From positions 3,162,001 through 3,226,000 of the forward strand of contig NZ_CP065037.1 of the NCBI RefSeq assembly GCF_019924635.1: 64,000 nucleotides of DNA. Direction: 5' to 3'. The stretch is from Leifsonia sp. ZF2019. Lineage in GTDB: Bacteria > Actinomycetota > Actinomycetes > Actinomycetales > Microbacteriaceae. This document shows, in pieces, positions 1 to 64,000 of the stretch (positions are counted from its first letter, which is position 1; each line of letters opens with the position of its first letter). The translations under genes and the position numbers were made by a program. The notes below the pieces were generated by a model. The model searched no databases and had not been told where the DNA came from. It saw only the letters and a program-made list of their open reading frames with translations.

Positions 1-135
1 CGCGATGCGGTCCACTCCGACGGCGCCGACTCCCTCGCCGATGAACAGGCGGGCGGCGGCGGCGAGCACCCGCTCGCGCGGCTTGGGCCGGGGCGCGGGC
101 GGCGTGACGGGCGCGGCATCGGCTGTGGAGGTCAT
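1..135 (-). CDS. TetR-family regulator, N-terminal fragment
   Basis: Only the first 45 codons lie in the window; the gene continues beyond the left edge. After a short Pro/Ala-rich tail the translation reads PRERVLAAAARLF, then GEGVGAVGVDRIA. This is the first helix and start of the helix-turn-helix of TetR-type repressors. The ATG (135-133) faces the short-chain dehydrogenase gene across a 91-bp gap holding two palindromes, the arrangement expected of a local repressor controlling itself and its divergent neighbour. The ligand-binding domain is not visible, so the inducer cannot be guessed. The family call rests on a short segment. Confidence 0.75.
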   Translation of the reverse strand, partial: MTSTADAAPVTPPAPRPKPRERVLAAAARLFIGEGVGAVGVDRIA

Positions 136-165
136 CCAGCGATTCTAGAGGCCCGCTTGCGCAAA

Positions 166-209
166 GTAAACCGATCTGTTTACATAGCCGAGTACACCGA
201 TCAGTTTAC
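166..209. promoter_or_regulatory. Two tandem palindromic operators between TetR gene and SDR gene
   Basis: Two 18-bp palindromes lie 26 bp apart start to start. Site 1 (166-183) is GTAAACCGATCTGTTTAC and site 2 (192-209) is GTACACCGATCAGTTTAC. Both have GTAAAC/GTTTAC-type arms around a 6-bp centre starting CGATC. Site 2 ends 5 bp before the SDR Shine-Dalgarno sequence (GGAGGA, 214-219). The adjacent TetR-type regulator is the obvious candidate ligand; that link is inferred. Confidence 0.75.
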
Positions 210-226
210 TTTTGGAGGACCGACTC

Positions 227-931
227 ATGACCGACCTGAACGGACGCATCGCCCTCGTCACGGGCGCCAACCGCGGACTCGGCGCCGCCTTCGTCACCGG
301 TCTGCTCGACCGCGGGGCCGCGAAGGTCTACGCTGCCGCCCGCCGGCCCGAGACCGTGGCCGTCCGCGACCCGCGCGTCGTCCCGCTCGCCCTCGATGTG
401 ACCGACCCGGAGAGCATCCGCCGCGCCGCCGAAACCGCATCCGACATCAGCGTGCTCGTCAACAACGCCGGCATCGCCGTCAACCAGTCGCTCGTCTCGG
501 GCGACCTGCAGGAGATCCGCCGCGAGTTCGACACGAACTTCTGGGGTCCGGTGCTCGTCACCCGCGCGCTCGCGCCGGCGATCGAGCGCAACGGCGGCGG
601 CGCGATCGTGAACATGCACTCCGCGCTCAGCTGGCTGGCGCTCGGCTCCTACAGCGCGACCAAGGCGGCCCTGTGGTCCGCCAGCAACTCGGCGCGCGTC
701 GAGCTGGCACCCGCGGGCATCCAGGTCGTCGGGGTGCACGTCGGCTACGTCGACACCGAGATGGCGGCGGGGGCGGAGGGCGTGAAGGTACCGCCGACGC
801 AGGTCGTCGACGAGGCGCTCGAGGCCGTGCTGGCCGGAGAGGCGGAGGCGATCGTCGGCGATGTCGCCCGGCACGTGAAGTCCAAGCTCCACGAGGACGT
901 GCGCGCGCTCTACCCCCAGCTGGCCAGATAG
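227..931 (+). CDS. Short-chain dehydrogenase/reductase (SDR) family oxidoreductase
   Basis: A 234-residue classical SDR with a Rossmann fold. The NAD(P)-binding motif TGANRGLG is near residues 12-19, the structural NNAG motif near residue 83, and the catalytic YxxxK as YSATK near residues 144-148 with an upstream Ser. The substrate is unknown. The ATG at 227 is chosen because GGAGGA lies 7 bp upstream; an in-frame TTG at 212 has no ribosome site. Expression is probably controlled by the divergent TetR-type regulator through the two palindromes. The 3' end overlaps the convergent aldose epimerase remnant by 22 bp. Confidence 0.9.
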   Translation: MTDLNGRIALVTGANRGLGAAFVTGLLDRGAAKVYAAARRPETVAVRDPRVVPLALDVTDPESIRRAAETASDISVLVNNAGIAVNQSLVSGDLQEIRREFDTNFWGPVLVTRALAPAIERNGGGAIVNMHSALSWLALGSYSATKAALWSASNSARVELAPAGIQVVGVHVGYVDTEMAAGAEGVKVPPTQVVDEALEAVLAGEAEAIVGDVARHVKSKLHEDVRALYPQLAR

Positions 932-1846
932 GACGACCCGGCGAAGCCCTCCGGCCGGATCCCCCAGCGCACCGTCCACTCCTCGCCCGGCTCGAGCCAG
1001 CGCAGACCCTCTCCCGAGTTCAGCGCATTCGCGGGCGCGGTCATCGGCTCCACGGCGAGCGCCACGTCGCCCGGCTCCTTCGTGGCGAACGAACGGTGGG
1101 TGAAGACCTGCACGTAGGCGAACGCGGGATCGCTCCAGAGCACGACCCGGCGGCCGTCGTCGGCGGCGAGGGCGTGCTCCGGCCGCTCGGCGAGGCCGCC
1201 GAACCCGTCGTTGACGTCGAGGTCGCTCACGCGCACGCCGGCGGAGAGGTCGAAACGGGTTCCGGCCACCGGGGCCGTCCCCGTCACGTTCAGGCGGTCG
1301 TCGGTCTCGTAGCGTGTGGCGGCCGCGACGGTGATCGTGAGCTGGTCGGCGGGCACGTCTCCGATGCGCAGGTTGGGGGTGTGCGCCGATCGCGACCGGC
1401 GCACGCCGCTCACCGGCGTTCGCGATGGTGTGGGTGACGGTGAGGCCTTCCGTGTCGAGTTCGTGCTCGACCACGGTGTCGAGCAGGAACGGGTACCCGG
1501 CCTGCGGGTAGATCGTCGCCGCCTGCGTGACGGAGGAATCGGTGCGGGCGACCAGGGTGTAGGGCGAGAAGCGCAGGAGGCCGTGACTCGCGTTGCCGAG
1601 CGCGGGCTCCGTGAGCGCGAGCTGCTGAGCCGTTCCGTCGAGCTCCCAGCGGCCGTCCTTCACACGATTGGGCCACGGCACGAGGACGATCCCGTCGGCG
1701 GACGGCGGCGTCGCCCCCTCCGCGAACGGCTCCGTCAGGTCGACGCCCGCATAGCGGAGGGTGCGGATGCCCGCCGCGACCTGTGTGATGGTCGCGGTGA
1801 GATCGCCGAACTCGAGGTCGTACTGATCGCCGGTGGGTGCTCGCAT
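910..1846 (-). pseudogene. Aldose 1-epimerase (galM-like), frameshifted
   Basis: The first ~155 codons (from ATG 1846) encode the N-terminal half of a GalM-like mutarotase, including WPNRVKDG and ending at AIGAHP. The second half (NLRIGDVPADQL onward, with VEPMTAPANAL carrying the family's catalytic Glu) lies in another frame that runs to 910. Removing one base from the run of five Gs at 1375-1379 joins them as GAHPNLRIG, matching the usual GAHPYL-type motif. Either the gene is broken by a one-base insertion or the homopolymer was misread. It starts 4 bp after the DeoR-type regulator, so it was probably co-transcribed to supply alpha-galactose to GalK. Confidence 0.85.
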
Positions 1847-1850
1847 GGGC

Positions 1851-2660
1851 TCAGCCTAGGCCCGCGGCGACGGTCACGGGCAGCCCGGCCCCGCGCAGGG
1901 CGGCGAGCTGAGGGGAGAACGCCGAGGCGCCGGTGATGAGGGCGGCGACCTCGTCGACCCCCGCGATGCGTCCGAGGTGCGTCCGGCCGAGCTTGGAGCC
2001 GTCCGCGACCACGACCGCCCGCTCTGCGGTGGTCACCATCGCCCGCTTGAGGTCGGCCTCCGGCAGGTTCACGTTGGTGATCCCGCCGCTCGGGTGGACT
2101 CCGGTGCAGCCGATGAACGCGAGGTCCGCGTGCACACGCTCGAGCAGGCTGGAGGCGAGCGGTTCGACGAGCGAGTGCTGCAGCGGCCGCAGGGTGCCGC
2201 CGGTGACGACGACCTGGAAGCGCGGGATGGCGCGCTCCAGCTCGAGCGCGATCGTCAGGCCGTTGGTGATCACGGTCACGTCGGTCAGTTCCTCCCGGTC
2301 GACGAGGGCGCGCGCGATGGCCGCGGTGGTCGTGCCGACGTCGAGGAGCACACTGCTGCCGGACGTCACGAGCGACGCCGCAGCGAGGCCGATCGCGCGC
2401 TTCTCGTCGGCGGAGGCTTCCAGAGCCTCCTCGAAGCTCGCTTCGCGCATCCCGGCGCCGCGCAGCACCGCGCCACCGTGGACTCGCCGGATGCTCTGCT
2501 GCTCGTCCAGAGCGTCGAGGTCGCTGCGCACCGTGACGTCGGAGACCTGGAACGCCTCGCTCAGCTCGCTGACCCTCACGAAGCCGGCACGTCCGATCAG
2601 GTCGAGCATCCGCTCACGGCGGAGGGCGGCGGGCAGCGGGTCGCGCGGCGATTCGCTCAT
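1851..2660 (-). CDS. DeoR/GlpR-family transcriptional regulator
   Basis: A 269-residue DeoR-family repressor. The N-terminal winged helix (residues ~10-60) contains ERMLDLIGRAGFVRVSELSEAF followed by VSDVTVRSDLDAL, the DeoR recognition-helix signature. The C-terminal sugar-phosphate sensor domain contains LDVGTTTAAIARAL and VVVADGSKLGRTHLG. The start is ATG 2660 (MSESPRDP); upstream in-frame codons run into the divergent promoter. It faces galT across 82 bp and is followed by galM 4 bp later, so it probably controls galactose use; the effector would be a phosphorylated sugar. That role is inferred from position and family. Confidence 0.88.
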   Translation of the reverse strand: MSESPRDPLPAALRRERMLDLIGRAGFVRVSELSEAFQVSDVTVRSDLDALDEQQSIRRVHGGAVLRGAGMREASFEEALEASADEKRAIGLAAASLVTSGSSVLLDVGTTTAAIARALVDREELTDVTVITNGLTIALELERAIPRFQVVVTGGTLRPLQHSLVEPLASSLLERVHADLAFIGCTGVHPSGGITNVNLPEADLKRAMVTTAERAVVVADGSKLGRTHLGRIAGVDEVAALITGASAFSPQLAALRGAGLPVTVAAGLG

Positions 2661-2689
2661 ACGCCTTATGCTGTTCTGCTTGCGTTTGG

Positions 2690-2736
2690 TTGTCAATACG
2701 AAAGCTAATCGGTACATTTGCTTTCGGAATCGAAAG
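2690..2736. promoter_or_regulatory. Divergent deoR/galT promoter with CTTTCG/CGAAAG operator half-sites
   Basis: On the plus strand TTGTCA (2690-2695) and TACATT (2713-2718) form a -35/-10 pair with 17-bp spacing for galT. On the minus strand TTGACA (2696-2691) overlaps the plus -35 and would serve deoR. A palindrome CTTTCGGAATCGAAAG (2721-2736) covers the expected galT start site, and another CGAAAG half-site (2699-2704) lies within the promoter. This fits repression by the adjacent DeoR-type protein. The promoter boxes are read by eye. Confidence 0.65.
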
Positions 2737-2742
2737 GCTGGC

Positions 2743-3935
2743 ATGGCTTCCATCACCAAGCGCCCGCACGTCCTCTCCGACGGCCGGGACCTCATCTACT
2801 ACGACGACGCGGACTCGACACTGGCTCCCGACCGCGCGCCCGACCTGCGCGAGCCCGCACCCCGTCCCGCGACGGCGACGATGCGCCAGGATCCGCTCAC
2901 CGGCGAGTGGGTGTCGATCGCGGCCGCCCGCCAGAACCGCGTCATGCTGCCGCCGGCCGAGCTCGACCCGCTCGCTCCGGCCACCCCGAGCAACCCGTCG
3001 GAGATCCCGAGCGTCTACGACGTCGCCGTCTTCGAGAACAAGTCGCCGTCCTTCGGTCCGCTGCTGGAGGACGCCGACGCCCCGCTCGGTCTCGACGACC
3101 TGGCCGAGGTCGGTCTCGGCCGCACGCGCACCTCCGTCGGCCGCTGCGAGGTCGTCTGCTTCAGCCCGGCGACCAGCGGCTCGTTCGGGAGTCTCACGCC
3201 GTCCCGCGCCCGCACCGTTATCGAGGCCTGGGCCGACCGCACCGCGGTGCTGTCCGCGCTGCCGGGCGTCCGCCAGGTGTTCCCCTTCGAGAACCGCGGG
3301 GAGGCGATCGGCGTCACCCTGCACCACCCGCACGGGCAGATCTACTCGTACCCGTACATCACCCCGCGGACGAGCGCGCTGATCCGCTCGCTCGACGCGT
3401 ACGGCCCCACGCTCTTCGCCGACATCCTCGAACGCGAGCGCGCCTCCGAGCGGGTCGTGCTCGCCGGGGAGCACTGGACGGCGTTCGTGCCGTTCGCCGC
3501 CCGCTGGCCCGTCGAGATCCACGTGCTCCCCCACCGCCACGTCGCGGATTTCGCGGAGACGAACGACGCCGAGCGCGACGAACTGGCGACGCTCTACCTG
3601 CGCGTGCTGCGCGGCGTCGACGCTCTCTACGACTCCCCCACGCCGTACATCGCGGCCTGGCACCAGGCTCCGGTCGACGTGCGTCGCGACGAGATCCGTC
3701 TCATGCTGCAGATCACCTCGCCCCGCCGTGCCGCGGATAAGCTGAAGTTCCTGGCCGGCTCCGAAGCCGCGATGGGCGCCTGGATCGGCGACGTCCCGCC
3801 GGAGAAGGCCGCCGAGGCCCTCCGCGACGCCGTCGCGCGGGCCGACCGAGAGAACCCGGTCGGCGAGCTGCCCTCCGGCATCTCCGGCCTGGTCACCGTC
3901 ACCCCCGCCACCACCTCCGACCGAAAGGCCGACCG

Positions 3936-3939
<4 letters not shown>
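2743..3939 (+). CDS. galT: Galactose-1-phosphate uridylyltransferase
   Basis: A 398-residue GalT, which exchanges UMP between UDP-glucose and galactose-1-phosphate in the Leloir pathway in the cytoplasm. The active-site motif HHPHGQ is at residues 194-199; His197 corresponds to the uridylylated histidine. The N-terminal segment MRQDPLTGEWVSIAAARQNR is typical of the family. GAAAGG (2732-2737) precedes ATG 2743. The gene is first in a plus-strand operon with galK, which overlaps its stop by 4 bp, and is probably repressed by the divergent DeoR-type regulator. Confidence 0.96.
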
Positions 3940-5096
<1,157 letters not shown>

Positions 5097-5145
5097 CGGC
5101 CGGCCTCACCCGGCGTTAACCTCCCGGCAACCGGCCGGGAGGAAC

Positions 5146-5970
5146 ATGGACCGGATGACGGATCCCGAGATCACCTGGCTCGACGCCGACACGGTGCAGC
5201 TGCGACAGCCCAAGTCGTCGCACTGGGAGGCGCCGTTCCTGTTCCTGCTGTTCGGGCGCCGTCGCGCGCTCCTGCTGGACACCGGCGCGACCGGCGACGA
5301 GACGGTGTTCCCGCTGCGCACGACGATCGACCGGCTCACCGACACCTGGCTGCGCCGCAACCCCGCCGTGTTCCTGCGGCCGTATCCGCTCGTCGTCGCC
5401 CACACGCACGCCCACCGGGATCACATCGCCGGAGACCTGCTGCTCGCCGCACGGCCCGCGACGACCGTCGTCGGCACGACGCCGGCGCAGGTCATCTCCT
5501 TCTTCGGCTTCCGCGCCTGGCCGGACGAGATCGTCGAATACGACCTCGGCCAGCGCCCGATCGACGTCATCGGCGGCCCCGGCCACGAACCGTCCGCCGT
5601 CGTGTTCTTCGACCGTCGGACCGGGATCCTGCTCACCGGCGACACGGTGCTTCCCGCGCACCTCTACATCCACGATCCCGGGCAGTACCGGGCCACCATC
5701 GACCGCCTGATCCGGTTCCGCGACGCGGCGCCGGTGCGCGTGCGCGAGCTGAGAGGCGCCCACATCGAGATGTCGCGCGAGCCGGGCGTCGTCTACCCGC
5801 CCGGGACCATCGATCAGCCCGACGAACCGCCCCTGGAGCTCCCGCCGCGCATCCTGAACCGGGTGCGGGATGCGCTCGACGAACTGCCGGGCTCCCCCGA
5901 CGGGCGCGTCGTGCGCAAGCGCTTCATCGTGGTCGACGAGAGCAGGGAGCGGCCCGCCGAGGCTGGCTAA
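5146..5970 (+). CDS. Metallo-beta-lactamase-fold hydrolase
   Basis: A 274-residue MBL-fold protein. The metal-binding motif HTHAHRDH is at residues 86-93 (His88, His90, Asp92, His93 as HxHxDH), followed by GGPGHEPSAVVFF and the GDTVL strand carrying the bridging Asp. The start ATG 5146 follows GGGAGGA; a second in-frame ATG (5155) is possible. It lies 49 bp after galK on the same strand, so it may be co-transcribed, but no galactose-related function is implied by the sequence. The substrate is unknown; lactonase, thioesterase or glyoxalase-II-like activities are all compatible. Confidence 0.85.
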   Translation: MDRMTDPEITWLDADTVQLRQPKSSHWEAPFLFLLFGRRRALLLDTGATGDETVFPLRTTIDRLTDTWLRRNPAVFLRPYPLVVAHTHAHRDHIAGDLLLAARPATTVVGTTPAQVISFFGFRAWPDEIVEYDLGQRPIDVIGGPGHEPSAVVFFDRRTGILLTGDTVLPAHLYIHDPGQYRATIDRLIRFRDAAPVRVRELRGAHIEMSREPGVVYPPGTIDQPDEPPLELPPRILNRVRDALDELPGSPDGRVVRKRFIVVDESRERPAEAG

Positions 5971-5979
5971 GCTGACGGG

Positions 5980-6507
5980 ATGACCATCGTCACCCTGTCC
6001 GACGGCTCGACCCCCCGCGTCGCTGCGGACGCCTTCGTCGCCTCCGGCGCCGTCCTCGCGGGGCGCGTTCGACTGCTGTCCGGCTCGAGCGTCTGGTACA
6101 ACGCCGTGCTGCGCGCCGAGGCGGAGGACATCACGCTCGGCGAACGCAGCAACATCCAGGACAACGTCTCCTGCCATGTGGACGCGGGCTTCCCGTTGAC
6201 GATCGGCGCGGACGTCTCCGTCGGCCACAACGCGGTGCTGCACGGCTGCACGGTCGAGGACGGCGCCCTGATCGGGATGCACGCCACCGTGCTCAACGGC
6301 GCGGTGATCGGCGCCGGATCCCTCGTGGCGGCGGGCGCGGTGGTGCTGGAAGGCACGATCGTCCCGCCCGGATCGCTCGTCGCCGGCGTGCCCGGCAAGG
6401 TGCGCCGTGCGCTCACGGACGAGGAACGCGCCGGTCTCCGCGCGAACGCGTCGTCCTACCTGCGACTGCGGGACGCGCATCCCTCTCATCCCACCGCCGA
6501 CCACTGA
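5980..6507 (+). CDS. Gamma-class carbonic anhydrase-like hexapeptide-repeat protein
   Basis: A 175-residue left-handed beta-helix protein built of hexapeptide repeats, with a C-terminal helix. His66 (SCHVD) and His83 and His88 (SVGHNAVLHGC) match the three zinc-ligand histidines of gamma carbonic anhydrases (the YrdA/PaaY/CaiE group). Many such bacterial proteins have no proven carbonic anhydrase activity, so the enzymatic role is uncertain. It starts 9 bp after the MBL-fold gene stop and is the last gene before a strong inverted repeat, so it ends this transcription unit. Confidence 0.85.
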   Translation: MTIVTLSDGSTPRVAADAFVASGAVLAGRVRLLSGSSVWYNAVLRAEAEDITLGERSNIQDNVSCHVDAGFPLTIGADVSVGHNAVLHGCTVEDGALIGMHATVLNGAVIGAGSLVAAGAVVLEGTIVPPGSLVAGVPGKVRRALTDEERAGLRANASSYLRLRDAHPSHPTADH

Positions 6508-6512
6508 TCGAG

Positions 6513-6561
6513 GTTCACGTCGTTGCGCCCATTCCGGCGTTTTGACCGCAACGACGTGAAC
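6513..6561. terminator. Long inverted repeat between convergent genes
   Basis: A perfect 15-bp inverted repeat: arms GTTCACGTCGTTGCG (6513-6527) and CGCAACGACGTGAAC (6547-6561) around a 19-nt loop. It sits between the convergent carbonic-anhydrase-like and YbaK-like genes, the position of a bidirectional terminator. There is no U-tract and the loop is long, so it could also be a dispersed repeat element. Confidence 0.6.
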
Positions 6562-6578
6562 TTCAGCGAGGGGTGGGG

Positions 6579-7076
6579 TCAGGAGGTGGGGGGCTCCACC
6601 GGGCCCGGGTCGCCGTTCGTGATGCGCACGAGCTCGGCGAACGTCGTCGGGAACACGGTGTGCGGGTGGCCTGCGGCCGCCCAGACCTCCTGGTAGCCCG
6701 CGAGCTCGGTATCCACGACCGTGCGCAGCGGCGCGGGATGCCCGACCGGCGCGACTCCACCGATCGTCTGGCCGGTCGCCGCCTTGACGGTCTCGGGGCC
6801 GGCGCGGCGGATGCGACCACCCAGCCGCTCGCCGAGGAATGCTGTGTCGACGCGGTGGGCGCCGGAGGTCATCACGAGCAACGGCTCGCCGTCGATCGTG
6901 AAGACCAGCGAGTTCGCGATCGCGCCGACCTCGACGCCCAGTTCCGCGGCCGCGGACACGGCTGTCGGCGTCGCCGCCTCGAACCAGCGCACCCGCGGCT
7001 CCACGCCGGCGGCGAGCAGCGCTGCCTCCACCTTCTCGACGGCCGGGTGCGTGCGGTCGGCGCCCTCCGCGCTCAT
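6579..7076 (-). CDS. YbaK/EbsC-family (prolyl-tRNA editing-like) protein
   Basis: A 165-residue single-domain protein of the YbaK/aminoacyl-tRNA deacylase superfamily. Features include [11 protein letters not shown], a strand with [15 protein letters not shown], the [16 protein letters not shown] segment that shapes the editing pocket, and a C-terminal [12 protein letters not shown]. Such proteins hydrolyse misacylated tRNAs; which tRNA this one acts on cannot be told. The start ATG (7076) overlaps the folD stop (ATGA), so it is translationally coupled and probably belongs to the folD transcript. Confidence 0.85.
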
Positions 7077-7954
7077 GCCAGGGACCGCTCCGCCGACTCG
7101 ACCACGTTCTGCAGCAGCAGCGCACGCGTCATCGGGCCGACCCCGCCGGGGTTCGGCGAGACCCACGCGGCGACCTCGGCCACATCGGCGGCCACGTCAC
7201 CGGCGACGACGCTCTTGCCGGTGACCGGGTCCTCCACGCGGCTCACTCCGACGTCGAGGACGATCGCGCCGGGCTTGACGTTCTCCGCCGAGACCAGGCC
7301 GGCGACGCCCGCCGCGGCGACGATCACGTCGGCGCGCTTCAGGTGCTCGTCCAGGTCGACGGTCCCGGTGTGGGTGAGCGTCACCGTCGCGTTGTACTCG
7401 CGACGGGTCAGCAGCGAGCCGATGGGGCGCCCGACGGTGACACCGCGGCCCACGACGACGACGTGCTTGCCGCTCAGCTCGATGCCGTGGCGCTCCATCA
7501 GCTCGATGACGCCCCGCGGGGTGCACGGCAGGGGTGTGGTGATCGGCCGGTTGACGTTGAGCACCAGGCGGCCGAGATTGGTCGGGTGCAGGCCGTCCGC
7601 GTCCTTGGCGGGGTCGACCAGCTCGAGGATCGCATCGGTGTCGAGGTGCGCGGGCAGCGGAAGCTGGACGATGAACCCGGTGCAGTCGGGGTCGGCGTTC
7701 AGTTCTTCGATCACGGCCTCCAGCTCGGCCTGGGAGATGTCGGCCGGGAGGTCGCGGCGGATGGAGGCGATTCCCACCTCCGCGCAGTCGCGGTGCTTGC
7801 CCGCCACGTACCACTGCGAACCCGGGTCGTCGCCGACCAGGATGGTGCCGAGCCCGGGCACCACGCCCTGCTCGCGCAGCCGCGCCACGCGCTCCGTCAG
7901 CTCGCTCTTGATCGAGGCCGCCGTCGCCTTGCCGTCCAGAATCTTCGCGCTCAT
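7073..7954 (-). CDS. folD: Bifunctional methylenetetrahydrofolate dehydrogenase/cyclohydrolase
   Basis: A 293-residue FolD interconverting methylene-, methenyl- and formyl-tetrahydrofolate using NADP. The N-terminal catalytic domain has the expected [18 protein letters not shown] segment and a substrate-site [12 protein letters not shown]. The cofactor loop reads [22 protein letters not shown] precedes ATG 7954. It lies 99 bp downstream of glyA on the same strand, with a strong hairpin between them. The pair supplies serine-derived one-carbon units as methylene- and formyl-THF, and read-through from the ZTP-controlled glyA transcript is plausible. Confidence 0.95.
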
Positions 7955-7977
7955 GTTCCCTGCTCCTTCACGATCGG

Positions 7978-8012
7978 CCGTCGAGTACGCGGATCGTCCG
8001 CGTACTCGACGG
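7978..8012 (-). terminator. Strong hairpin between glyA and folD
   Basis: A perfect 16-bp stem: arms 7978-7993 (starting CCGTCGAGTACG) and 7997-8012 with a 3-nt loop, 42 bp after the glyA stop and 24 bp before the folD start. It could terminate or attenuate glyA transcripts before folD. A second GTACTCGA copy at 8032-8039 could compete for one arm. No U-run follows the stem. Confidence 0.6.
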
Positions 8013-8053
8013 TCTCCCGCCGACTTTGTGTGTACTCGAGTGGTGGGGCCGGG

Positions 8054-9379
8054 TCAGATGGAGGACGGAAGCTCGACCGGGAAGGCGTCCTGTCCGGAGG
8101 GGGTCAGGCCCGGGTAGAGCGGGAAGGCCGCGGTGAGGGCGTCGACGCGCGAGCGCAGCGCCGCGGTGTCGGCACCCGGCACGAGCGCGGCGGCGATGAT
8201 GTCGGCGACCTCGGTGAACTCGGTGTCGCCGAAGCCGCGGGTCGCGAGCGCCGGGGTGCCGATGCGGAGGCCGGAGGTGACCATCGGCGGGCGCGGGTCG
8301 AACGGGACCGCGTTCCGGTTCACCGTGATGCCGACCTCGTGCAGCACGTCCTCCGCCTGCTGGCCGTCGAGCTCCGAGGTGCGGAGGTCGGCGAGCACCA
8401 GGTGCACGTCGGTACCGCCCGTGAGCACGTCGACGCCGGCCGCGCGGGAGTCGTCGGCGGTGAGGCGGGAGGCGAGGATCTGGGCGCCGCGGATGGTGCG
8501 CGCCTGGCGGTCCTTGAACTCCTCGGTCGCGGCCAGCTTGAACGCCGTCGCCTTGGCGGCGATGACGTGCATGAGCGGGCCGCCCTGCTGGCCGGGGAAC
8601 ACGTTGGAGTTGAGCTTCTTGGCGAGCTCGGTGTCGCGGCTCACGATGAAACCGGAGCGCGGGCCGCCGATGGTCTTGTGCACCGTGGAGCTGACGACAT
8701 CCGCATAGGGCACGGGCGACGGGTGCAGACCCGCGGCGACGAGTCCGGCGAAATGCGCCATGTCCACCCAGAGCTTGGCGCCCACCTCGTCGGCGATGTC
8801 ACGGAAGGCCGCGAAGTCGAGGTGCCGGGGGTAGGCCGACCAGCCTGCGATGATGACCTGCGGCTTGTGCTCGCGCGCCTTGTCGCGCACGACGTCCATG
8901 TCGACCAGGAAGGACTCCGGGTCGACGCCGTACGAGACGGCGTTGTAGAGCTTGCCGGAGAAGTTGAGCTTCATGCCGTGCGTGAGGTGGCCGCCGTGCG
9001 ACAGCTCGAGACCCAGGATGGTGTCGCCGGGGGTCGCGATCGCGGAGAGGACCGCGGCGTTGGCGGAGGCGCCGGAATGCGGCTGGACGTTCGCGTACTC
9101 GGCACCGAACAGGCTCTTCGCCCGGTCGATCGCCAGCTGCTCTGCGATGTCGACGTACTCGCAGCCGCCGTAGTAGCGGCGGCCCGGGTAGCCCTCGGCG
9201 TACTTGTTGGTCAGCACGGAGCCGACGGACTCGAGCACGGCGCGCGGGACGAAGTTCTCGGAGGCGATCATCTCGAGGTAGTCGCGCTGGCGGCCGAGCT
9301 CGAGCTGCAGCACCTCCGCGATCTCGGGGTCGACCTCCGCGAGGGGGGCGGTGAAGGTCGAGGGCAGGGTGTCGGTCAC
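8054..9379 (-). CDS. glyA: Serine hydroxymethyltransferase
   Basis: A 441-residue PLP enzyme converting serine and THF to glycine and methylene-THF. The family entry segment [15 protein letters not shown] and the substrate loop [16 protein letters not shown] are intact. The PLP lysine is Lys235 in [14 protein letters not shown]. The GTG at 9379 is chosen because AAGGAG lies 5 bp upstream and the next residues (TDTLPSTF) begin the usual short N-terminal tail; longer readings run through the riboswitch. Expression is presumably controlled by the ZTP riboswitch in its leader, linking it to purine/folate stress. Confidence 0.96.
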
Positions 9380-9414
9380 AACGGGCTCCTTCGGACAGGG
9401 ATGGACATTCGTAC

Positions 9415-9510
9415 GTATCGACCCAGGCGCGCGGCCGAATCCACCCATGCTTTCGAGGTACCGTCGTCGCTCCCCGATGGTGACCATCTGAGCGCCAGTC
9501 GCGACGTGGG
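9415..9510 (-). ncRNA. ZTP (pfl) riboswitch in the glyA leader
   Basis: Read on the minus strand, the leader holds both halves of the ZTP aptamer. The 5' subdomain starts CGTCGCGACTGGCG (9506-9493), has a small hairpin ATGGT/ACCAT, then GGGGAGCGACG; the outer CGTCG/CGACG pairs close P1. The 3' subdomain contains CGCGCCTGGGTCG (9431-9419), the conserved CGCCUGGG block. The 3' block lies about 40 nt before the GTG. ZTP riboswitches sense the folate-stress metabolite ZMP/ZTP and are known upstream of glyA, folD and purH. Here the expression platform probably involves the region just before the glyA ribosome site. Confidence 0.85.
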
Positions 9511-9543
9511 CAAGCATAGCAAAGGCGGGTGCGTGCCGTGCCC

Positions 9544-9573
9544 TTGCCCCTGGGTCAGGAGGGCTGCGATACT
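9544..9573 (+). promoter_or_regulatory. Candidate promoter for the GH20 gene
   Basis: TTGCCC (9544-9549) and GATACT (9568-9573), spaced 18 bp, could be the -35 and -10 boxes for the plus-strand hexosaminidase gene 74 bp downstream. Read by eye only. Confidence 0.35.
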
Positions 9574-9647
9574 CGCTGGTGGCCGCCCGGCGGGGTGGAC
9601 GGAGGCGGCCGACACCCGAGCAGTCCCCAGCCGCGTTAGGAGCCTCC

Positions 9648-11159
9648 GTGGTCGTACCCCGCCCTGTCGAGCTCGAGAGCACGACCGATGCGCCTTTCGT
9701 CCTCGGGCCCACCGCCCGGATCAGCGTCGCCGGGGCGGGAGCGGAGAGCGTTGCCGCCCTGCTGCGCGACGCGCTCCGCAGCGACTGCCGCCGCGAACTC
9801 GTCGTCGTGATCGAGCCGCCGGAGTACGGCGACATCGCCATCGTCGTCGCCGACCACGAAGGTCCGGAGGGGCACCGCGAGGAAGGGTACTCGCTCGACG
9901 TCGCCGCCGAGGGCGTGCGCATCGGCGCAGCGACCGCGGCCGGCGCGTTCCACGGCGTGCAGACCCTGCGCCAGCTCGTTCCGGCGTCGTGCTCCGACGA
10001 TCCCCTGACGATCGACGCTGTGCGGGTGCGGGACTACCCGCGCTACGCCTACCGCGGCGCGATGCTCGATGTGGCCAGGCACTTCTTCCCGGTGCGCGAC
10101 GTCGAACGGTTCATCGACGCGATCGCCCTCCTGAAGGTCAACCACCTCCACCTGCACCTCACGGACGACCAGGGCTGGCGGCTGGAGATCCTGTCGCGTC
10201 CCGAGCTCACGCGCATCGGCGGGTCGACGGCGGTGGGCGGAGGCGCGGGCGGCTTCTACACGCAGGACGAGTACCGCGGCCTGGTCGCCTATGCCGCCGA
10301 GCGGCACATCGCGATCGTGCCCGAGATCGACATGCCCGGCCACACCAACGCGGCGCTGGCCTCGTATCCCGAGCTGAACCCGGACGGCGACGCGCCCGAC
10401 CTCTACACCGGCACGACGGTCGGCTTCAGCACTCTGCTCACGGGTGACGAGGCGACCGAGCGGTTCCTCGCCGACGTCATCGGGGAGGTCGCCGCGCTCA
10501 CACCCGGGCGGCTGCTCCACATCGGCGGCGACGAGTGCCTCAGCACCTCGCGGGGGGACTTCGTGCGCTTCATCGAGCACGCCGCGGCGCTCGTCGCGGC
10601 CGCGGGCAAGACGCCGGTCGGCTGGCACGAAATGGGCGCGTGCGACGCGCTGCCCGCGGGGACGGTCGGCCAGTACTGGGACTTCCGCACGCCCCGCGGG
10701 AACGCGGCGGAGGACATCCTGTCGTTCGTCCGACAGGGCGGCGCGGCGATCATGTCGCCGGCCGACGTCGCCTACCTCGACATCGTGTACGCGGAGGGTG
10801 ATGCGATCGGTCAGGACTGGGCCGACGGTCCGACCAGCCTGTCCGCAGCGCTGCAGTGGGACCCGGCGCGTATCGTGCCGGGACTCGGGGACGCCCACAT
10901 CCTGGGCGTCGAGGCGCCGCTGTGGACCGAGACGGTCGAGACGATCGAGCAGGCCGAGGAGATGACCTTCCCGCGGCTGGCCGCCGTCGCCGAGATCGGC
11001 TGGTCCCCGGCCCCCGCCGACACCGAGCAGGTGGAGGCCGCGCGCGACTTCCCCGCGTTCGCCCGGCGGCTCGCGGCGGTGGCGGAGCACTGGGATGCCT
11101 CCGGCACCTCGTACCGTCGCGTCGCCGAGGTGCCGTGGCCGGAGGGCGCTCGCCCCTGA
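9648..11159 (+). CDS. Beta-N-acetylhexosaminidase, glycoside hydrolase family 20
   Basis: A 503-residue GH20 enzyme releasing terminal GlcNAc/GalNAc from chito-oligosaccharides or glycans. The N-terminal GH20b-type domain (~residues 1-125) precedes the TIM barrel, which begins [19 protein letters not shown]. Substrate strands include [16 protein letters not shown]. The catalytic Asp-Glu pair is Asp295-Glu296 in IGGDECLS. There is no signal peptide, so it probably acts on imported oligosaccharides. GTG 9648 is chosen for the TTAGGAG just upstream. It may work with the ROK kinase and nagA a few genes downstream on the same strand. Confidence 0.92.
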
Positions 11160-11228
11160 TCCCGCGCCGGGCTCCGCAGCAGCCGTCGCGGGCTCGGGAC
11201 CGAGGAAGCCAGGGGTAGCCGCGGAGGA

Positions 11229-12470
11229 TCAGGGATAGCCGAGGAACCAGAGCAGGATCAACGCCACCGGCTGCAGGGCCACGCCGACCGCGAGCGCGAT
11301 CGTCCGCGCCCGGGGGCTGTGGGTCAGGCCGCGCGCCCCGCCGAGCGGAGCGAGCGGCAGCAGGAGCCGGAAGAGGCTCTGCTGCGGCAGGAACACCGCC
11401 ACCAGGTAGAGGCCGTAGCTCGCGGCGTAGGCGACGACCTCTGTGCCGAGCGCGCGCACGCCGCGGCGGGTCAGCACCCACACGAACCCGGCGAGAGCGG
11501 CGATCACCAGCAGCACACCTGCCACGCCCGCGTACTTCCAGGTGAACAGGAACCACGGCGTCAAGGGCACGAAGGAGACGTGCCCGATGAATCCCGTCCA
11601 CCAGGAGAGCTCGGTCGAGACGTACGCGTCGGGCGCCCCCGTCGCTGCGGACGCGATGAGGGGCCAGGCCAGCCCGGCCGACGCGGTGACGGCGCCGGCG
11701 ACCAGCACGGCGATGCGTTCGCGCCGGGGGAACTCCTCCCGTCCCCGTCGGTCCGCGAGCAGACGCACCACGAACACGACGGCCAGCGCCAGCGGGATGG
11801 CCAGCGCGCCCGGCTTGGCGAAGGCCGCAGCGACCGTGAGCGGGACCACGAGCCAGTACCGGCGGCGGATCATGGCCAGGAGCCCACCGAACATGAGCAG
11901 GAAGAACATGCTCTCCGCGTAGGTGATCTGCAACACGAACGAGAGCGGCCCGAAGCAGAAGAAGATCGTCGCCCACAGCGCGGACACCGTGCCGCCGCGC
12001 GCCAGTACGACGCGATACAGCACGAGGGCGGCGCCGGCGCCGCAGAGCACCGCGATCAGCACGCCCGCCGGGGCGAACGACAGCCCGGTCATCGCCATGA
12101 GGGCGCGCACCACGAGCGGGTAGAGCGGGAGGAACGCCCACGCGTTCTGCTCGACCTCGCCCGATCCGTCGACAGGCAGGGTGGTGGGATAGCCGCCGGT
12201 CGCGATCCGCTGGTAGAACGAGCCGTCCCACGAGCTGGAGAAGGTGAAGAACGTCGGGTCGTGCCGCGAGCTGGCGAAATGCCAGCCGCCGACGGTCGCC
12301 GCGACGTAGAGGGAGAGCATGAAGACGGTGGTCAGCAGCCGCGACGACGCGTAGACGATGAGGATCGCGCCCCACCACGGCAGGTCGCGGCCGAACAGGC
12401 GCACCCGTCCCCCGCGTGTGCGCGTACCGGCTCCCGGCCCGGGCGCTGTGCTCGTGATTCCCGCTGACAT
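11229..12470 (-). CDS. PIG-V-like mannosyltransferase, polytopic membrane protein
   Basis: About 413 residues with many hydrophobic helices. The first segment (WGAILIVYASSRLLTTVFMLSL) is followed by an extracytoplasmic loop with SSWDGSFYQRIATGGYP. A W-D-xx-Y/H motif after the first helix is typical of GT-C enzymes of the PIG-V/PMT group, which use polyprenyl-phosphate mannose. TYAESMF and WAFLPLYPLVVRAL are also typical. The ATG at 12470 has no clear ribosome site; an ATG at 12530 would add 20 residues. It is convergent with the GH20 gene and divergent from the ROK kinase gene. The acceptor is unknown. Confidence 0.75.
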   Translation of the reverse strand: MSAGITSTAPGPGAGTRTRGGRVRLFGRDLPWWGAILIVYASSRLLTTVFMLSLYVAATVGGWHFASSRHDPTFFTFSSSWDGSFYQRIATGGYPTTLPVDGSGEVEQNAWAFLPLYPLVVRALMAMTGLSFAPAGVLIAVLCGAGAALVLYRVVLARGGTVSALWATIFFCFGPLSFVLQITYAESMFFLLMFGGLLAMIRRRYWLVVPLTVAAAFAKPGALAIPLALAVVFVVRLLADRRGREEFPRRERIAVLVAGAVTASAGLAWPLIASAATGAPDAYVSTELSWWTGFIGHVSFVPLTPWFLFTWKYAGVAGVLLVIAALAGFVWVLTRRGVRALGTEVVAYAASYGLYLVAVFLPQQSLFRLLLPLAPLGGARGLTHSPRARTIALAVGVALQPVALILLWFLGYP

Positions 12471-12530
12471 GCTCAGGGGGATGGTACTCCGGCGCACCGT
12501 GAGTGGCGACCGGGATGGGATCCTGTACAT

Positions 12531-13517
12531 GTGAACGTACTCACCGATCCGTCTCCGGCCTCGCGTCACCCCGCCCTCCTCGGCCCCGGCCTCCCCGTCC
12601 TCGCGATCGACGTGGGAGGGACGGACATGAAGGCCGCCCTCGTCGACGCGGACGGCCGGATCGTCGAGATCCTGCGTCGGCCCACGCCGCACGAGGGCGC
12701 ACGCACCGGGGAGGCCGTGGTGGAGGCGGTCGTCGCGATCGCCGGCGAGCTCCGGCTCGCCCACCCCGGGCTCGCACCGGCGGCCCTCGGGCTGCTGGTG
12801 CCCGGGCACGTCGACGACGCGCGCGGCGTGGGCGTCTTCGCCGAGAATCTGGGCTGGACCGAGTTCCCCTTCCGCGCGGCGGCCTCGCAGGCCCTGGGCA
12901 TCCCGGTGTCGTTCAGCCATGACGTGCGCGGCGCCGGCGAGGCCGAGCAGCGCCTCGGAGCGGCGGCCCCGTATCGCGATGTCGTGGTGATGGCCATCGG
13001 CACCGGCATCGCCGGCGCGCTCTTCCTCGACGGCCGGCTGATCACCGGCGGTGGGCTGGTCGGCGAGATGGGGCATTCGAAGGTCGCCGACGGCCCGGTC
13101 TGCGCCTGCGGCGGCATCGGCTGCCTGGAGGCGGTGGCGTCGGCGGCCGCGATCGCCCGCCGGTACAACGCGGCGACCGGTGCGTCCGTGCCCGGAGCCC
13201 GCGAGGTGCTGGAGCGCGCCCGTGCCGGCGACCAGCACGCCGTCGCCGTCTGGGAGAGCGCCCTCGACGCCCTCGCGCTCGACCTCTCGCACACCGTCGC
13301 CCTGCTCTCCCCGGAAGCGGTCGTCATCGGCGGAGGCCTCTCCCAGGCCGGCGATGCACTGTTCGGCCCGCTCGCCGACCGGCTCGACCGCATCCTCACC
13401 TTCCAGCGGCGCCCTGTGCTGCTGCGCGCCAGCATCGGCGAGAACGCCGGTGTGATCGGGGCTGCGCTGCGCGCACGCGACCTGCTCGACGGCCCGGTAC
13501 CGCGCCCGGAACGGTGA
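12531..13517 (+). CDS. ROK-family sugar kinase
   Basis: A 328-residue ROK kinase with the ATP-binding loop AIDVGGTDMKAAL near residues 25-37 and the catalytic base segment FSHDVRGAGEAE. The ROK zinc motif CACGGIGCLE has Cys191, Cys193 and Cys198. The start is GTG 12531, one base after the divergent upstream gene's alternative ATG. nagA follows 31 bp downstream and a GH20 gene lies nearby, so N-acetylglucosamine is a likely substrate, though ROK kinases for glucose or other hexoses look similar. There is no helix-turn-helix, so it is a kinase and not a repressor. Confidence 0.85.
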   Translation: MNVLTDPSPASRHPALLGPGLPVLAIDVGGTDMKAALVDADGRIVEILRRPTPHEGARTGEAVVEAVVAIAGELRLAHPGLAPAALGLLVPGHVDDARGVGVFAENLGWTEFPFRAAASQALGIPVSFSHDVRGAGEAEQRLGAAAPYRDVVVMAIGTGIAGALFLDGRLITGGGLVGEMGHSKVADGPVCACGGIGCLEAVASAAAIARRYNAATGASVPGAREVLERARAGDQHAVAVWESALDALALDLSHTVALLSPEAVVIGGGLSQAGDALFGPLADRLDRILTFQRRPVLLRASIGENAGVIGAALRARDLLDGPVPRPER

Positions 13518-13548
13518 GCGCAGGGCGAGCGACGGTATCGTCGGTGCA

Positions 13549-14706
13549 ATGACCGCGCACGTGATCCATTCCGCCCGCCTCGTCAGCGAGGGCCGCGTCG
13601 TCCACAACGGGTGGGTGCGCTTCGCGGGCGGCACCATCGTCGCGACCGGCGCGGGCGACGACTGGCGCGCGGCCGTCGCGGGCGAGGAGGCGGTCGTCAC
13701 GGACGCCGACGGGGCCTGGGTCACACCCGGGTTCGTCGACATCCACGGGCACGGCGGCGCCACCGCCAGCTTCGACGACGGCCCCGAGAGCATCCGCCGC
13801 GCGCTCGACCTGCACGAGCGCCACGGAACGACACGCGCCGTCGTCTCCCTCGTGACGGCGCCCGTCTCGAATCTCGCCCGGAGCCTCCGGGAGATCGCGG
13901 CGCTGACCCGGTCGGACGCGCGGGTGCTCGGCTCCCACCTCGAAGGCCCGTTCCTCGATGTCGGCCACAAGGGCGCGCACGAGCCGAGTCTGCTGCGGGC
14001 GGCGACATCGTCCGACATCGACCTGCTGCTCGACGCCGCCGATGGCACCCTGCGCCAGATCACCCTCGCCCCGGAGCTGCCGGGCGGGCTGGACGCGGTC
14101 CGGGCCTTCCGCGCCGCAGGCACGGCCGTCGCCGTCGGGCACACGGCCGCCGACTACGCGCAGACCCTCGCCGCCTTCGAGGCCGGCGCGAGCATCCTCA
14201 CCCACGCGTACAACGGGATGGACGGCGTGCATCACCGGGCACCGGGCCCGGTGGCGGCCGCGACCCGCACACCCGGCGTGACCCTCGAGGTCATCAACGA
14301 CGGCGTGCACGTGCACCCCGAGGTCGTCCGCATGCTGTTCGCCGCCGCTCCCGGGCGCGTGGCGCTCATCACGGATGCGATGGCGGCCGCGGGCGCGGAC
14401 GACGGCGACTACCTGCTCGGCTCGCTGGCGGTCGAGGTGCGCGACGGCGTCGCCCGGCTGGCGGAGGGCGGATCCATCGCCGGGTCGACTCTGACGCTCG
14501 ACGACGCGCTGCGCCGCGCCGTCCTGGAGGTCGGCATCCCGGTCGAGGAAGCGGTGCTCGCGCTGACGCAGACCCCGGCGACGGCGATCGGCCGCGGTGA
14601 CGACATGGGCCGCCTCGCCCCCGGATACGCCGCGGACGCCGTGGTGCTCGACGACGACTTCCGGGTGCTGCAGGTCTTCGCGGAGGGCGCGCCGGTCGCG
14701 CGCTGA
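13549..14706 (+). CDS. nagA: N-acetylglucosamine-6-phosphate deacetylase (copy 1)
   Basis: A 385-residue amidohydrolase-fold NagA, producing glucosamine-6-phosphate and acetate. The metal motif VDIHGHGG has His66 and His68. LGSHLEGPFL carries the Glu ligand, VGHTAADY and THAYNGMDGVHHR supply the further His ligands, and LITDAMAAAGADDGDY carries the catalytic Asp. It is 31 bp downstream of the ROK kinase gene, consistent with sequential phosphorylation and deacetylation. A second, clearly homologous nagA lies at 21936-23090; both look intact, and each sits with its own partners. A GC-rich hairpin follows the stop. Confidence 0.93.
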   Translation: MTAHVIHSARLVSEGRVVHNGWVRFAGGTIVATGAGDDWRAAVAGEEAVVTDADGAWVTPGFVDIHGHGGATASFDDGPESIRRALDLHERHGTTRAVVSLVTAPVSNLARSLREIAALTRSDARVLGSHLEGPFLDVGHKGAHEPSLLRAATSSDIDLLLDAADGTLRQITLAPELPGGLDAVRAFRAAGTAVAVGHTAADYAQTLAAFEAGASILTHAYNGMDGVHHRAPGPVAAATRTPGVTLEVINDGVHVHPEVVRMLFAAAPGRVALITDAMAAAGADDGDYLLGSLAVEVRDGVARLAEGGSIAGSTLTLDDALRRAVLEVGIPVEEAVLALTQTPATAIGRGDDMGRLAPGYAADAVVLDDDFRVLQVFAEGAPVAR

Positions 14707-14716
14707 CGGTGACCCG

Positions 14717-14745
14717 GGGCCGGACCCTGTTTCCGGGTCCGGCCC
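14717..14745 (+). terminator. Hairpin terminator after nagA copy 1
   Basis: An 11-bp perfect stem GGGCCGGACCC (14717-14727) / GGGTCCGGCCC (14735-14745) with a 7-nt loop, starting 10 bp after the nagA stop. There is no long U-run, as is common in high-GC actinobacteria. Confidence 0.7.
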
Positions 14746-14978
14746 TCGAGGCTCCCCTTCGTCGAGGGCGATCGGCGTTCGGGTCGCCGGTCATCCTCGA
14801 GCTCGTGCCGGTTCGGGTCCGGCACGTGCGGTGGTCTTTCCGCCCCCTGTGCGGTGGCCACGTCTGAAGAGACCGGGTCTTCCGCATTCCATGACGCCGG
14901 TTCCCGAAGTTTTTTCCAGAGATCCCACGGTCTGGATCGCACAGCCACTTCGCGGCCAGGATGCGCGACAATCGTGGG
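14746..14978. other. Intergenic region upstream of the sigma-factor fusion gene
   Basis: About 230 bp without a convincing gene. It holds a small hairpin GTGCCGG/CCGGCAC (14805-14825) and a 9-bp direct repeat GTGCGGTGG (14826-14834 and 14849-14857). A -10-like GACAAT (14967-14972) lies six bases before the ATG at 14979, which would make that transcript leaderless. No clear -35 box is seen. Confidence 0.4.
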
Positions 14979-17141
14979 ATGCGCGCCGTCCACGATCTCT
15001 CCGACCTCGAGCTCGTCGAGGCGACCCGTGGCGGCGACCGTGAGGCGTTCGCCGAACTCTGGCGACGCCACGCGCGGGCGGGTCTCACCGTCGCGCGGGC
15101 GCACAGCGACCTCGACGCCGACGACCTGGTGGCCGAGGCGTACGCCAAGATCTACCAGGCCATCGCCAACGGCCACGGCCCGACCTCCGGCTTCCGGGCC
15201 TACCTGTTCACGACCGTGCGCAGTGTGGCCGCCACCTGGGGGCGCCGCGCGCGCGAGACGCCCATCGATGACGCCGAGACCATCGAGGACCCGGCGTCGA
15301 CCGAGGCCGCCGGGCTCGAAGCCCTCGACCGCTCCCTCACGGCGACCGCCTTCCGCACCCTCCCCACGCGCTGGCAGGAGGTGCTCTGGTACGGCGAGGT
15401 CGAGGGCATGAAGCCCGCCGAGATCGCCCCGCTGCTCGGGATGTCGGCGAACGCCGTCGCCGCTCTCGCCTACCGTGCCCGCGAGGGTCTCCGGCAGGCC
15501 TGGATCCAGGCGCACATCGCCGCAGTGCCGGAGGGGTCGGAGTGCCGGTGGACGACCGAGCGGCTGGGCGCGTACGCCCGGCACGGTCTCGGCAAGCGGG
15601 AGACCGCCAAGGTCGAGGCGCACCTGATCGACTGCGCGCGCTGCACGATCGTCGCTGCGGAGGCCAAGGATGTCGGATCCCGGATCGCCCTCGTTCTGCT
15701 CCCGCTCGTAGCGGGCGTCGGGGGCGCGACCGCGTATACGGCGTGGATGCAGACAGGAGCGCACACCGCGTCGTACGCGCTCGGCGCCGCCGGGGCCGCG
15801 ATGCCGGCGGCCGCCACGGGCGGGACAGGATCGGCTCTCGCGCGCGGGCGCAGGCGCAGCGGGAGGCTCGGCCGCGGGTGCCGCGGGCGGCTCGTCGACG
15901 TCGGCCGGGGTGCCGCCGGCGCCGGCGCCGTGACCATTACGTCGTTCGCCGTCGGCGGGGTGCTCGTAGCGGCCGCCGTGGCTGCGGCCGCCGTTCTCGG
16001 CCCGTCGCTCTTCGCCCCCACGCCCGCCCCCACCAGCGCCGCGGTCGCCGGGCCCGCACAGCCCACCGCCCCGGCGCCCGCCGACGGTTCTGCGACGGCC
16101 GCGCCGACCGATCCTGCACCGGCCGCCCCCGCGCCGACCAGCCCCGCGCCGGTCGCCCCGTCCCCCGCCCTTCCAGCCCCGATCGACGCGCCGTCCACCC
16201 CCGCCGCTCCGCCTGCGCCCGCGCTGCCGGGAGGCGCGACGCCGACCACCCCCACCACACCGACCACCCCGACCGATCCCTCGGGGACCCGGCCGCAACC
16301 CCCGGCCCTGTCGAGCGCCTTCCCCGCGGACGGCTTCACGACCAACGCGCTCGCCATGGACGCCACCGGCACCGCCTCTCCGGACGCCGCAGTGACGGCG
16401 ACTGCGGCTCCCGGCGGTGGCACGGGCATCCGCTCGGCGGCGGCCGCGGCGGCCACGCTGGGCAGCACCACCGCGGGCGCCGACGGCTCCTGGGGGCTCG
16501 GTCTGGATCTGGCCGGACTCGCCGACGGCACGTGGACGCTGTCGTTCACCCAGACGACCGCGGCCGGCACCTCCGACGCCGTGGCGCGCTCGATCGTCAT
16601 CGATCGCACCGCGCTGCCGCCGACGATCGCGACCGTCGACACCGGGACCGGGGCGATCGCCGGCTACGCCGCGCCCATCGTCTCCGGCACGGCCGAGCCC
16701 GGTGCTTCGGTCGAGGTCTCCGACGGCGGAACGGTGCTCACCACGGTGACCGCGGCGGCCGACGGCTCGTGGACGACCGGGGAGCTGACTCACGTCGGGC
16801 AGGAGTTCGCGATCACCGCCCGCCAGACCGACGTGCTGGGCAATGTCTCCGCGTGGTCTGGTCCTACCACGGGGAGCGTTCTGGCGCCGTCGATCACGGC
16901 CACCGTCACTCAGTTCGACGTCGCGATGACCGCGTACGGCCGCCCGGACACCGGGCTTCTGCTGTATGTGAACGGCTCCCCCGCCGGGCTGACCCTGCGG
17001 ACGGCGGCGGACGGAACCGCGGCGCAGACCTACGAGTGGGTCGGCCCTCCCGGCACGTACCGGCTCGGGTTCGGCTACGACTTCGGCGACCGGCACGGGA
17101 TCGTGATGGACGCCCCGGTCACGTTCCCGGGGCTGCCGTAG
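14979..17141 (+). CDS. Sigma-70 family factor fused to zinc-finger, membrane and Ig-like domains
   Basis: A 720-residue fusion. Residues ~1-170 are an ECF-type sigma factor: region 2 (DREAFAELWRRHARAGLTVARAHSDLDADDLVAEAYAKIY) and region 4 (PTRWQEVLWYGEVEGMKPAEIAPLLGMSANAV...YRAREGLRQAW). Residues ~190-225 resemble an anti-sigma zinc finger ending EAHLIDCARC (HxxxCxxC). Hydrophobic segments lie at ~235-255 and ~320-345, then a Pro/Ala/Thr linker with PTTPTTP repeats (~345-440). The rest (~444-720) holds repeated Ig/Big-like modules (GTASPDAAV, GTAEPGASVEV). The start may be ATG 14961 instead. A soluble sigma domain tethered to a likely surface domain suggests membrane-linked signalling; this is inferred. 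An Arg-rich stretch (15840-15932) may reflect two compensating frameshifts. Confidence 0.82.
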   Translation: MRAVHDLSDLELVEATRGGDREAFAELWRRHARAGLTVARAHSDLDADDLVAEAYAKIYQAIANGHGPTSGFRAYLFTTVRSVAATWGRRARETPIDDAETIEDPASTEAAGLEALDRSLTATAFRTLPTRWQEVLWYGEVEGMKPAEIAPLLGMSANAVAALAYRAREGLRQAWIQAHIAAVPEGSECRWTTERLGAYARHGLGKRETAKVEAHLIDCARCTIVAAEAKDVGSRIALVLLPLVAGVGGATAYTAWMQTGAHTASYALGAAGAAMPAAATGGTGSALARGRRRSGRLGRGCRGRLVDVGRGAAGAGAVTITSFAVGGVLVAAAVAAAAVLGPSLFAPTPAPTSAAVAGPAQPTAPAPADGSATAAPTDPAPAAPAPTSPAPVAPSPALPAPIDAPSTPAAPPAPALPGGATPTTPTTPTTPTDPSGTRPQPPALSSAFPADGFTTNALAMDATGTASPDAAVTATAAPGGGTGIRSAAAAAATLGSTTAGADGSWGLGLDLAGLADGTWTLSFTQTTAAGTSDAVARSIVIDRTALPPTIATVDTGTGAIAGYAAPIVSGTAEPGASVEVSDGGTVLTTVTAAADGSWTTGELTHVGQEFAITARQTDVLGNVSAWSGPTTGSVLAPSITATVTQFDVAMTAYGRPDTGLLLYVNGSPAGLTLRTAADGTAAQTYEWVGPPGTYRLGFGYDFGDRHGIVMDAPVTFPGLP

Positions 17142-17162
17142 CCATCGACAGCCGGTGTCGGC

Positions 17163-18383
17163 TCAGCCGGCCGCACTCGCCCGAGCGCCCATCCGCCCCA
17201 CGATCAGCACCAGCACGAGCGACACCGCCAGCAGCACGATGTAGAGCACGGGCAGGAGCAGAAGACCGCCCGCATCGAAGACGAGCGAGCCGAGCAGCGC
17301 TCCGCCGCCGATCCCGATGTTGAACGACGTCGTGTAGAGCGCGCTGGCCGTGTCGCGGAACGCGGCGGACGAGGTGTGGAGCAGGCGTGTCTGGAGCAGC
17401 GGCGGCAGAGCGCCGAACGCCAGGCCCCACGCGATGAACGAGGCGAGGCCGAGCACCGGCTGCGCGGCGAAGACGGCGAGACCGGCGACCGCCGCACCCG
17501 TCACGACGAGCGCGAGGACCAGCCCGAGCTGCGGACGCGGCCCGAGCACCGAGCCGGCCAGCACGAGCCCTACCGCGCCGGCGATGCCGTAGACGAACAG
17601 GAGGGCGCCGACATCACCGGCGGCCACTCCCATCGGCCCAGTCAGGAACGGGACGACGAAGGTGTAGAACGAGTAGTGACCGACCATCGTGGCCGCGACG
17701 ATCAGGCACACCATGACGACCGCGGAGATGGTGCGGTCGCGGGGGCGCGGCACGCTTCGGTCGCGCCGTCCCGCGGGGCTGTCGTCGTCGCGCTCGACCG
17801 CCGGGAGGAGCCGCCAGACGAGCACGGCCCCGACGAACATCAGCCCCGCGAGGACCCCGAACGAGAGCCGCCAGCCGAACACATGCCCGGCGAAGGTGGC
17901 CAGCGGCACCCCGAACACGAACGCGAGGGTGCCTCCGCCGAGGGTGATGGAGACGGCGCGGCCGATCTGCTCCGTGGGGACCAGGTGCCCGGCGTACGCC
18001 CCGACGATCGACCAGAACATCCCGTGGGCGACGCCGCCGACGATGCGCGAGACGACGACCCAGGCGTAATCGGGCGACACAGCGGTGAGCAGGTTCGAGA
18101 GCCCGAGCACCACCAGGACGCCCACGATCATCCCGTGCCGCGGCCACCGTTTGGTGAGCGCGGTGAGCGGAGTGCTCGTGATGACGACGGTGAAGGCGAA
18201 GACCGTGACCAGGAGTCCGATCTGCGCCTCGCTCACCCCGAGCGCGGCGCTCATGTCGGGCAGGAGCCCGGTCGGGATCATCTCGCTCGTGATCGAGAGG
18301 AACACGGCGGCGGCGAGCGCGAGCAGGCCCACCCAGGGGAACTTCGGAACGGTTGCCAATGGCGACGTTGAAGAGGCAGTCAT
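17163..18383 (-). CDS. MFS transporter, DHA-type efflux
   Basis: A 406-residue major facilitator with about 12 hydrophobic helices. The N-terminal half includes SEMIPTGLLPDMSAALGVSEAQIGLLVTVFAFTVVI, typical of the AraJ/YdhP-like drug-efflux group, and RIVGGVAHGMFWSIVGAYAGHLVP. A charged cytoplasmic loop (ERDDDSPAGRRDRSVPRPRDR) separates the two halves. The start ATG 18383 lacks a strong ribosome site; an in-frame ATG at 18419 would add 12 residues. The substrate is unknown. The gene is convergent with the sigma fusion and 145 bp from the hydrolase gene upstream. Confidence 0.85.
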   Translation of the reverse strand: MTASSTSPLATVPKFPWVGLLALAAAVFLSITSEMIPTGLLPDMSAALGVSEAQIGLLVTVFAFTVVITSTPLTALTKRWPRHGMIVGVLVVLGLSNLLTAVSPDYAWVVVSRIVGGVAHGMFWSIVGAYAGHLVPTEQIGRAVSITLGGGTLAFVFGVPLATFAGHVFGWRLSFGVLAGLMFVGAVLVWRLLPAVERDDDSPAGRRDRSVPRPRDRTISAVVMVCLIVAATMVGHYSFYTFVVPFLTGPMGVAAGDVGALLFVYGIAGAVGLVLAGSVLGPRPQLGLVLALVVTGAAVAGLAVFAAQPVLGLASFIAWGLAFGALPPLLQTRLLHTSSAAFRDTASALYTTSFNIGIGGGALLGSLVFDAGGLLLLPVLYIVLLAVSLVLVLIVGRMGARASAAG

Positions 18384-18528
18384 GACGGTGCTGTCCAACG
18401 AACGGCGTTCCCCGCCCATTCCGGCCGGTCAACTGGCGGGAGGAGTCCTCCGAGGAAGGAGGGGCGGGTCGACTACGCGCCCATGTGCGCGCCCAGGGCC
18501 GTGCGGGAACCGCCGACCAGGGACGAGT

Positions 18529-19077
18529 CTACCGGAGGCCGGCGAGGATGGCGGTGGTCGTCTCGATCTCGATGAGCGGTGCGTAGAGCGCCATCGCGTC
18601 GAGCGCGCGGCGGTGGTCGGCCTCGGTCAGGCCGGCGCACGCGTCGGCAGCGACGCGCACGTGCACGCCGGCGTCGGAGGCGGGAAGCGCGGTCGACAGC
18701 ACGCAGCAGTCGGTGGAGACGCCGGCCAGGACGATCTCGTCCGCTCCCCGGAGCGCCTCCCGGAGGGAGGGACCCCACTTGCCGAAGGTCGTCTCGGTGA
18801 CGACCGGATGCCCGGTGTCGCGGAAGGCGGGGACGAGGTCGTAGAGCGGGTCGTCGGGCGGCACGAGCGCGAACGGCCACTCCTCGTAGTAGCGCACCCA
18901 TGCCCCGCGCGGCGCCCGGGGCGCGGTGAACCGGGTGAAGACGACACGATCGCCGAACGCCGGCAGGAGCCGCGCGACGCCGGTCTCGGCCTCGGCGAAC
19001 CCCGGCGTGAACCAGCCGCTCGCCGGATCGCCGAACACCTGCTGCATATCGACGACGACCAGGACGGGCGCACTCAC
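18529..19077 (-). CDS. Isochorismatase-family cysteine hydrolase
   Basis: A 182-residue single-domain hydrolase. VLVVVDMQQVFGD carries the catalytic Asp, TTFGKWGPSLREAL the Lys region, and LAGVSTDCCVLSTAL the nucleophilic Cys after the usual G-x-xTDxCV. The family includes nicotinamidases, N-carbamoylsarcosine amidases and ureidoacrylate hydrolases; the substrate cannot be fixed. GTG 19077 overlaps the NCS1 permease stop (GTGA) with AGGAGGAGCG just upstream, so the two are translationally coupled. The pairing suggests the permease imports the hydrolase's substrate or its precursor. Confidence 0.85.
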   Translation of the reverse strand: MSAPVLVVVDMQQVFGDPASGWFTPGFAEAETGVARLLPAFGDRVVFTRFTAPRAPRGAWVRYYEEWPFALVPPDDPLYDLVPAFRDTGHPVVTETTFGKWGPSLREALRGADEIVLAGVSTDCCVLSTALPASDAGVHVRVAADACAGLTEADHRRALDAMALYAPLIEIETTTAILAGLR

Positions 19078-20558
19078 CGCTCCTCCTGGCGCCGGATCGA
19101 GGCGCGCGAGAAGAGCGCCGTGCCGACGAAGCCGATCACGAGCGCGACGAGCACGCCGAGGTTGGCGTAGGCCCAGTCGCCCTTCGTTCCTCCGAGCCCG
19201 AGCGGGCCGAGGAGGTAGCCCTGCCAGCCGAGCCAGGACGCCGCGGTGTTCGTCACAAGGCCCCAGCCGATCGCGGTGCCGACCACGATGAGCGCGATGG
19301 GCAGCCACCGCACCGACCCGTAGCGACCGCGCGGGTCGTAGAGCTCCGCCTCCGCGTAGTCCTTCCTGCGCAGGGCGATGTCGGCGACGAAGATGCCGCA
19401 CCACGCGGCGATCGGCACCCCGAGGGTGATCAGGAAGCCCTGGAACGGTCCGAGGAAATCACCCGCGAAGAAGACCACGTAGATCGCACCGGCGGTCATG
19501 ATGACGCCGTCGATCCCGGCCGCGATGTAACGCGGCACGCGCACACCCACGCTGAGGAGCGCCAGGCCGGACGAGTAGATGTCGAGGACCGCGCCGCCGA
19601 CGAGCCCCAGCACGGCGACGATCACGAAGGGGACCAGGAACCAGGTCGGCAGCAGGGAGGCCAGTGCCCCGATCGGATCGGCCGCGATCTTCTCCGACAG
19701 CGACGGCGACGACCCTGCGAGCAGGATCCCGAACACCAGCAGGACGACGGGCGCCAGGGACGACCCGAACGTCGTCCAGCCGACGACGCCACCGCTGCGG
19801 GTGCCGCGTGGCAGGTACCGCGAGTAGTCCGCGGCCGCGTTCACCCAGCCGAGCCCGAAGCCGGTGAGCATGAAGACGAACCCGCCGATCACATGCGGCG
19901 CATCGCCCGCCGGGAGCGCACCGACCGCGCCGAGGTCGATGTGGCCGAGCACCAGGGCGATGTAGAGCAGGGTGAGCACACCGGTCACGACCGTGATGAT
20001 CATCTGCATGCGCATGATCAGGTGGAAGCCGATCACGCCGCCGACCACGACGAGCGCGACCACGACGACGAGGGCCACGATCTTCGTGACGACCCCGCCC
20101 TCCCAGCCGAGCTGCTCGAACACGGTGGCCGTCGCCAGGACCGCCAGCGCGGTGAGGACCGTCTCCCACCCGACGGTCAGCAGCCAGGAGAGCAGGGAGG
20201 GGACGCGGTTGCCGTTCACGCCGAACACCGCGCGGCTGAGCACCATGGTCGGGGCCGAGCCGCGCTTGCCTGCGAGCGCGATCACGCCGCAGAGCAGGAA
20301 CGACGCGACGATCCCCACCACGCCGACGAGGGTGGCCTGCCAGAACGAGATCCCGAAGCCGAGCAGGAACGAGCCGTAGCTGAGTCCGAAGACCGACACA
20401 TTGGCGCCGAACCACGGCCAGAACAGGCTGCTCGCGCGCCCCTTCCGCTCGCTCTCGTCGATGGTGTTGAGGCCGTTGAGCTCGACGCCGAAGGCCGAGC
20501 CGGGCGCGGGCAGGGAGGCGGGCGCCCGGTCGGGCGCGTCCTCGCCGGTGCTGGTCAT
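19074..20558 (-). CDS. NCS1-family purine/pyrimidine or related permease
   Basis: A 494-residue transporter with about 12 membrane helices. The N-terminal segment ELNGLNTIDESERKGRASSLFWPWFGANVSVFGLSYGSFLLGFGISFWQA matches the cytosine/purine/allantoin (NCS1) family. It also has FVFMLTGFGLGWVNAAADYSRYLP and GGAVLDIYSSGLALLSVG, common in that family. It starts at ATG 20558, 84 bp from the divergent purU, and is coupled by a 4-bp overlap to a cysteine hydrolase. A nucleobase or hydantoin/ureide substrate is likely but unproven. Confidence 0.88.
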   Translation of the reverse strand: MTSTGEDAPDRAPASLPAPGSAFGVELNGLNTIDESERKGRASSLFWPWFGANVSVFGLSYGSFLLGFGISFWQATLVGVVGIVASFLLCGVIALAGKRGSAPTMVLSRAVFGVNGNRVPSLLSWLLTVGWETVLTALAVLATATVFEQLGWEGGVVTKIVALVVVVALVVVGGVIGFHLIMRMQMIITVVTGVLTLLYIALVLGHIDLGAVGALPAGDAPHVIGGFVFMLTGFGLGWVNAAADYSRYLPRGTRSGGVVGWTTFGSSLAPVVLLVFGILLAGSSPSLSEKIAADPIGALASLLPTWFLVPFVIVAVLGLVGGAVLDIYSSGLALLSVGVRVPRYIAAGIDGVIMTAGAIYVVFFAGDFLGPFQGFLITLGVPIAAWCGIFVADIALRRKDYAEAELYDPRGRYGSVRWLPIALIVVGTAIGWGLVTNTAASWLGWQGYLLGPLGLGGTKGDWAYANLGVLVALVIGFVGTALFSRASIRRQEER

Positions 20559-20642
20559 GCACCGATCCAAGTGCACGCGCCGTCGCCCGTCAACAGCCGA
20601 GGACGGCGCGGAACCTCCTCGACGGAGCGATATCCTGAGCCG

Positions 20643-21533
20643 ATGACCGCGAGCGCGACCTCCCCCACCCCCGCTTCCCCCGGCCACGCCAACCACTGGG
20701 TGCTGACGTTCAGCTGCGCCGACCAGCCCGGGATCGTGCACGCGGTGAGCGGGGCCATCGTGGCCGCGCGCGGCAACATCACCGAGAGCCAGCAGTTCGC
20801 GAGCCTCGACACCGGGCGCTTCTTCATGCGCCTGCAGGTGGAGTCGGGCGCGAGCCGCGCGGAGTTCGAGAGCGCGCTCGCACCGGTCGTGGAGCGGTTC
20901 GGGATGACGCACCGCGTCGACTTCGTCGGTCGCCCGCTGCGCACCCTGGTGCTCGTGTCGACGGCCGCCCACTGCCTCAACGACCTCCTCTTCCGCCAGC
21001 GCGCCGGCCAGCTGCCTGTCGAGATCCCGCTCGTGCTGTCCAACCACGGCACGTTGCGCGACCTCGCCGGGTTCTACGGCGTGCCGTTCGAATCGCAGCC
21101 CGTGACGGACGCGGAGTCGAAGGCCGCCTTCGAGGAGCGCGTGCTGGCCGCGGTCGAGGAGCACGACATCGAGCTGGTCGTGCTCGCCCGCTACATGCAG
21201 ATCCTGTCGCCGGAGCTGTGCGAGAAGCTCGCCGGACGCGCGATCAACATCCACCACTCCTTCCTCCCGGGGTTCAAGGGCGCCAATCCGTACCGGCAGG
21301 CGCACGCCCGCGGCGTGAAGCTGATCGGCGCGACGGCCCACTTCGTGACGAGCGACCTCGACGAGGGGCCGATCATCGAGCAGAACGTCGTTCGGGTGGA
21401 TCACGCGCAGACGGTGCAGCAGCTCGTGGCGATCGGTCAGGACGAGGAGAGCCGCACCCTCACCCAGGCCGTGAAGTGGTTCGCGGAGGACCGCGTGCTG
21501 CTCGACGGCGCACGCACCATCATCTTCCGCTGA
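20643..21533 (+). CDS. purU: Formyltetrahydrofolate deformylase
   Basis: A 296-residue PurU releasing formate from 10-formyl-THF, which balances the formyl and free THF pools. The N-terminal ACT domain (residues ~15-95: WVLTFSCADQPGIVHAVSGAIVAARGNI) precedes a formyltransferase-like domain. That domain has VLVSTAAHCLNDLLFRQ, LARYMQILSP, INIHHSFLPGFKGANPYRQA with the catalytic Asn/His, and TAHFVTSDLDEGPII with the catalytic Asp. The ATG at 20643 lies in a short divergent gap with the NCS1 permease. It complements glyA, folD, purN and purH elsewhere in the window. Confidence 0.95.
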   Translation: MTASATSPTPASPGHANHWVLTFSCADQPGIVHAVSGAIVAARGNITESQQFASLDTGRFFMRLQVESGASRAEFESALAPVVERFGMTHRVDFVGRPLRTLVLVSTAAHCLNDLLFRQRAGQLPVEIPLVLSNHGTLRDLAGFYGVPFESQPVTDAESKAAFEERVLAAVEEHDIELVVLARYMQILSPELCEKLAGRAINIHHSFLPGFKGANPYRQAHARGVKLIGATAHFVTSDLDEGPIIEQNVVRVDHAQTVQQLVAIGQDEESRTLTQAVKWFAEDRVLLDGARTIIFR

Positions 21534-21576
21534 CGCCCGCGCCCGCCCAGCAGGAGGCGGCCGGTAGACTGGGCCG

Positions 21577-21939
21577 GTGACTCCCGTGCAAGACCAGCAG
21601 GCCCGCCTCCGCATCGGACCGAACGACATCCTCCGGTTCGTGCTCGAGCTGTTCGCCGTGGTCTCGCTCGGAATCTGGGGATTCGTCGCCTGGCCCCTGC
21701 CGTGGAACGTCGTGTTCGGCATCGCGACGCCGGCCGTCGCCCTCCTGCTCTGGGCGCTGTTCCGCTCCCCCAAGGCCGTCCTGCACGTCGACGCCCTCGT
21801 GAAGGCCCTGGTCGAAGTGCTCGTCATGGGCGCCGCGGCGTTCGCGTGGTGGGATCTCGGACAGCCGATCGTCGCCCTCGTGTTCGCGGTGATCGCGACG
21901 GTCAGCGGCGTGATCAACGGGCGGCGCGAGTTCGCATGA
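21577..21939 (+). CDS. YrdB/DUF2568-like small membrane protein
   Basis: A 120-residue protein with four predicted hydrophobic segments. LRFVLELFAVVSLGIWGFVAW opens the fold and PWNVVFGIATPAVALLLWALFRSPKAV follows. These features resemble the YrdB/DUF2568 family, whose function is unknown. It starts with GTG 21577, 43 bp after purU. Its stop overlaps the start of the second nagA (ATGA), so the two are translationally coupled, although nothing in the protein points to amino-sugar metabolism. Confidence 0.75.
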   Translation: MTPVQDQQARLRIGPNDILRFVLELFAVVSLGIWGFVAWPLPWNVVFGIATPAVALLLWALFRSPKAVLHVDALVKALVEVLVMGAAAFAWWDLGQPIVALVFAVIATVSGVINGRREFA

Positions 21940-23090
21940 CCCGGCTCGTCGTCCACGACGCCCGCAAAGTGGATGCGGACGGGCTGGTCGACGAGTTCTG
22001 GCTGATCGCCGAGCGCGGCACGATCGTCGCCACCGGCTCCGGCACGGGCTGGCACGAGGCTGCCCGCTCGCCCGGCGCGACCGTGATCGACGCGGGCGGG
22101 CACTGGCTCACCCCCGGCTTCGTCGACCTGCACTGCCACGGCGGAGGCGGCCATCCGTATGACGACGGGCCGGAGGAGATGATCGCCGCTCTGGCGACGC
22201 ATCGCGCGCACGGCACGACGCGCTCCCTCGTCTCGCACGTCGCGAATCCCCTCGCCTCTCTGCGCGAGAGCCTTGCCATCGTCGCCGACCTGGCGGCCTC
22301 CGACCCGCTCGTGCTCGGCTCGCACCTCGAAGGCCCGTTCCTGGCCGTCGAGCGGCGGGGCGCCCACGACGCGGACTTCCTGCGAGAGCCGGGGCCCGCC
22401 ACGGTGGAGGAGCTGATCGGCGCCGCGCGCGGCACACTCCGCACGGCCACCATCGCCCCCGAGCTGCCCAATGCCCTGGAGGCGATCGGCGTGCTCATCG
22501 AGGCCGGCGTGGTCGTCGGCGTGGGGCACACCGCGGCCGACTACGACCAGGCGTCCCGCGCCTTCGAGGTCGGCGCGCGCCTCCTGACGCACGCCTTCAA
22601 CGCCATGAACGGCATCCACCACCGCGCGCCCGGCCCGGTCATGGCGGCGATCGACAACCCCGAGGTCACGCTCGAGCTGATCCTCGACGGGCTCCACGTG
22701 CACCCATCGGTCGCGCGCTTGCTCTTCACGGCCGCGCCGGGGCGCGTCGCCCTGGTGACGGACGCCATGGCGGCCGCGGGCGCGAACGACGGCGACTACC
22801 GTCTCGGCGGTCTGAACGTCACCGTCAGGGACGGCCTCGCCGTGCTGTCGGGCACCTCGACGATCGCAGGCTCAACCCTCACCCAGGACGCCGCCCTGCG
22901 CGTCGCCGTCGGACCGGTCGGCCTCGACCCGGTGCACGCCGTCACGGCGCTGACGCTCACTCCCGCACGCCTCCTGGGGGAGGACCACCGTTTCGGCCGC
23001 CTCCACCCGGGCTACGCCGCGGACGCCGTGCTGCTCGACCACGAATGGCACGTGCGCTCGGTGGTCGCCGACGGGCGCGTCCTGCGCTGA
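21936..23090 (+). CDS. nagA: N-acetylglucosamine-6-phosphate deacetylase (copy 2)
   Basis: A 384-residue NagA homologous to the copy at 13549-14706. The metal motif VDLHCHGGGG has His66 and His68. LGSHLEGPFL, VGHTAADYDQA, THAFNAMNGIHHRAPGP and LVTDAMAAAGANDGDY are all intact. The HCH in place of HGH at the metal motif is the clearest local difference from copy 1. It follows the YrdB-like gene with a 4-bp overlap and is convergent with nagB, which acts next in the same pathway. The two copies may serve different loci or regulators. Confidence 0.93.
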   Translation: MTRLVVHDARKVDADGLVDEFWLIAERGTIVATGSGTGWHEAARSPGATVIDAGGHWLTPGFVDLHCHGGGGHPYDDGPEEMIAALATHRAHGTTRSLVSHVANPLASLRESLAIVADLAASDPLVLGSHLEGPFLAVERRGAHDADFLREPGPATVEELIGAARGTLRTATIAPELPNALEAIGVLIEAGVVVGVGHTAADYDQASRAFEVGARLLTHAFNAMNGIHHRAPGPVMAAIDNPEVTLELILDGLHVHPSVARLLFTAAPGRVALVTDAMAAAGANDGDYRLGGLNVTVRDGLAVLSGTSTIAGSTLTQDAALRVAVGPVGLDPVHAVTALTLTPARLLGEDHRFGRLHPGYAADAVLLDHEWHVRSVVADGRVLR

Positions 23091-23342
23091 CGCGGCCGTC
23101 CCGCCCCGCAATCGGCCGGCGCGGCCCCGTAACTCCGGCGTTCGCTGATCCCGCGGCCGAAAACACCGTCCACACGGCGAGGCCACCCGCGTGTCGTGGC
23201 CGACTTCCGGAGTTGCCCGGCCACGCCCAAAACACCGGAACTCCGGAGGTCAGTCGCGACACGCTGGGCGATCCACCGTTCGAACGGAGGTTCGCCCCGT
23301 GCCGGGCCCGATCACCGGAGTTCCGGGGAGCGCGGACGCGTC
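23091..23342. repeat. Intergenic region with two diverged copies of an 84-bp inverted-repeat unit
   Basis: AACTCCGG occurs at 23131-23138 and 23239-23246, and its complement CCGGAGTT at 23207-23214 and 23315-23322. Each AACTCCGG is exactly 76 bp before a CCGGAGTT, so the region reads as two 84-bp units with matching ends and partly alignable interiors (both contain CACCG followed by an ACGG block). Between the units, GACTTCCGGAGTT (23202-23214) and AACTCCGGAGGTC (23239-23251) form a near-perfect 13-bp stem with a 24-nt loop, possibly ending the convergent nagA and nagB transcripts. No ORF is convincing here. Confidence 0.6.
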
Positions 23343-24128
23343 CTACAGCTTCTGCCAGGCGGGCTTGTTCGCATAGGCGTAGCGGTAATAGTCGAGGTTT
23401 CGCAGCTGCGAGGCGGCGGCTTCGTCGACGAGCACCGTCACGTGCGGGTGGAGCTGGATGGCCGAGCCCGGATTGGCGGCCGACACCGGACCCTCCACCG
23501 CACCCGCGAGCGCCTCGGCCTTGCCCTCGCCGAACGCGAGCAGCAGCAGGTGGCGCGCCTTGAGGATGGTCGAGAGGCCCTGGGTGATGCAGTGCATGGG
23601 GACGTCGGCCTCGGAGTCGAAGAAGCGGGCGTTGTCCTTGCGGGTCTGCTCGGTCAAGGTCTTGACGCGGGTGATCGACGCGAACGACGAGCCGGGCTCG
23701 TTGAAGCCGATGTGACCGTCGGTTCCGATGCCGAGGATCTGCACGTCGACGCCGCCGGACTCGGCGATCGCCTTCTCGTAGTCGAGGCCCGCGTGCTCGA
23801 TGGTCTCCCGTGCACCGTTGGGCACGTGGATGAGCGACGGGGTCAGCCCGAGGGGCTCGACGACCTCGCGGTGGATGACCGAACGGTACGACTCGGGGTG
23901 CCCGGCGGGCAGCCCGACGTACTCGTCGAGCGCGTACCCGCGCACGTGCGAGACGTCGACGCCGCGCTCGGCGACCAGGGATGCCAGCGCCCGGTACACG
24001 GGCAGCGGGGTCGACCCGGTCGCGAGCCCGAGCACCGCGTCCGGCTTGCCGGAGATCAGCTCCACGATGCTCTCCGCGGCCAGGGCGCCCGCGGCGGCCT
24101 GATCCTTCACGACGACGACTTCAGCCAC
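23343..24128 (-). CDS. nagB: Glucosamine-6-phosphate deaminase
   Basis: A 261-residue NagB converting glucosamine-6-phosphate to fructose-6-phosphate and ammonia. LGLATGSTPLPVYRAL is the phosphate-binding loop, GYALDEYVGLPAGHPESYRS carries the catalytic acid segment, and LGIGTDGHIGFNEPGSSF is the family signature. AANPGSAIQLHPHVTVLVDEAAAS ends the fold normally. It is the last gene of the minus-strand amino-sugar operon and overlaps the ROK kinase gene by 8 bp. It feeds imported amino sugar into glycolysis. Confidence 0.96.
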   Translation of the reverse strand: MAEVVVVKDQAAAGALAAESIVELISGKPDAVLGLATGSTPLPVYRALASLVAERGVDVSHVRGYALDEYVGLPAGHPESYRSVIHREVVEPLGLTPSLIHVPNGARETIEHAGLDYEKAIAESGGVDVQILGIGTDGHIGFNEPGSSFASITRVKTLTEQTRKDNARFFDSEADVPMHCITQGLSTILKARHLLLLAFGEGKAEALAGAVEGPVSAANPGSAIQLHPHVTVLVDEAAASQLRNLDYYRYAYANKPAWQKL

Positions 24129-25023
24129 TTGTTCCTCCTACGATCGCGGCCCCGAGGGCGGCGACTGGTGATCCTGCGGGAACGAGGCGCGCGCGCTGCG
24201 GCAGCGCCAGCGAGGCGAGGAACGGCGATGTCCGTCCCCAGCGCTCGAGCACCTCGTGGACATCGCCGAGCAGCGGGTCGCCCAGGTGACTCAGGCCGCC
24301 ACCGATCACCACGGTGTCGACGTCGACGGTCAGCACCAGGACGCGCACTGCGGCAGCGATGCCCTCGGCCAGCCTATCCTTGATCGCCTGCGCCTCGCGG
24401 TCGCCGTCGGCCGCCGCGGCGAACAACGCGCGTGCGGGGATGGGGTCGTCGGTGCGCCACTGGCGTGCGATCGCGGATCCGCTCGCGACCGTCTCGAGGC
24501 AGCCGCGCTGCCCGCACGCGCACACGGCGCCGGCCGGGTCGACGGGCAGGTGACCGATCTCGCCGGCGATACCCGTCGCTCCCCGCCACAGGCGGCCGTC
24601 CACCACGATGCCCGCCGCCATCCCGGTGCCGAGGTTGAGGTAGGCCATGGTGCCGTCGAGACCGAGCACATCGTAGGCGCCGAGAGAGGCCGCCTTCACG
24701 TCGTTCTCGATCCGCACGCCGACGCCGAGCCGGTCGGCCAGGGCGCCGCCGAGGGGCAGACGGTCGACCCCGAGGTTGACAGCGTGCGCGACCTCGCCGG
24801 AGGCGGTGTCGACCAGTCCGGGGATGCCGATGCCGATGGAGGCGAAGCCCCGCACGTCGATGCCGGTCAACTCGCCGATGCGCGCGACCGCGGTCACAGC
24901 GGTCTCGACGACCGCGGCGTGCCCGAAGCCGGTCGCGAGGCGGATGCGCTGCGCGAGCGCGCCGCTCTCGTCGACGGCGACCGCGTCGGTCTTGGTGCCG
25001 CCGATGTCGATGCCCAGCCTCAT
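24121..25023 (-). CDS. ROK-family kinase, probably N-acetylglucosamine kinase
   Basis: A 300-residue ROK kinase with the ATP loop GIDIGGTKTDAVAV at the N terminus, the sugar/base segment VRIENDVKAASLGAY, and the zinc motif CACGQRGCLE. It lacks a DNA-binding domain. It lies between the GH3 hexosaminidase gene (4-bp ATGA overlap) and nagB (8-bp overlap) in an operon for chito-oligosaccharide import and breakdown, so GlcNAc is the most likely substrate. Specificity within ROK kinases cannot be read reliably from sequence alone. Confidence 0.85.
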   Translation of the reverse strand: MRLGIDIGGTKTDAVAVDESGALAQRIRLATGFGHAAVVETAVTAVARIGELTGIDVRGFASIGIGIPGLVDTASGEVAHAVNLGVDRLPLGGALADRLGVGVRIENDVKAASLGAYDVLGLDGTMAYLNLGTGMAAGIVVDGRLWRGATGIAGEIGHLPVDPAGAVCACGQRGCLETVASGSAIARQWRTDDPIPARALFAAAADGDREAQAIKDRLAEGIAAAVRVLVLTVDVDTVVIGGGLSHLGDPLLGDVHEVLERWGRTSPFLASLALPQRARLVPAGSPVAALGAAIVGGTSG

Positions 25024-26558
25024 GAGCCGGGTCCGAGCAGGTCGAGCAGCGCCCGGCCCAGCAGGCGGGACCCGCCGTAGGTGGCGATGTCGGCATAGCG
25101 GCGGTCATCCGCCGGCCAGCCCATGTCGACCACGAGCACGTCGGCGTCGGAGGCACGCAGGCGGTCGATCGCCGCGCGGGCGAAGGCGTGACGGTGGTTG
25201 TCCTTGCCGATCACGACGATCGCTCCGGCGGGCGGCATCGACGGGGCGGGATCGCCCTCCGCCAGCACGACGGTCGGACGGGAGGAGAACGCGACGGATG
25301 CGCTTGCGTCCGGTTCGGCCGCCGCTTCGGCGAACGGTCCCCACGGAGCCGTCCCGACCGCGATGTTGGCGACGGTCTCCAGCCTCACCACCGTGTAGTC
25401 GTAGTGTCCGGCTTCCCGCCACCGCCGAGCGCCGTCCGTCAGGTCGAACGCCGCGACGACCGCCGCGACCTCCGCGGAGTCGAGGTCGGCGGGGTCGACC
25501 ACCGAGCCGGCGCCGGACACGGCCTCCCCGTCCTCCGCGCGCAGGTCGGTCGCGAGGCGGAGCACACGCCCCGCCGCCTGCGCGACGCGGTCGGCGGAGA
25601 GCCGGCCCTGGCCGATCGCGGCGGCGACGGCCCGCTCGATGGCGGCGAGCTGCTCGTCCGTGTTCTCCGTGCCCAGGCACAGGAGGTCGCAGCCCGCGGC
25701 GAGCGCCAGCACCGCCGCCTCCGGAATGCCCCGCTCTCCGCTCGCGCCGTGCATGTCGAGGGCGTCGGTCACGACCACACCGTCGAAGCCCAGCTCACCG
25801 CGCAGCAGCCCGTCGACGACAGGGGTGCTGAACGTCGCGGGCTGGGCCGCGTCGAGCTGCGGGAGGAGGATGTGGGACGTCATGACCGTGCGGGTCCCCG
25901 CCTCGACGGCCGCGCGGAACGGCACCAGCTCGCGGTCGCGGAGCTCGGCGGCGGAGCGGTCGACGACCGGCAGCTCGAGGTGCGAGTCCTGGTCCGTGTC
26001 CCCGTGTCCCGGGAAGTGCTTCGCGCACGCCGCGACGCCGGCGGCCTGGAGGCCGCGCACCCAGGCCGCGCCGTGCTCGGCGACCACCGTGGGGGATGTG
26101 CCGAAGCTGCGGACGCCGATGACGGGGTTGTCCGGGTTGGAGTTGATGTCGACGTCGGGGGCGAAGTCGAGGTTCACGCCGACGGCGCGCAGTTCGGCTC
26201 CGACCCGCCGGGCGACCTCCTCGGTGCGGCCGGTGTCGGCGAGGCGGCCGAGGACAGCGTTGCCCGGGTAGGGCGACCCGGTCGCGTAGTGCAGCCGGGT
26301 GACGTCTCCACCCTCCTCGTCGATCGCGACGATCGCGTCGGGATTGGCCGCGTAGATCGCATCCGTGAGGGCGCGCAGCTGGGCGGCCGAGACGATGTTC
26401 GGGCCGAAGAGGCACACGCCGCCGAGGCCGTCGCGCAGCCGCCGTTCCAGCCAGTCCGGCAGCGTCGTGCCGACGAATCCGGGGAGGAGGGTGGCGGCGA
26501 TGCGGTGCGCGAGGGCGGGGTCGAGGAGGCGGGGTTCGGCGGCGGCCGTGCCGGTCAC
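25020..26558 (-). CDS. nagZ: Beta-N-acetylhexosaminidase, glycoside hydrolase family 3 (NagZ type)
   Basis: A 512-residue GH3 enzyme. The N-terminal TIM barrel contains GGVCLFGPNI, AIDEEGGDVTRLH, LDFAPDVDINSNPDNPVIGVRSFG and the NagZ-type loop KHFPGHGDTDQDSH with the Asp/His dyad. VVVTDALDMHG supplies the catalytic nucleophile. About 170 further residues form a second domain, as in longer Gram-positive enzymes. There is no signal peptide, so it acts on imported chitobiose or muropeptide sugars. GTG 26558 overlaps the permease stop (GTGA). Confidence 0.9.
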   Translation of the reverse strand: MTGTAAAEPRLLDPALAHRIAATLLPGFVGTTLPDWLERRLRDGLGGVCLFGPNIVSAAQLRALTDAIYAANPDAIVAIDEEGGDVTRLHYATGSPYPGNAVLGRLADTGRTEEVARRVGAELRAVGVNLDFAPDVDINSNPDNPVIGVRSFGTSPTVVAEHGAAWVRGLQAAGVAACAKHFPGHGDTDQDSHLELPVVDRSAAELRDRELVPFRAAVEAGTRTVMTSHILLPQLDAAQPATFSTPVVDGLLRGELGFDGVVVTDALDMHGASGERGIPEAAVLALAAGCDLLCLGTENTDEQLAAIERAVAAAIGQGRLSADRVAQAAGRVLRLATDLRAEDGEAVSGAGSVVDPADLDSAEVAAVVAAFDLTDGARRWREAGHYDYTVVRLETVANIAVGTAPWGPFAEAAAEPDASASVAFSSRPTVVLAEGDPAPSMPPAGAIVVIGKDNHRHAFARAAIDRLRASDADVLVVDMGWPADDRRYADIATYGGSRLLGRALLDLLGPGS

Positions 26559-27463
26559 CCCTTCACCGCCCCGCTGACGAGCCCGCTGGTCATCCGGCCC
26601 TGCACGATCAGGAAGAAGATGATGACGGGGACCGCCACCAGGGTGGACGCGGCCATGACCTGGCCCCAGTCGGTCGCGCGCGAGGCGGACTGCTGGATGA
26701 AGCCGCGCAGCCACAGCGGGAGCGTCTGGCTGCTGTTCTCCTGCAGGATGACCAGCGCGACGGTGAACTCGTTCCAGGCCTGCAGGAACGCGTACACGCC
26801 CGAGGCGACGAGGCCCGGCGCCAGCAGCGGGAAGGTGATGCGCAGAAAGGCCTGCGTGCGGCTCAGGCCGTCCACCATCGCCGCTTCCTCCAGGTCGGCG
26901 GGGATGCCCGCGACGAAGCCGCGCAGCATCCAGATCGTGAACGGCACGACCGCCGCGATGTAGAGGATGCTGACGCCGATGACGGAGTTGAGCAGGCCGA
27001 GGCTGCCCATCAGCTTGTACTGCGCGATGAAGAGACCCTCCGCGGGGAGCATCTGGATCAGCAGCACGGCCAGCACGAACGACGTGCGCCCGCGGAACCG
27101 GAAGCGGCTGATCGCCAGCGCCGCGAGGAACGCGAACGCCAGGCACACCACCACCGTGATGAGCGCGATGGTCAGGCTCATCCCGAGGGCGGGGAAGAAC
27201 GTGCCCCCGGCGATCACGGCGGTGAAGTTGTCGAACGAGCCGCCGAACGGCAGCCAGGTCGGCGTGGTGTTCTGCAGCACGACGTTCGGCAGCAGTGACG
27301 AGTTGACCATCCAGTAGACCGGGAAGACCCAGATCAGGGCGATCACGACGGCGACGACGCCGAGCACGACGCGGCCCGGCCGCACCTTCTGGCGCAGCCT
27401 GCGGGCGGGCGCCGTCTGGGCGGCGGTGGCGGATGCGGTGGATGCGGTCGACGCGGTGGTCAC
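26555..27463 (-). CDS. Carbohydrate ABC transporter permease (MalG type)
   Basis: A 302-residue inner-membrane permease with about six helices. After an Ala/Thr-rich N terminus it has a first helix VVLGVVAVVIALIWVFPVYWMVNSSL. The EAA loop that contacts the ATPase reads EEAAMVDGLSRTQAFLRITFPLLAPG. GTG 27463 overlaps the upstream permease stop. Together with the MalF-type partner and the binding lipoprotein it forms a CUT1 importer, presumably for GlcNAc or chitobiose given the hexosaminidase and kinase downstream. No ATPase gene is in the operon. Confidence 0.9.
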   Translation of the reverse strand: MTTASTASTASATAAQTAPARRLRQKVRPGRVVLGVVAVVIALIWVFPVYWMVNSSLLPNVVLQNTTPTWLPFGGSFDNFTAVIAGGTFFPALGMSLTIALITVVVCLAFAFLAALAISRFRFRGRTSFVLAVLLIQMLPAEGLFIAQYKLMGSLGLLNSVIGVSILYIAAVVPFTIWMLRGFVAGIPADLEEAAMVDGLSRTQAFLRITFPLLAPGLVASGVYAFLQAWNEFTVALVILQENSSQTLPLWLRGFIQQSASRATDWGQVMAASTLVAVPVIIFFLIVQGRMTSGLVSGAVKG

Positions 27464-28425
27464 GACTCGTCCTCCTTGATCAGCGAGCGGACGTAGAACC
27501 AGCTCAGGGCGACGGTCAGGATGAGCACGAACACCGAGACGGCGCTCGCCATCGCGAAGTCGCTCGACCCGACGCCGAGCTGGTAGATGTAGGTGCCGAG
27601 CAGGTTGGTCTCGCTCGCGATGGAGCCCTTGTCCTGCAGCAGCTTGATCTGGGTGAAGACGCGCAGATCCCAGATGATCTGGAGCAGCAGCACGATGCCG
27701 AGCACCGGGCGGATCATCGGCAGGATGATGTAGCGCAGGCGCTGGAAGCCCTTCGCGCCGTCCATCTGGGCGGCCTCGAGCACCTCGCTCGAGACCTGAG
27801 TGAGTCCGGCGTAGACCGAGAAGGCGACGAACGGGACGCTCATCCACACCACGATGACCATCGCGACGAAGAAGAACGAGAGCGGGTTCTGCAGCCAGTT
27901 GTGGCCCTGGAAGTCCAGGCCCCACGAGCTGAGGACGGTGTTGATGAGGCCGCGACGCCAGTCGAACAGCCAGTTCCAGACGGTCATCGCGGCCACGACG
28001 GGCATCGCCCAGGCCAGCAGCAGCGCGATCTGGAGGATGACGCGGACGACCGCGTGCACGCCGGTCATGATCAGGGCAAGGCCGACCCCGATCACCACGG
28101 TGACCGCGGCGGTGACCAGGCAGAACGCGATCGACCGGGCGACCACGATCCACATGTACGGATCGGAGAACAGGGTCACGTAGTTGTCGAACCACACGAA
28201 CGGCGCGGGCTGACCGAACTGCTGCGCGAGGCCGAAGTGCTGCATCGAGGTGATGAGCTGCCACACGATCGGGTAGCCGAGGGCGAGCAGCAGGATGGCG
28301 ATGGCGGGCAGGATCAGCACGTACGGGGCGAGCTGCCGCTTGCGGGGGCGGGCGGCCGGCTTCGGCGAGTGCGCCGGGCGGGCCGGACGGCCGGTCGCCG
28401 CAGGGGCCTCCTGAGTGGTGGTCAC
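27460..28425 (-). CDS. Carbohydrate ABC transporter permease (MalF type)
   Basis: A 321-residue permease with a charged N-terminal tail (PKPAARPRKRQ), a first helix LAPYVLILPAIAILLLALGYPIVWQLITS, and an EAA loop LEAAQMDGAKGFQRLRYIILPMIRPV. Six or so membrane helices are visible. AGGAGG precedes GTG 28425. It sits 105 bp after the binding-protein gene, with an intercistronic hairpin in the gap, and overlaps the MalG-type gene by 4 bp. The predicted role is the second subunit of the same CUT1 importer. Confidence 0.9.
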   Translation of the reverse strand: MTTTQEAPAATGRPARPAHSPKPAARPRKRQLAPYVLILPAIAILLLALGYPIVWQLITSMQHFGLAQQFGQPAPFVWFDNYVTLFSDPYMWIVVARSIAFCLVTAAVTVVIGVGLALIMTGVHAVVRVILQIALLLAWAMPVVAAMTVWNWLFDWRRGLINTVLSSWGLDFQGHNWLQNPLSFFFVAMVIVVWMSVPFVAFSVYAGLTQVSSEVLEAAQMDGAKGFQRLRYIILPMIRPVLGIVLLLQIIWDLRVFTQIKLLQDKGSIASETNLLGTYIYQLGVGSSDFAMASAVSVFVLILTVALSWFYVRSLIKEDES

Positions 28426-28459
28426 GTCGGTCCTCCTTCCGAGAATTCTGGGGGCAGGA

Positions 28460-28494
28460 GCGAGGGCGCGGAAGAGGCTCTTCCGCGCCCTCGC
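28460..28494 (-). terminator. Intercistronic hairpin between binding-protein and permease genes
   Basis: A 15-bp perfect stem, arms GCGAGGGCGCGGAAG (28460-28474) and CTTCCGCGCCCTCGC (28480-28494) with a 5-nt loop, lies 36 bp after the binding-protein stop. In sugar ABC operons such hairpins often stabilise or partly terminate the transcript so that binding protein exceeds permease. That role is inferred. Confidence 0.65.
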
Positions 28495-28530
28495 CCTCCG
28501 GGTGTCGCTACATGGTGCGAGAGCGGACGA

Positions 28531-29880
28531 TCAGCCGTTCTTCTCGTTGAGGAGAGCGTCGATCTTGGTGTCGTACTCCTGCGCCAGAGCCTTCAGATCG
28601 GACGCGTCGCGGATCTTGGAGAAGAACTCCTCCATCACGTTGGCCGCTTCGACCTTGGCCCAGCCCGGCGCCGCCGGGGTGAGCTTGGAGTTGGACGCGG
28701 ACGCGATCAGCGCCTTCGCGAACTGGTCGTCGCCGAGCGAGGAGGTGTACTCCGAGTTCGCCGGGCCGAGGCCGTTCTTGCCGAGCATCTCCTGGTACTC
28801 CTTCGAGAAGATGATCTTGAGGAGCGTCTTGGACAGGCCCGGGTTCTTCGTCTTGGCCGAGATGCCGATGTTCGAGCCGCCCGCGAAGACCGGGGCGGGC
28901 TTGCCGTCGTTGCCCGGCAGGACGTAGGTGCCGAAGGTGTCGTCGTTCCAGGTGCGGACGGCCTTGCCGTCCTTCTGAGAGAGGTCGCCGATCGACCAGT
29001 GGGCCCATCCCGGCGCCATGATGGTCGCCGCGGCGAGCGACGTGTCGCCCGTCTTGTTGCCGTCCGCGTCGACCGTCTGGTCGCTGTCGTTGAGGTAGAT
29101 GTACTGGTTCGAGTCCTTGGCATCGTTCGGCGCCTTGGACGCGTTCTTGTAGAGGTCCTGGAGCTGCTGCAGTCCCGTGAGGGAGTCGGCGGAGTCGAGG
29201 GTGGCCACCCACTTGTCGCCGTCCTTCTTGGCGATGTCCCCGCCGTTGGCGAAGATCCAGGAGATGCCGTCGCGCCAGTCCTGACCGCCGAGGAAGAAGC
29301 CGGAGACGTTCGGGATCCCCTTCGGGTTCTTCGCCGTGATGTCGGCGACCGTGGTGTTGAACTGGTCCAGCGTGGTCGGAACGGTGGCGCCCGCCGCCGC
29401 GTAGACGTCCTTGCGGTAGAACATGTAGCGCGAACCGAAGTAGTACGGCAGCGTGTAGTTCTTGCCGTCGACCTTTCCGGCGTCGACGAAGGACTGCAGC
29501 AGGTTGTCGCCGCCGAGGTCCTTGTACATGTCGGAGATGTCGAGGAACGCGCCCACATTGGTGAACGTCGGCGACTGGGTGTTGCCCATCTCGGTGACGT
29601 CCGGCGTGTTGTTGGCGTCGGGGAGGGCCGTGGTGAGCTTGGTGACGATGTCGCCCCAGTCCTGCTGCTCGATCTTGAGGGTCGCCCCGGTCTCCTTGTT
29701 GAACTCCGTCTTCAGGTAGTTCCGCAGCTCATCCGGGGTGTCGGAGCCGACGAGCCACAGGGTGACCGTCTTGCCCTTCCCGTCGGTGCTGGGAGCGGAC
29801 GATCCGCCGGAGGCGCATCCCGCGAGCACGAGAGCGGAAGCCGTAGCCACTGCGGCGAGGCCGACGAGCTTTCTCTTCAT
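28531..29880 (-). CDS. Extracellular solute-binding lipoprotein of a carbohydrate ABC transporter
   Basis: A 449-residue family 1 solute-binding protein. The lipoprotein signal MKRKLVGLAAVATASALVLA ends at a lipobox with Cys22, followed by a Gly/Ser linker. KTVTLWLVGSDTPDELRNYL and NTPDVTEMGNTQ are typical of CUT1 binding proteins, as is a Trp- and Tyr-rich binding cleft. GAAAGGAAC precedes ATG 29880. It is followed by two permease genes and preceded by a ROK repressor gene. The ligand is probably GlcNAc, chitobiose or a longer chito-oligosaccharide, by operon context. Confidence 0.92.
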   Translation of the reverse strand: MKRKLVGLAAVATASALVLAGCASGGSSAPSTDGKGKTVTLWLVGSDTPDELRNYLKTEFNKETGATLKIEQQDWGDIVTKLTTALPDANNTPDVTEMGNTQSPTFTNVGAFLDISDMYKDLGGDNLLQSFVDAGKVDGKNYTLPYYFGSRYMFYRKDVYAAAGATVPTTLDQFNTTVADITAKNPKGIPNVSGFFLGGQDWRDGISWIFANGGDIAKKDGDKWVATLDSADSLTGLQQLQDLYKNASKAPNDAKDSNQYIYLNDSDQTVDADGNKTGDTSLAAATIMAPGWAHWSIGDLSQKDGKAVRTWNDDTFGTYVLPGNDGKPAPVFAGGSNIGISAKTKNPGLSKTLLKIIFSKEYQEMLGKNGLGPANSEYTSSLGDDQFAKALIASASNSKLTPAAPGWAKVEAANVMEEFFSKIRDASDLKALAQEYDTKIDALLNEKNG

Positions 29881-29975
29881 TGCTGTTCCTTTCGTAATGA
29901 TCGGGCTTTCTCTGGTGGTCGATGTGTGCGGTTGCCACACCGTGGTGCAGGGGTCGGTGGTTCCGAAGTGCTGTG

Positions 29976-31181
29976 TTACGAGACCCCGAGCCGTCCGGAG
30001 AGGACGAGTACGGCCGCGCCGCGCAGGACGATGTCCTGCCCCTGCGTGGTCATCCGGAGCGCGAGGTCGGCGTGGTTCTCGGCCATCGTCCGGCTCCGGA
30101 GCGTGTGGATGGTCGCCTCGGCGAGGGGGCCATCGAGAAGGTCGGTCGGGCCGCTGAGCACGATCTCCGACAGGTTGAGGGCGCCCACGACGGGGGCGAG
30201 GGCGATGCCGAGACGCTGCCCGGCTTCCCGGAGGGCGGGCGTGACGTCGGCGCCGGCGGCCCGCGCCTCGGCGATGCCTCGACGCAGCCGGGGCACGCTG
30301 AGCCAGTGCTCGAGCACCTGGTCGCGGTTGTAGGTCGCCTCGAGCCCGAGATCGGTGCCGACCATGACCTGCCCGATCTCGCCCGCTGCGAAGTGGCTGC
30401 CGTAGACGAGCGCGCCGGCGACGATCAGCCCGGCGCCGATGCCGTGCCCGACGCGGATGAGCATCAGGTCGCCCGCCGCTCCCCCGTAGCTGTGCTCGGC
30501 GAGCACGGCGGCGTTGGCGTCGTTGGCGACGATGACCGGCAGCCCGGTGGCGAGCTGCAGCTCGTCCTGGAGCCGCAGGCCGTGCCACCCCAGGTTGGGC
30601 GCGGTGAGGATGGTGCCGGCCAGGTCCACGACGCCGGGCGAGCCGACACCGATGCCGAGCACCGGCGCGGTCGCGAGGGCGACGAGGTCGGCGACGAGGC
30701 GGCGCACCTTGTCCGCGGCCGCCTCCCCTGTCGCGCCGTCGAGGGGGAGGTCGGCCGTGGCGAGGATGGCGCCGTCGAGGTCCATGACCGCGCCGCGGAA
30801 GCGGTCGTGGTCGCTCAGATCGACGCCGACGATCTGGTGGGCGGCGCGGTCGATGTCGAGCAGCACGGCCGGCTTTCCGGGGCGTGCCGACTCGCGCTGG
30901 CCGAGCTCGACGACCAGGCCCTCGGCGATCAGCTCGGCGACGAGGTCGGAGACCGTCACGCGGGTGAGACCGGTCTCGCGCGCGAGGTCGGCCCGGCTCT
31001 GCTCTCCCGACCGGTAGAGGGTCTGCAGGACGAGCGACCGGTTGTGGCTGCGCGCGTGCTCTGGAAGCACCTTGGCCCGGGGGCGGAGCGCCCGGCCGGG
31101 AGTGAGGCCGGCGAGACCCGCGAGCGCACTGTCGGCCGGCGCCGTGGCGGCGTCCGAACCCTGCGTCCTCGTCGTGGTCAT
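29976..31181 (-). CDS. ROK-family transcriptional repressor (NagC/Xyl repressor type)
   Basis: A 401-residue ROK protein with an N-terminal winged helix (residues ~45-100: HNRSLVLQTLYRSGEQSRADLARETGLTRVTVSDLVAELIAEGLV) and a C-terminal ROK domain (GIGVGSPGVVDLAGTIL, VIVANDANAAVLAE, RVGHGIGAGLI). The Cys-rich zinc motif of the kinases is absent here (GEIGQVMVG region). It is the first gene of the operon that continues into the binding protein 95 bp later. An inverted repeat abuts its start codon, suggesting autorepression relieved by an amino sugar or its phosphate. Confidence 0.88.
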   Translation of the reverse strand: MTTTRTQGSDAATAPADSALAGLAGLTPGRALRPRAKVLPEHARSHNRSLVLQTLYRSGEQSRADLARETGLTRVTVSDLVAELIAEGLVVELGQRESARPGKPAVLLDIDRAAHQIVGVDLSDHDRFRGAVMDLDGAILATADLPLDGATGEAAADKVRRLVADLVALATAPVLGIGVGSPGVVDLAGTILTAPNLGWHGLRLQDELQLATGLPVIVANDANAAVLAEHSYGGAAGDLMLIRVGHGIGAGLIVAGALVYGSHFAAGEIGQVMVGTDLGLEATYNRDQVLEHWLSVPRLRRGIAEARAAGADVTPALREAGQRLGIALAPVVGALNLSEIVLSGPTDLLDGPLAEATIHTLRSRTMAENHADLALRMTTQGQDIVLRGAAVLVLSGRLGVS

Positions 31182-31182
31182 G

Positions 31183-31207
31183 TTTGTTAGTAAAGCTTAC
31201 GAACAAA
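31183..31207 (-). promoter_or_regulatory. Palindromic operator at the ROK repressor start
   Basis: A 25-bp imperfect palindrome has half-sites TTTGTTAGTAA and TTACGAACAAA around a 3-bp centre, ending one base before the ATG (31181). Read on the minus strand, TACTAA lies five bases before the ATG and could be a -10 box of a leaderless transcript. The site resembles AT-rich ROK operators and is the natural target of the adjacent repressor. Confidence 0.65.
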
Positions 31208-31256
31208 AGAAACGCAAGCGTGGAGACGGGGAATCTCCGGCGGACGGAAGGCGAGG

Positions 31257-31290
31257 GGGGGTCGGCCGCCGCAGTGGACGGCCGACCCCC
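31257..31290 (-). terminator. Hairpin terminator after nrdF
   Basis: A 12-bp perfect stem GGGGGTCGGCCG (31257-31268) / CGGCCGACCCCC (31279-31290) with a 10-nt loop, 28 bp past the nrdF stop. It separates the nrd operon from the upstream region of the ROK repressor gene. Confidence 0.75.
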
Positions 31291-31318
31291 TCCGACACTC
31301 ACCGGGGGGATCGGGATG

Positions 31319-34489
<3,171 letters not shown>

Positions 34490-34502
<13 letters not shown>

Positions 34503-34900
34503 AGGGATTCCAATCCGTTCTGCACCGCGGAGACGTCCTCGGGGGTGCCGAAGAGTTCGAAGCGGTAGTGATGGGGCACGCCGCACTTCGCCGCGACGAT
34601 GTCGCCGGCGATCCCGTAGGCGGGGCCGAAGTTGGTGTTGCCGGCGCCGATCACGCCGCGCAGAAGGCTGCGGTTGCCGTCGTCGTTGAGGAAGCGGATG
34701 ACCTGCTTCGGCACCGCCGCTCGGTCCTCCCCGCCTCCGTACGTGGGCAGCACGAGCACGTACGGCTCGGTCGCCCGCAGCGCCGGCTCGTGCGCCCGCA
34801 GCGGGATGCGCGCGGCCGCGATACCGAGCTTCTGCACGAACCGATGCGTGTTCCCGGACACGGACGAGAAATAGACGAGGCGGGTCACGGCCGCGGTCAC
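34490..34900 (-). CDS. nrdI: Flavodoxin-like NrdI, class Ib RNR maintenance protein
   Basis: A 136-residue flavoprotein that supplies oxidant for assembling the NrdF manganese-tyrosyl cofactor. [18 protein letters not shown] is the FMN phosphate loop, and [20 protein letters not shown] and [20 protein letters not shown] form the flavin pocket. GTG 34900 overlaps the nrdH stop (GTGA); an internal GTG at 34888 is an alternative start. It is encoded between nrdH and nrdE, the standard class Ib order. Confidence 0.93.
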
Positions 34901-35133
34901 TTCCCGAGTTTCGTCGCGACCCGTCCGATCAGGTCGGGCCGGAACCCCGACCAGTGCTCGCCGTCGGCGACGACGACCGGCGCCTGGGCGTAGCCGAGCG
35001 CGCGCACCGCCTCGAGGGCGGCGGCATCGGTGGTGACGTCGACCACCCGGTAGTCGAGTCCCTTCCGATCGAGGGCCGTGTACGTGGCCGTGCACTGCAC
35101 GCACGCGGGCTTGCTGTAGACGACGATGCTCAT
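34897..35133 (-). CDS. nrdH: Glutaredoxin-like NrdH, electron donor for class Ib RNR
   Basis: A 78-residue thioredoxin-fold redoxin. The active site CVQC is at residues 11-14 ([11 protein letters not shown]). The C-terminal WSGFRPDLI is the NrdH hallmark. AGGAG lies 4 bp before ATG 35133. It is first in nrdHIEF, reduced by thioredoxin reductase and donating to the NrdE C-terminal cysteines. The promoter region upstream carries two NrdR-type boxes. Confidence 0.96.
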
Positions 35134-35174
35134 GTCTCCTGCGCCTTTCATGTCGAGGGGATGCCGGAGCGTTA

Positions 35175-35222
35175 ACACTACATATAGTGGCGACACGACA
35201 CGCCGTACACTAGATGATGTGG
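35175..35222 (-). promoter_or_regulatory. Paired NrdR boxes upstream of nrdHIEF
   Basis: Two 16-bp boxes: ACACTACATATAGTGG (35175-35190) and ACACTAGATGATGTGG (35207-35222), 32 bp apart start to start, about three helical turns. Both match the ACACTATATATTGTGT-type NrdR consensus. NrdR is a zinc/ATP-cone repressor that senses (d)ATP; paired boxes over an nrd promoter are its standard target. The nrdR gene itself is not in the window. Confidence 0.88.
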
Positions 35223-35288
35223 TTATTTCCGGCGTTTCGGCGCGCGGAGCGCTGATGCGACCACGACGCGGCGACCGCCGAAGACGCA

Positions 35289-35324
35289 GAGAGGCCCGGC
35301 GGACCGAAGTCCGCCGGGCCTCTC
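35289..35324 (-). terminator. UUCG-loop terminator after icd
   Basis: A perfect 16-bp stem (arms 35289-35304 and 35309-35324, containing AGGCCCGGCGGAC) closed on the minus-strand transcript by a C(UUCG)G tetraloop, 18 bp past the icd stop. It is a very stable hairpin, with only a weak U-run after it. Confidence 0.85.
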
Positions 35325-35342
35325 CCGGTGCGCTGGCGAGCG

Positions 35343-36560
35343 CTACGCGCCCATGCGCGCCTGGAGGTTGTCGCTGATCGCCGCGAGGAACTCCTCCGTG
35401 GTCAGGTACGGCTGCTCCGGGCCGACCAGGAGCGCGAGGTCCTTGGTCATCTTGCCCTCCTCGACGGTCTTCACGACGACGTCCTCGACGGTGTGCGTGA
35501 AGTCGATGAGCTCCTGGTTGCCGTCGAGCTTGCCGCGGTGCGCGAGGCCGCGCGTCCAGGCGAAGATCGAGGCGATCGGGTTGGTGGAGGTCGGCTTGCC
35601 CTGCTGGTGCTGGCGGTAGTGGCGCGTCACGGTGCCGTGCGCGGCCTCCGCCTCGACGACCTTGCCGTCCGGCGTGGTCAGCACGGAGGTCATGAGTCCC
35701 AGCGAGCCGAAGCCCTGCGCGACGGTGTCGGACTGCACGTCGCCGTCGTAGTTCTTGCACGCCCAGACGTAGCCGCCCTCCCACTTGAGGCTGGAGGCGA
35801 CCATGTCGTCGATGAGGCGGTGCTCGTAGGTGAGGCCGGCCGCGTCGAACTTCGCCTTGTACTCGGTGTCGAAGACCTCCTGGAACAGGTCCTTGAAGCG
35901 GCCGTCGTAGGCCTTCAGGATCGTGTTCTTGGTCGAGAGGTACACCGGGTAGTTGCGGTCGAGCCCGTAGTTGAACGACGCGCGCGCGAAGTCGCGGATG
36001 GACTCGTCCTGGTTGTACATCGCGAGCGCGACGCCGGCGCCCGGGGCCTGGTAGACCTCGAAGCTCTGGGCCTCGCCACCGTCGTTCGGCTGGAAGCTGA
36101 GGGTCAGCGTGCCCGGGCCGTCGAAGGTGAAGTCGGTGGCGCGGTACTGGTCGCCGAACGCGTGACGGCCGATGATGATCGGCTTGTTCCAGCCGGGCAC
36201 GAGGCGGGGGATGTTCGAGATGATGATCGGCTCGCGGAAGACCACGCCGCCGAGGATGTTGCGGATGGTGCCGTTCGGGCTCCGCCACATCTTCTTGAGG
36301 CCGAACTCCTCGACGCGCGCCTCGTCGGGCGTGATCGTGGCGCACTTGACGCCGACGCCGTGCTTCTGGATGGCGTGCGCCGCGTCGATCGTGATCTGGT
36401 CGTCGGTCTCGTCGCGCTTCTGGATGCCGAGGTCGTAGTACTCGAGGTCCACGTCGAGGTACGGGTGGATGAGCGAGTCCTTGATCGCCTGCCAGATGAT
36501 GCGGGTCATCTCGTCGCCGTCGAGTTCGACGACCGTTCCTTCAACCTTGATCTTGTCCAC
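35343..36560 (-). CDS. icd: NADP-dependent isocitrate dehydrogenase (homodimeric, eukaryote-like type)
   Basis: A 405-residue enzyme oxidising isocitrate to 2-oxoglutarate. [13 protein letters not shown] opens the fold, [19 protein letters not shown] and [23 protein letters not shown] form the substrate loop with the SPNGTIRN motif, and [11 protein letters not shown] binds NADP. These features mark the dimeric type shared with eukaryotic cytosolic IDH, common in Micrococcales. GTG 36560 follows AGGAGA. A palindromic motif 59 bp upstream is shared with sucC. A UUCG terminator follows. Confidence 0.95.
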
Positions 36561-36618
36561 TGGTTCTCCTGCTTCTCTGCCGTTTTCAGCCGCAGACAGC
36601 TTACCTGAGCCGCGCAAC

Positions 36619-36640
36619 TATCTTGACATCGAGACAAATT
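36619..36640 (-). promoter_or_regulatory. Palindromic motif upstream of icd, shared with sucC
   Basis: Read on the plus strand, the site contains TCTTGACATCGAGA (36621-36634), a palindrome with arms TCTTGA/TCGAGA, followed by CAAATT. The same 22-bp element (17 of 22 bases identical) lies before sucC at 57207-57228 in the same orientation relative to its gene. It is a candidate operator of a shared TCA-cycle regulator, and no such regulator is encoded nearby. Confidence 0.55.
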
Positions 36641-36706
36641 GCCGTCCGGCCTCCGGCGGCGGGACGCGACTATGCCAGTGTCGCCCGGGCACGTTACCCT
36701 TTCGTT

Positions 36707-37159
36707 ATGGCTGAGTTGAGACTGGAAGAGTTGAGCGCGCGGACCGTGGTCGCGGCGAACGCGCTCACGTTGAAGCCGGGCCAGGAGCAGTTCATCGCTC
36801 CGGTCTCCTACTCGGCCGCGGCCGCCGTCGCCGACCCCACCACCTCCTGGCAGCGCGTCGTGCTCGACGGCGACGAGGTCGTCGGCTTCATCATGGGCGA
36901 CTTCAATGCCGAGGCGGAGCACGAGGAGTTCAGGGCGATCCTCTGGCGCATCAACGTGGACGCCGACGACCAGGGCCGCGGCATCGGCACGTTCGCCGTC
37001 CGCGCCCTCGCCGACGAGGCGCGCCGCCGCGGCCACGACCGTCTCTACGTCATCTGGGAATCGGGCGAGCTCGGCCCGGAGCAGTTCTTCCTGCGCAGCG
37101 GCTTCTCCCCCGTCGGCGAGACGCAGTACGGCGAGACCATCGGTGCCCTCGACCTCTGA
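36707..37159 (+). CDS. GNAT-family N-acetyltransferase
   Basis: A 150-residue GNAT protein. The acetyl-CoA pyrophosphate loop is in VDADDQGRGIGTFAVRALADEA (Q/RxxGxG/A near residues ~90-95). EVVGFIMGDFN forms the central strand and LYVIWESGELGPEQFFLRSGFSPVGE the C-terminal half. The acceptor substrate is unknown; polyamine or spermidine-type GNATs share this size. The ATG (36707) lies shortly after a -10-like TACCCT, so the message may be leaderless. Its end overlaps the alkyltransferase-like gene by 17 bp. Confidence 0.85.
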   Translation: MAELRLEELSARTVVAANALTLKPGQEQFIAPVSYSAAAAVADPTTSWQRVVLDGDEVVGFIMGDFNAEAEHEEFRAILWRINVDADDQGRGIGTFAVRALADEARRRGHDRLYVIWESGELGPEQFFLRSGFSPVGETQYGETIGALDL

Positions 37160-37484
37160 CGGGGGCTCCGACTCGTTCGTCGAACGGGTCCTCACGGTGG
37201 TGGAGTCCATCCCGCCCGGGGAGGTCATGACCTACGGAGACGTCGCCGCGGTGCTCGGCTCGCGCGCGGCGCGCATGGTCGGCCAGATCATGGCGTATTA
37301 CGGTTCGACGGTGCCGTGGTGGCGCGTCGTCCGCGCCAGCGGGCACCCGCCGGCGGACCACGAACAGCTCGCGCTGGAGCACTACCGCGCCGAGGGGACG
37401 CCGCTGATCGGGGGCCCGCGCGCGGACGGCACGGTCACGACCTACCGGGTCGATCTGCGCGTCGCACGCCACGAGCCGCGCTAA
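37143..37484 (+). CDS. Alkyltransferase-like protein (MGMT family, Cys replaced by Trp)
   Basis: A 113-residue protein of the O6-methylguanine-DNA methyltransferase DNA-binding domain family. VESIPPGEVMTYGDVAAVLGSRAARMVGQIM contains the DNA-binding helix and arginine finger. The active-site PCHR motif is replaced by PWWR (residues 58-61), so it cannot accept the alkyl group. Such ATL proteins bind O6-alkylguanine and hand lesions to nucleotide excision repair. GTG 37143 lies inside the acetyltransferase gene; translation is probably coupled. Confidence 0.88.
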   Translation: MPSTSDGGSDSFVERVLTVVESIPPGEVMTYGDVAAVLGSRAARMVGQIMAYYGSTVPWWRVVRASGHPPADHEQLALEHYRAEGTPLIGGPRADGTVTTYRVDLRVARHEPR

Positions 37485-37569
37485 CATCATCCTTCCGGCC
37501 GATGATGCGCCCAGCTTGATGGTGTTGACTGAGTCGGATCGCATGTCATCAGAGACCCAGGAGCGTCCC

Positions 37570-37995
37570 GTGCCCCGATACCGAGCCGTCGGCCTCGCCG
37601 TGGCGGCCTCCGCCGCTGCCCTCGCCCTGTCCGGATGCTCGGTGGTCGCCGCATTCACCCCGCACGTCGATGCGCAGATCTTCGACTCCGCCAAGGAGTT
37701 CAAGGCGGCGGACACGGCTGTCTTCGGCTCGCCGAAGTTCGTCCCCGACGACGCGACGATCATCCGGGTCGACTACGACACGCAGACCGGCGCCGCGATC
37801 ATGACGTACACCTCGCCGACGCTCCTCGCCAAAGATGTGTGCAACGAGCAGACGACCGCGCCGAAGGCGGCGATCCAGGACAGCTGGTGGCCGATCGACG
37901 GCGTGCCGAAGACCGCGGCGAAGTGCCCCGGCGGCTGGTCCGCGTTCGCCATCGGTCAGCAGGTCTACGCCGCGCTGCCCGCGAAGAGCAAGTAG
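37570..37995 (+). CDS. Putative lipoprotein of unknown function
   Basis: A 141-residue protein with a lipoprotein signal: MPRYRAVGLAVAASAAALAL then the lipobox with Cys23. The mature part is about 118 residues with two Cys (DVCNEQ, AKCPGGW) that may form a disulphide and no recognisable domain. GTG 37570 is preferred to an upstream ATG (37543) because AGGAG lies 6 bp before it and the signal peptide then begins immediately. The 85 bp upstream contain a TTGACT but no well-spaced -10. It is convergent with the histidine kinase operon. Confidence 0.7.
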   Translation: MPRYRAVGLAVAASAAALALSGCSVVAAFTPHVDAQIFDSAKEFKAADTAVFGSPKFVPDDATIIRVDYDTQTGAAIMTYTSPTLLAKDVCNEQTTAPKAAIQDSWWPIDGVPKTAAKCPGGWSAFAIGQQVYAALPAKSK

Positions 37996-38016
37996 CGGGG
38001 CCACCTCCGCCTCGAG

Positions 38017-39813
38017 TCACTCGCTCCGTTTGCCGTCGTCGGGGGCTGCGGAGGTCGGCACCGGGATGGTCAGCTCCAGGATGGTCCCCAGGCCTGTCAC
38101 CGACCGCAGCTCGGCGCGGCCGTTGACGGCCTCCACGCGGTCGCGGATGCCTTCCAGCCCGCCGCCGGGTTCGAAGCGCGCACCGCCTGCGCCGTCGTCT
38201 TTCACGACGACCGAGACGTTGTCGTCGCGTCGGGTGACGAGCACAGCGCAGTTGCGCGCCCCGGCATGCTTGGCGGCATTGGCCAGGCACTCCGAGACCG
38301 AGTAGTAGATGGTCTCCTCGATGACGTTCGCGAACCGGTCGGTCGTGTCGACCCGCACCTCGACCGGGAGGTGGCTGCGCTGCCCCAGCTCCTCCAGCGC
38401 CGAGCCGAGGTCGCCGTCCGTGAGCACCGTCGGGTGGATGCCCCTGGCCAGTTCGCGGAGCTCCTTCAGCGCGTCCGCCAGCTGCGCCGACGCCCGCTCG
38501 AGATCGCCGGCGACCTCCGTGTTCCCGGCCGCCTCCGCCTTCGCCGTCGCGATCCGCAGACTGATCGCCAGCGACACGAGCTGCTGCTGCGAGCCGTCGT
38601 GCAGATCGCGCTCGAGGCGACGTCGCGCGAGGTATCCTTCCTCCACGATGCGGAGGCGGGACTCCCGGAGCTCCTGGATGGTCCGCTCGAGCCTCCCGCG
38701 CAGCCGGTCGTTGTCGACCGAGAGAAGCAGCGCCGAGGAGACGGCGTCGAGCAGCCGGTCGTCCTGGCTGAGCGCGATGTCGTGCTCGATCAGCGCGATC
38801 GGGCCCTGGTCGGAGTCGATCGCCAGGGTGGAGCGCCCGCGTCGATCGCGGTCGCCGTCGTCCGGGACGTGCTCGCCGTCACTCGTGAGGAACGCCCGCT
38901 GCTGCTCGTCCCACCAGTACACCCGGAGCGAGGGGTCGTGCAGCGTGCGTGCCAGGCTCGACTCCCACAGCGCTCGGTCGACCTTGTCGCGCGCGACGAT
39001 GACGAGGTCGGCGACGCGCGAGCGCAGTCCACGCGCGTAGAAGACCCCGCCCACGAACGCAGGCGGGATGAGCGCGATGGCGAACGGCGGGATGAACTGC
39101 AGCCACCCGCCGTCCCAGCCGAGGGTGAAGCTCAGCGAGTCCTGGACCGTGCCGTAGCACCAGAGCACGATGGCCAGCGGCATGACGAACGAGACGCGAC
39201 GCGCGGGCAGGGAGCTGGTGAACCAGCGCACTGCGAGCCGGACGGCGATCGTGATCATCAGCGCCAGCCCCACGGCACGCCAGGCCACCCCCAGCCAGAA
39301 GTCCGCGTCGTCGTTGGGCAGCACCGCGTAGACGTTCTGGACGCAGCCGCACTCGGAGCCCGACGGCGAGCTGAAGAGCAGTGTCCCGATGAAGCGCACC
39401 AGGATCGCCCCGCTCCCGGCCAGCAGGAGGATGCGGTCCGTGCGCGAGAAGCGACCGGTCGGATAGCAGAGCACCAGGGCGCCGACGAAGATCGCCCACA
39501 GGTCGGTGACGCCGGCCACTGGGGGCCAGAGCCAGCCGATCCCGCGCGCGAGCGGATACCAGGCGCCCGCCGACCAGAGCAGCGCAGCGCCGATCATCAG
39601 CCAGCCCGGGACGGGACTGCGCACGGCCTTCCAGGCGATGATCGCGCACACGACGTAGACGAACGCCACCGCGACGAAGACGATCGCCCAGCCGAGACCC
39701 TGCGGTCGCGGGCCGTAGTTCCCCGTCACCGCGCTCGCCACCTGGGCCAGCACGTTCGACGCGATCGTGACGGTCACGGCGAGCGCGCGGAGCCAGCTGC
39801 GCGCGACGTTCAC
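38017..39813 (-). CDS. Membrane sensor histidine kinase (NarL/DesK-type, HisKA_3)
   Basis: A 598-residue kinase. About eight hydrophobic segments occupy residues ~1-260. A linker follows, then the dimerisation domain ARRRLERDLHDGSQQQLVSLAISL with phospho-acceptor His405, and the HATPase_c domain (SVSECLANAAKHAGA as N box, DDGAGGARFEPGGGLEGIRDRVEAVNG as G boxes). It has no obvious extracytoplasmic sensor domain, so it may sense membrane or intramembrane stimuli. The start is GTG 39813, 5 bp after the response regulator stop. The signal is unknown. Confidence 0.9.
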   Translation of the reverse strand: MNVARSWLRALAVTVTIASNVLAQVASAVTGNYGPRPQGLGWAIVFVAVAFVYVVCAIIAWKAVRSPVPGWLMIGAALLWSAGAWYPLARGIGWLWPPVAGVTDLWAIFVGALVLCYPTGRFSRTDRILLLAGSGAILVRFIGTLLFSSPSGSECGCVQNVYAVLPNDDADFWLGVAWRAVGLALMITIAVRLAVRWFTSSLPARRVSFVMPLAIVLWCYGTVQDSLSFTLGWDGGWLQFIPPFAIALIPPAFVGGVFYARGLRSRVADLVIVARDKVDRALWESSLARTLHDPSLRVYWWDEQQRAFLTSDGEHVPDDGDRDRRGRSTLAIDSDQGPIALIEHDIALSQDDRLLDAVSSALLLSVDNDRLRGRLERTIQELRESRLRIVEEGYLARRRLERDLHDGSQQQLVSLAISLRIATAKAEAAGNTEVAGDLERASAQLADALKELRELARGIHPTVLTDGDLGSALEELGQRSHLPVEVRVDTTDRFANVIEETIYYSVSECLANAAKHAGARNCAVLVTRRDDNVSVVVKDDGAGGARFEPGGGLEGIRDRVEAVNGRAELRSVTGLGTILELTIPVPTSAAPDDGKRSE

Positions 39814-39818
39814 CGCCG

Positions 39819-40502
39819 TCAGCCGTCCTTGCCGAGGAAGCGCAGCACGGCGAGGACCCGCCGGTGTCCCTCGGCGGAGTCCTCGATACCGAGCTTGGCC
39901 ATGATGTGCCCAATGTGCGACTCCACGGTGCGGAGGCTGAGGTGCAGCTCCGCCGCGATACCGACGTTGGACTTGCCCTCCGCCATGCGGCTGAGCACGT
40001 CGCGTTCCCGAGCGGAGAGCGCCTCCACCGTGCGCTCCGACGAGCGGGCCGTCACGAGCAGCTGCACGACCTCGGGGTCGACGACCGACCCACCTGCGGC
40101 GACGGTGCGTACGGCGTTGACGAGGGACTCCCCATCCGCGACGCGGTCTTTCAGCAGATAGCCCGTTCCGCTGCCCGCGCTCATCGCGCGGATCGCGTAC
40201 GACGCCGTCGTGTACATCGACAGCAGCAGGACGCCGACGGTGGAGCCGCCGGCCCGGAGCGTCTCGAGAGCCCTCAGGCCTTCGTCCGTGTGGGACGGCG
40301 GCATCTTGATGTCGAGCACCACGGCATCGATCGCGTCGTCCGCAGCGACGACGGCGAGCACTTCCTCCGCCGTGTCGACGGAGGCGACGACCTCCACACC
40401 GCCCGCGCGCAGGATCTGACCGATGCCTTCGCGGAGCAGAACCGCGTCGTCGGCGACCGCGACCCGAAGCGCGCGGGGAACCGAATTCTCTCCCGCTACC
40501 AC
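39819..40502 (-). CDS. LuxR/NarL-family response regulator
   Basis: A 227-residue response regulator. The receiver domain has the acidic pocket ADDAVLLREG, the phospho-acceptor Asp64 (VVLDIKMP) and a Lys in GYLLKDRV. The C-terminal HTH reads LSARERDVLSRMAEGKSNVGIAAELHLSLRTVESHIGHIMAKLGI, the LuxR signature. It lies between a stand-alone receiver gene (4-bp gap upstream) and the histidine kinase gene (5-bp gap downstream), so all three are co-transcribed. Targets are unknown. Confidence 0.92.
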   Translation of the reverse strand: MVAGENSVPRALRVAVADDAVLLREGIGQILRAGGVEVVASVDTAEEVLAVVAADDAIDAVVLDIKMPPSHTDEGLRALETLRAGGSTVGVLLLSMYTTASYAIRAMSAGSGTGYLLKDRVADGESLVNAVRTVAAGGSVVDPEVVQLLVTARSSERTVEALSARERDVLSRMAEGKSNVGIAAELHLSLRTVESHIGHIMAKLGIEDSAEGHRRVLAVLRFLGKDG

Positions 40503-40506
40503 GCGC

Positions 40507-40854
40507 CTAACGTAGCAGACTGCGGATCGCCGGGCCGGTCAGGTCGCCTTTGGTGATGAATCCCTCTGCGCCGCTGTCGGCCACGCGGCGGCCGTAGTCG
40601 CGGAACGACCGGCTGGAGGTCAGAACGACCGCCGCGCCGGTGGCGTGCATGTCGGCCACGAGATCGAACCCGCTCGCGTCGGGCAGCCCGACATCGAGCA
40701 GGACGAGGTCGGGTGCCAGCCGTCGGCTCAACTCGACGCCGCCGGCGCCGGTGTCGGCGTCGCCCACGACCGCGAACTGCTCGATCTGCAGCAGTTCCGC
40801 CGCCTGCGCACGGAAGCGTGCGTGGTCGTCGACGATCACTACACGCAGATACAT
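40507..40854 (-). CDS. Stand-alone receiver-domain protein
   Basis: A 115-residue single receiver domain: VVIVDDHARFRAQAAELL supplies the acidic residues, Asp54 (LVLLDVGLPD) is the phospho-acceptor and GFITKGDL provides the conserved Lys. There is no output domain and the protein ends just after the last helix. It starts at ATG 40854 and leads the operon with the LuxR-type regulator and histidine kinase. It could act as a phosphate sink or competitor for the kinase, or be a remnant of a longer regulator; context favours a genuine role. Confidence 0.85.
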   Translation of the reverse strand: MYLRVVIVDDHARFRAQAAELLQIEQFAVVGDADTGAGGVELSRRLAPDLVLLDVGLPDASGFDLVADMHATGAAVVLTSSRSFRDYGRRVADSGAEGFITKGDLTGPAIRSLLR

Positions 40855-40956
40855 GCACCCATCCTCGCCCGGCGGCGCGTCCACTTCATCCGTGGATGCA
40901 CGCAATCGGTTCAGGTGACCCCCCGGATGCGGGACGCGCGGCGGCGCGAGGATCAT

Positions 40957-40975
40957 CTGAGACAAGCTCACCTAA
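40957..40975 (+). promoter_or_regulatory. Possible DtxR/IdeR-like iron box
   Basis: The 19-bp stretch ends AGCTCACCTAA, matching the right half of actinobacterial iron boxes of the TTAGGTTAGGCTCACCTAA type. The left half matches poorly (13 of 19 overall by eye). It lies 18 bp before the ATG of the PLP-barrel-like gene. It may be a chance half-site. Confidence 0.3.
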
Positions 40976-40993
40976 TCCCGAGGAGAACACCCG

Positions 40994-42010
40994 ATGCCCG
41001 CCGTCACCCGAACCGCCGACCCGATCGGCGCCCCTGCGGCGCCGGCGGCGGTGACGGCGGGCGACCTCCGCGAGCCACCGCTCGTCGTCATCGACGTGGA
41101 GCGCGCGGCCGGCCGCTACCTCGAGCTGCGTGCCGCCTTCCCGTGGGTGGATGTGCACTACGACGTGAGCGCACTCTCGCACCCCGCCCTCCTCGACGCG
41201 ATCGCGGCCGCGAGCGGGGCCTTCGAGGTCGCGACCCCCGCCTCCGTGAACGCCGTCATCGCTCGCGACGGCCGCCCGCGGTTCCTCCACACCGGCCTCC
41301 TCGCGCATCGCTCGGAGGTGGACGCGGCCTACGCCGCGGGCGTCCGCCGCTTCGTCGTGGACGCGCAGAACGACCTGGACGCGTTCGCCGGCGCACCGGA
41401 CGACGTCCGCGTGCTGCTCCGCCTTCGCCCTCTGGCCGATCCGCGCTCCGCGCATCGTGCGTCGCGCGGGTTCGCGCCCGATCACATCGTCCGCGCCGTC
41501 CGCGCGGCCTCCGACCGGGATGTGTGCGTCGGTGGGCTCTCCCTCCAGCCCCCGGCGCACTCGTCTCCGTCCGGCTACGTCGCCGAGATCGCCCACGCCG
41601 CCGCCGTGGCCGCGGATGTGCGCGCCGCGGTGGGTCTCCGGTTCGAGACCCTCGACCTCGGCGACGGGTTCCCCGGTCGCGCGGCGACCCGTCCGGCCGA
41701 GCAGTCCGAGCTCGCCCGTGCCGTCCGCGCGATCGTCGCCCCCGCCACCTCGCACGTGTCGATCATCGCCTCCGCCTCCCGCGCCGTAACGGCCGGCTGC
41801 CTGAGCGTCGTCGACGGCGCGAGCGCGCGGGAGGCGGATCCGGCGTACGCGAGCGAGTGCATCGACGCGGGCGCCGACGTGCGGGTTCTCACGGGCGCCC
41901 TGCGCTCGGGCCTCCGCGAGCGCCTCTCCTTCTTCCGTGCCGACACCGAACGTGGGCATCGCGTCCTCCGTCCGCGCCGGGCACGCGCGACCTGGTCACC
42001 CGCGGGCTGA
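40994..42010 (+). CDS. Fold-III PLP-barrel (ornithine/diaminopimelate decarboxylase-like) protein lacking the catalytic lysine
   Basis: A 338-residue protein resembling the alanine-racemase/decarboxylase barrel. PPLVVIDVERAAGRYLELRAAFP, HYDVSALSHPALLDAI, GAFEVATPASVNAVI and EVDAAYAAGVRRFVVDAQNDLDAF align by eye with decarboxylase strands. The PLP lysine motif (AVKAN) is replaced by DVSAL with Ser59; the His of GLSFHVGS reads GLSLQPPAH; and the EPGR phosphate motif is degraded to ASASRAV. It therefore probably cannot bind PLP covalently. AGGAGA precedes ATG 40994. It is divergent from the signalling operon. A binding or regulatory role is possible. Confidence 0.65.
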   Translation: MPAVTRTADPIGAPAAPAAVTAGDLREPPLVVIDVERAAGRYLELRAAFPWVDVHYDVSALSHPALLDAIAAASGAFEVATPASVNAVIARDGRPRFLHTGLLAHRSEVDAAYAAGVRRFVVDAQNDLDAFAGAPDDVRVLLRLRPLADPRSAHRASRGFAPDHIVRAVRAASDRDVCVGGLSLQPPAHSSPSGYVAEIAHAAAVAADVRAAVGLRFETLDLGDGFPGRAATRPAEQSELARAVRAIVAPATSHVSIIASASRAVTAGCLSVVDGASAREADPAYASECIDAGADVRVLTGALRSGLRERLSFFRADTERGHRVLRPRRARATWSPAG

Positions 42011-42034
42011 CAACCCCTACCGCGGGGATCACGG

Positions 42035-42072
42035 CGGAGGGGCGACGCGTACCGCTACGCGCCGCCCCTCCG
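42035..42072. terminator. Bidirectional hairpin terminator
   Basis: The stem CGGAGGGGCG (42035-42044) / CGCCCCTCCG (42063-42072) encloses an inner CGCGT/ACGCG pairing. It lies between the convergent PLP-barrel-like and ABC exporter genes and could end both transcripts. Confidence 0.7.
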
Positions 42073-42103
42073 GAACCACGGCCTCCCGGCCCGGTCCCTC
42101 CCG

Positions 42104-43918
42104 TCACACCAGCGAGTCCCGCCACGCCGCGTGCAGCTGGGCGAAGCGGCCGGTGCCGGCGATCAGGTCGCCCGGAGTGCCGTCCTCGACCACGCGGCCG
42201 TGCTCCATGACCAGCACGCGGTCCGCGATCGCGACCGTCGACAGACGGTGCGCGATGATCACGGCGGTGCGGTCGGCGAGCAGCGTCTGCAGCGCCTCCT
42301 GCACCAGACGCTCGCTCGGGATGTCCAGCGAGCTGGTCGCCTCGTCCAGGATGAGCACCGCCGGATCGGCCAGGAAGGCACGGGCGAACGAGATCAGCTG
42401 ACGCTGACCCGCGGACACCCGTCCGCCGCGCTTGTTCACGTCGGTGTCGTAGCCGTTCGGCAGTCCCTCGATGAACTCGTGGGCGCCGACCGCCTTAGCC
42501 GCCTCCACGACCTCGTCCCGCGTCGCGTCGGGCTTGCCCAGTGCGATGTTGTCGGCGACGGACCCGCTGAAGAGGTACGCCTCCTGCGTGACCATGACGA
42601 TGGCGCGCCGGAGGTCCTTCGGGTGCAGGTCGCGCAGATCCACACCGTCCAGCGACACCTCACCGCGGCTCGGGTCGTAGAACCGCGAGATCAGCTTCGC
42701 CAGCGTGGACTTGCCCGCACCGGTCGAGCCGACCAGGGCGATCGTCTGCCCGGCCGGGATGTCCAGACTGAATTCCGGCAGGATGACGCGGTCCTCCTTG
42801 TAGGCGAAGGCGACGTCGTCGAACCGCACGTGCCCCTCCGCCGTCCAGAGGTCGACCGGCTTCACCGGATCGGGGACGCTCGGCTCCTCCTCCAGCACGC
42901 CGGAGATCTTCTCGAGCGCGGCCGCGGCCGACTGGTAGGAGTTGTAGAACATCGCCATCTCCTCCATCGGGTCGAAGAAGCGCCGGGTGTAGAGCAGGGC
43001 CGCCAGCAGCACGCCGATGGCGAGCTGGCCATCGGCGACGCGGAAGCCGCCCACCAGCAGGACGACGCCGACGGTCACGTTGCCGATCATCACGAGCCCG
43101 GGGTCGAAGATCCCGAACAGCTGGATGACGCGCGCGTTCACGTCGCGGTAGTCCTCGACGAGGTCGCCGAACTCCTTCTCGTTGCGCTTCTCCTTGCGGA
43201 ACGCCTTGACCGCGCGGATCCCCGTCATGGTCTCGACGAACTGCACGATCAGCTTCGCCGACGCCACCCGCGAGATGCGGAACAGCACCTGCGAGCGCTT
43301 CTGGAACCAGCGCGTGAGCAGGTAGAGCGGCACGAGCGAGCACAGCAGCACCACGCCGCTCACCCAGTCCAGGGCGAACAGCGCGATCGCGATGAACAGC
43401 ATGTACAGGAAGCCCTGCACCAGCTGGTTGATGCCGGAGTCGAGCAGTTCGCGGATCGAGTCCAGGTCGCTCGTCTGGCGCGAGATGATGCGACCAGACG
43501 TGTACGACTCGTGGAACTCGAGCGAGAGCTTCTGCGTGTGCAGGAACACCCGCTTGCGCAGGTCGATCAGGATGGCCTGGCTGATCCGAGCGCTCAAGAT
43601 CGTGTACCAGGCGATCAGGACCGCTCCGACGATCCCGGTCAGCAGGTACGCGACGCCGGCGGCCGCGACGGGCAGCCAGTTCTGCGACTGCAGCGCCGTG
43701 ATGCCGTTGTCGATGCCGAACGCGATGATCGCCGGTCCTGCCACCTGCCCGGCCGTGCTGATCACGACGACGACCGCCGTCAGGATCAACCGGACGCGCA
43801 GAGGCTGCAGGAGCGAGCCCAGCAGGCGCAGCGAGCGCCTGCGCACCTGCCTGCTCTCCTCCTTGCTGAGGTCGTGCCGCTCTTCGCCCTCGACACCCAG
43901 TACGGTCGTGCTGCTCAC
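42104..43918 (-). CDS. ABC exporter half-transporter, canonical-ATPase-site subunit
   Basis: A 604-residue type IV ABC exporter with six membrane helices (residues ~35-320) and a nucleotide-binding domain. Walker A is GSTGAGKST, the Walker B/catalytic segment is [10 protein letters not shown] with a true Glu, and the switch His is in IAHRLSTV. The signature motif is altered to VSAGQ. GTG 43918 overlaps the upstream subunit stop (GTGA). It pairs with 43915-45762 as a heterodimer: this subunit supplies the Walker motifs of the working site, and its altered signature completes the degenerate one. The substrate (drug, lipid or peptide) is unknown. Confidence 0.92.
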
Positions 43919-45762
43919 AAGTTCACCTCCTGCAGGATCTCCTCGTTCTCGTCGTCCTCCAGGCTGGAGATGACGAACCGGTAGTGCTCGCTCGAGGCGA
44001 GCAGGTCGTGGTGCGTGCCGACGGCGGTGATGCGGCCCTCCTCGAGGAGCGCCACCCGGTCGGCGAGCATCACGGTGGAGGGGCGATGCGCGACGATCAG
44101 GGCCGTCGTGGAGGCGAGCACCCGCCGCAGCGCGGCCTCGACGAGCGCCTCCGTGTCGACGTCGAGCGCCGAGAGCGGGTCGTCGAGCACCAGCACACTG
44201 GGGGCCGCGGCGACCGCACGCGCGAGCGCGAGCCGCTGCCGCTGTCCGCCGGAGAGGCTGAGTCCCTCCTCGCCGACCTTCGTCTCGAGCCCCTCGGGAA
44301 GCTCGTAGACGAATCCCGCCTGCGCGATCTCGAGCGCCTCGGTGAGGACGCGCTCGGCTTCCGGGGAGGCAGGGTCGAGGTCGTCGCGGCCGAGCAGGAC
44401 GTTGTCACGCACGGAGGCCGAGAACAGCGTCGCATCCTCGAACGCCATCGCGATCGCCTTCCGCAGGTCGTAGCGGGTGAGATCGCGCACGTCGACGCCG
44501 TCGATGCGCACGGCCCCGCCCGTCACGTCGTAGAGCCGCGTGGTGAGCGCCGTCAGCGTGGACTTGCCGCTTCCGGTCAGGCCGACGAGCGCCATCGTCT
44601 CCCCCGGCTCCACCGTCAGGCGCACGCCGTCGAGCAGGTCGGGGAAGCGCTCCGGCGCGTCCTGGTACCGGAAGTGCACGTCGTCGAAGACGAGCTCGCC
44701 CTTCGGGTCCGCGATCCGCTTCGGCTCGGCCGGGTCGGTGATCGTGTTGACCTCGTCCATGACCTCGAAGAAGCGGTCGGCCGCGGTGCGCGTGTCGAAC
44801 GTCATCGAGAGCAGGAAGCCGATCGACTCGATCGGGAAGCGCAGCACGGTCGCCGTCGCGAAGAACGCGACCAGCTCGCCGACGGACAGCTCGCCCTGTG
44901 CGGCCAGCCAGACGCCGACCACCAGGCTGATGCCGAAGGCGACGTCAGGGATGAGCAGGAGCCACAGCCAGATGCCGGCGATGGCCTTCGCCTTCTCGAT
45001 CTCGGTGCCGCGCAGCTGCTCGGCCTGCGACTCGAAGTTCTTGAGGGCGTGCTTGCCCCGGCCGAACGCTTTGAGCACGCGGATGCCGTGCACCGACTCT
45101 TCGACGGCGGTCGCGAGGTCGCCCGCCTGGTCCTGGCTGCGGCGGGCGATGACCGAGTACTTCGCCTCGAACACGAACCCGTAGATCCACAGCGGGATGG
45201 AGCAGACCAAGAAGATCAGCCCCAGGATCCAGTTCCATCCGATGAGGATGGCGAAACCGACCACGATGGTGACCACGTTGACGACGAGCAGCACGATGCC
45301 GAACGACAGCCAGCGTCGGATCAGGCCGAGGTCGCTCACCGCGCGCGACAGCAGCTGCCCGCTCGGCCAGCGGTCGTGGAACGCCACGGGCAGGTCCTGC
45401 AGCTGGGCGTAGAGCCCGTTGCGCATGCGCGCCTCGACGTGCGTGCCCGGCGTGAGCACGAACCAGCGGCGCAGCGAGATGAACACGGCCTCCGCCGCGC
45501 CCAGCCCGACGACGATCAGTGCCGCCGGCCACACCGCGGTCGGATCGCCGGTCGACAGCGGGCCGTCGACCAGCCAGCGCAGCACCTGCGGGATGCTGAG
45601 CGCGACAAGGCTCGCCAGCAGCGCCGCCACCATGCCGAGCACGATGCGCGGAGCGGCCGACTTGGCAAACGGCAGGATGCGCAGCAGGGTGCGGACCGTG
45701 CCGGAGCGCTTCTTCTTCGTTTCTCTTTGAGGGGGATGCTGATGCGTTTCAGCGACAGACAT
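43915..45762 (-). CDS. ABC exporter half-transporter, degenerate-site subunit
   Basis: A 615-residue ABC exporter with six membrane helices and a nucleotide-binding domain. Walker A is GLTGSGKST and the signature [16 protein letters not shown] is canonical. The catalytic Glu after Walker B is Asp528 ([12 protein letters not shown]), so its own ATP site is slow or inactive, as in TmrAB/BmrCD-type heterodimers. It is translationally coupled to the downstream partner. Its ATG is preceded by a ~180-nt leader holding a candidate 27-codon ORF. The substrate is unknown. Confidence 0.92.
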
Positions 45763-45944
45763 GAGAGTTCCGTTTTCTTGTGATTTTCCGACTTCGTCGA
45801 CGGGTCACCGAAGACCCGGTGAACAGTGCTGAGAGGTCGCCGTCTGGGGTCGCCGAAGGCGCACGAAAGCGCATTCGACGTCGGGGACGTTGCCCGAGGG
45901 GATGGCCGGCGACAGTCAGCCGGAGACGCAGCTCGTCCTGGGAC

Positions 45945-46028
45945 CTACCAGGCGGGGGCCGGCTCCGAGGACGCGTGCGCGACAAGCCCGAACACCGTCA
46001 CGATCCGTGCGTATCCAGTCTTTTCCAT
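45945..46028 (-). CDS. Candidate 27-residue leader peptide of the ABC exporter operon
   Basis: A short ORF starts with ATG 46028, preceded by GGGAGGA at ideal spacing. It encodes a 27-residue peptide starting MEKTGYARIVTVFG and ending SSEPAPAW before a TAG. It lies 182 bp upstream of the exporter ATG on the same strand. The following leader can form hairpins (such as GGGTC/GACCC near 45820-45835). A Pro-Ala-Pro-Ala-Trp C terminus next to a drug-type exporter is reminiscent of ribosome-stalling attenuator peptides. It might alternatively be an exported peptide. Existence and role are unproven. Confidence 0.5.
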   Translation of the reverse strand: MEKTGYARIVTVFGLVAHASSEPAPAW

Positions 46029-46074
46029 TGCGTCCTCCCGGCCTCGATGCGTTCACGTAGTTGCCGCGACAAGG

Positions 46075-46114
46075 CAGCCCTACAGCTTATTGCCGGGCTG
46101 TGCCAACACGCAAG
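46075..46114 (-). promoter_or_regulatory. Candidate promoter and inverted repeat for the exporter leader
   Basis: On the minus strand TTGCGT and TAAGCT are spaced about 18 bp and lie roughly 60 bp before the leader peptide ATG. An inverted repeat CAGCCC (46075-46080) / GGGCTG (46095-46100) brackets the -10-like box and could be an operator. Read by eye. Confidence 0.35.
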
Positions 46115-46151
46115 CATCGATTCGAGCGCATGAAAACACGCCGGTGATGCA

Positions 46152-46210
46152 CCGAGGGGCACGTCGTCGTGCTCATCCACGGGGAATGGCGGCGACGACG
46201 TGCCCCTCGG
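46152..46210 (-). terminator. Long perfect hairpin downstream of the dimethylargininase gene
   Basis: A perfect 18-bp stem: CCGAGGGGCACGTCGTCG (46152-46169) and its complement (46193-46210) with a 23-nt loop, 16 bp past the stop at 46227. It probably terminates the dimethylargininase transcript before the exporter promoter. It has no U-tract and an unusually long loop. Confidence 0.65.
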
Positions 46211-46226
46211 CACGCGATGCGGTCGG

Positions 46227-47450
46227 TCAGCGGATCCGGATGGACAGACAGGTGACGCAGCCCTCGAGCTTCTCGAACTCCGAGATGTCGACCGGGATGG
46301 TCGTGTATCCGAGATCGTTCAGCAGGGCGGCGGTCTGCGGTGCTGCGGAGGAGATGAGCAGCGTCTCGTCGTCGAGCACGACGACGGCGGTGCCGTGCGC
46401 CTCCGGGACGGGCAGGAAGCGCTCGAAGATCCGCGGCTCGTCGACGAGCGGCTCGTAGCCGATGACCGTGCCGTCGGGCAGGGCGGTGACGGCCGTCTTC
46501 AGGTGCAGGGCCTTCGTCACGGGCACGCCGACGACCGTGTAGCCCAGCGGTGCGACGAGGGCGCGCAGCTGCCGGATGCCTTCACCGTTGGTGCGACCGC
46601 CGCGGCCGACGTACACGGTCGAGCCGATCTTGAGGACATCGCCGCCCTCCAGGGTGCCGGGCTCCTCGATGCGCTCGAGGTGCAGGCCCTGGGCGCGCAG
46701 CGCGGCCTCGGTGCCGGCCGTCTCGGGCTTGCGGGAGTCCGCGCCCGGGCGCGTGATGACGGCGGTGTCGCCGAACACGACGGCGGTGTCCTCGACGAAG
46801 ACCGAGTCGGCCAGGTCGTCGGCCGACGCGACCTCGACCGTCTGCCACCCGGCCTGCGAGAGAGCGTTCACGTACCCGTCCCACTGGGTGTCCGCGAGCT
46901 CGGCGTCGATCTCGGTGCGCTCGAGGTGGGTGACCAGTCCGTCCTGCAGGTTCTTGGCCGGGATGCGCACCAGCGCGACCTTGCGCTCGGTCTCGAACCG
47001 GCTCCGCACACCCTCCACCACGCGGAACAGCCAGCGGCCGAAGGTCGGGGTGAGCGCGGTGACGGCGACGCCGTAGAGGAGGTTGATGCCGAGCAGGGTG
47101 CCGAGCACCGCGACGATGAGCTCGCCGCTGAACGGCGATCCGCCCGACGTCGCGGTGAGGAGCGTTCCGAGGGCGGGCGACAGGAACCCGGCCACCAGGC
47201 CGGCGATCAGCGCCGTCCACCAGCGGTCGAACGCGCCCACCACGCCCGCGATGAAGAGCAGCACGAACCCGAAGACGCTCGTCAGCGAGAAGTAGTTGCT
47301 GACGGCGACGATCAACGCCCCCGACGGGGCCGACGACCCGGCGAGGCTCCCCACGTAGAACGCGGCGATCATCGCTGCGTGCACGGTGAGAGCCACCACG
47401 AAGGCGGCGACAAGGGATGCGATGAGCCGGCGGCCCCACGAAGTCGTCAT
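46227..47450 (-). CDS. Dimethylargininase-like hydrolase fused to an N-terminal membrane domain
   Basis: A 407-residue protein. Residues ~1-150 contain about four hydrophobic helices (LIASLVAAFVVALTVHAAMIAAFYVG, FGFVLLFIAGVVGAF and others). Residues ~160-407 form an amidinotransferase-fold domain like DDAH: DSVFVEDTAVVFG, EEPGTLEGGDVLKIG, ALHLKTAVTALPDG with the catalytic His, and EGCVTCLS near the C terminus with the likely nucleophile Cys401. It would hydrolyse methylated arginine or a related guanidine at the membrane's inner face. ATG 47450 may be leaderless. It is separated from the downstream dehydrogenase gene by 25 bp. Confidence 0.8.
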   Translation of the reverse strand: MTTSWGRRLIASLVAAFVVALTVHAAMIAAFYVGSLAGSSAPSGALIVAVSNYFSLTSVFGFVLLFIAGVVGAFDRWWTALIAGLVAGFLSPALGTLLTATSGGSPFSGELIVAVLGTLLGINLLYGVAVTALTPTFGRWLFRVVEGVRSRFETERKVALVRIPAKNLQDGLVTHLERTEIDAELADTQWDGYVNALSQAGWQTVEVASADDLADSVFVEDTAVVFGDTAVITRPGADSRKPETAGTEAALRAQGLHLERIEEPGTLEGGDVLKIGSTVYVGRGGRTNGEGIRQLRALVAPLGYTVVGVPVTKALHLKTAVTALPDGTVIGYEPLVDEPRIFERFLPVPEAHGTAVVVLDDETLLISSAAPQTAALLNDLGYTTIPVDISEFEKLEGCVTCLSIRIR

Positions 47451-47475
47451 GGGAACCAACCCTATCGGAGCGTTT

Positions 47476-48555
47476 CTATGCGTTCGCTGGTTCGCGGAGG
47501 CGGGCGAGGGCGAGCTCGTCGGCGGCCTCCAGCGTGGTGATCCCGCGCTGATAGGCGACCGCGAACACCTCCGACACGATGTCCCCGATCCGCTCCACGC
47601 GCGCGGCGGTGGCCGCGGCCGACGGCTGCTCCCCGCTCATCATCGCCAGGAAGATGACACCTCCGGCGTTGACCACGAAGTCGGGCGCCCAGAGGATGCC
47701 GCGCGCGGCGAGGCGCGCGGCTCCCGCACGCGTGGCGAGCTGGTTGTTCGCGGGGCCGACCACGGCCTTCACCCGTAACTCGTCGATGACCGTGTCGGTG
47801 AGCACTCCGCCCACTCCCGCGGGCACGAAGAGATCTCCCTCGACGCGGTGCGCCTCCGACGGCTCCACCCAGGTGGCGCCGATCGCGTCGGCGAGCGCGC
47901 GCTTCGCCGGGTTCACATCGGTGACGGTGAGCTCTGCGCCCTCGCTGGCCAGTCGCATGGCCAGGATGGAGCCCACGTGCCCCAGGCCGAGCACCGTCAC
48001 ACGGCGACCGGCGACGGAACGGGTCCCGACGGCGTGCTCGAGCGTGGCCAGGAGTCCGGCATAGACCCCGGCGGCCGTGGCGTCGCTGGGCTCGCCCACG
48101 CCGCCGTCGGCCGACGGAAGCCCGCAGACGTGCGCGGTGCGGGTGGCGACGACCGCCATGTCCTCCGCGCTCGTGCCGACGTCCTCCGCGGTCATGTAGC
48201 TGCCGCCGAGGCTCTCGATCGCGTCGCCGAGGTCGAGCATCGCGTCGTAGCGGAGCGTCGGTGTCAGCTCGACATCGCGCGGCACGTAGACGACGGTCTT
48301 GCCTCCGCCGCGGTTCAGCCCGGCGGCGGCGTTCTTCATCGTCATGCCCTCGGCGAGGCGCAGCGAATCGGCGACGGCCTCGAGCCACGAGTCGTACGTC
48401 CACACCCGGCAACCGCCGAGGGCGGGGCCCAGCACGGTGGAGTGGACCGCGATGCTGATGGTGAGACCGCTCCTCCTCCCCGTGACCACATGCAGTGTTT
48501 CGTGCGGCAGGTCGGTTCCGGTGGTTTCGACCAGGTCGGCGGGCAGGACGGACAT
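47476..48555 (-). CDS. Glu/Leu/Phe/Val dehydrogenase family amino-acid dehydrogenase
   Basis: A 359-residue NAD-dependent dehydrogenase closest in layout to leucine/valine dehydrogenases. STVLGPALGGCRVW, LAEGMTMKNAAAGLNRGGGKTVV with the catalytic Lys, and YMTAEDVGTSAEDM form the catalytic domain; VTVLGLGHVGSILAMRLASEGAELTVTDVN is the NAD-binding motif; VGPANNQLAT follows. It deaminates a branched-chain or aromatic amino acid to its keto acid. GAGGAG precedes ATG 48555, and this site can be buried in a stem with the purH-side spacer. It probably shares a transcript with the upstream purN-purH genes. Confidence 0.88.
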   Translation of the reverse strand: MSVLPADLVETTGTDLPHETLHVVTGRRSGLTISIAVHSTVLGPALGGCRVWTYDSWLEAVADSLRLAEGMTMKNAAAGLNRGGGKTVVYVPRDVELTPTLRYDAMLDLGDAIESLGGSYMTAEDVGTSAEDMAVVATRTAHVCGLPSADGGVGEPSDATAAGVYAGLLATLEHAVGTRSVAGRRVTVLGLGHVGSILAMRLASEGAELTVTDVNPAKRALADAIGATWVEPSEAHRVEGDLFVPAGVGGVLTDTVIDELRVKAVVGPANNQLATRAGAARLAARGILWAPDFVVNAGGVIFLAMMSGEQPSAAATAARVERIGDIVSEVFAVAYQRGITTLEAADELALARLREPANA

Positions 48556-48563
48556 CGGTGTCT

Positions 48564-48633
48564 CCTCGTGGGATCGCGGTGGTGATGGTGCGGTCTTGTG
48601 GACCGCCGTCCATTCTCCCGCGACCCCACGAGG
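48564..48633 (-). promoter_or_regulatory. Structured spacer between purH and the amino-acid dehydrogenase gene
   Basis: Outer arms 48564-48579 (CCTCGTGGGATCGCGG) and 48618-48633 (CCGCGACCCCACGAGG) pair along 16 bp with one G-U type mismatch. A second hairpin GCGGTC/GACCGC (48590-48606) is nested inside. The 3' arm on the transcript overlaps the GAGGAG ribosome site of the dehydrogenase gene, so folding could hide it, or the element may simply terminate purH. Confidence 0.55.
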
Positions 48634-48642
48634 GGCGCAACG

Positions 48643-50223
48643 TCAGTGGAAGAAGTGGCGCTCTCCGGTGAAGTACATCGTGACCCCGGCCGCCTTCGCC
48701 GCCGCGATCACGTCCTCGTCGCGGATGGAGCCGCCGGGCTGCACGATCGCTCGCACGCCGGCGGCGATGAGGATCTCTGGCCCGTCGGCGAAGGGGAAGA
48801 ATGCGTCGGACGCGGCCACCGAGCCTGACGCACGCTCCCCGGCGCGGCTGACGGCGAGGTTGCAGGAGTCCACGCGATTGACCTGGCCCATGCCCACGCC
48901 GACGGACGCGCCGTCGTTCGCGAGCAGGATGGCGTTGGACTTCACCGCGCGGCAGGCCTTCCAGGCGAACTCGAGATCGGCACGGGTCGCCGCGTCCGCC
49001 TCCTGACCCGAGACGAGCGTCCACGAGGAGGAGTCGAACGTGTCGAAGCGGTCGGCGTCCTGCACGAGCACGCCGCCCGAGATCTGCCGGAACTCCGTGG
49101 TCGCCCGCGCATAGCCCTCGGGGAGCTGGAGGATGCGGAGGTTCTTCTTCGTCTGCAGCAGCTCCAGCGCCTCCGGCTCGTACCCGGGGGCGATGAGCAC
49201 CTCGGTGAAGATGCCCTTGACGGTCTCTGCCATCGCGAGGCTGACGGTGCGGTTGGCCGCGATCACACCGCCGTACGCCGACACCGGGTCGCACTCGTGC
49301 GCCTTGCGGTGGGCATCCGCGATGTCGTCGGCGACTGCGATGCCGCACGGGTTCGCATGCTTGATGATCGCGACGGCAGGCTCGGCGAAATCGTAGGCGC
49401 TGCGGAGGGCCGCGTCGGCGTCCACGAAGTTGTTGTACGACATCTCCTTGCCGCCGAGCTGCGTCGCCTGCGCGATGCCACGGCCGGCGGGGTCGGTGTA
49501 GAGCGCCGCGGCCTGGTGTGCGTTCTCACCGTAGCGGAGCGTTCGGGACAGCTCGGCGCGCACCTCGAAGCGTTCGGGGAAGTCGTCCGTGCTCGGCGCC
49601 TCACCGGCGAACCAGGCGGCGACCGCGCCGTCGTAGGAGGCCGTGTGCGCGAAGGCCTGCGCGGCCAGTGCCCGGCGCTGCTCGAAGGTGGTCCCGCCCG
49701 CGGCGACCGCCTCGGCGATCCTCGGGTAGTCGGACGGGGAGACCACGATCGCGACGTTGGCGTGGTTCTTCGCCGACGCACGGACCATGGCCGGGCCGCC
49801 GATGTCGATCTGCTCGACGACGTCGTCGCCGACCGCACCCGAGGCGACGGTCTCGACGAACGGATAGAGGTTGACGACGACCAGCTCGAACGGCTCGATG
49901 CCGAGGTCCTTCAGCTGATCCTCGTGGGAGGCGAGACGCAGGTCGGCCAGGAGGCCGGAGTGGATCGCCGGGTGCAGGGTCTTCACGCGGCCGTCGAGCG
50001 ATTCCGGGAAGCCGGTCACGCTGGCGACGTCCGTCACGGGGTGCCCCGCGTCACGGATGGTCTGCGCGGTCGACCCGGTCGAGACGATCTCGACGCCGGC
50101 CTCCGCGAGCGTCCTCGCGAGGTCGAGGAGTCCGGTCTTGTCGCTGACCGAGATCAGCGCGCGGCGGATCGGGACGACGTCCCGTTCGCGGTAGAGGCTG
50201 GCGTCGTGGCGGGGTCCGCTCAT
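48643..50223 (-). CDS. purH: Bifunctional AICAR transformylase/IMP cyclohydrolase
   Basis: A 526-residue PurH catalysing the last two steps of IMP synthesis using 10-formyl-THF. The cyclohydrolase domain starts [20 protein letters not shown] and has [37 protein letters not shown] and NLYPF. The transformylase domain has [42 protein letters not shown] and a C-terminal GERHFFH. ATG 50223 overlaps the purN stop (ATGA). AICAR, its substrate, is the precursor of the ZTP sensed upstream of glyA. Confidence 0.97.
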
Positions 50224-50813
50224 GCTCGGGAAAGCTCCTTGAGGTCGATGTGTCCGTTGGCGATGTCGAGGACGGCGTCGATGAGCAGCCGTCGCTCCAC
50301 GGGTTTGATGCGCTCGTGCAGGGCGGCCTCGGTGTCGCCGGGCAGGATGGGGACGCGCTCCTGGCTGATGATCGGGCCCGCGTCCACGCCGTCGTCGACG
50401 ACGATGAGGCTGGCGCCGGTCTGCGTCGCGCCGGCGGCCAGGGCGTCCCGCACGCCGTGCGCCCCGGGGAACTCCGGCAGATAGGCCGGGTGCGTGTTGA
50501 TCAGGTACGGCGAGAAGGCCTCGACGACGCGCGGGGGCACCAGACGCATGAAGCCCGAGAGGATCACGAGGTCGGGCTCCCACTGCCGGATCTGCTCGGC
50601 GAGCTCGTCCCCCCACTCCTCACGGCTGTCGAACGACGAGAACGGGACGGTGAACGAGGGGATGCCGAACTCCTCGGCGTGGGCGAGCCCGTCCGCGTCG
50701 CGGTCGGCGCCCACGGCGACGACCCGGGCGGGGAACTCCGCGTCCTGCGACGCCTCGAGCAGCGCGCGGAGGTTCGAGCCTCCGCCGGAGATCAGCACGA
50801 CAATCGAGAGCAC
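50220..50813 (-). CDS. purN: Phosphoribosylglycinamide formyltransferase
   Basis: A 197-residue folate-dependent GAR transformylase. [16 protein letters not shown] binds phosphate, [19 protein letters not shown] and [21 protein letters not shown] contain the catalytic Asn/His, and [18 protein letters not shown] contains the catalytic Asp. It starts 67 bp after the ThrE-like gene on the same strand and is coupled to purH by a 4-bp overlap. I see no separate riboswitch in the short upstream gap. Confidence 0.96.
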
Positions 50814-50880
50814 GCGACCAGCCTACCGGCGCGCGGATGAGCAGACCGACCAGTTCTCTGGCCCAGGGCCGCGGACGGCG

Positions 50881-52203
50881 TCAGACCAGCCGCAGCTTCC
50901 AGCGAGCCGGCGCGATCGTGTAGATCTGGCGGAACAGCGCGGTCCCCACCAGCACCCCCAACGCGATCGACACGATCGAGCCGAGGAGGTTCGGCACGCT
51001 GCTGGCGTCGAAATCGACGCCGCTCGCGCTCTGCGTGAGCCGGATGAGTCCCGTCGCGCCCGGCACGAGCAACCAGAACGCGGGAAGGAAGCAGACGACG
51101 GCCGGGGGCGCGCCGGGCACCGACTGCACCAGGTAGGCGACCACGGTCAGTGCGAACGCGCCGAAGAAGCCGCTGAACACGGAGCCCATGAGCAGGGCGC
51201 CCGCCAGCTGCGCGCCGTAGGCCACGAGCAGCACCAGGGTCAGGAAGTACACCGAGCGCCGGGGTCCGCAGTAGTAGAGGAAGATCCCGACCGAGAACAG
51301 CAGCACCCCGGCCCACGGCTGGAACGCCCCGAGCGGAGGCTGCGTGCTCAGCAGCGCGGCGGAGGCCGGCACACCGGTGATGGTGAGCGCGGCCAGGATC
51401 CCGATGGCCAGGAAGCCGAGCTGGGCGATCCCCGAGACGAGACGGCTGGAGCCGGCCACCATGTCGCCTGCGGCCAGCTCCTGGATGCCCGTCGTCAGCA
51501 GGGCACCCGGCAGCAGGGTGACCAGCGGCGGTACGAGCACCTGCAGCGGTTCGCCGATGACGACGGTGTTGCCCAGCGCGAAGACCAGCAGGGCGAGGAG
51601 GAACGCGGTCGCGACCGGGAGCAGGATCGCGGCGTAGGTGCCCGGGCGCACGATCAGCTTGGCCGCGCCGACCAGCATCCCGAGCACGAGGGCGTAGAGC
51701 ATGCTCGTCGTCTCGGCGCCGAGCAGCACGAGGGCCACGCCGGCCGAGGCGACGCCGTGCCCGGCCACCCGCACGAGCCGGTTGAACCGCGGCTTCGCGG
51801 CGATGACGGCCTTCACCTCGGCGATGCCGTCGGCCGCGGTGATGGTGCCCTCCAGCGCGCGGTCGACGATCCCGTAGATGCGCGCGGCACGGTCGAAACG
51901 CACCTCGCCGCCTGTCGGCATCGCGACCTCGAATCGTGTCTGCGTCTCGCCCGGCATCCCCACGAAGATCAGCGTCGGGAAGACGATGAGACTGGCCTTC
52001 GGCGAGCCGAGGGCCACCGCCACCCGGCCGAGAGTGTGCTGGATGTCCGTCGACGCCGTGCCGACCGCGAGCAGCGCACTGCCCAGCAGGACCAGGAACT
52101 CCTGGAGCTGCGCGGACGGGGTCTCGACGATCTGCCGCGCGTCCACGGACCGTCTGCGGAGCCTCAGCTTCGGCAGCTGCAGTGGCGTCAGCCACGGGCT
52201 CAT
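50881..52203 (-). CDS. Threonine/serine exporter (ThrE) family membrane protein
   Basis: A 440-residue protein joining an N-terminal hydrophilic domain (residues ~1-125, including LLAVGTASTDIQHTLGRVA, as in ThrE/DUF1212 proteins) to about ten membrane helices. Segments such as TLLPGALLTTGIQELAAGDMVAGSSRLVSG and SVPGAPPAVVCFLPAFWLLVPGA are characteristic of the ThrE/YjjP-YjjB fused exporters. ATG 52203 overlaps the DUF6350 gene stop. It likely exports small amino acids, with substrate unproven. Confidence 0.88.
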   Translation of the reverse strand: MSPWLTPLQLPKLRLRRRSVDARQIVETPSAQLQEFLVLLGSALLAVGTASTDIQHTLGRVAVALGSPKASLIVFPTLIFVGMPGETQTRFEVAMPTGGEVRFDRAARIYGIVDRALEGTITAADGIAEVKAVIAAKPRFNRLVRVAGHGVASAGVALVLLGAETTSMLYALVLGMLVGAAKLIVRPGTYAAILLPVATAFLLALLVFALGNTVVIGEPLQVLVPPLVTLLPGALLTTGIQELAAGDMVAGSSRLVSGIAQLGFLAIGILAALTITGVPASAALLSTQPPLGAFQPWAGVLLFSVGIFLYYCGPRRSVYFLTLVLLVAYGAQLAGALLMGSVFSGFFGAFALTVVAYLVQSVPGAPPAVVCFLPAFWLLVPGATGLIRLTQSASGVDFDASSVPNLLGSIVSIALGVLVGTALFRQIYTIAPARWKLRLV

Positions 52204-53450
52204 CTGCGCGCCCGTCCTCCCGCCATGAGCCCGATGACCGCCGCGACAGCGACCTCCGCCGCCGCGATCCCACCGACCAGCCACGGGTTCGGTCCCACGT
52301 CGTGCAGGCGGCCGGGGCCGAGAGCACCGGAGGACCACCAGGCCAGCAGTCCGAGCTCGATGCCCGCAACGATACCGATCCCGAGAGCGGTCAGGAAGAG
52401 CGGCAGCGCTCCGCCCGGCAGACGCACCCACGGACGGGAGCGCAGTAGCACGGCCGCGAGGAAGCCCGCGAGAAGGGGCACCACCACCCCGACCAGGCCG
52501 AAGGAGTACCCGCCGGAGGGGATCACGCCGAAGAGCGGAAGGCCGGGGAGCGGTCCGAGCTCTGTCCCGAGCGGGCTCACCGATGAGCCGGTCCCGATCG
52601 CGAAGCCGGGCCCGACGAGCCAGGAGGCCAGCCAGATCACCACATTGGGCAGGAACGCGAGCTGTCCGAGGGTGAGGGCGATCCCACCGAGCGCCCCCGC
52701 CTGGAGCTGCTCGTACATGGTGATGATCGTGCCGTAGTTGCCGAAGATCAGCAGCGCGAGGATCAGCGCGGCGACGCCGATGACGGCAGCCGTCGCGGCC
52801 GAGCCGGCGCGCATCGCGGCGGCCGCTCCCATCCGCACGACCTCGGGGACGCCGCCGAGACGCTCCCGCAGAGCGATGACGACGGAGTTCAGGGCGGGCT
52901 CGGGGCCGTCCGCCGCTCCCGCCGCACGCTCGGCCCTCGACGTGCGCGACGCGGCGAAGCCGAATCCCGCCGCGATTCCGAGGGCGTAGACGAAGGGCGG
53001 CAGGACGATCCCCTGCCACAGGGAGGGAACGACCAGCGCGCTCCCCGCCGTGAGCGTCACGATGACGGCGACGGCCGCGAAAGCGGCGATGGCGCTGAGT
53101 GCACCGGTGAGCCGGAACGTCGTCTCGGCCGCGCGGGCACCGGTCCGCGCGCCCAGCCCGGCGGTGAGCACGGCGAAACCGAGCAGCGCGATGGTCACCT
53201 GGAACGGCTTCGCTGCTCCGGGCAGGCCCAGGGTCGCCACCGTCTGCGCGTCGAGCGTCACCGTCAGGTTGGCGCCGTGTCCGACGAGCCAGATGTCGGC
53301 CGCGGACCGCCACACCACCAGCCAATCCGCGCCGAGCTGGTACTGCGCCGCCCACAGGATCGTGAGCGGCACGAGGGCGATCCCGATCCCGATCGCGGCC
53401 ACGATGACCGCCTCCAGTGCGGCGAGCAGGGCGACGGTTGTGCGATTCAT
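52200..53450 (-). CDS. DUF6350-like polytopic membrane protein
   Basis: A 416-residue protein with about ten hydrophobic helices and few charged residues. It resembles the actinobacterial DUF6350 membrane proteins usually found between sucCD and purN-purH, which is where it sits here. FGNYGTIITMYEQLQAG and IPSGGYSFGLVGVVVPLLAG are notable segments. The start is ATG 53450 (MNRTTVALL). The function is unknown; conserved neighbourhood is the only clue. Confidence 0.7.
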   Translation of the reverse strand: MNRTTVALLAALEAVIVAAIGIGIALVPLTILWAAQYQLGADWLVVWRSAADIWLVGHGANLTVTLDAQTVATLGLPGAAKPFQVTIALLGFAVLTAGLGARTGARAAETTFRLTGALSAIAAFAAVAVIVTLTAGSALVVPSLWQGIVLPPFVYALGIAAGFGFAASRTSRAERAAGAADGPEPALNSVVIALRERLGGVPEVVRMGAAAAMRAGSAATAAVIGVAALILALLIFGNYGTIITMYEQLQAGALGGIALTLGQLAFLPNVVIWLASWLVGPGFAIGTGSSVSPLGTELGPLPGLPLFGVIPSGGYSFGLVGVVVPLLAGFLAAVLLRSRPWVRLPGGALPLFLTALGIGIVAGIELGLLAWWSSGALGPGRLHDVGPNPWLVGGIAAAEVAVAAVIGLMAGGRARR

Positions 53451-53505
53451 GACCGGATGGAGCCTACCGGCCACGGGTCGCGGGCCGTCCGCGACACTTC
53501 GGCGG

Positions 53506-54891
53506 TCAGGAGACGGTCATCACGGGGGTGTCGTCGCCGGCGTTCTCCGGCACGGTGACCACCGGGCGCTGGACGAGTTCGAGGACGGCGACGACGAGGG
53601 CCGAGAGCACCAGTGTCCAGATGATCAGGGCCGGGGAGAGCGGCCGCACGAAGAGGACGATCGCCGCGGCGATCAACGCGACCAGGACGCGCAGCAGCAC
53701 CCGCTGGGCGTAGATCCACTCCCCCGTGCGGCCCGTGCTGATACCGTGAGGCTCCGCGGCCTCCCGCACCCATGTCACGCCCGATCCGAAGAAGCCGCGC
53801 AGCTTGCGTGGCACGGTGAACGGACCCGAGTACCAGCCCACAACGGCCACCACGATCGCGAGCACGAGCACGGCGATGCCGGTGTCCTGCATCCGCGTCG
53901 TGACGGTCTGGTAGACGGTGTTCGCGACACCGGCCGGGAGCAGCGAGGGCGACACCGAGCCGACGAAGACCAGCCGGCCGATCCCGATCCCCGCCACCAC
54001 CACAACCATCGCGAGCGCGAGGGCGACCGACGCCCAGACGAGCGCGAGTGCACGGCGCCGGGCGACGACCACCCCCAGCACCAGGAAGGCGAGGGCGATC
54101 CACGTGAGCCACGCCCCGGCCGCCACGGCGACTCCGTAGAACAGCTGGATGGTCGGGATCGACGAGTTCTGCGCGATCGTGATGGTCTGGTTGATCGTCG
54201 GGATCTGCGAGGCGAACGACAGCCCCTGGTCCACCAGCAGCTGCTTCACGCGCTCGATGACGGGGGCCAGCTGGATGCCGATCGAGCCGTCCGCGCCCAC
54301 CGCGATCGCGGCTTTGGGATCGTTCTGCATCGTCGCGACGAGCTGCGTGTGCGTCGCGCGGAGCGCCTCCTGCCAGACCTGCGCGAACGCATCGGACGAG
54401 ACGAAATTGCCCACCGTCGTGTGGATGAGCGAGACGATTCCCTGGGCGAGCGGTCCCTTCAACGCCTCGAGCGCCTTCGTCGCCACCGGGCCGGTCCCGA
54501 GCTCGGTGATGCCGTCGACGACCTGCGACGTCACCTGCGGGATGTCGAGGTTCTGCTGGACCACCTTCACGGCCTCGTCGGTGACGTACGCCTGAACGGA
54601 CGGGTCCTTGGCCAGCGGTGCGTAGGTGTCGACGAAGCTCTGCGTGTCCGTCAGCTGCGCTTTCGCCCAGGAGGCGACGACGGCCACCGGGGCGAGCAGG
54701 GCACCGATGACGATGAGGGCCGTGGCGAGGAGCGTCCACGCCCAGCTGCGGGCGTGCGTGGACGGGGCCACGGGAGCGGCATCGCGCACGGAAACCGTCG
54801 CGGCGTCGCCGAGCTCGTCCCGCAAGGAGGCGTTCTCCGCCTCGAGTGCGGCGATGCGCCCGAGCAGCTCGGCATTGGTCGGTCGTGGCAT
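53506..54891 (-). CDS. Membrane protein with N-terminal coiled coil, unknown function
   Basis: A 461-residue protein. Residues 1-30 (NAELLGRIAALEAENASLRDELG) form a short leucine-zipper-like coiled coil, followed by a membrane helix near 50-75, an extracytoplasmic region (~75-245, with SFVDTYAPLAKDPSVQAYVTDEAVK), and then about five more membrane helices. No named domain is recognised. It starts at ATG 54891 downstream of the sucD terminator. The topology suggests an envelope protein. Confidence 0.65.
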   Translation of the reverse strand: MPRPTNAELLGRIAALEAENASLRDELGDAATVSVRDAAPVAPSTHARSWAWTLLATALIVIGALLAPVAVVASWAKAQLTDTQSFVDTYAPLAKDPSVQAYVTDEAVKVVQQNLDIPQVTSQVVDGITELGTGPVATKALEALKGPLAQGIVSLIHTTVGNFVSSDAFAQVWQEALRATHTQLVATMQNDPKAAIAVGADGSIGIQLAPVIERVKQLLVDQGLSFASQIPTINQTITIAQNSSIPTIQLFYGVAVAAGAWLTWIALAFLVLGVVVARRRALALVWASVALALAMVVVVAGIGIGRLVFVGSVSPSLLPAGVANTVYQTVTTRMQDTGIAVLVLAIVVAVVGWYSGPFTVPRKLRGFFGSGVTWVREAAEPHGISTGRTGEWIYAQRVLLRVLVALIAAAIVLFVRPLSPALIIWTLVLSALVVAVLELVQRPVVTVPENAGDDTPVMTVS

Positions 54892-55012
54892 GACGGCCCT
54901 CTCATGTCCCTGTCCCCGCCGGTCACCGCGGCGGATCCGGCAGATCGTGCCTCACTGTAGCGCCGCGCGGGCTCGCCGCGTCAGAGGGATTCTCCGAGGC
55001 CGCCCGCACACA

Positions 55013-55044
55013 ACGAGGCCGGACCCCTCGGGGTCCGGCCTCGT
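55013..55044 (-). terminator. Hairpin terminator after sucD
   Basis: A 14-bp perfect stem ACGAGGCCGGACCC (55013-55026) / GGGTCCGGCCTCGT (55031-55044) with a 4-nt loop, 19 bp past the sucD stop. It ends the sucCD transcript. Confidence 0.85.
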
Positions 55045-55062
55045 GCCGTACGGGTGTCGCGC

Positions 55063-55950
55063 TCAGAGAGCGGCGTAGACCTCGCGCAGCAGCGCGGCGG
55101 TCTCGGACGGCGTCTTGCCGACCTTCACGCCCGCGGCCTCCAGGGCCTCCTTCTTGGCCTGGGCGGTGCCGGCCGAGCCGGAGACGATGGCGCCTGCGTG
55201 GCCCATCGTCTTGCCCTCGGGGGCGGTGAAGCCCGCCACGTAGCCGACGACCGGCTTGGTGACGTTCGCCTTGATGAAGTCGGCCGCGCGCTCCTCCGCG
55301 TCGCCGCCGATCTCGCCGATCATGACGATCGCCTTGGTCTCCGGGTCGGCCTCGAACGCGGCGAGCGCGTCGATGTGTGTCGTCCCGATGATCGGGTCGC
55401 CGCCGATGCCGATCGCCGTCGAGAAGCCGAGGTCGCGCAGCTCGTACATCATCTGGTAGGTGAGCGTGCCCGACTTCGACACGAGCCCGATCGGGCCCTT
55501 GCCCGTGATCGTCGCCGGGGTGATGCCGACCAGCGACTCGCCCGGAGTGATGATGCCGGGGCAGTTGGGACCGATGATCCGGGTCTTGTTGCCCTTCTCC
55601 TTGGCGTACGCCCACGCCTCGGCGGAGTCCTGCACCGGGATGCCCTCGGTGATGACGACCAGGAGCGGGATCTCGGCGTCGATGGCCTCGACCATCGCGT
55701 CCTTGGCGAACGCCGGGGGGACGAAGATGATCGACACGTCCGCGCCGGTCTTCTCGATCGCCTCGACGACGGTGCCGAAGACCGGCAGCTCGACATCCCC
55801 GTGCGTGACGGTGGTGCCGGCCTTGCGGGCGTTCACGCCACCGACGACGTTCGTGCCCGCCTTCAGCATCAGCGCGGTGTGCTTGGTGCCCTCACCGCCG
55901 GTGATGCCCTGGACGATGACCTTCGAGTCCTTGTTGAGGAAGATAGACAT
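55063..55950 (-). CDS. sucD: Succinyl-CoA ligase alpha subunit
   Basis: A 295-residue Suc[20 protein letters not shown] binds Co[13 protein letters not shown] is the family signature, and GHAGAIVSG carries the phosphohistidine. It forms the active ligase with SucC, interconverting succinyl-CoA and succinate with nucleotide phosphorylation in the TCA cycle. It lies 14 bp after sucC and is followed by a strong terminator. Confidence 0.97.
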
Positions 55951-55964
55951 TCTGTATCGCGCCC

Positions 55965-57128
55965 TTACTTCGCAGCCAGCTCGGCGGCCTTGTCGGCGCC
56001 TTCGTCCATGGTGAGTGCGAGGGTCACCAGCGGGTGGTTCGCCTCGGTGAGGATGCGGCGGCCCTCGTCGACGTTGTTGCCGTCGAGGCGGACGACCAGC
56101 GGCTTGTTCGCCTCGGTTCCGAGGATCTCGAGCGCTTTGACGATGCCGTTCGCGACGGCGTCGCAGGCGGTGATGCCGCCGAAGACGTTCACGAACACGC
56201 TCTTGACCTGCGGGTCGCCCAGGATGACGTCCAGGCCGGCCGCCATGACCTCGGCCGACGCCCCGCCGCCGATGTCGAGGAAGTTGGCGGGCTTGACGCC
56301 CTTGTGGTTCTCACCGGCGTAGGCGACGACGTCGAGCGTCGACATGACGAGGCCTGCGCCGTTTCCGATGATGCCGACCTCGCCGTCGAGCTTGACGTAG
56401 TTGAGGTCGGACGCCTTGGCCTTGGCCTCGAGCGGGTCGGCGGCGTCCTTGTCCTCGAGCGCCTCGTGCTCGGGGTGGCGGAACGACGCATTCTCGTCGA
56501 GGGTGACCTTGCCGTCGAGGGCGATGATGTCGCCCTCCTCGGTCAGGACCAGCGGGTTCACCTCGACCAGGGTCGCGTCCTCGCCGGTGTAGACGGCGTA
56601 GAGCTTCACGAACACGTCGGCGACCTTCGCGACGAGCTCGTCCGGGAAGCCGGCGGCCTTCGCGATCTCGGTGGCCTTGGCAATGTCGAGGCCGGCGCCC
56701 GGGTCGACCTCGATGCGCGCGAGCGCCTCCGGCTTCTCGACGGCGAGCTGCTCGATCTCCATGCCGCCCTCGACGCTGGTCAGCGACAGGTAGGAGCGGT
56801 TGGCCCGGTCGAGGAGCACCGAGAAGTAGAACTCGCGGGCGATGCGGGCGCCACCGGCGACCATCACGCGGCGGACCACGTGCCCCTTGATGTCCAGACC
56901 CAGGATGGCCTTGGCGGCCTCCTCGGCCTCGTCCGGCGTCTTCGCGACCTTGACGCCGCCCGCCTTGCCGCGACCGCCGACCTTGACCTGCGCCTTCACC
57001 ACGGTGACGCCGCCGAGCTTCTCGGCGGCCGCTCGCACGTCCTCCGGGGTGTCTGCGACGATGCCCGGCAGGACCGGGACACCGTACTTCTCAAACAGGT
57101 CTCTGGCCTGGTACTCGTATAGATCCAC
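55965..57128 (-). CDS. sucC: Succinyl-CoA ligase beta subunit
   Basis: A 387-residue SucC with an N-terminal ATP-grasp domain ([41 protein letters not shown]) and a C-terminal ligase-CoA domain ([35 protein letters not shown]). [20 protein letters not shown] carries Mg-nucleotide ligands. It starts at ATG 57128 and leads sucCD. A palindromic element shared with icd lies 79 bp upstream. The gene is divergent from the surface protein gene at 57374. Confidence 0.97.
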
Positions 57129-57206
57129 CGTTATCCAATCCGCTGCTGGGCCGGGCTCGCTGTGGCGTTCCCGGTTGTCATCTGCTGGGCGGTCGGCGCG
57201 AGAGAA

Positions 57207-57228
57207 TAGCTCGACGCCGAGATAAATT
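57207..57228 (-). promoter_or_regulatory. Palindromic motif upstream of sucC, shared with icd
   Basis: The core CTCGACGCCGAG (57210-57221) is followed by ATAAATT. It matches 17 of 22 bases of the element at 36619-36640 before icd, in the same orientation relative to the gene. The joint consensus is CTYGACRYCGAGAYAAATT. It is a candidate site for a common TCA-cycle regulator. Confidence 0.55.
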
Positions 57229-57373
57229 CGCCAGTGAGAACCTTAGCGCGTCCGGCTGTGCGTCCCGTAAACGGGAGGCATCGCGTTCTCCCCAGCACGG
57301 GTGCTCGATCGTGTTCTCCACGGATCGCACGGAGGCGTCCTCGCGCCCGTCCCGCCCGGCGAGGGTGGAGGCC

Positions 57374-58882
57374 ATGACTCAACGGATCACACGACTCATG
57401 ACCGCGACGGCGCTGGCGGGGCTCGCCGTCTTCCTCGGCGTCCTGCAGGCCCTCGCACCCTCCTCCGCCGCACAGGCGCTCAGCGGTGCGGGGCACGGGC
57501 CGGGTTACCTCTCCTCAGACGGCTGGTGGCTCGGCACCTACCGGCTCGACGATGGCGCCCAGGGCTTCTGCCTCCACGCCGGTCGCCTGAGCCCGACCGG
57601 TCACCCGCTGGAGTACGCCGACGGTGCGGCGCTGGGCTGGTTCAGCACGGAAGAGTCTGCGCGCTTGGCCTACATCTCCCGCACCTGGGCAGGCACGGAC
57701 GACCGCCTCACCGCCGCCGCCGGGCAGATCGCGACCTGGATGGTCGCCGGCCTCGGCGGGCGCACGCCCGAGGCCTACGCCGCGCGAGCAGGAGCCGACG
57801 CCGGCTCGGTGCTGGCACTGGCCCACGCGATGGTCGAGGAATCCGCGCGTGAGGCGACGACCTCCGTCCGCGCCGAGGCCGTGGTCGAGCTCGCGGAGAC
57901 CGGACCAGGACGGGTTCGGGTCGACGTCACCGCCGAGCGGCTGTCCGGCGCCGAGCTCCTCCCCGCCGCCGCCCATTCCGCTGTCGTGCAGCTCGTCGGC
58001 GCGCGCTTCGCCGACGGCGCCACGACGGCGACCGTCGAGACCGGCCGTGACGTCCCGATCGTCCCCGACGGGCAGGAGGCGAGCGTGTCCGTGACGGCGA
58101 CGGCATCGCTGGACGGCCTGCCGTACGGCACCGGGTTGCGCGTCGCCGTATCGCCGAACGGCGAGGTGCAGTCCCTCCTCATGGCCGTCCCGGCGGCGAC
58201 GTCGGCGAGCGCCGGAGCCAGCACCGCCGGGCCGTCGCCGCTGCCGTTCCAGCCCCGCGTCGAGACCACGACGAGCGCGGCCGTCGCGACGGTCGGGGAC
58301 TCCATCACCGACATCATGAACGTGTCGGTCGACAGCGGCGACGGCCTGCTTCCGGCGTGGGGCGTGCGCGCATCGGACGACGGCTTCATCCCGATCGAGG
58401 TGACGATCGTCAGCAGCCTGCTCGGCCCCTTCTCCGAACCGATCGTCCGCGCGGAGCGCTCCCCCGCGGATGCCCCCGTCGTCTGCACCGTCGAGACCGC
58501 CGTCGACGGCACGGGAACCTACCAGACACCCGCGTGCGTCCTTCCCGCTCCCGGGTACTACGTCTGGGTGGAGAGGATCGATCCGGAGCGCACGGAGCCC
58601 GCACTCGGCGGAGCCCGTGTGCTGCCGTGGAGCTCGCCGTTCGGGGTGGCGAGCGAGATCACGCGGGCGGAGGCGCCGGCCGTGCCGTCCCCCGCCGCAC
58701 CGGCCGCTGCTCCGACCGCGGCGGAGCTCGCCGACACCGGCGCCGCGCCGGGTGTCGTCCTCGGCGGGGGTCTCGCGGGAATCGCTGCGACCGCCGCGGG
58801 TGTGGTCGCGCTCGCGACGGGCGCACGGTCCAGGCGCAGCAGCTCTCGCCACCACGAGCTCGGACGGGTGCGGGGAGCATGA
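57374..58882 (+). CDS. Secreted, probably sortase-anchored protein with a thioester-type (Cys-Gln) domain
   Basis: A 502-residue surface protein. A signal peptide (residues ~1-35) precedes a domain with DGAQGFCLHAG (Cys66) and AAGQIATWMVAG (Gln118), fitting the Cys and QxAxW elements of thioester domains that bond covalently to host or other ligands. Beta-rich regions follow (~170-430). The C terminus has LADTG (452-456), a hydrophobic helix and an Arg-rich tail: a LAXTG signal expected for class E sortase. RBS GGTGGAGG precedes ATG 57374. It is divergent from sucC. The ligand is unknown. Confidence 0.7.
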   Translation: MTQRITRLMTATALAGLAVFLGVLQALAPSSAAQALSGAGHGPGYLSSDGWWLGTYRLDDGAQGFCLHAGRLSPTGHPLEYADGAALGWFSTEESARLAYISRTWAGTDDRLTAAAGQIATWMVAGLGGRTPEAYAARAGADAGSVLALAHAMVEESAREATTSVRAEAVVELAETGPGRVRVDVTAERLSGAELLPAAAHSAVVQLVGARFADGATTATVETGRDVPIVPDGQEASVSVTATASLDGLPYGTGLRVAVSPNGEVQSLLMAVPAATSASAGASTAGPSPLPFQPRVETTTSAAVATVGDSITDIMNVSVDSGDGLLPAWGVRASDDGFIPIEVTIVSSLLGPFSEPIVRAERSPADAPVVCTVETAVDGTGTYQTPACVLPAPGYYVWVERIDPERTEPALGGARVLPWSSPFGVASEITRAEAPAVPSPAAPAAAPTAAELADTGAAPGVVLGGGLAGIAATAAGVVALATGARSRRSSSRHHELGRVRGA

Positions 58883-58927
58883 TCGGCCGTTGCGCTCTCT
58901 CGCAGCCGGGCACGGCAGGATGGCCGC

Positions 58928-59788
58928 GTGAGGAACGACTTCCACCGCGGGCCGACCACGCGACCGCCGGTCGATCTGCGGACGATCGGCGCCGAGGCGC
59001 TGCCGCTGGTGGGCGGCGGCCGGGCGCTTCTGCTGCAGGTGGCGCATCCGGCGGTCGGCCGCGGCGTGCTGGAGCACAGCGACTTCGCGGAGAGGGCGAT
59101 GGACCGCCTTCACGCCACGATGACCTTCATGTACGCGGCCACGTTCGCGACGCCGGAGGAGTTCGCCGTCGTGCGACGCCGGGTGAACAAGGCCCACGCC
59201 CCGGTGCGCGCCGAGGCCGCCGAGGGGGCGCCGGCCTACAACGCCTACGACCCGCAGCTCCAGCTGTGGGTGGCGGCCACGCTTTACGAGACCATGACGC
59301 AGCTCTACGAGCGCGTCTTCGGAAGGCTCGCGGACGACGAGCGGGAGAGGGTCTACCAGGAGTACACCCGGCTCGGCGCCAACCTCCAGGTCCCGCCGTC
59401 CAGTTGGCCACCGACACGCGCCGCCTTCGACGACTACTGGCAGGCGATGATCGAACGCCTCGCTGTGAGCGATGGCACGCGAGAGCTCGCGCGGCAGATC
59501 CTCTACCCGCGGAACGTCCCGTCGTGGATGCGTGTGTTTCTGCCCGACATCCGGCTCGTGACCGCGGGACTGCTGCCGGCCGAGGTGCGAGAGCAGTACC
59601 GGCTGCCGTGGGACGCGGACCGTGCGCACCGGTACGAGCGCTGGATGCACCGGCTGGCACGCTGGTACCCACGCGTCCCCCGCTTCCTCCGTACTGCGCC
59701 ACGCGACGACTATCTGCGGCGGGTCCGCCGCCTGGTGAAGGAGGACCGGGCGGAGCGCGCCCGACGGTCAGGGACGTCCCCGGCCTAG
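58928..59788 (+). CDS. Oxygenase MpaB-like (DUF2236) family protein
   Basis: A 286-residue protein with TIGAEALPLVGGGRALLLQVAHPAVGRGVLEHSDF, a segment typical of the MpaB/DUF2236 family in which His residues bind haem or metal. YNAYDPQLQLWVAATLYETM is a second family block. The reaction and substrate are unknown. GTG 58928 is the likely start, 45 bp after the surface protein gene. Its 3' end overlaps the convergent FUSC gene by 4 bp. Confidence 0.8.
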   Translation: MRNDFHRGPTTRPPVDLRTIGAEALPLVGGGRALLLQVAHPAVGRGVLEHSDFAERAMDRLHATMTFMYAATFATPEEFAVVRRRVNKAHAPVRAEAAEGAPAYNAYDPQLQLWVAATLYETMTQLYERVFGRLADDERERVYQEYTRLGANLQVPPSSWPPTRAAFDDYWQAMIERLAVSDGTRELARQILYPRNVPSWMRVFLPDIRLVTAGLLPAEVREQYRLPWDADRAHRYERWMHRLARWYPRVPRFLRTAPRDDYLRRVRRLVKEDRAERARRSGTSPA

Positions 59789-60816
59789 GCCGCGAGGCCG
59801 CGAGCGCGCTCGACGCCGCGGGCGAGGAGCACGAGCACGATGCCGATCCCGGCGCCGAGCACCGTCTCGAGCACCCGGTCGCCGACCAGAGCCGCGAGCG
59901 GAGCGGGGCTCGCGAGATGCGACACGGCGAGCGCCATCGGTGTGATGAAGACCAGCGCGGAGCCGTAGTGGCGCCCGACGAGGATCTCGGCGAAGAACTG
60001 GCACACGACGATCGCCAGGATCACGACGAGAGCCGGCGGCGACCAGAACAGGAGCGCGGCCGCCACCACGACGCCGGCGACCGTCCCGACGATGCGGTGC
60101 AGCGAGCGCGAGATCGAATGGGCCGCGCGGGCGGGCGGGATCACCGCCACCAGGCTGACGACGGCCCAGTACGCATGCCCGAGACCGAAGGCCAGAGCGA
60201 TCCCCCCGGCGATGAGCACGCCGACGACATTCTGGGCGACGGTCAACCACACGCGCGGGTCCCGGAGCACAGTGGCGTCCGCGCGCGGATGCCGGTTCAG
60301 CTCCTTCAGCAGGGTCCAGCGGCGGCCGCCCGCCAGGCGCCGGACCAGCCATCCGGACATCGTCAGGAGCCACGAGAACACGGCCACGATCACGGCGAGA
60401 CCGATCCGCGGCCAGGCATCGGCCGCAGTGGTCGGGATGTTGGCGCAGACGAGCAGGGCGAAGACGAAGAACAGCGGCTGCGAGGGCAGCAGCTGGAGCG
60501 CGGTGACGAACAGGGTCCCCCCGCCGACGACCAGCACCAACGCCGCCGCAAGAAGGGGCAGAGGCTCGCCGAGGACGGCGATCAGGACCCCGAGTGCGAT
60601 GCTGGCGACGAGCACGACCCCGGCGGCGGACACGCTCCGCAGGCGCAGCCGGTACTGCTCGTTCCGCCCGTACAGGGCGGTGAAGGCGCCGAACGTCGCG
60701 TACGCGGCGAGGTCCAGTCGCCCGACGGCCCACAGGACCAGCAGCGGAACGGCGACGGCCGTCGCGGCACGGAATCCGACTTCGATGCTCGTCGAGGCGA
60801 GCCCGGAAGCCTTCAC
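59785..60816 (-). CDS. FUSC-family (aromatic acid exporter-like) membrane protein
   Basis: A 343-residue protein with about ten membrane helices in two bundles. The second half contains GHAYWAVVSLVAVIPPARAAHSISRSLHRIVGTVAGVVVA, the motif shared by FUSC/AaeB/YccS-type proteins. It lacks the long cytoplasmic domain of the larger family members. GTG 60816 overlaps the pcrA stop (GTGA), so it is translationally coupled to the helicase gene, although the products have no obvious shared function. The substrate is unknown. Confidence 0.82.
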   Translation of the reverse strand: MKASGLASTSIEVGFRAATAVAVPLLVLWAVGRLDLAAYATFGAFTALYGRNEQYRLRLRSVSAAGVVLVASIALGVLIAVLGEPLPLLAAALVLVVGGGTLFVTALQLLPSQPLFFVFALLVCANIPTTAADAWPRIGLAVIVAVFSWLLTMSGWLVRRLAGGRRWTLLKELNRHPRADATVLRDPRVWLTVAQNVVGVLIAGGIALAFGLGHAYWAVVSLVAVIPPARAAHSISRSLHRIVGTVAGVVVAAALLFWSPPALVVILAIVVCQFFAEILVGRHYGSALVFITPMALAVSHLASPAPLAALVGDRVLETVLGAGIGIVLVLLARGVERARGLAA

Positions 60817-63323
60817 AGCTTGTCGATAGGGGCGATCTTGATGAGGAGCTTCTTCGCGCCCACCTTCTCGAACTGGACGTGCGCGACGCGCTTGGCGCCC
60901 TCCCCCGTGACGGCGGTGACGCGGCCCTCACCGAAATCGGTGTGCGAGATGCGATCGCCGGGGGCGAGCTCGAGGTCGCCGTTGTCGCGCACCTTGCCCG
61001 TCACGCGATTCGGCCACTCGGCCTTGGGCCGCTCCGGCGCCGAGAAACCTCCCGACCCGAAGCTCTCGCTCCAGCGGGACCCCGAACCGGAGCCGAGACC
61101 GGGCTTGCGCGCATTGAGAGCCCGCGACTGCGTGCCGCCGCGGCCGTTCGCCGAGCCGGGAGACTGCCGCCACTCCACCAGATCGGCTGGGATCTCTTGC
61201 AGGTAGCGGCTCGGCATGGCGACGGCGGTCTCACCGAACTGCGCGCGGGTCATCGCGAGCGACAGGAACAGACGCTTCTTGGCGCGCGTGATGCCCACGT
61301 AGAAGAGCCGCCGCTCCTCGGCGGGGCCGCCCGGCTCGTTCGCCGACATCCGGTGCGGCAGGAGGTCCTCCTCCACCCCGGTGAGGAACACGGCGTCGTA
61401 TTCGAGACCCTTCGCCGTGTGCAACGTCATCAGCGAGACGGAGCCGCTCGAGTCGTCGATCTCGTCCGCCGCCGCGACGAGCGACACCTCCGTGAGGAAG
61501 TCGACCAGGGTGCCGTCGGGATTGTTGCGCGCGAACTCGCGCGTCACCGCGACGAGCTCCTCCACGTTCTCCGCACGCGCTTCGTCCTGCGGGTCACGGC
61601 TGTTGCGCAGCACCTCGAGCAGGCCGCTGCCGTCGAGCAGGAAGAGGAGCACGTCCGCCACCGGCGAGACACCCGCCGGGTTCGCAGGGTCCGTCTTCGC
61701 CGACGCCTCGTCGAGCAGCGCCGAGAGCTGCAGGATCGCCGCGGTGACCTTGGGGCCGAGACCGAGCGAACCCGCATCGCGCATGGCCTCGCGGAACGTC
61801 ATGCCGTTGTCCTCGGCGTAGCTCGCGAGCTGGGTCTCCGTCGCGGGGCCGATGCCGCGCTTGGGAGTGTTCAGGATGCGGCGCAGCGCGAGCGTGTCCT
61901 GCGGGTTGGCGACGGTGATCAGATACGCCATCGCGTCCTTGATCTCGGCCCGCTCGTAGAACTTCGTGCCGCCCATCACCTTGTACGGGAGGGCGGAGCG
62001 GATGAAGATCTCCTCCAGCGCACGGGTCTGGGCGTTCGTCCGGTAGAACACGGCGATGTCTTTGTACGCCATGCCCGCGCCGTGCAGCTTCTCGATCTCG
62101 TCCGCGACGAACTGCGCCTCGTCGTGCCCGGAGTAGCCCGTGTAGCCGACGATCTTCTCGCCGTCGCCCACCGCGGTCCACAGATTCTTGTCTTTGCGGT
62201 CGAAGTTGTTCGCGATGACGGCGTTGGCCGCGCTCAGGATGTTCTGCGTCGACCGGTAGTTCTGCTCGAGCAGCACGACCTTGGCCCCCGGGAAGTCGCG
62301 CTCGAACTCGACGATGTTGCGGATGTCGGCGCCGCGGAACGCGTAGATCGACTGGTCGGAGTCGCCGACCACCGTCAGCGAGGCGCCGGGGACGACACCG
62401 GCGGCGTCGCGCATGCGCTCGATGTGGTGCCCCTGCGCCTCCAGGTCGTCGGCGATGTCCGGTGCGATCGGCATCGTCAGCTCACGGATCAGCGAGTACT
62501 GCGCGTGGTTCGTGTCCTGGTACTCGTCGACCAGGATGTGCCGGAACCGGCGCTGGTAGAGGGCGGCCACCTTCGGGAACGCACGGAACAGGAACACCGT
62601 CTCGGCGATGAGGTCGTCGAAGTCGAAGGCGTTGGCGGTGCGCAGTGCGCGGGTGTACTGGCGGAAGATCTCGAGGAACATCACCTCCTGCGGGTCGCTC
62701 AGGTTCGCCGACCGCGCGAAGGCCTCGATGTCCGTGAGCTCGTTCTTGAGCTTCGAGATGCGGTTCGCGGCACCGGCGACCGTGAAGCCCAGAGCGTCGG
62801 CCGAGAGTTCCTTGATGATCCGTTTCAGGAGGGCACGCGAGTCACCGGAGTCGTAGATGGTGAAGCTCTGCGTCTTGCCGATGGTCTCGGCCTCGCGGCG
62901 GAGGATGCGCACGCACGCAGAATGGAAGGTGGAGATCCACATCCCCTGCGCCTTGCCGCCGAGCAGTCCCTCGACCCGCTCCCGCATCTCGTTCGCCGCC
63001 TTGTTCGTGAACGTGATGGCGAGGATCTGACTCGGCCACGCCTCCCGCGTCTCGATGAGGCCGGCGATGCGCCGCGTGAGCACACTCGTCTTGCCGGATC
63101 CGGCCCCGGCGAGGATCAGGAGCGCGGGGCCGCGGTACTCGGCGGCGATGCGCTGCTGCGGATTGAGGCCGGCGAACAGACGGTCGTTCGCGGCGGAGGC
63201 GCCACCGCGAGCGCCCGCGTGGTCGTCGCGGCCTCCGCCGGAGCGGTCGTCGCCCTCCCAGCCGTCGAGGATGATCGGCACGGAGGAGGTGGTGCCGGAG
63301 GGGGCGTCGGGGAGGCTCGTCAT
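60813..63323 (-). CDS. pcrA: ATP-dependent DNA helicase PcrA/UvrD
   Basis: An 836-residue superfamily 1A helicase. The Q motif LNPQQRIAAE is followed by Walker A LAGAGSGKT, motif Ia ILAITFTNKAANEMRERV, Walker B VDEYQDTN, motif III VVGDSDQSIYAFRGAD, motif IV EQNYRST and motif VI FYVGITRAKKRLFLS. The C-terminal VTGEGAKRVAHVQFEKVGAKKLL is the RNA-polymerase-interacting Tudor-like tail of PcrA. The N-terminal ~40 residues are a disordered extension. GGAGG precedes ATG 63323. It serves in repair, replication restart and transcription-coupled repair. Confidence 0.96.
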   Translation of the reverse strand: MTSLPDAPSGTTSSVPIILDGWEGDDRSGGGRDDHAGARGGASAANDRLFAGLNPQQRIAAEYRGPALLILAGAGSGKTSVLTRRIAGLIETREAWPSQILAITFTNKAANEMRERVEGLLGGKAQGMWISTFHSACVRILRREAETIGKTQSFTIYDSGDSRALLKRIIKELSADALGFTVAGAANRISKLKNELTDIEAFARSANLSDPQEVMFLEIFRQYTRALRTANAFDFDDLIAETVFLFRAFPKVAALYQRRFRHILVDEYQDTNHAQYSLIRELTMPIAPDIADDLEAQGHHIERMRDAAGVVPGASLTVVGDSDQSIYAFRGADIRNIVEFERDFPGAKVVLLEQNYRSTQNILSAANAVIANNFDRKDKNLWTAVGDGEKIVGYTGYSGHDEAQFVADEIEKLHGAGMAYKDIAVFYRTNAQTRALEEIFIRSALPYKVMGGTKFYERAEIKDAMAYLITVANPQDTLALRRILNTPKRGIGPATETQLASYAEDNGMTFREAMRDAGSLGLGPKVTAAILQLSALLDEASAKTDPANPAGVSPVADVLLFLLDGSGLLEVLRNSRDPQDEARAENVEELVAVTREFARNNPDGTLVDFLTEVSLVAAADEIDDSSGSVSLMTLHTAKGLEYDAVFLTGVEEDLLPHRMSANEPGGPAEERRLFYVGITRAKKRLFLSLAMTRAQFGETAVAMPSRYLQEIPADLVEWRQSPGSANGRGGTQSRALNARKPGLGSGSGSRWSESFGSGGFSAPERPKAEWPNRVTGKVRDNGDLELAPGDRISHTDFGEGRVTAVTGEGAKRVAHVQFEKVGAKKLLIKIAPIDKL

Positions 63324-63375
63324 GTCGCCTCCGATTTTACCCGGCTCCACCGTCATCCGCGGCGGGAGCCCGCGC

Positions 63376-64000
63376 TCACCGGCCGTCGCGCACGGCGACC
63401 GCCAGATCCGGATGGTCGGCGAAGACGCCGTCGACGCCGGAGTGCAGCAGGATCGAGAACAGCCTGCGCCAGTCCCCCCACTCGTCCTCACGACCGGCGG
63501 TTCGGAACTCCGCGGGCAGCATCGCGTTCTCGGGCCGCAGCGTCCAGGTGTAGACCGAGAGGCCCGCCGAGTGCGCGAGATCGACGAGGTCGGACGTGAC
63601 CGCCCCGATGTCGATGCTGCCATCGTCGTCCTCGAAGAGGGAGACGGAGACCGAGCCGGAGGCGAGCACGAGTGCCGTCTCCACGCTGATGCCGTCGACA
63701 CGCGCGGACGGGTCGGCCGCACCGGAGCCGAGCGCATAGAGCCCGCGCAGGGTGAGATCGGTGGCGTAGGCGGCCGCGGCCGAGCCGTGCGCGGCGACCC
63801 GGTCGGCGGGCGCGCCGGCGTCCTCGAGCAGATAGACCCGCTTGCCGGGGAACCCGCGCTCGTGCAGCTGCCGCAGGACCGTCGGCTCGAAGCTCTCGAC
63901 CACGAGACCGCGGTTGTCCGTCCAACCCGCGTCCGCGAGCTCGGCGACGAGGAGCTCGTCCAGTGGCAGACCGGCCGCCGCGAAATGGGTGGCGTGCTTG
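63376..64000 (-). CDS. Glycerophosphodiester phosphodiesterase family protein, 5' end outside the window
   Basis: The C-terminal ~208 residues of a GDPD-type TIM barrel; the N terminus with the catalytic His-Glu lies beyond 64000. Visible features include LVVESFEPTVLRQLHERGFPGKRVYLLED, LVDLAHSAGLSVYTWTLRPENAML and LLHSGVDGVFADHPDLAVAV, the standard late strands of the family. The enzyme would release glycerol-3-phosphate from glycerophosphodiesters. It is 52 bp upstream of pcrA on the same strand. Confidence 0.88.
   Translation of the reverse strand, partial: KHATHFAAAGLPLDELLVAELADAGWTDNRGLVVESFEPTVLRQLHERGFPGKRVYLLEDAGAPADRVAAHGSAAAAYATDLTLRGLYALGSGAADPSARVDGISVETALVLASGSVSVSLFEDDDGSIDIGAVTSDLVDLAHSAGLSVYTWTLRPENAMLPAEFRTAGREDEWGDWRRLFSILLHSGVDGVFADHPDLAVAVRDGR

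Follow-up and report, generated by a model that had tools for sequence, protein, structure and literature searches.

A single gene in the window, by which we mean the whole 64,000 nucleotide stretch of Leifsonia sp. ZF2019 DNA analysed here, encodes an ECF sigma factor, a zinc anti-sigma (ZAS) domain, a predicted membrane helix, a Pro/Thr/Ala linker, and three Ig-like domains in one polypeptide. We consider it likely that this protein is a surface-sensing sigma factor in which the sigma domain is capped in cis and released upon a change outside the cell, and that its targets include surface genes. If so, one polypeptide would both sense the cell surface and change transcription, without a separate anti-sigma gene.

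Domain organization of the fusion protein

The whole open reading frame, with all of the domains within it, lies on the plus strand at positions 14961..17141 and encodes 726 amino acid residues counted from the first ATG; the likely start is the second in-frame ATG at 14979, about where the closest homologues begin. The sigma part consists of ECF region 2 (15063..15254, residues 35-98; Pfam PF04542 Sigma70_r2, 26.4 bits against a cut-off of 24) and region 4 (15345..15485, residues 129-175; PF08281 Sigma70_r4_2, 29.2 bits against 25.7), and also matches TIGR02937 over residues 28-180 with an E value of 3.7e-18; the presence of only regions 2 and 4 of sigma-70 is what defines an ECF sigma factor. 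The ZAS domain (zf-HC2; 15543..15644, residues 195-228; PF13490, 33.6 bits against 22.2) has the zinc ligands C195, H221, C225, and C228, and thus the class I pattern of a Cys or His followed by HxxxCxxC. H221, C225, and C228 are invariant across 38 aligned rows, and by our reading of the alignment the first Cys is replaced by His in 2 of the 38. A VIA-align comparison hardly covered the ZAS residues, so that the absence of an anti-sigma match there is uninformative.

The first hydrophobic segment (15672..15755, residues 238-265), in which, by our reading, ZAS helix 3 ends and another helix comes after it, is followed by a loop containing an Arg-rich stretch (15840..15929, residues 294-323), and then by a second hydrophobic segment spanning about residues 318-354, within which a membrane-spanning helix is predicted (15930..15998, residues 324-346; predicted insertion energy -1.12). 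The Pro/Thr/Ala linker (15999..16310, residues 347-450) is evident from the sequence and has low pLDDT to about residue 440. Beyond it AlphaFold2 predicts three beta domains with block pLDDT mostly 94-98. Ig-like domain 1 (16311..16604; beta domain 459-547) exceeds the Pfam cut-off for Big_13 over residues 495-548; domain 2 (16605..16880; beta domain 555-640) exceeds that for Big_6 over residues 573-631; and domain 3 (16881..17138; beta domain 644-722) is without a Pfam match, with block pLDDT of 94-97 except in the last block. The model as a whole has a pTM of 0.47, and the helix at 334-346 is of low confidence. These are the Big-type beta-sandwich repeats of bacterial Ig-like adhesins, and the Ig part matches bacterial adhesins among other Ig and FnIII proteins. 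A sequence-only reading of this DNA had proposed that an ECF sigma domain, a zinc-finger module, hydrophobic segments, a Pro/Thr linker, and Ig repeats all lie in one ORF, and the Pfam and AlphaFold2 results bear this out.

The Arg-rich stretch is probably a local, compensated frame excursion within a Gly/Ala/Ser-rich loop, to judge from the sequence: most of the closest homologues are Gly/Ala/Ser-rich at this place, another reading frame of the window DNA here encodes (in our reading) a Gly/Ala/Ser-rich sequence, and the ORF stays unbroken throughout.

Conservation and selection

A search of 5.8 billion proteins gave 7994 scored candidates, among them 1334 homologues. All 120 listed homologues have a precomputed zf-HC2 match, and many, though not all, have sigma and Ig matches as well. 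The same domain order is present in other genomes. When 90 of the proteins were aligned, no variation was seen at certain residues of the sigma part, at the HxxxCxxC ligands, or at a few Ig positions; together with the domain calls, this upholds the earlier claim that a sigma factor is covalently tied to an anti-sigma-type domain and a surface-type module. Among 120 Microbacteriaceae genomes, 48 have a match to the window sigma-ZAS part at E 1e-20 or better, and 83 of the 88 matches in these genomes are open frames of at least 350 residues; the remaining five have 244-339 residues, one of them with an internal stop, two near contig ends, and two unexplained. In the phylum at large, a 38-row profile built on the N-terminal part hit at least 56 of 396 genomes at E 1e-25, in a count that scored at most 6 candidates per genome and so may have missed matches.

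Three other explanations of the fusion were rejected. An assembly artefact is contradicted by the same joint in many separate records and in the 90 aligned proteins; a gene that is split in relatives, with homologues ending after the zinc finger and the rest encoded separately, is contradicted by the long frames, 5 of 88 being short; and a degenerate sigma factor is contradicted by the low dN/dS of the sigma part. Specifically, comparison with three Leifsonia orthologues (L111, L112, and L113) gave dN/dS values of 0.04-0.075 in the sigma part, 0.045-0.12 in the ZAS domain (residues 189-237), and 0.04-0.07 in the first hydrophobic segment. The values were 0.22-0.27 in the membrane region, 0.22-0.31 in the linker, 0.39-0.63 in the loop, and 0.22-0.52 in the Ig domains. 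Selection thus acts on every part, most strongly on the inner ones.

The Leifsonia genome itself carries a second copy, 65% identical in the sigma-ZAS part and 45% in the Ig part; only these two sigma fusions match, and no further proteins with this Ig region were found in the genome. By our reading of the translations the window gene is flanked by a nagA-like gene upstream and an MFS-like gene downstream, neighbors common to several other genera. One homologue that starts with a sigma factor (P0020, Leifsonia xyli subsp. cynodontis) bears the name hemagglutinin/hemolysin-like protein in its source.

Surface protein genes beside the sigma genes of relatives

Gene calls outside the window were made with codon-bias scripts, so that starts, overlaps, and distances are approximate, and genes at locus ends are longer than given. 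The 3.8 Mb genome of Lysinibacter cavernae (G003, identified by a 100% protein match) has 28 profile matches to tethered sigma factors in frames of 237-704 residues (loci L042-L060). Of the 22 called sigma genes, 16 lie directly downstream of a large surface-type gene on the same strand (990-1645 residues or more, with some truncated where the locus stops); by our own gene calls, 9 of the 16 overlap the upstream partner by 4-11 bases. A scan of five partners and of the L045 neighbor found Big_9 and cadherin-like domains in four and SdrD_B in one, and Big_1 with Invasin_D3 in the L045 neighbor. Similar surface-type neighbors occur in four further genomes (G019, with 4 sigma genes, G017, G062, and G014).

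In Leucobacter chinensis (G051, 100% match) a fusion of sigma factor, zinc motif, and membrane segment carries a SpaA domain as its outside part (L140:4791-6548, minus strand); its sigma matches fall below the Pfam cut-offs, and its zinc motif is recognized by pattern only. The neighboring gene encodes a pilin with GramPos_pilinD1, SpaA, and LPMTG, and fusion and pilin match one another with 183 bits. All 14 full-length relatives of this fusion (P0133-P0146, the L140 protein included; six are named Leucobacter) end in LxxTG followed by a hydrophobic stretch and a basic tail, and in all 14 another residue takes the place of the LPxTG proline (as in LSMTG, LARTG, and LVNTG), as if, judging from these motifs, sortase cleavage had been given up in fusions of the Leucobacter type. 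P0147, P0149, and P0151 lack a sorting-like tail. Cognate similarity between the exterior of a sigma factor and the neighboring surface protein was clearly significant in just one of 23 pairs, that of Leucobacter.

A promoter-like element shared with surface protein genes

Alignments of upstream regions first revealed a promoter-like element, GAGA-N18-ATGACG, that is conserved upstream of orthologues. The window copy (14869..14897) has the form GAGA-N16-YY-ATGACGC, with 18 bp between GAGA and ATGACGC, and in its better supported polarity faces away from the sigma gene. Of 89 upstream regions, 20 contain the element in one direction and 18 in the other, compared with 0.03 expected from shuffles that keep single-base composition only; Labedella phragmitis, L. 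endophytica, and Microbacterium sp. MPKO10 are counted twice among the 89. A stricter form has 5 copies in the Leifsonia genome and none for the reversed-pattern control, and a pattern with one extra spacer base, an accidental control, has 0 sites. Two of these copies lie at the two sigma fusion genes, one at each; another, at position 716287 of the genome, lies 52 bp ahead of the start of a gene for a 512 residue LPTTG surface protein with Big_8 and DUF5979 domains (L189:8698-10236, minus strand; about 714697-716235 of the genome); and the others are near a gene that we read as ArsR-like and before a 56 residue ORF.

Among sites that do not adjoin a sigma gene, the intergenic share is 39 of 51 in sigma-plus genomes and 6 of 26 in sigma-minus genomes (Fisher p 9e-6; 120 genomes). 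This count covers all 51 and all 26 such sites, after exclusion of 37 that lie no more than about 1.1 kb from a sigma match; the loci are 85-87% coding, half of the intergenic sigma-minus sites (3 of 6) come from one genome (G039) that is 83% complete, and a genome counts as sigma-minus when the window sigma-ZAS part finds no match in it at E 1e-20, so that remoter copies are possible. In the examined sigma loci all 29 sites adjoin the sigma gene; none lies inside a called gene, and 2 overlap the called start of the sigma gene. The element is thus linked, as far as its distribution tells, to this sigma family in some genera.

As to polarity, 25 of the 39 intergenic sites have a start codon within 200 bp when read from CGTCAT to TCTC, and 9 of 39 in the opposite polarity. 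We had at first taken the element for a promoter directed at the sigma gene of the window, a view that these counts led us to drop; since the window copy faces away from that gene, autoregulation does not follow, and a search of Leifsonia upstream regions for a copy facing the sigma gene gave best hits no better than random window stretches. Proteins of the anchored type are among the targets of the element in five sigma-plus genomes (the Leifsonia genome, G017, G108, G023, and G041), and slightly beyond 200 bp in three more (G107, G036, and G082). Big_8 adhesins did not emerge as general targets, the strict element being found at 2 of 21 Big_8 gene loci (within 1500 bases). A comparison of the upstream regions with known RNA families gave a single match, below its gathering score.

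Several other placements deserve mention in their own right. A secreted protein of 624-701 residues, C-terminally of the anchored type, adjoins the element in several genera (L244, L284, L294, L312, and L313), and no Pfam domains were found in three scanned target proteins of 638-700 residues. Small proteins of 83-106 residues downstream of the element form pairs that look alike by eye (L229/L235 and L231/L233). Finally, four loci (L073, L074, L077, and L078) have copies between the convergent 3′ ends of the sigma gene and a gene that we read as sdhB-like, where no promoter would be expected for either gene and antisense transcription is possible.

Membrane topology

All segments were scored by predicted insertion energy, on which values below 0 favor insertion. 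Over the 131 proteins of the close family, the first hydrophobic segment has a median of -0.40 (window protein -0.33) and the second a median of -0.76. Distant relatives, represented by 18 phylum loci whose ORFs were read, score above 0.6 for the first segment in all 18 cases and below 0 for the second in 14 of the same 18; of 21 Lysinibacter proteins, 3 score below 0 for the first segment and 15 for the second. The first segment aligns with the end of the ZAS domain, and AlphaFold2 helices at 226-251 and 253-265 have the third ZAS helix running on through it. Over the 131 proteins the mean net charge is +0.5 for the loop and -3.0 for the 40 residues past the second segment; in some distant relatives strongly basic stretches occupy the 30 residues directly before the second segment (L104, +10; L105, +6; L103, +5), and the loops of Leifsonia L120 and L121 are basic as well.

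We favor one span, the second segment, with the Ig region outside; the first segment is probably a non-spanning tail of the ZAS domain, in keeping with the earlier prediction that one of the two segments must be non-spanning if the Ig region is at the surface. The sorting-like tail that closes all 14 proteins of the Leucobacter fusion type would be expected only on an end that goes outside.

Proposed mechanism and alternatives

We envisage the following sequence of events. The sigma domain would be made already joined to the ZAS domain, which, as the family suggests, would cap it in cis; the single membrane helix (residues 324-346) and the Pro/Thr linker would carry the three Ig domains through the cell wall, as comparison with relatives supports; the trigger would come from outside, for instance when something binds, when the protein is stretched, or when a partner surface protein is lost; proteases would then cut the anchor and next the ZAS domain, or the ZAS domain would open; the freed sigma domain would join RNA polymerase, as others have proposed for ECF52; and the likely targets, suggested by the shared element and by gene neighborhoods in relatives, would include cell-surface and sortase-anchored proteins.

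This scheme has competitors. Both hydrophobic segments might cross the membrane, leaving the Ig region in the cytoplasm as an internal scaffold, and both do score as spans in most close homologues (101 of 131 and 121 of 131 below 0); we nonetheless judge this quite improbable, because the first segment is a poor span in all 18 distant relatives, merges with the ZAS helices in the AlphaFold2 model, and is as constrained as the sigma domain, while the second is followed on average by acidic residues and preceded in 22 of 131 proteins by a loop with at least three Lys or Arg, and in relatives the corresponding end bears sorting-like tails or NPCBM domains. In another reading the sigma domain is never released, and a conformational change of the ZAS domain would allow RNA polymerase to work at the membrane with no proteolysis involved. 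Some ZAS zinc sites are redox switches, and no protease site or cleavage motif was identified in the window protein; yet IutY and, in the published model, SCO4117 are activated by removal of the C-terminal part, as far as the available text of the two sources goes (PMC8999054, PMC5826349), and we regard activity without release as unlikely. The notion that a former sigma factor is kept merely as an adhesin with a vestigial N-terminus deserves hardly any weight: we found no point in its support, and the sigma and ZAS domains are among the most constrained parts (dN/dS 0.04-0.12).

A far more serious competitor, to which we would give only slightly less than an even chance, is that the element belongs to another regulator which happens to control sigma genes and some surface genes. 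Such a regulator would account for a window copy that faces away from the sigma gene, for the 0 sites in Lysinibacter despite its 28 profile matches, for sites in both orientations and sometimes between convergent genes, and for a similar excess of sites over the reversed control in sigma-plus (88 compared with 17) and sigma-minus genomes (26 compared with 9). What speaks for the sigma family instead is the difference in intergenic placement between sigma-plus and sigma-minus genomes, and the adherence of all sites in the examined loci to the sigma gene without any falling inside a called gene.

If a tethered sigma factor that senses the surface is indeed what we have here, the Lysinibacter and Leucobacter relatives suggest that the signal is the cell's own adhesins or pili. 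A broader reading, tentative and in our judgment rather doubtful, is that many Microbacteriaceae use tethered sigma factors as built-in reporters of the cell surface: each would display outside either a duplicate of a surface-protein domain or a partner to one, in the form of Ig repeats here and of a sorting-altered pilin domain in Leucobacter, would lie beside adhesin genes or share the element with them, and would tune their expression to the surface structure in place.

Comparison with known systems

In the SigI/RsgI-type systems, sigma and anti-sigma are on separate proteins, and belong to families other than those of the window protein. The likeness, as sketched in the accessible part of a review of hemicellulase regulation, is that in Clostridium thermocellum a surface-sensing anti-sigma controls surface genes (PMC10766802). 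IutY (ECF243) of Pseudomonas putida is closer in plan, a sigma factor fused to its own membrane anti-sigma and processed by Prc and RseP, but serves cell-surface signalling in iron starvation, according to what we could consult of a 2022 review (PMC8999054). The same portion of that review counts ECF48, ECF52, and ECF53 among the factors joined to a transmembrane anti-sigma part, with proteolytic activation expected; like the window protein, ECF48 and ECF53 have a zinc-finger anti-sigma part in the same chain as the sigma factor, along with one or two transmembrane helices, but an Ig region is absent from their description there, and description is the only basis of this comparison. The review of hemicellulase regulation, as available to us, adds that glycosyl hydrolase or carbohydrate-binding domains are predicted in some members of ECF52 and ECF53 (PMC10766802).

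The nearest relative in design is SCO4117 (ECF52) of Streptomyces coelicolor, with a sigma factor, zinc finger, transmembrane region, proline-rich stretch, and carbohydrate-binding domain; its authors suggested that a protease excises the sigma domain, and a strain with truncated SCO4117 had raised expression of that gene, according to the accessible portion of the paper (PMC5826349). Like ECF52 as there described, the window protein combines in one polypeptide a zf-HC2 domain fused to an ECF sigma factor, a transmembrane region (its topology judged by prediction and comparison), a proline-rich extension, and an extracellular-type domain. Unlike ECF52, which ends in NPCBM (PF08305), it ends in Big_13, Big_6, and a third Ig-like domain; NPCBM gave no match in the window protein at E up to 1, and we therefore do not file it as ECF52, although by analogy it should work like an ECF52 factor. 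Two genomes of the same class (7.8 and 9.2 Mb) carry NPCBM proteins that, from their sequences, look like ECF52 (L089 and L095), and the NPCBM phylum loci, found with the profile of the window family, have a weak and then a strong hydrophobic segment as in the window protein.

The sequence-only reading had noted that sigma and anti-sigma functions normally lie on separate proteins; a fusion of this kind is not unprecedented: SCO4117, ECF48, and ECF53 share the plan, and proteolytic release had already been proposed for them in what we could read of the published accounts (PMC5826349, PMC8999054). The mechanism which it offered is plausible and was largely anticipated in print for these related groups. 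In the titles and beginnings of abstracts covered by our literature search we found no published sigma fusion bearing Ig domains or linked to sortase. Should our proposal be correct, it would point to targets that can be tested for sigma factors of the ECF48, ECF52, and ECF53 kind, whose signals have so far, as the consulted portions of the literature have it, only been modelled. The overall design of sigma factor, ZAS domain, and membrane anchor is already known from a few groups; the Ig-bearing form and its apparent links to surface proteins and adhesins look new.
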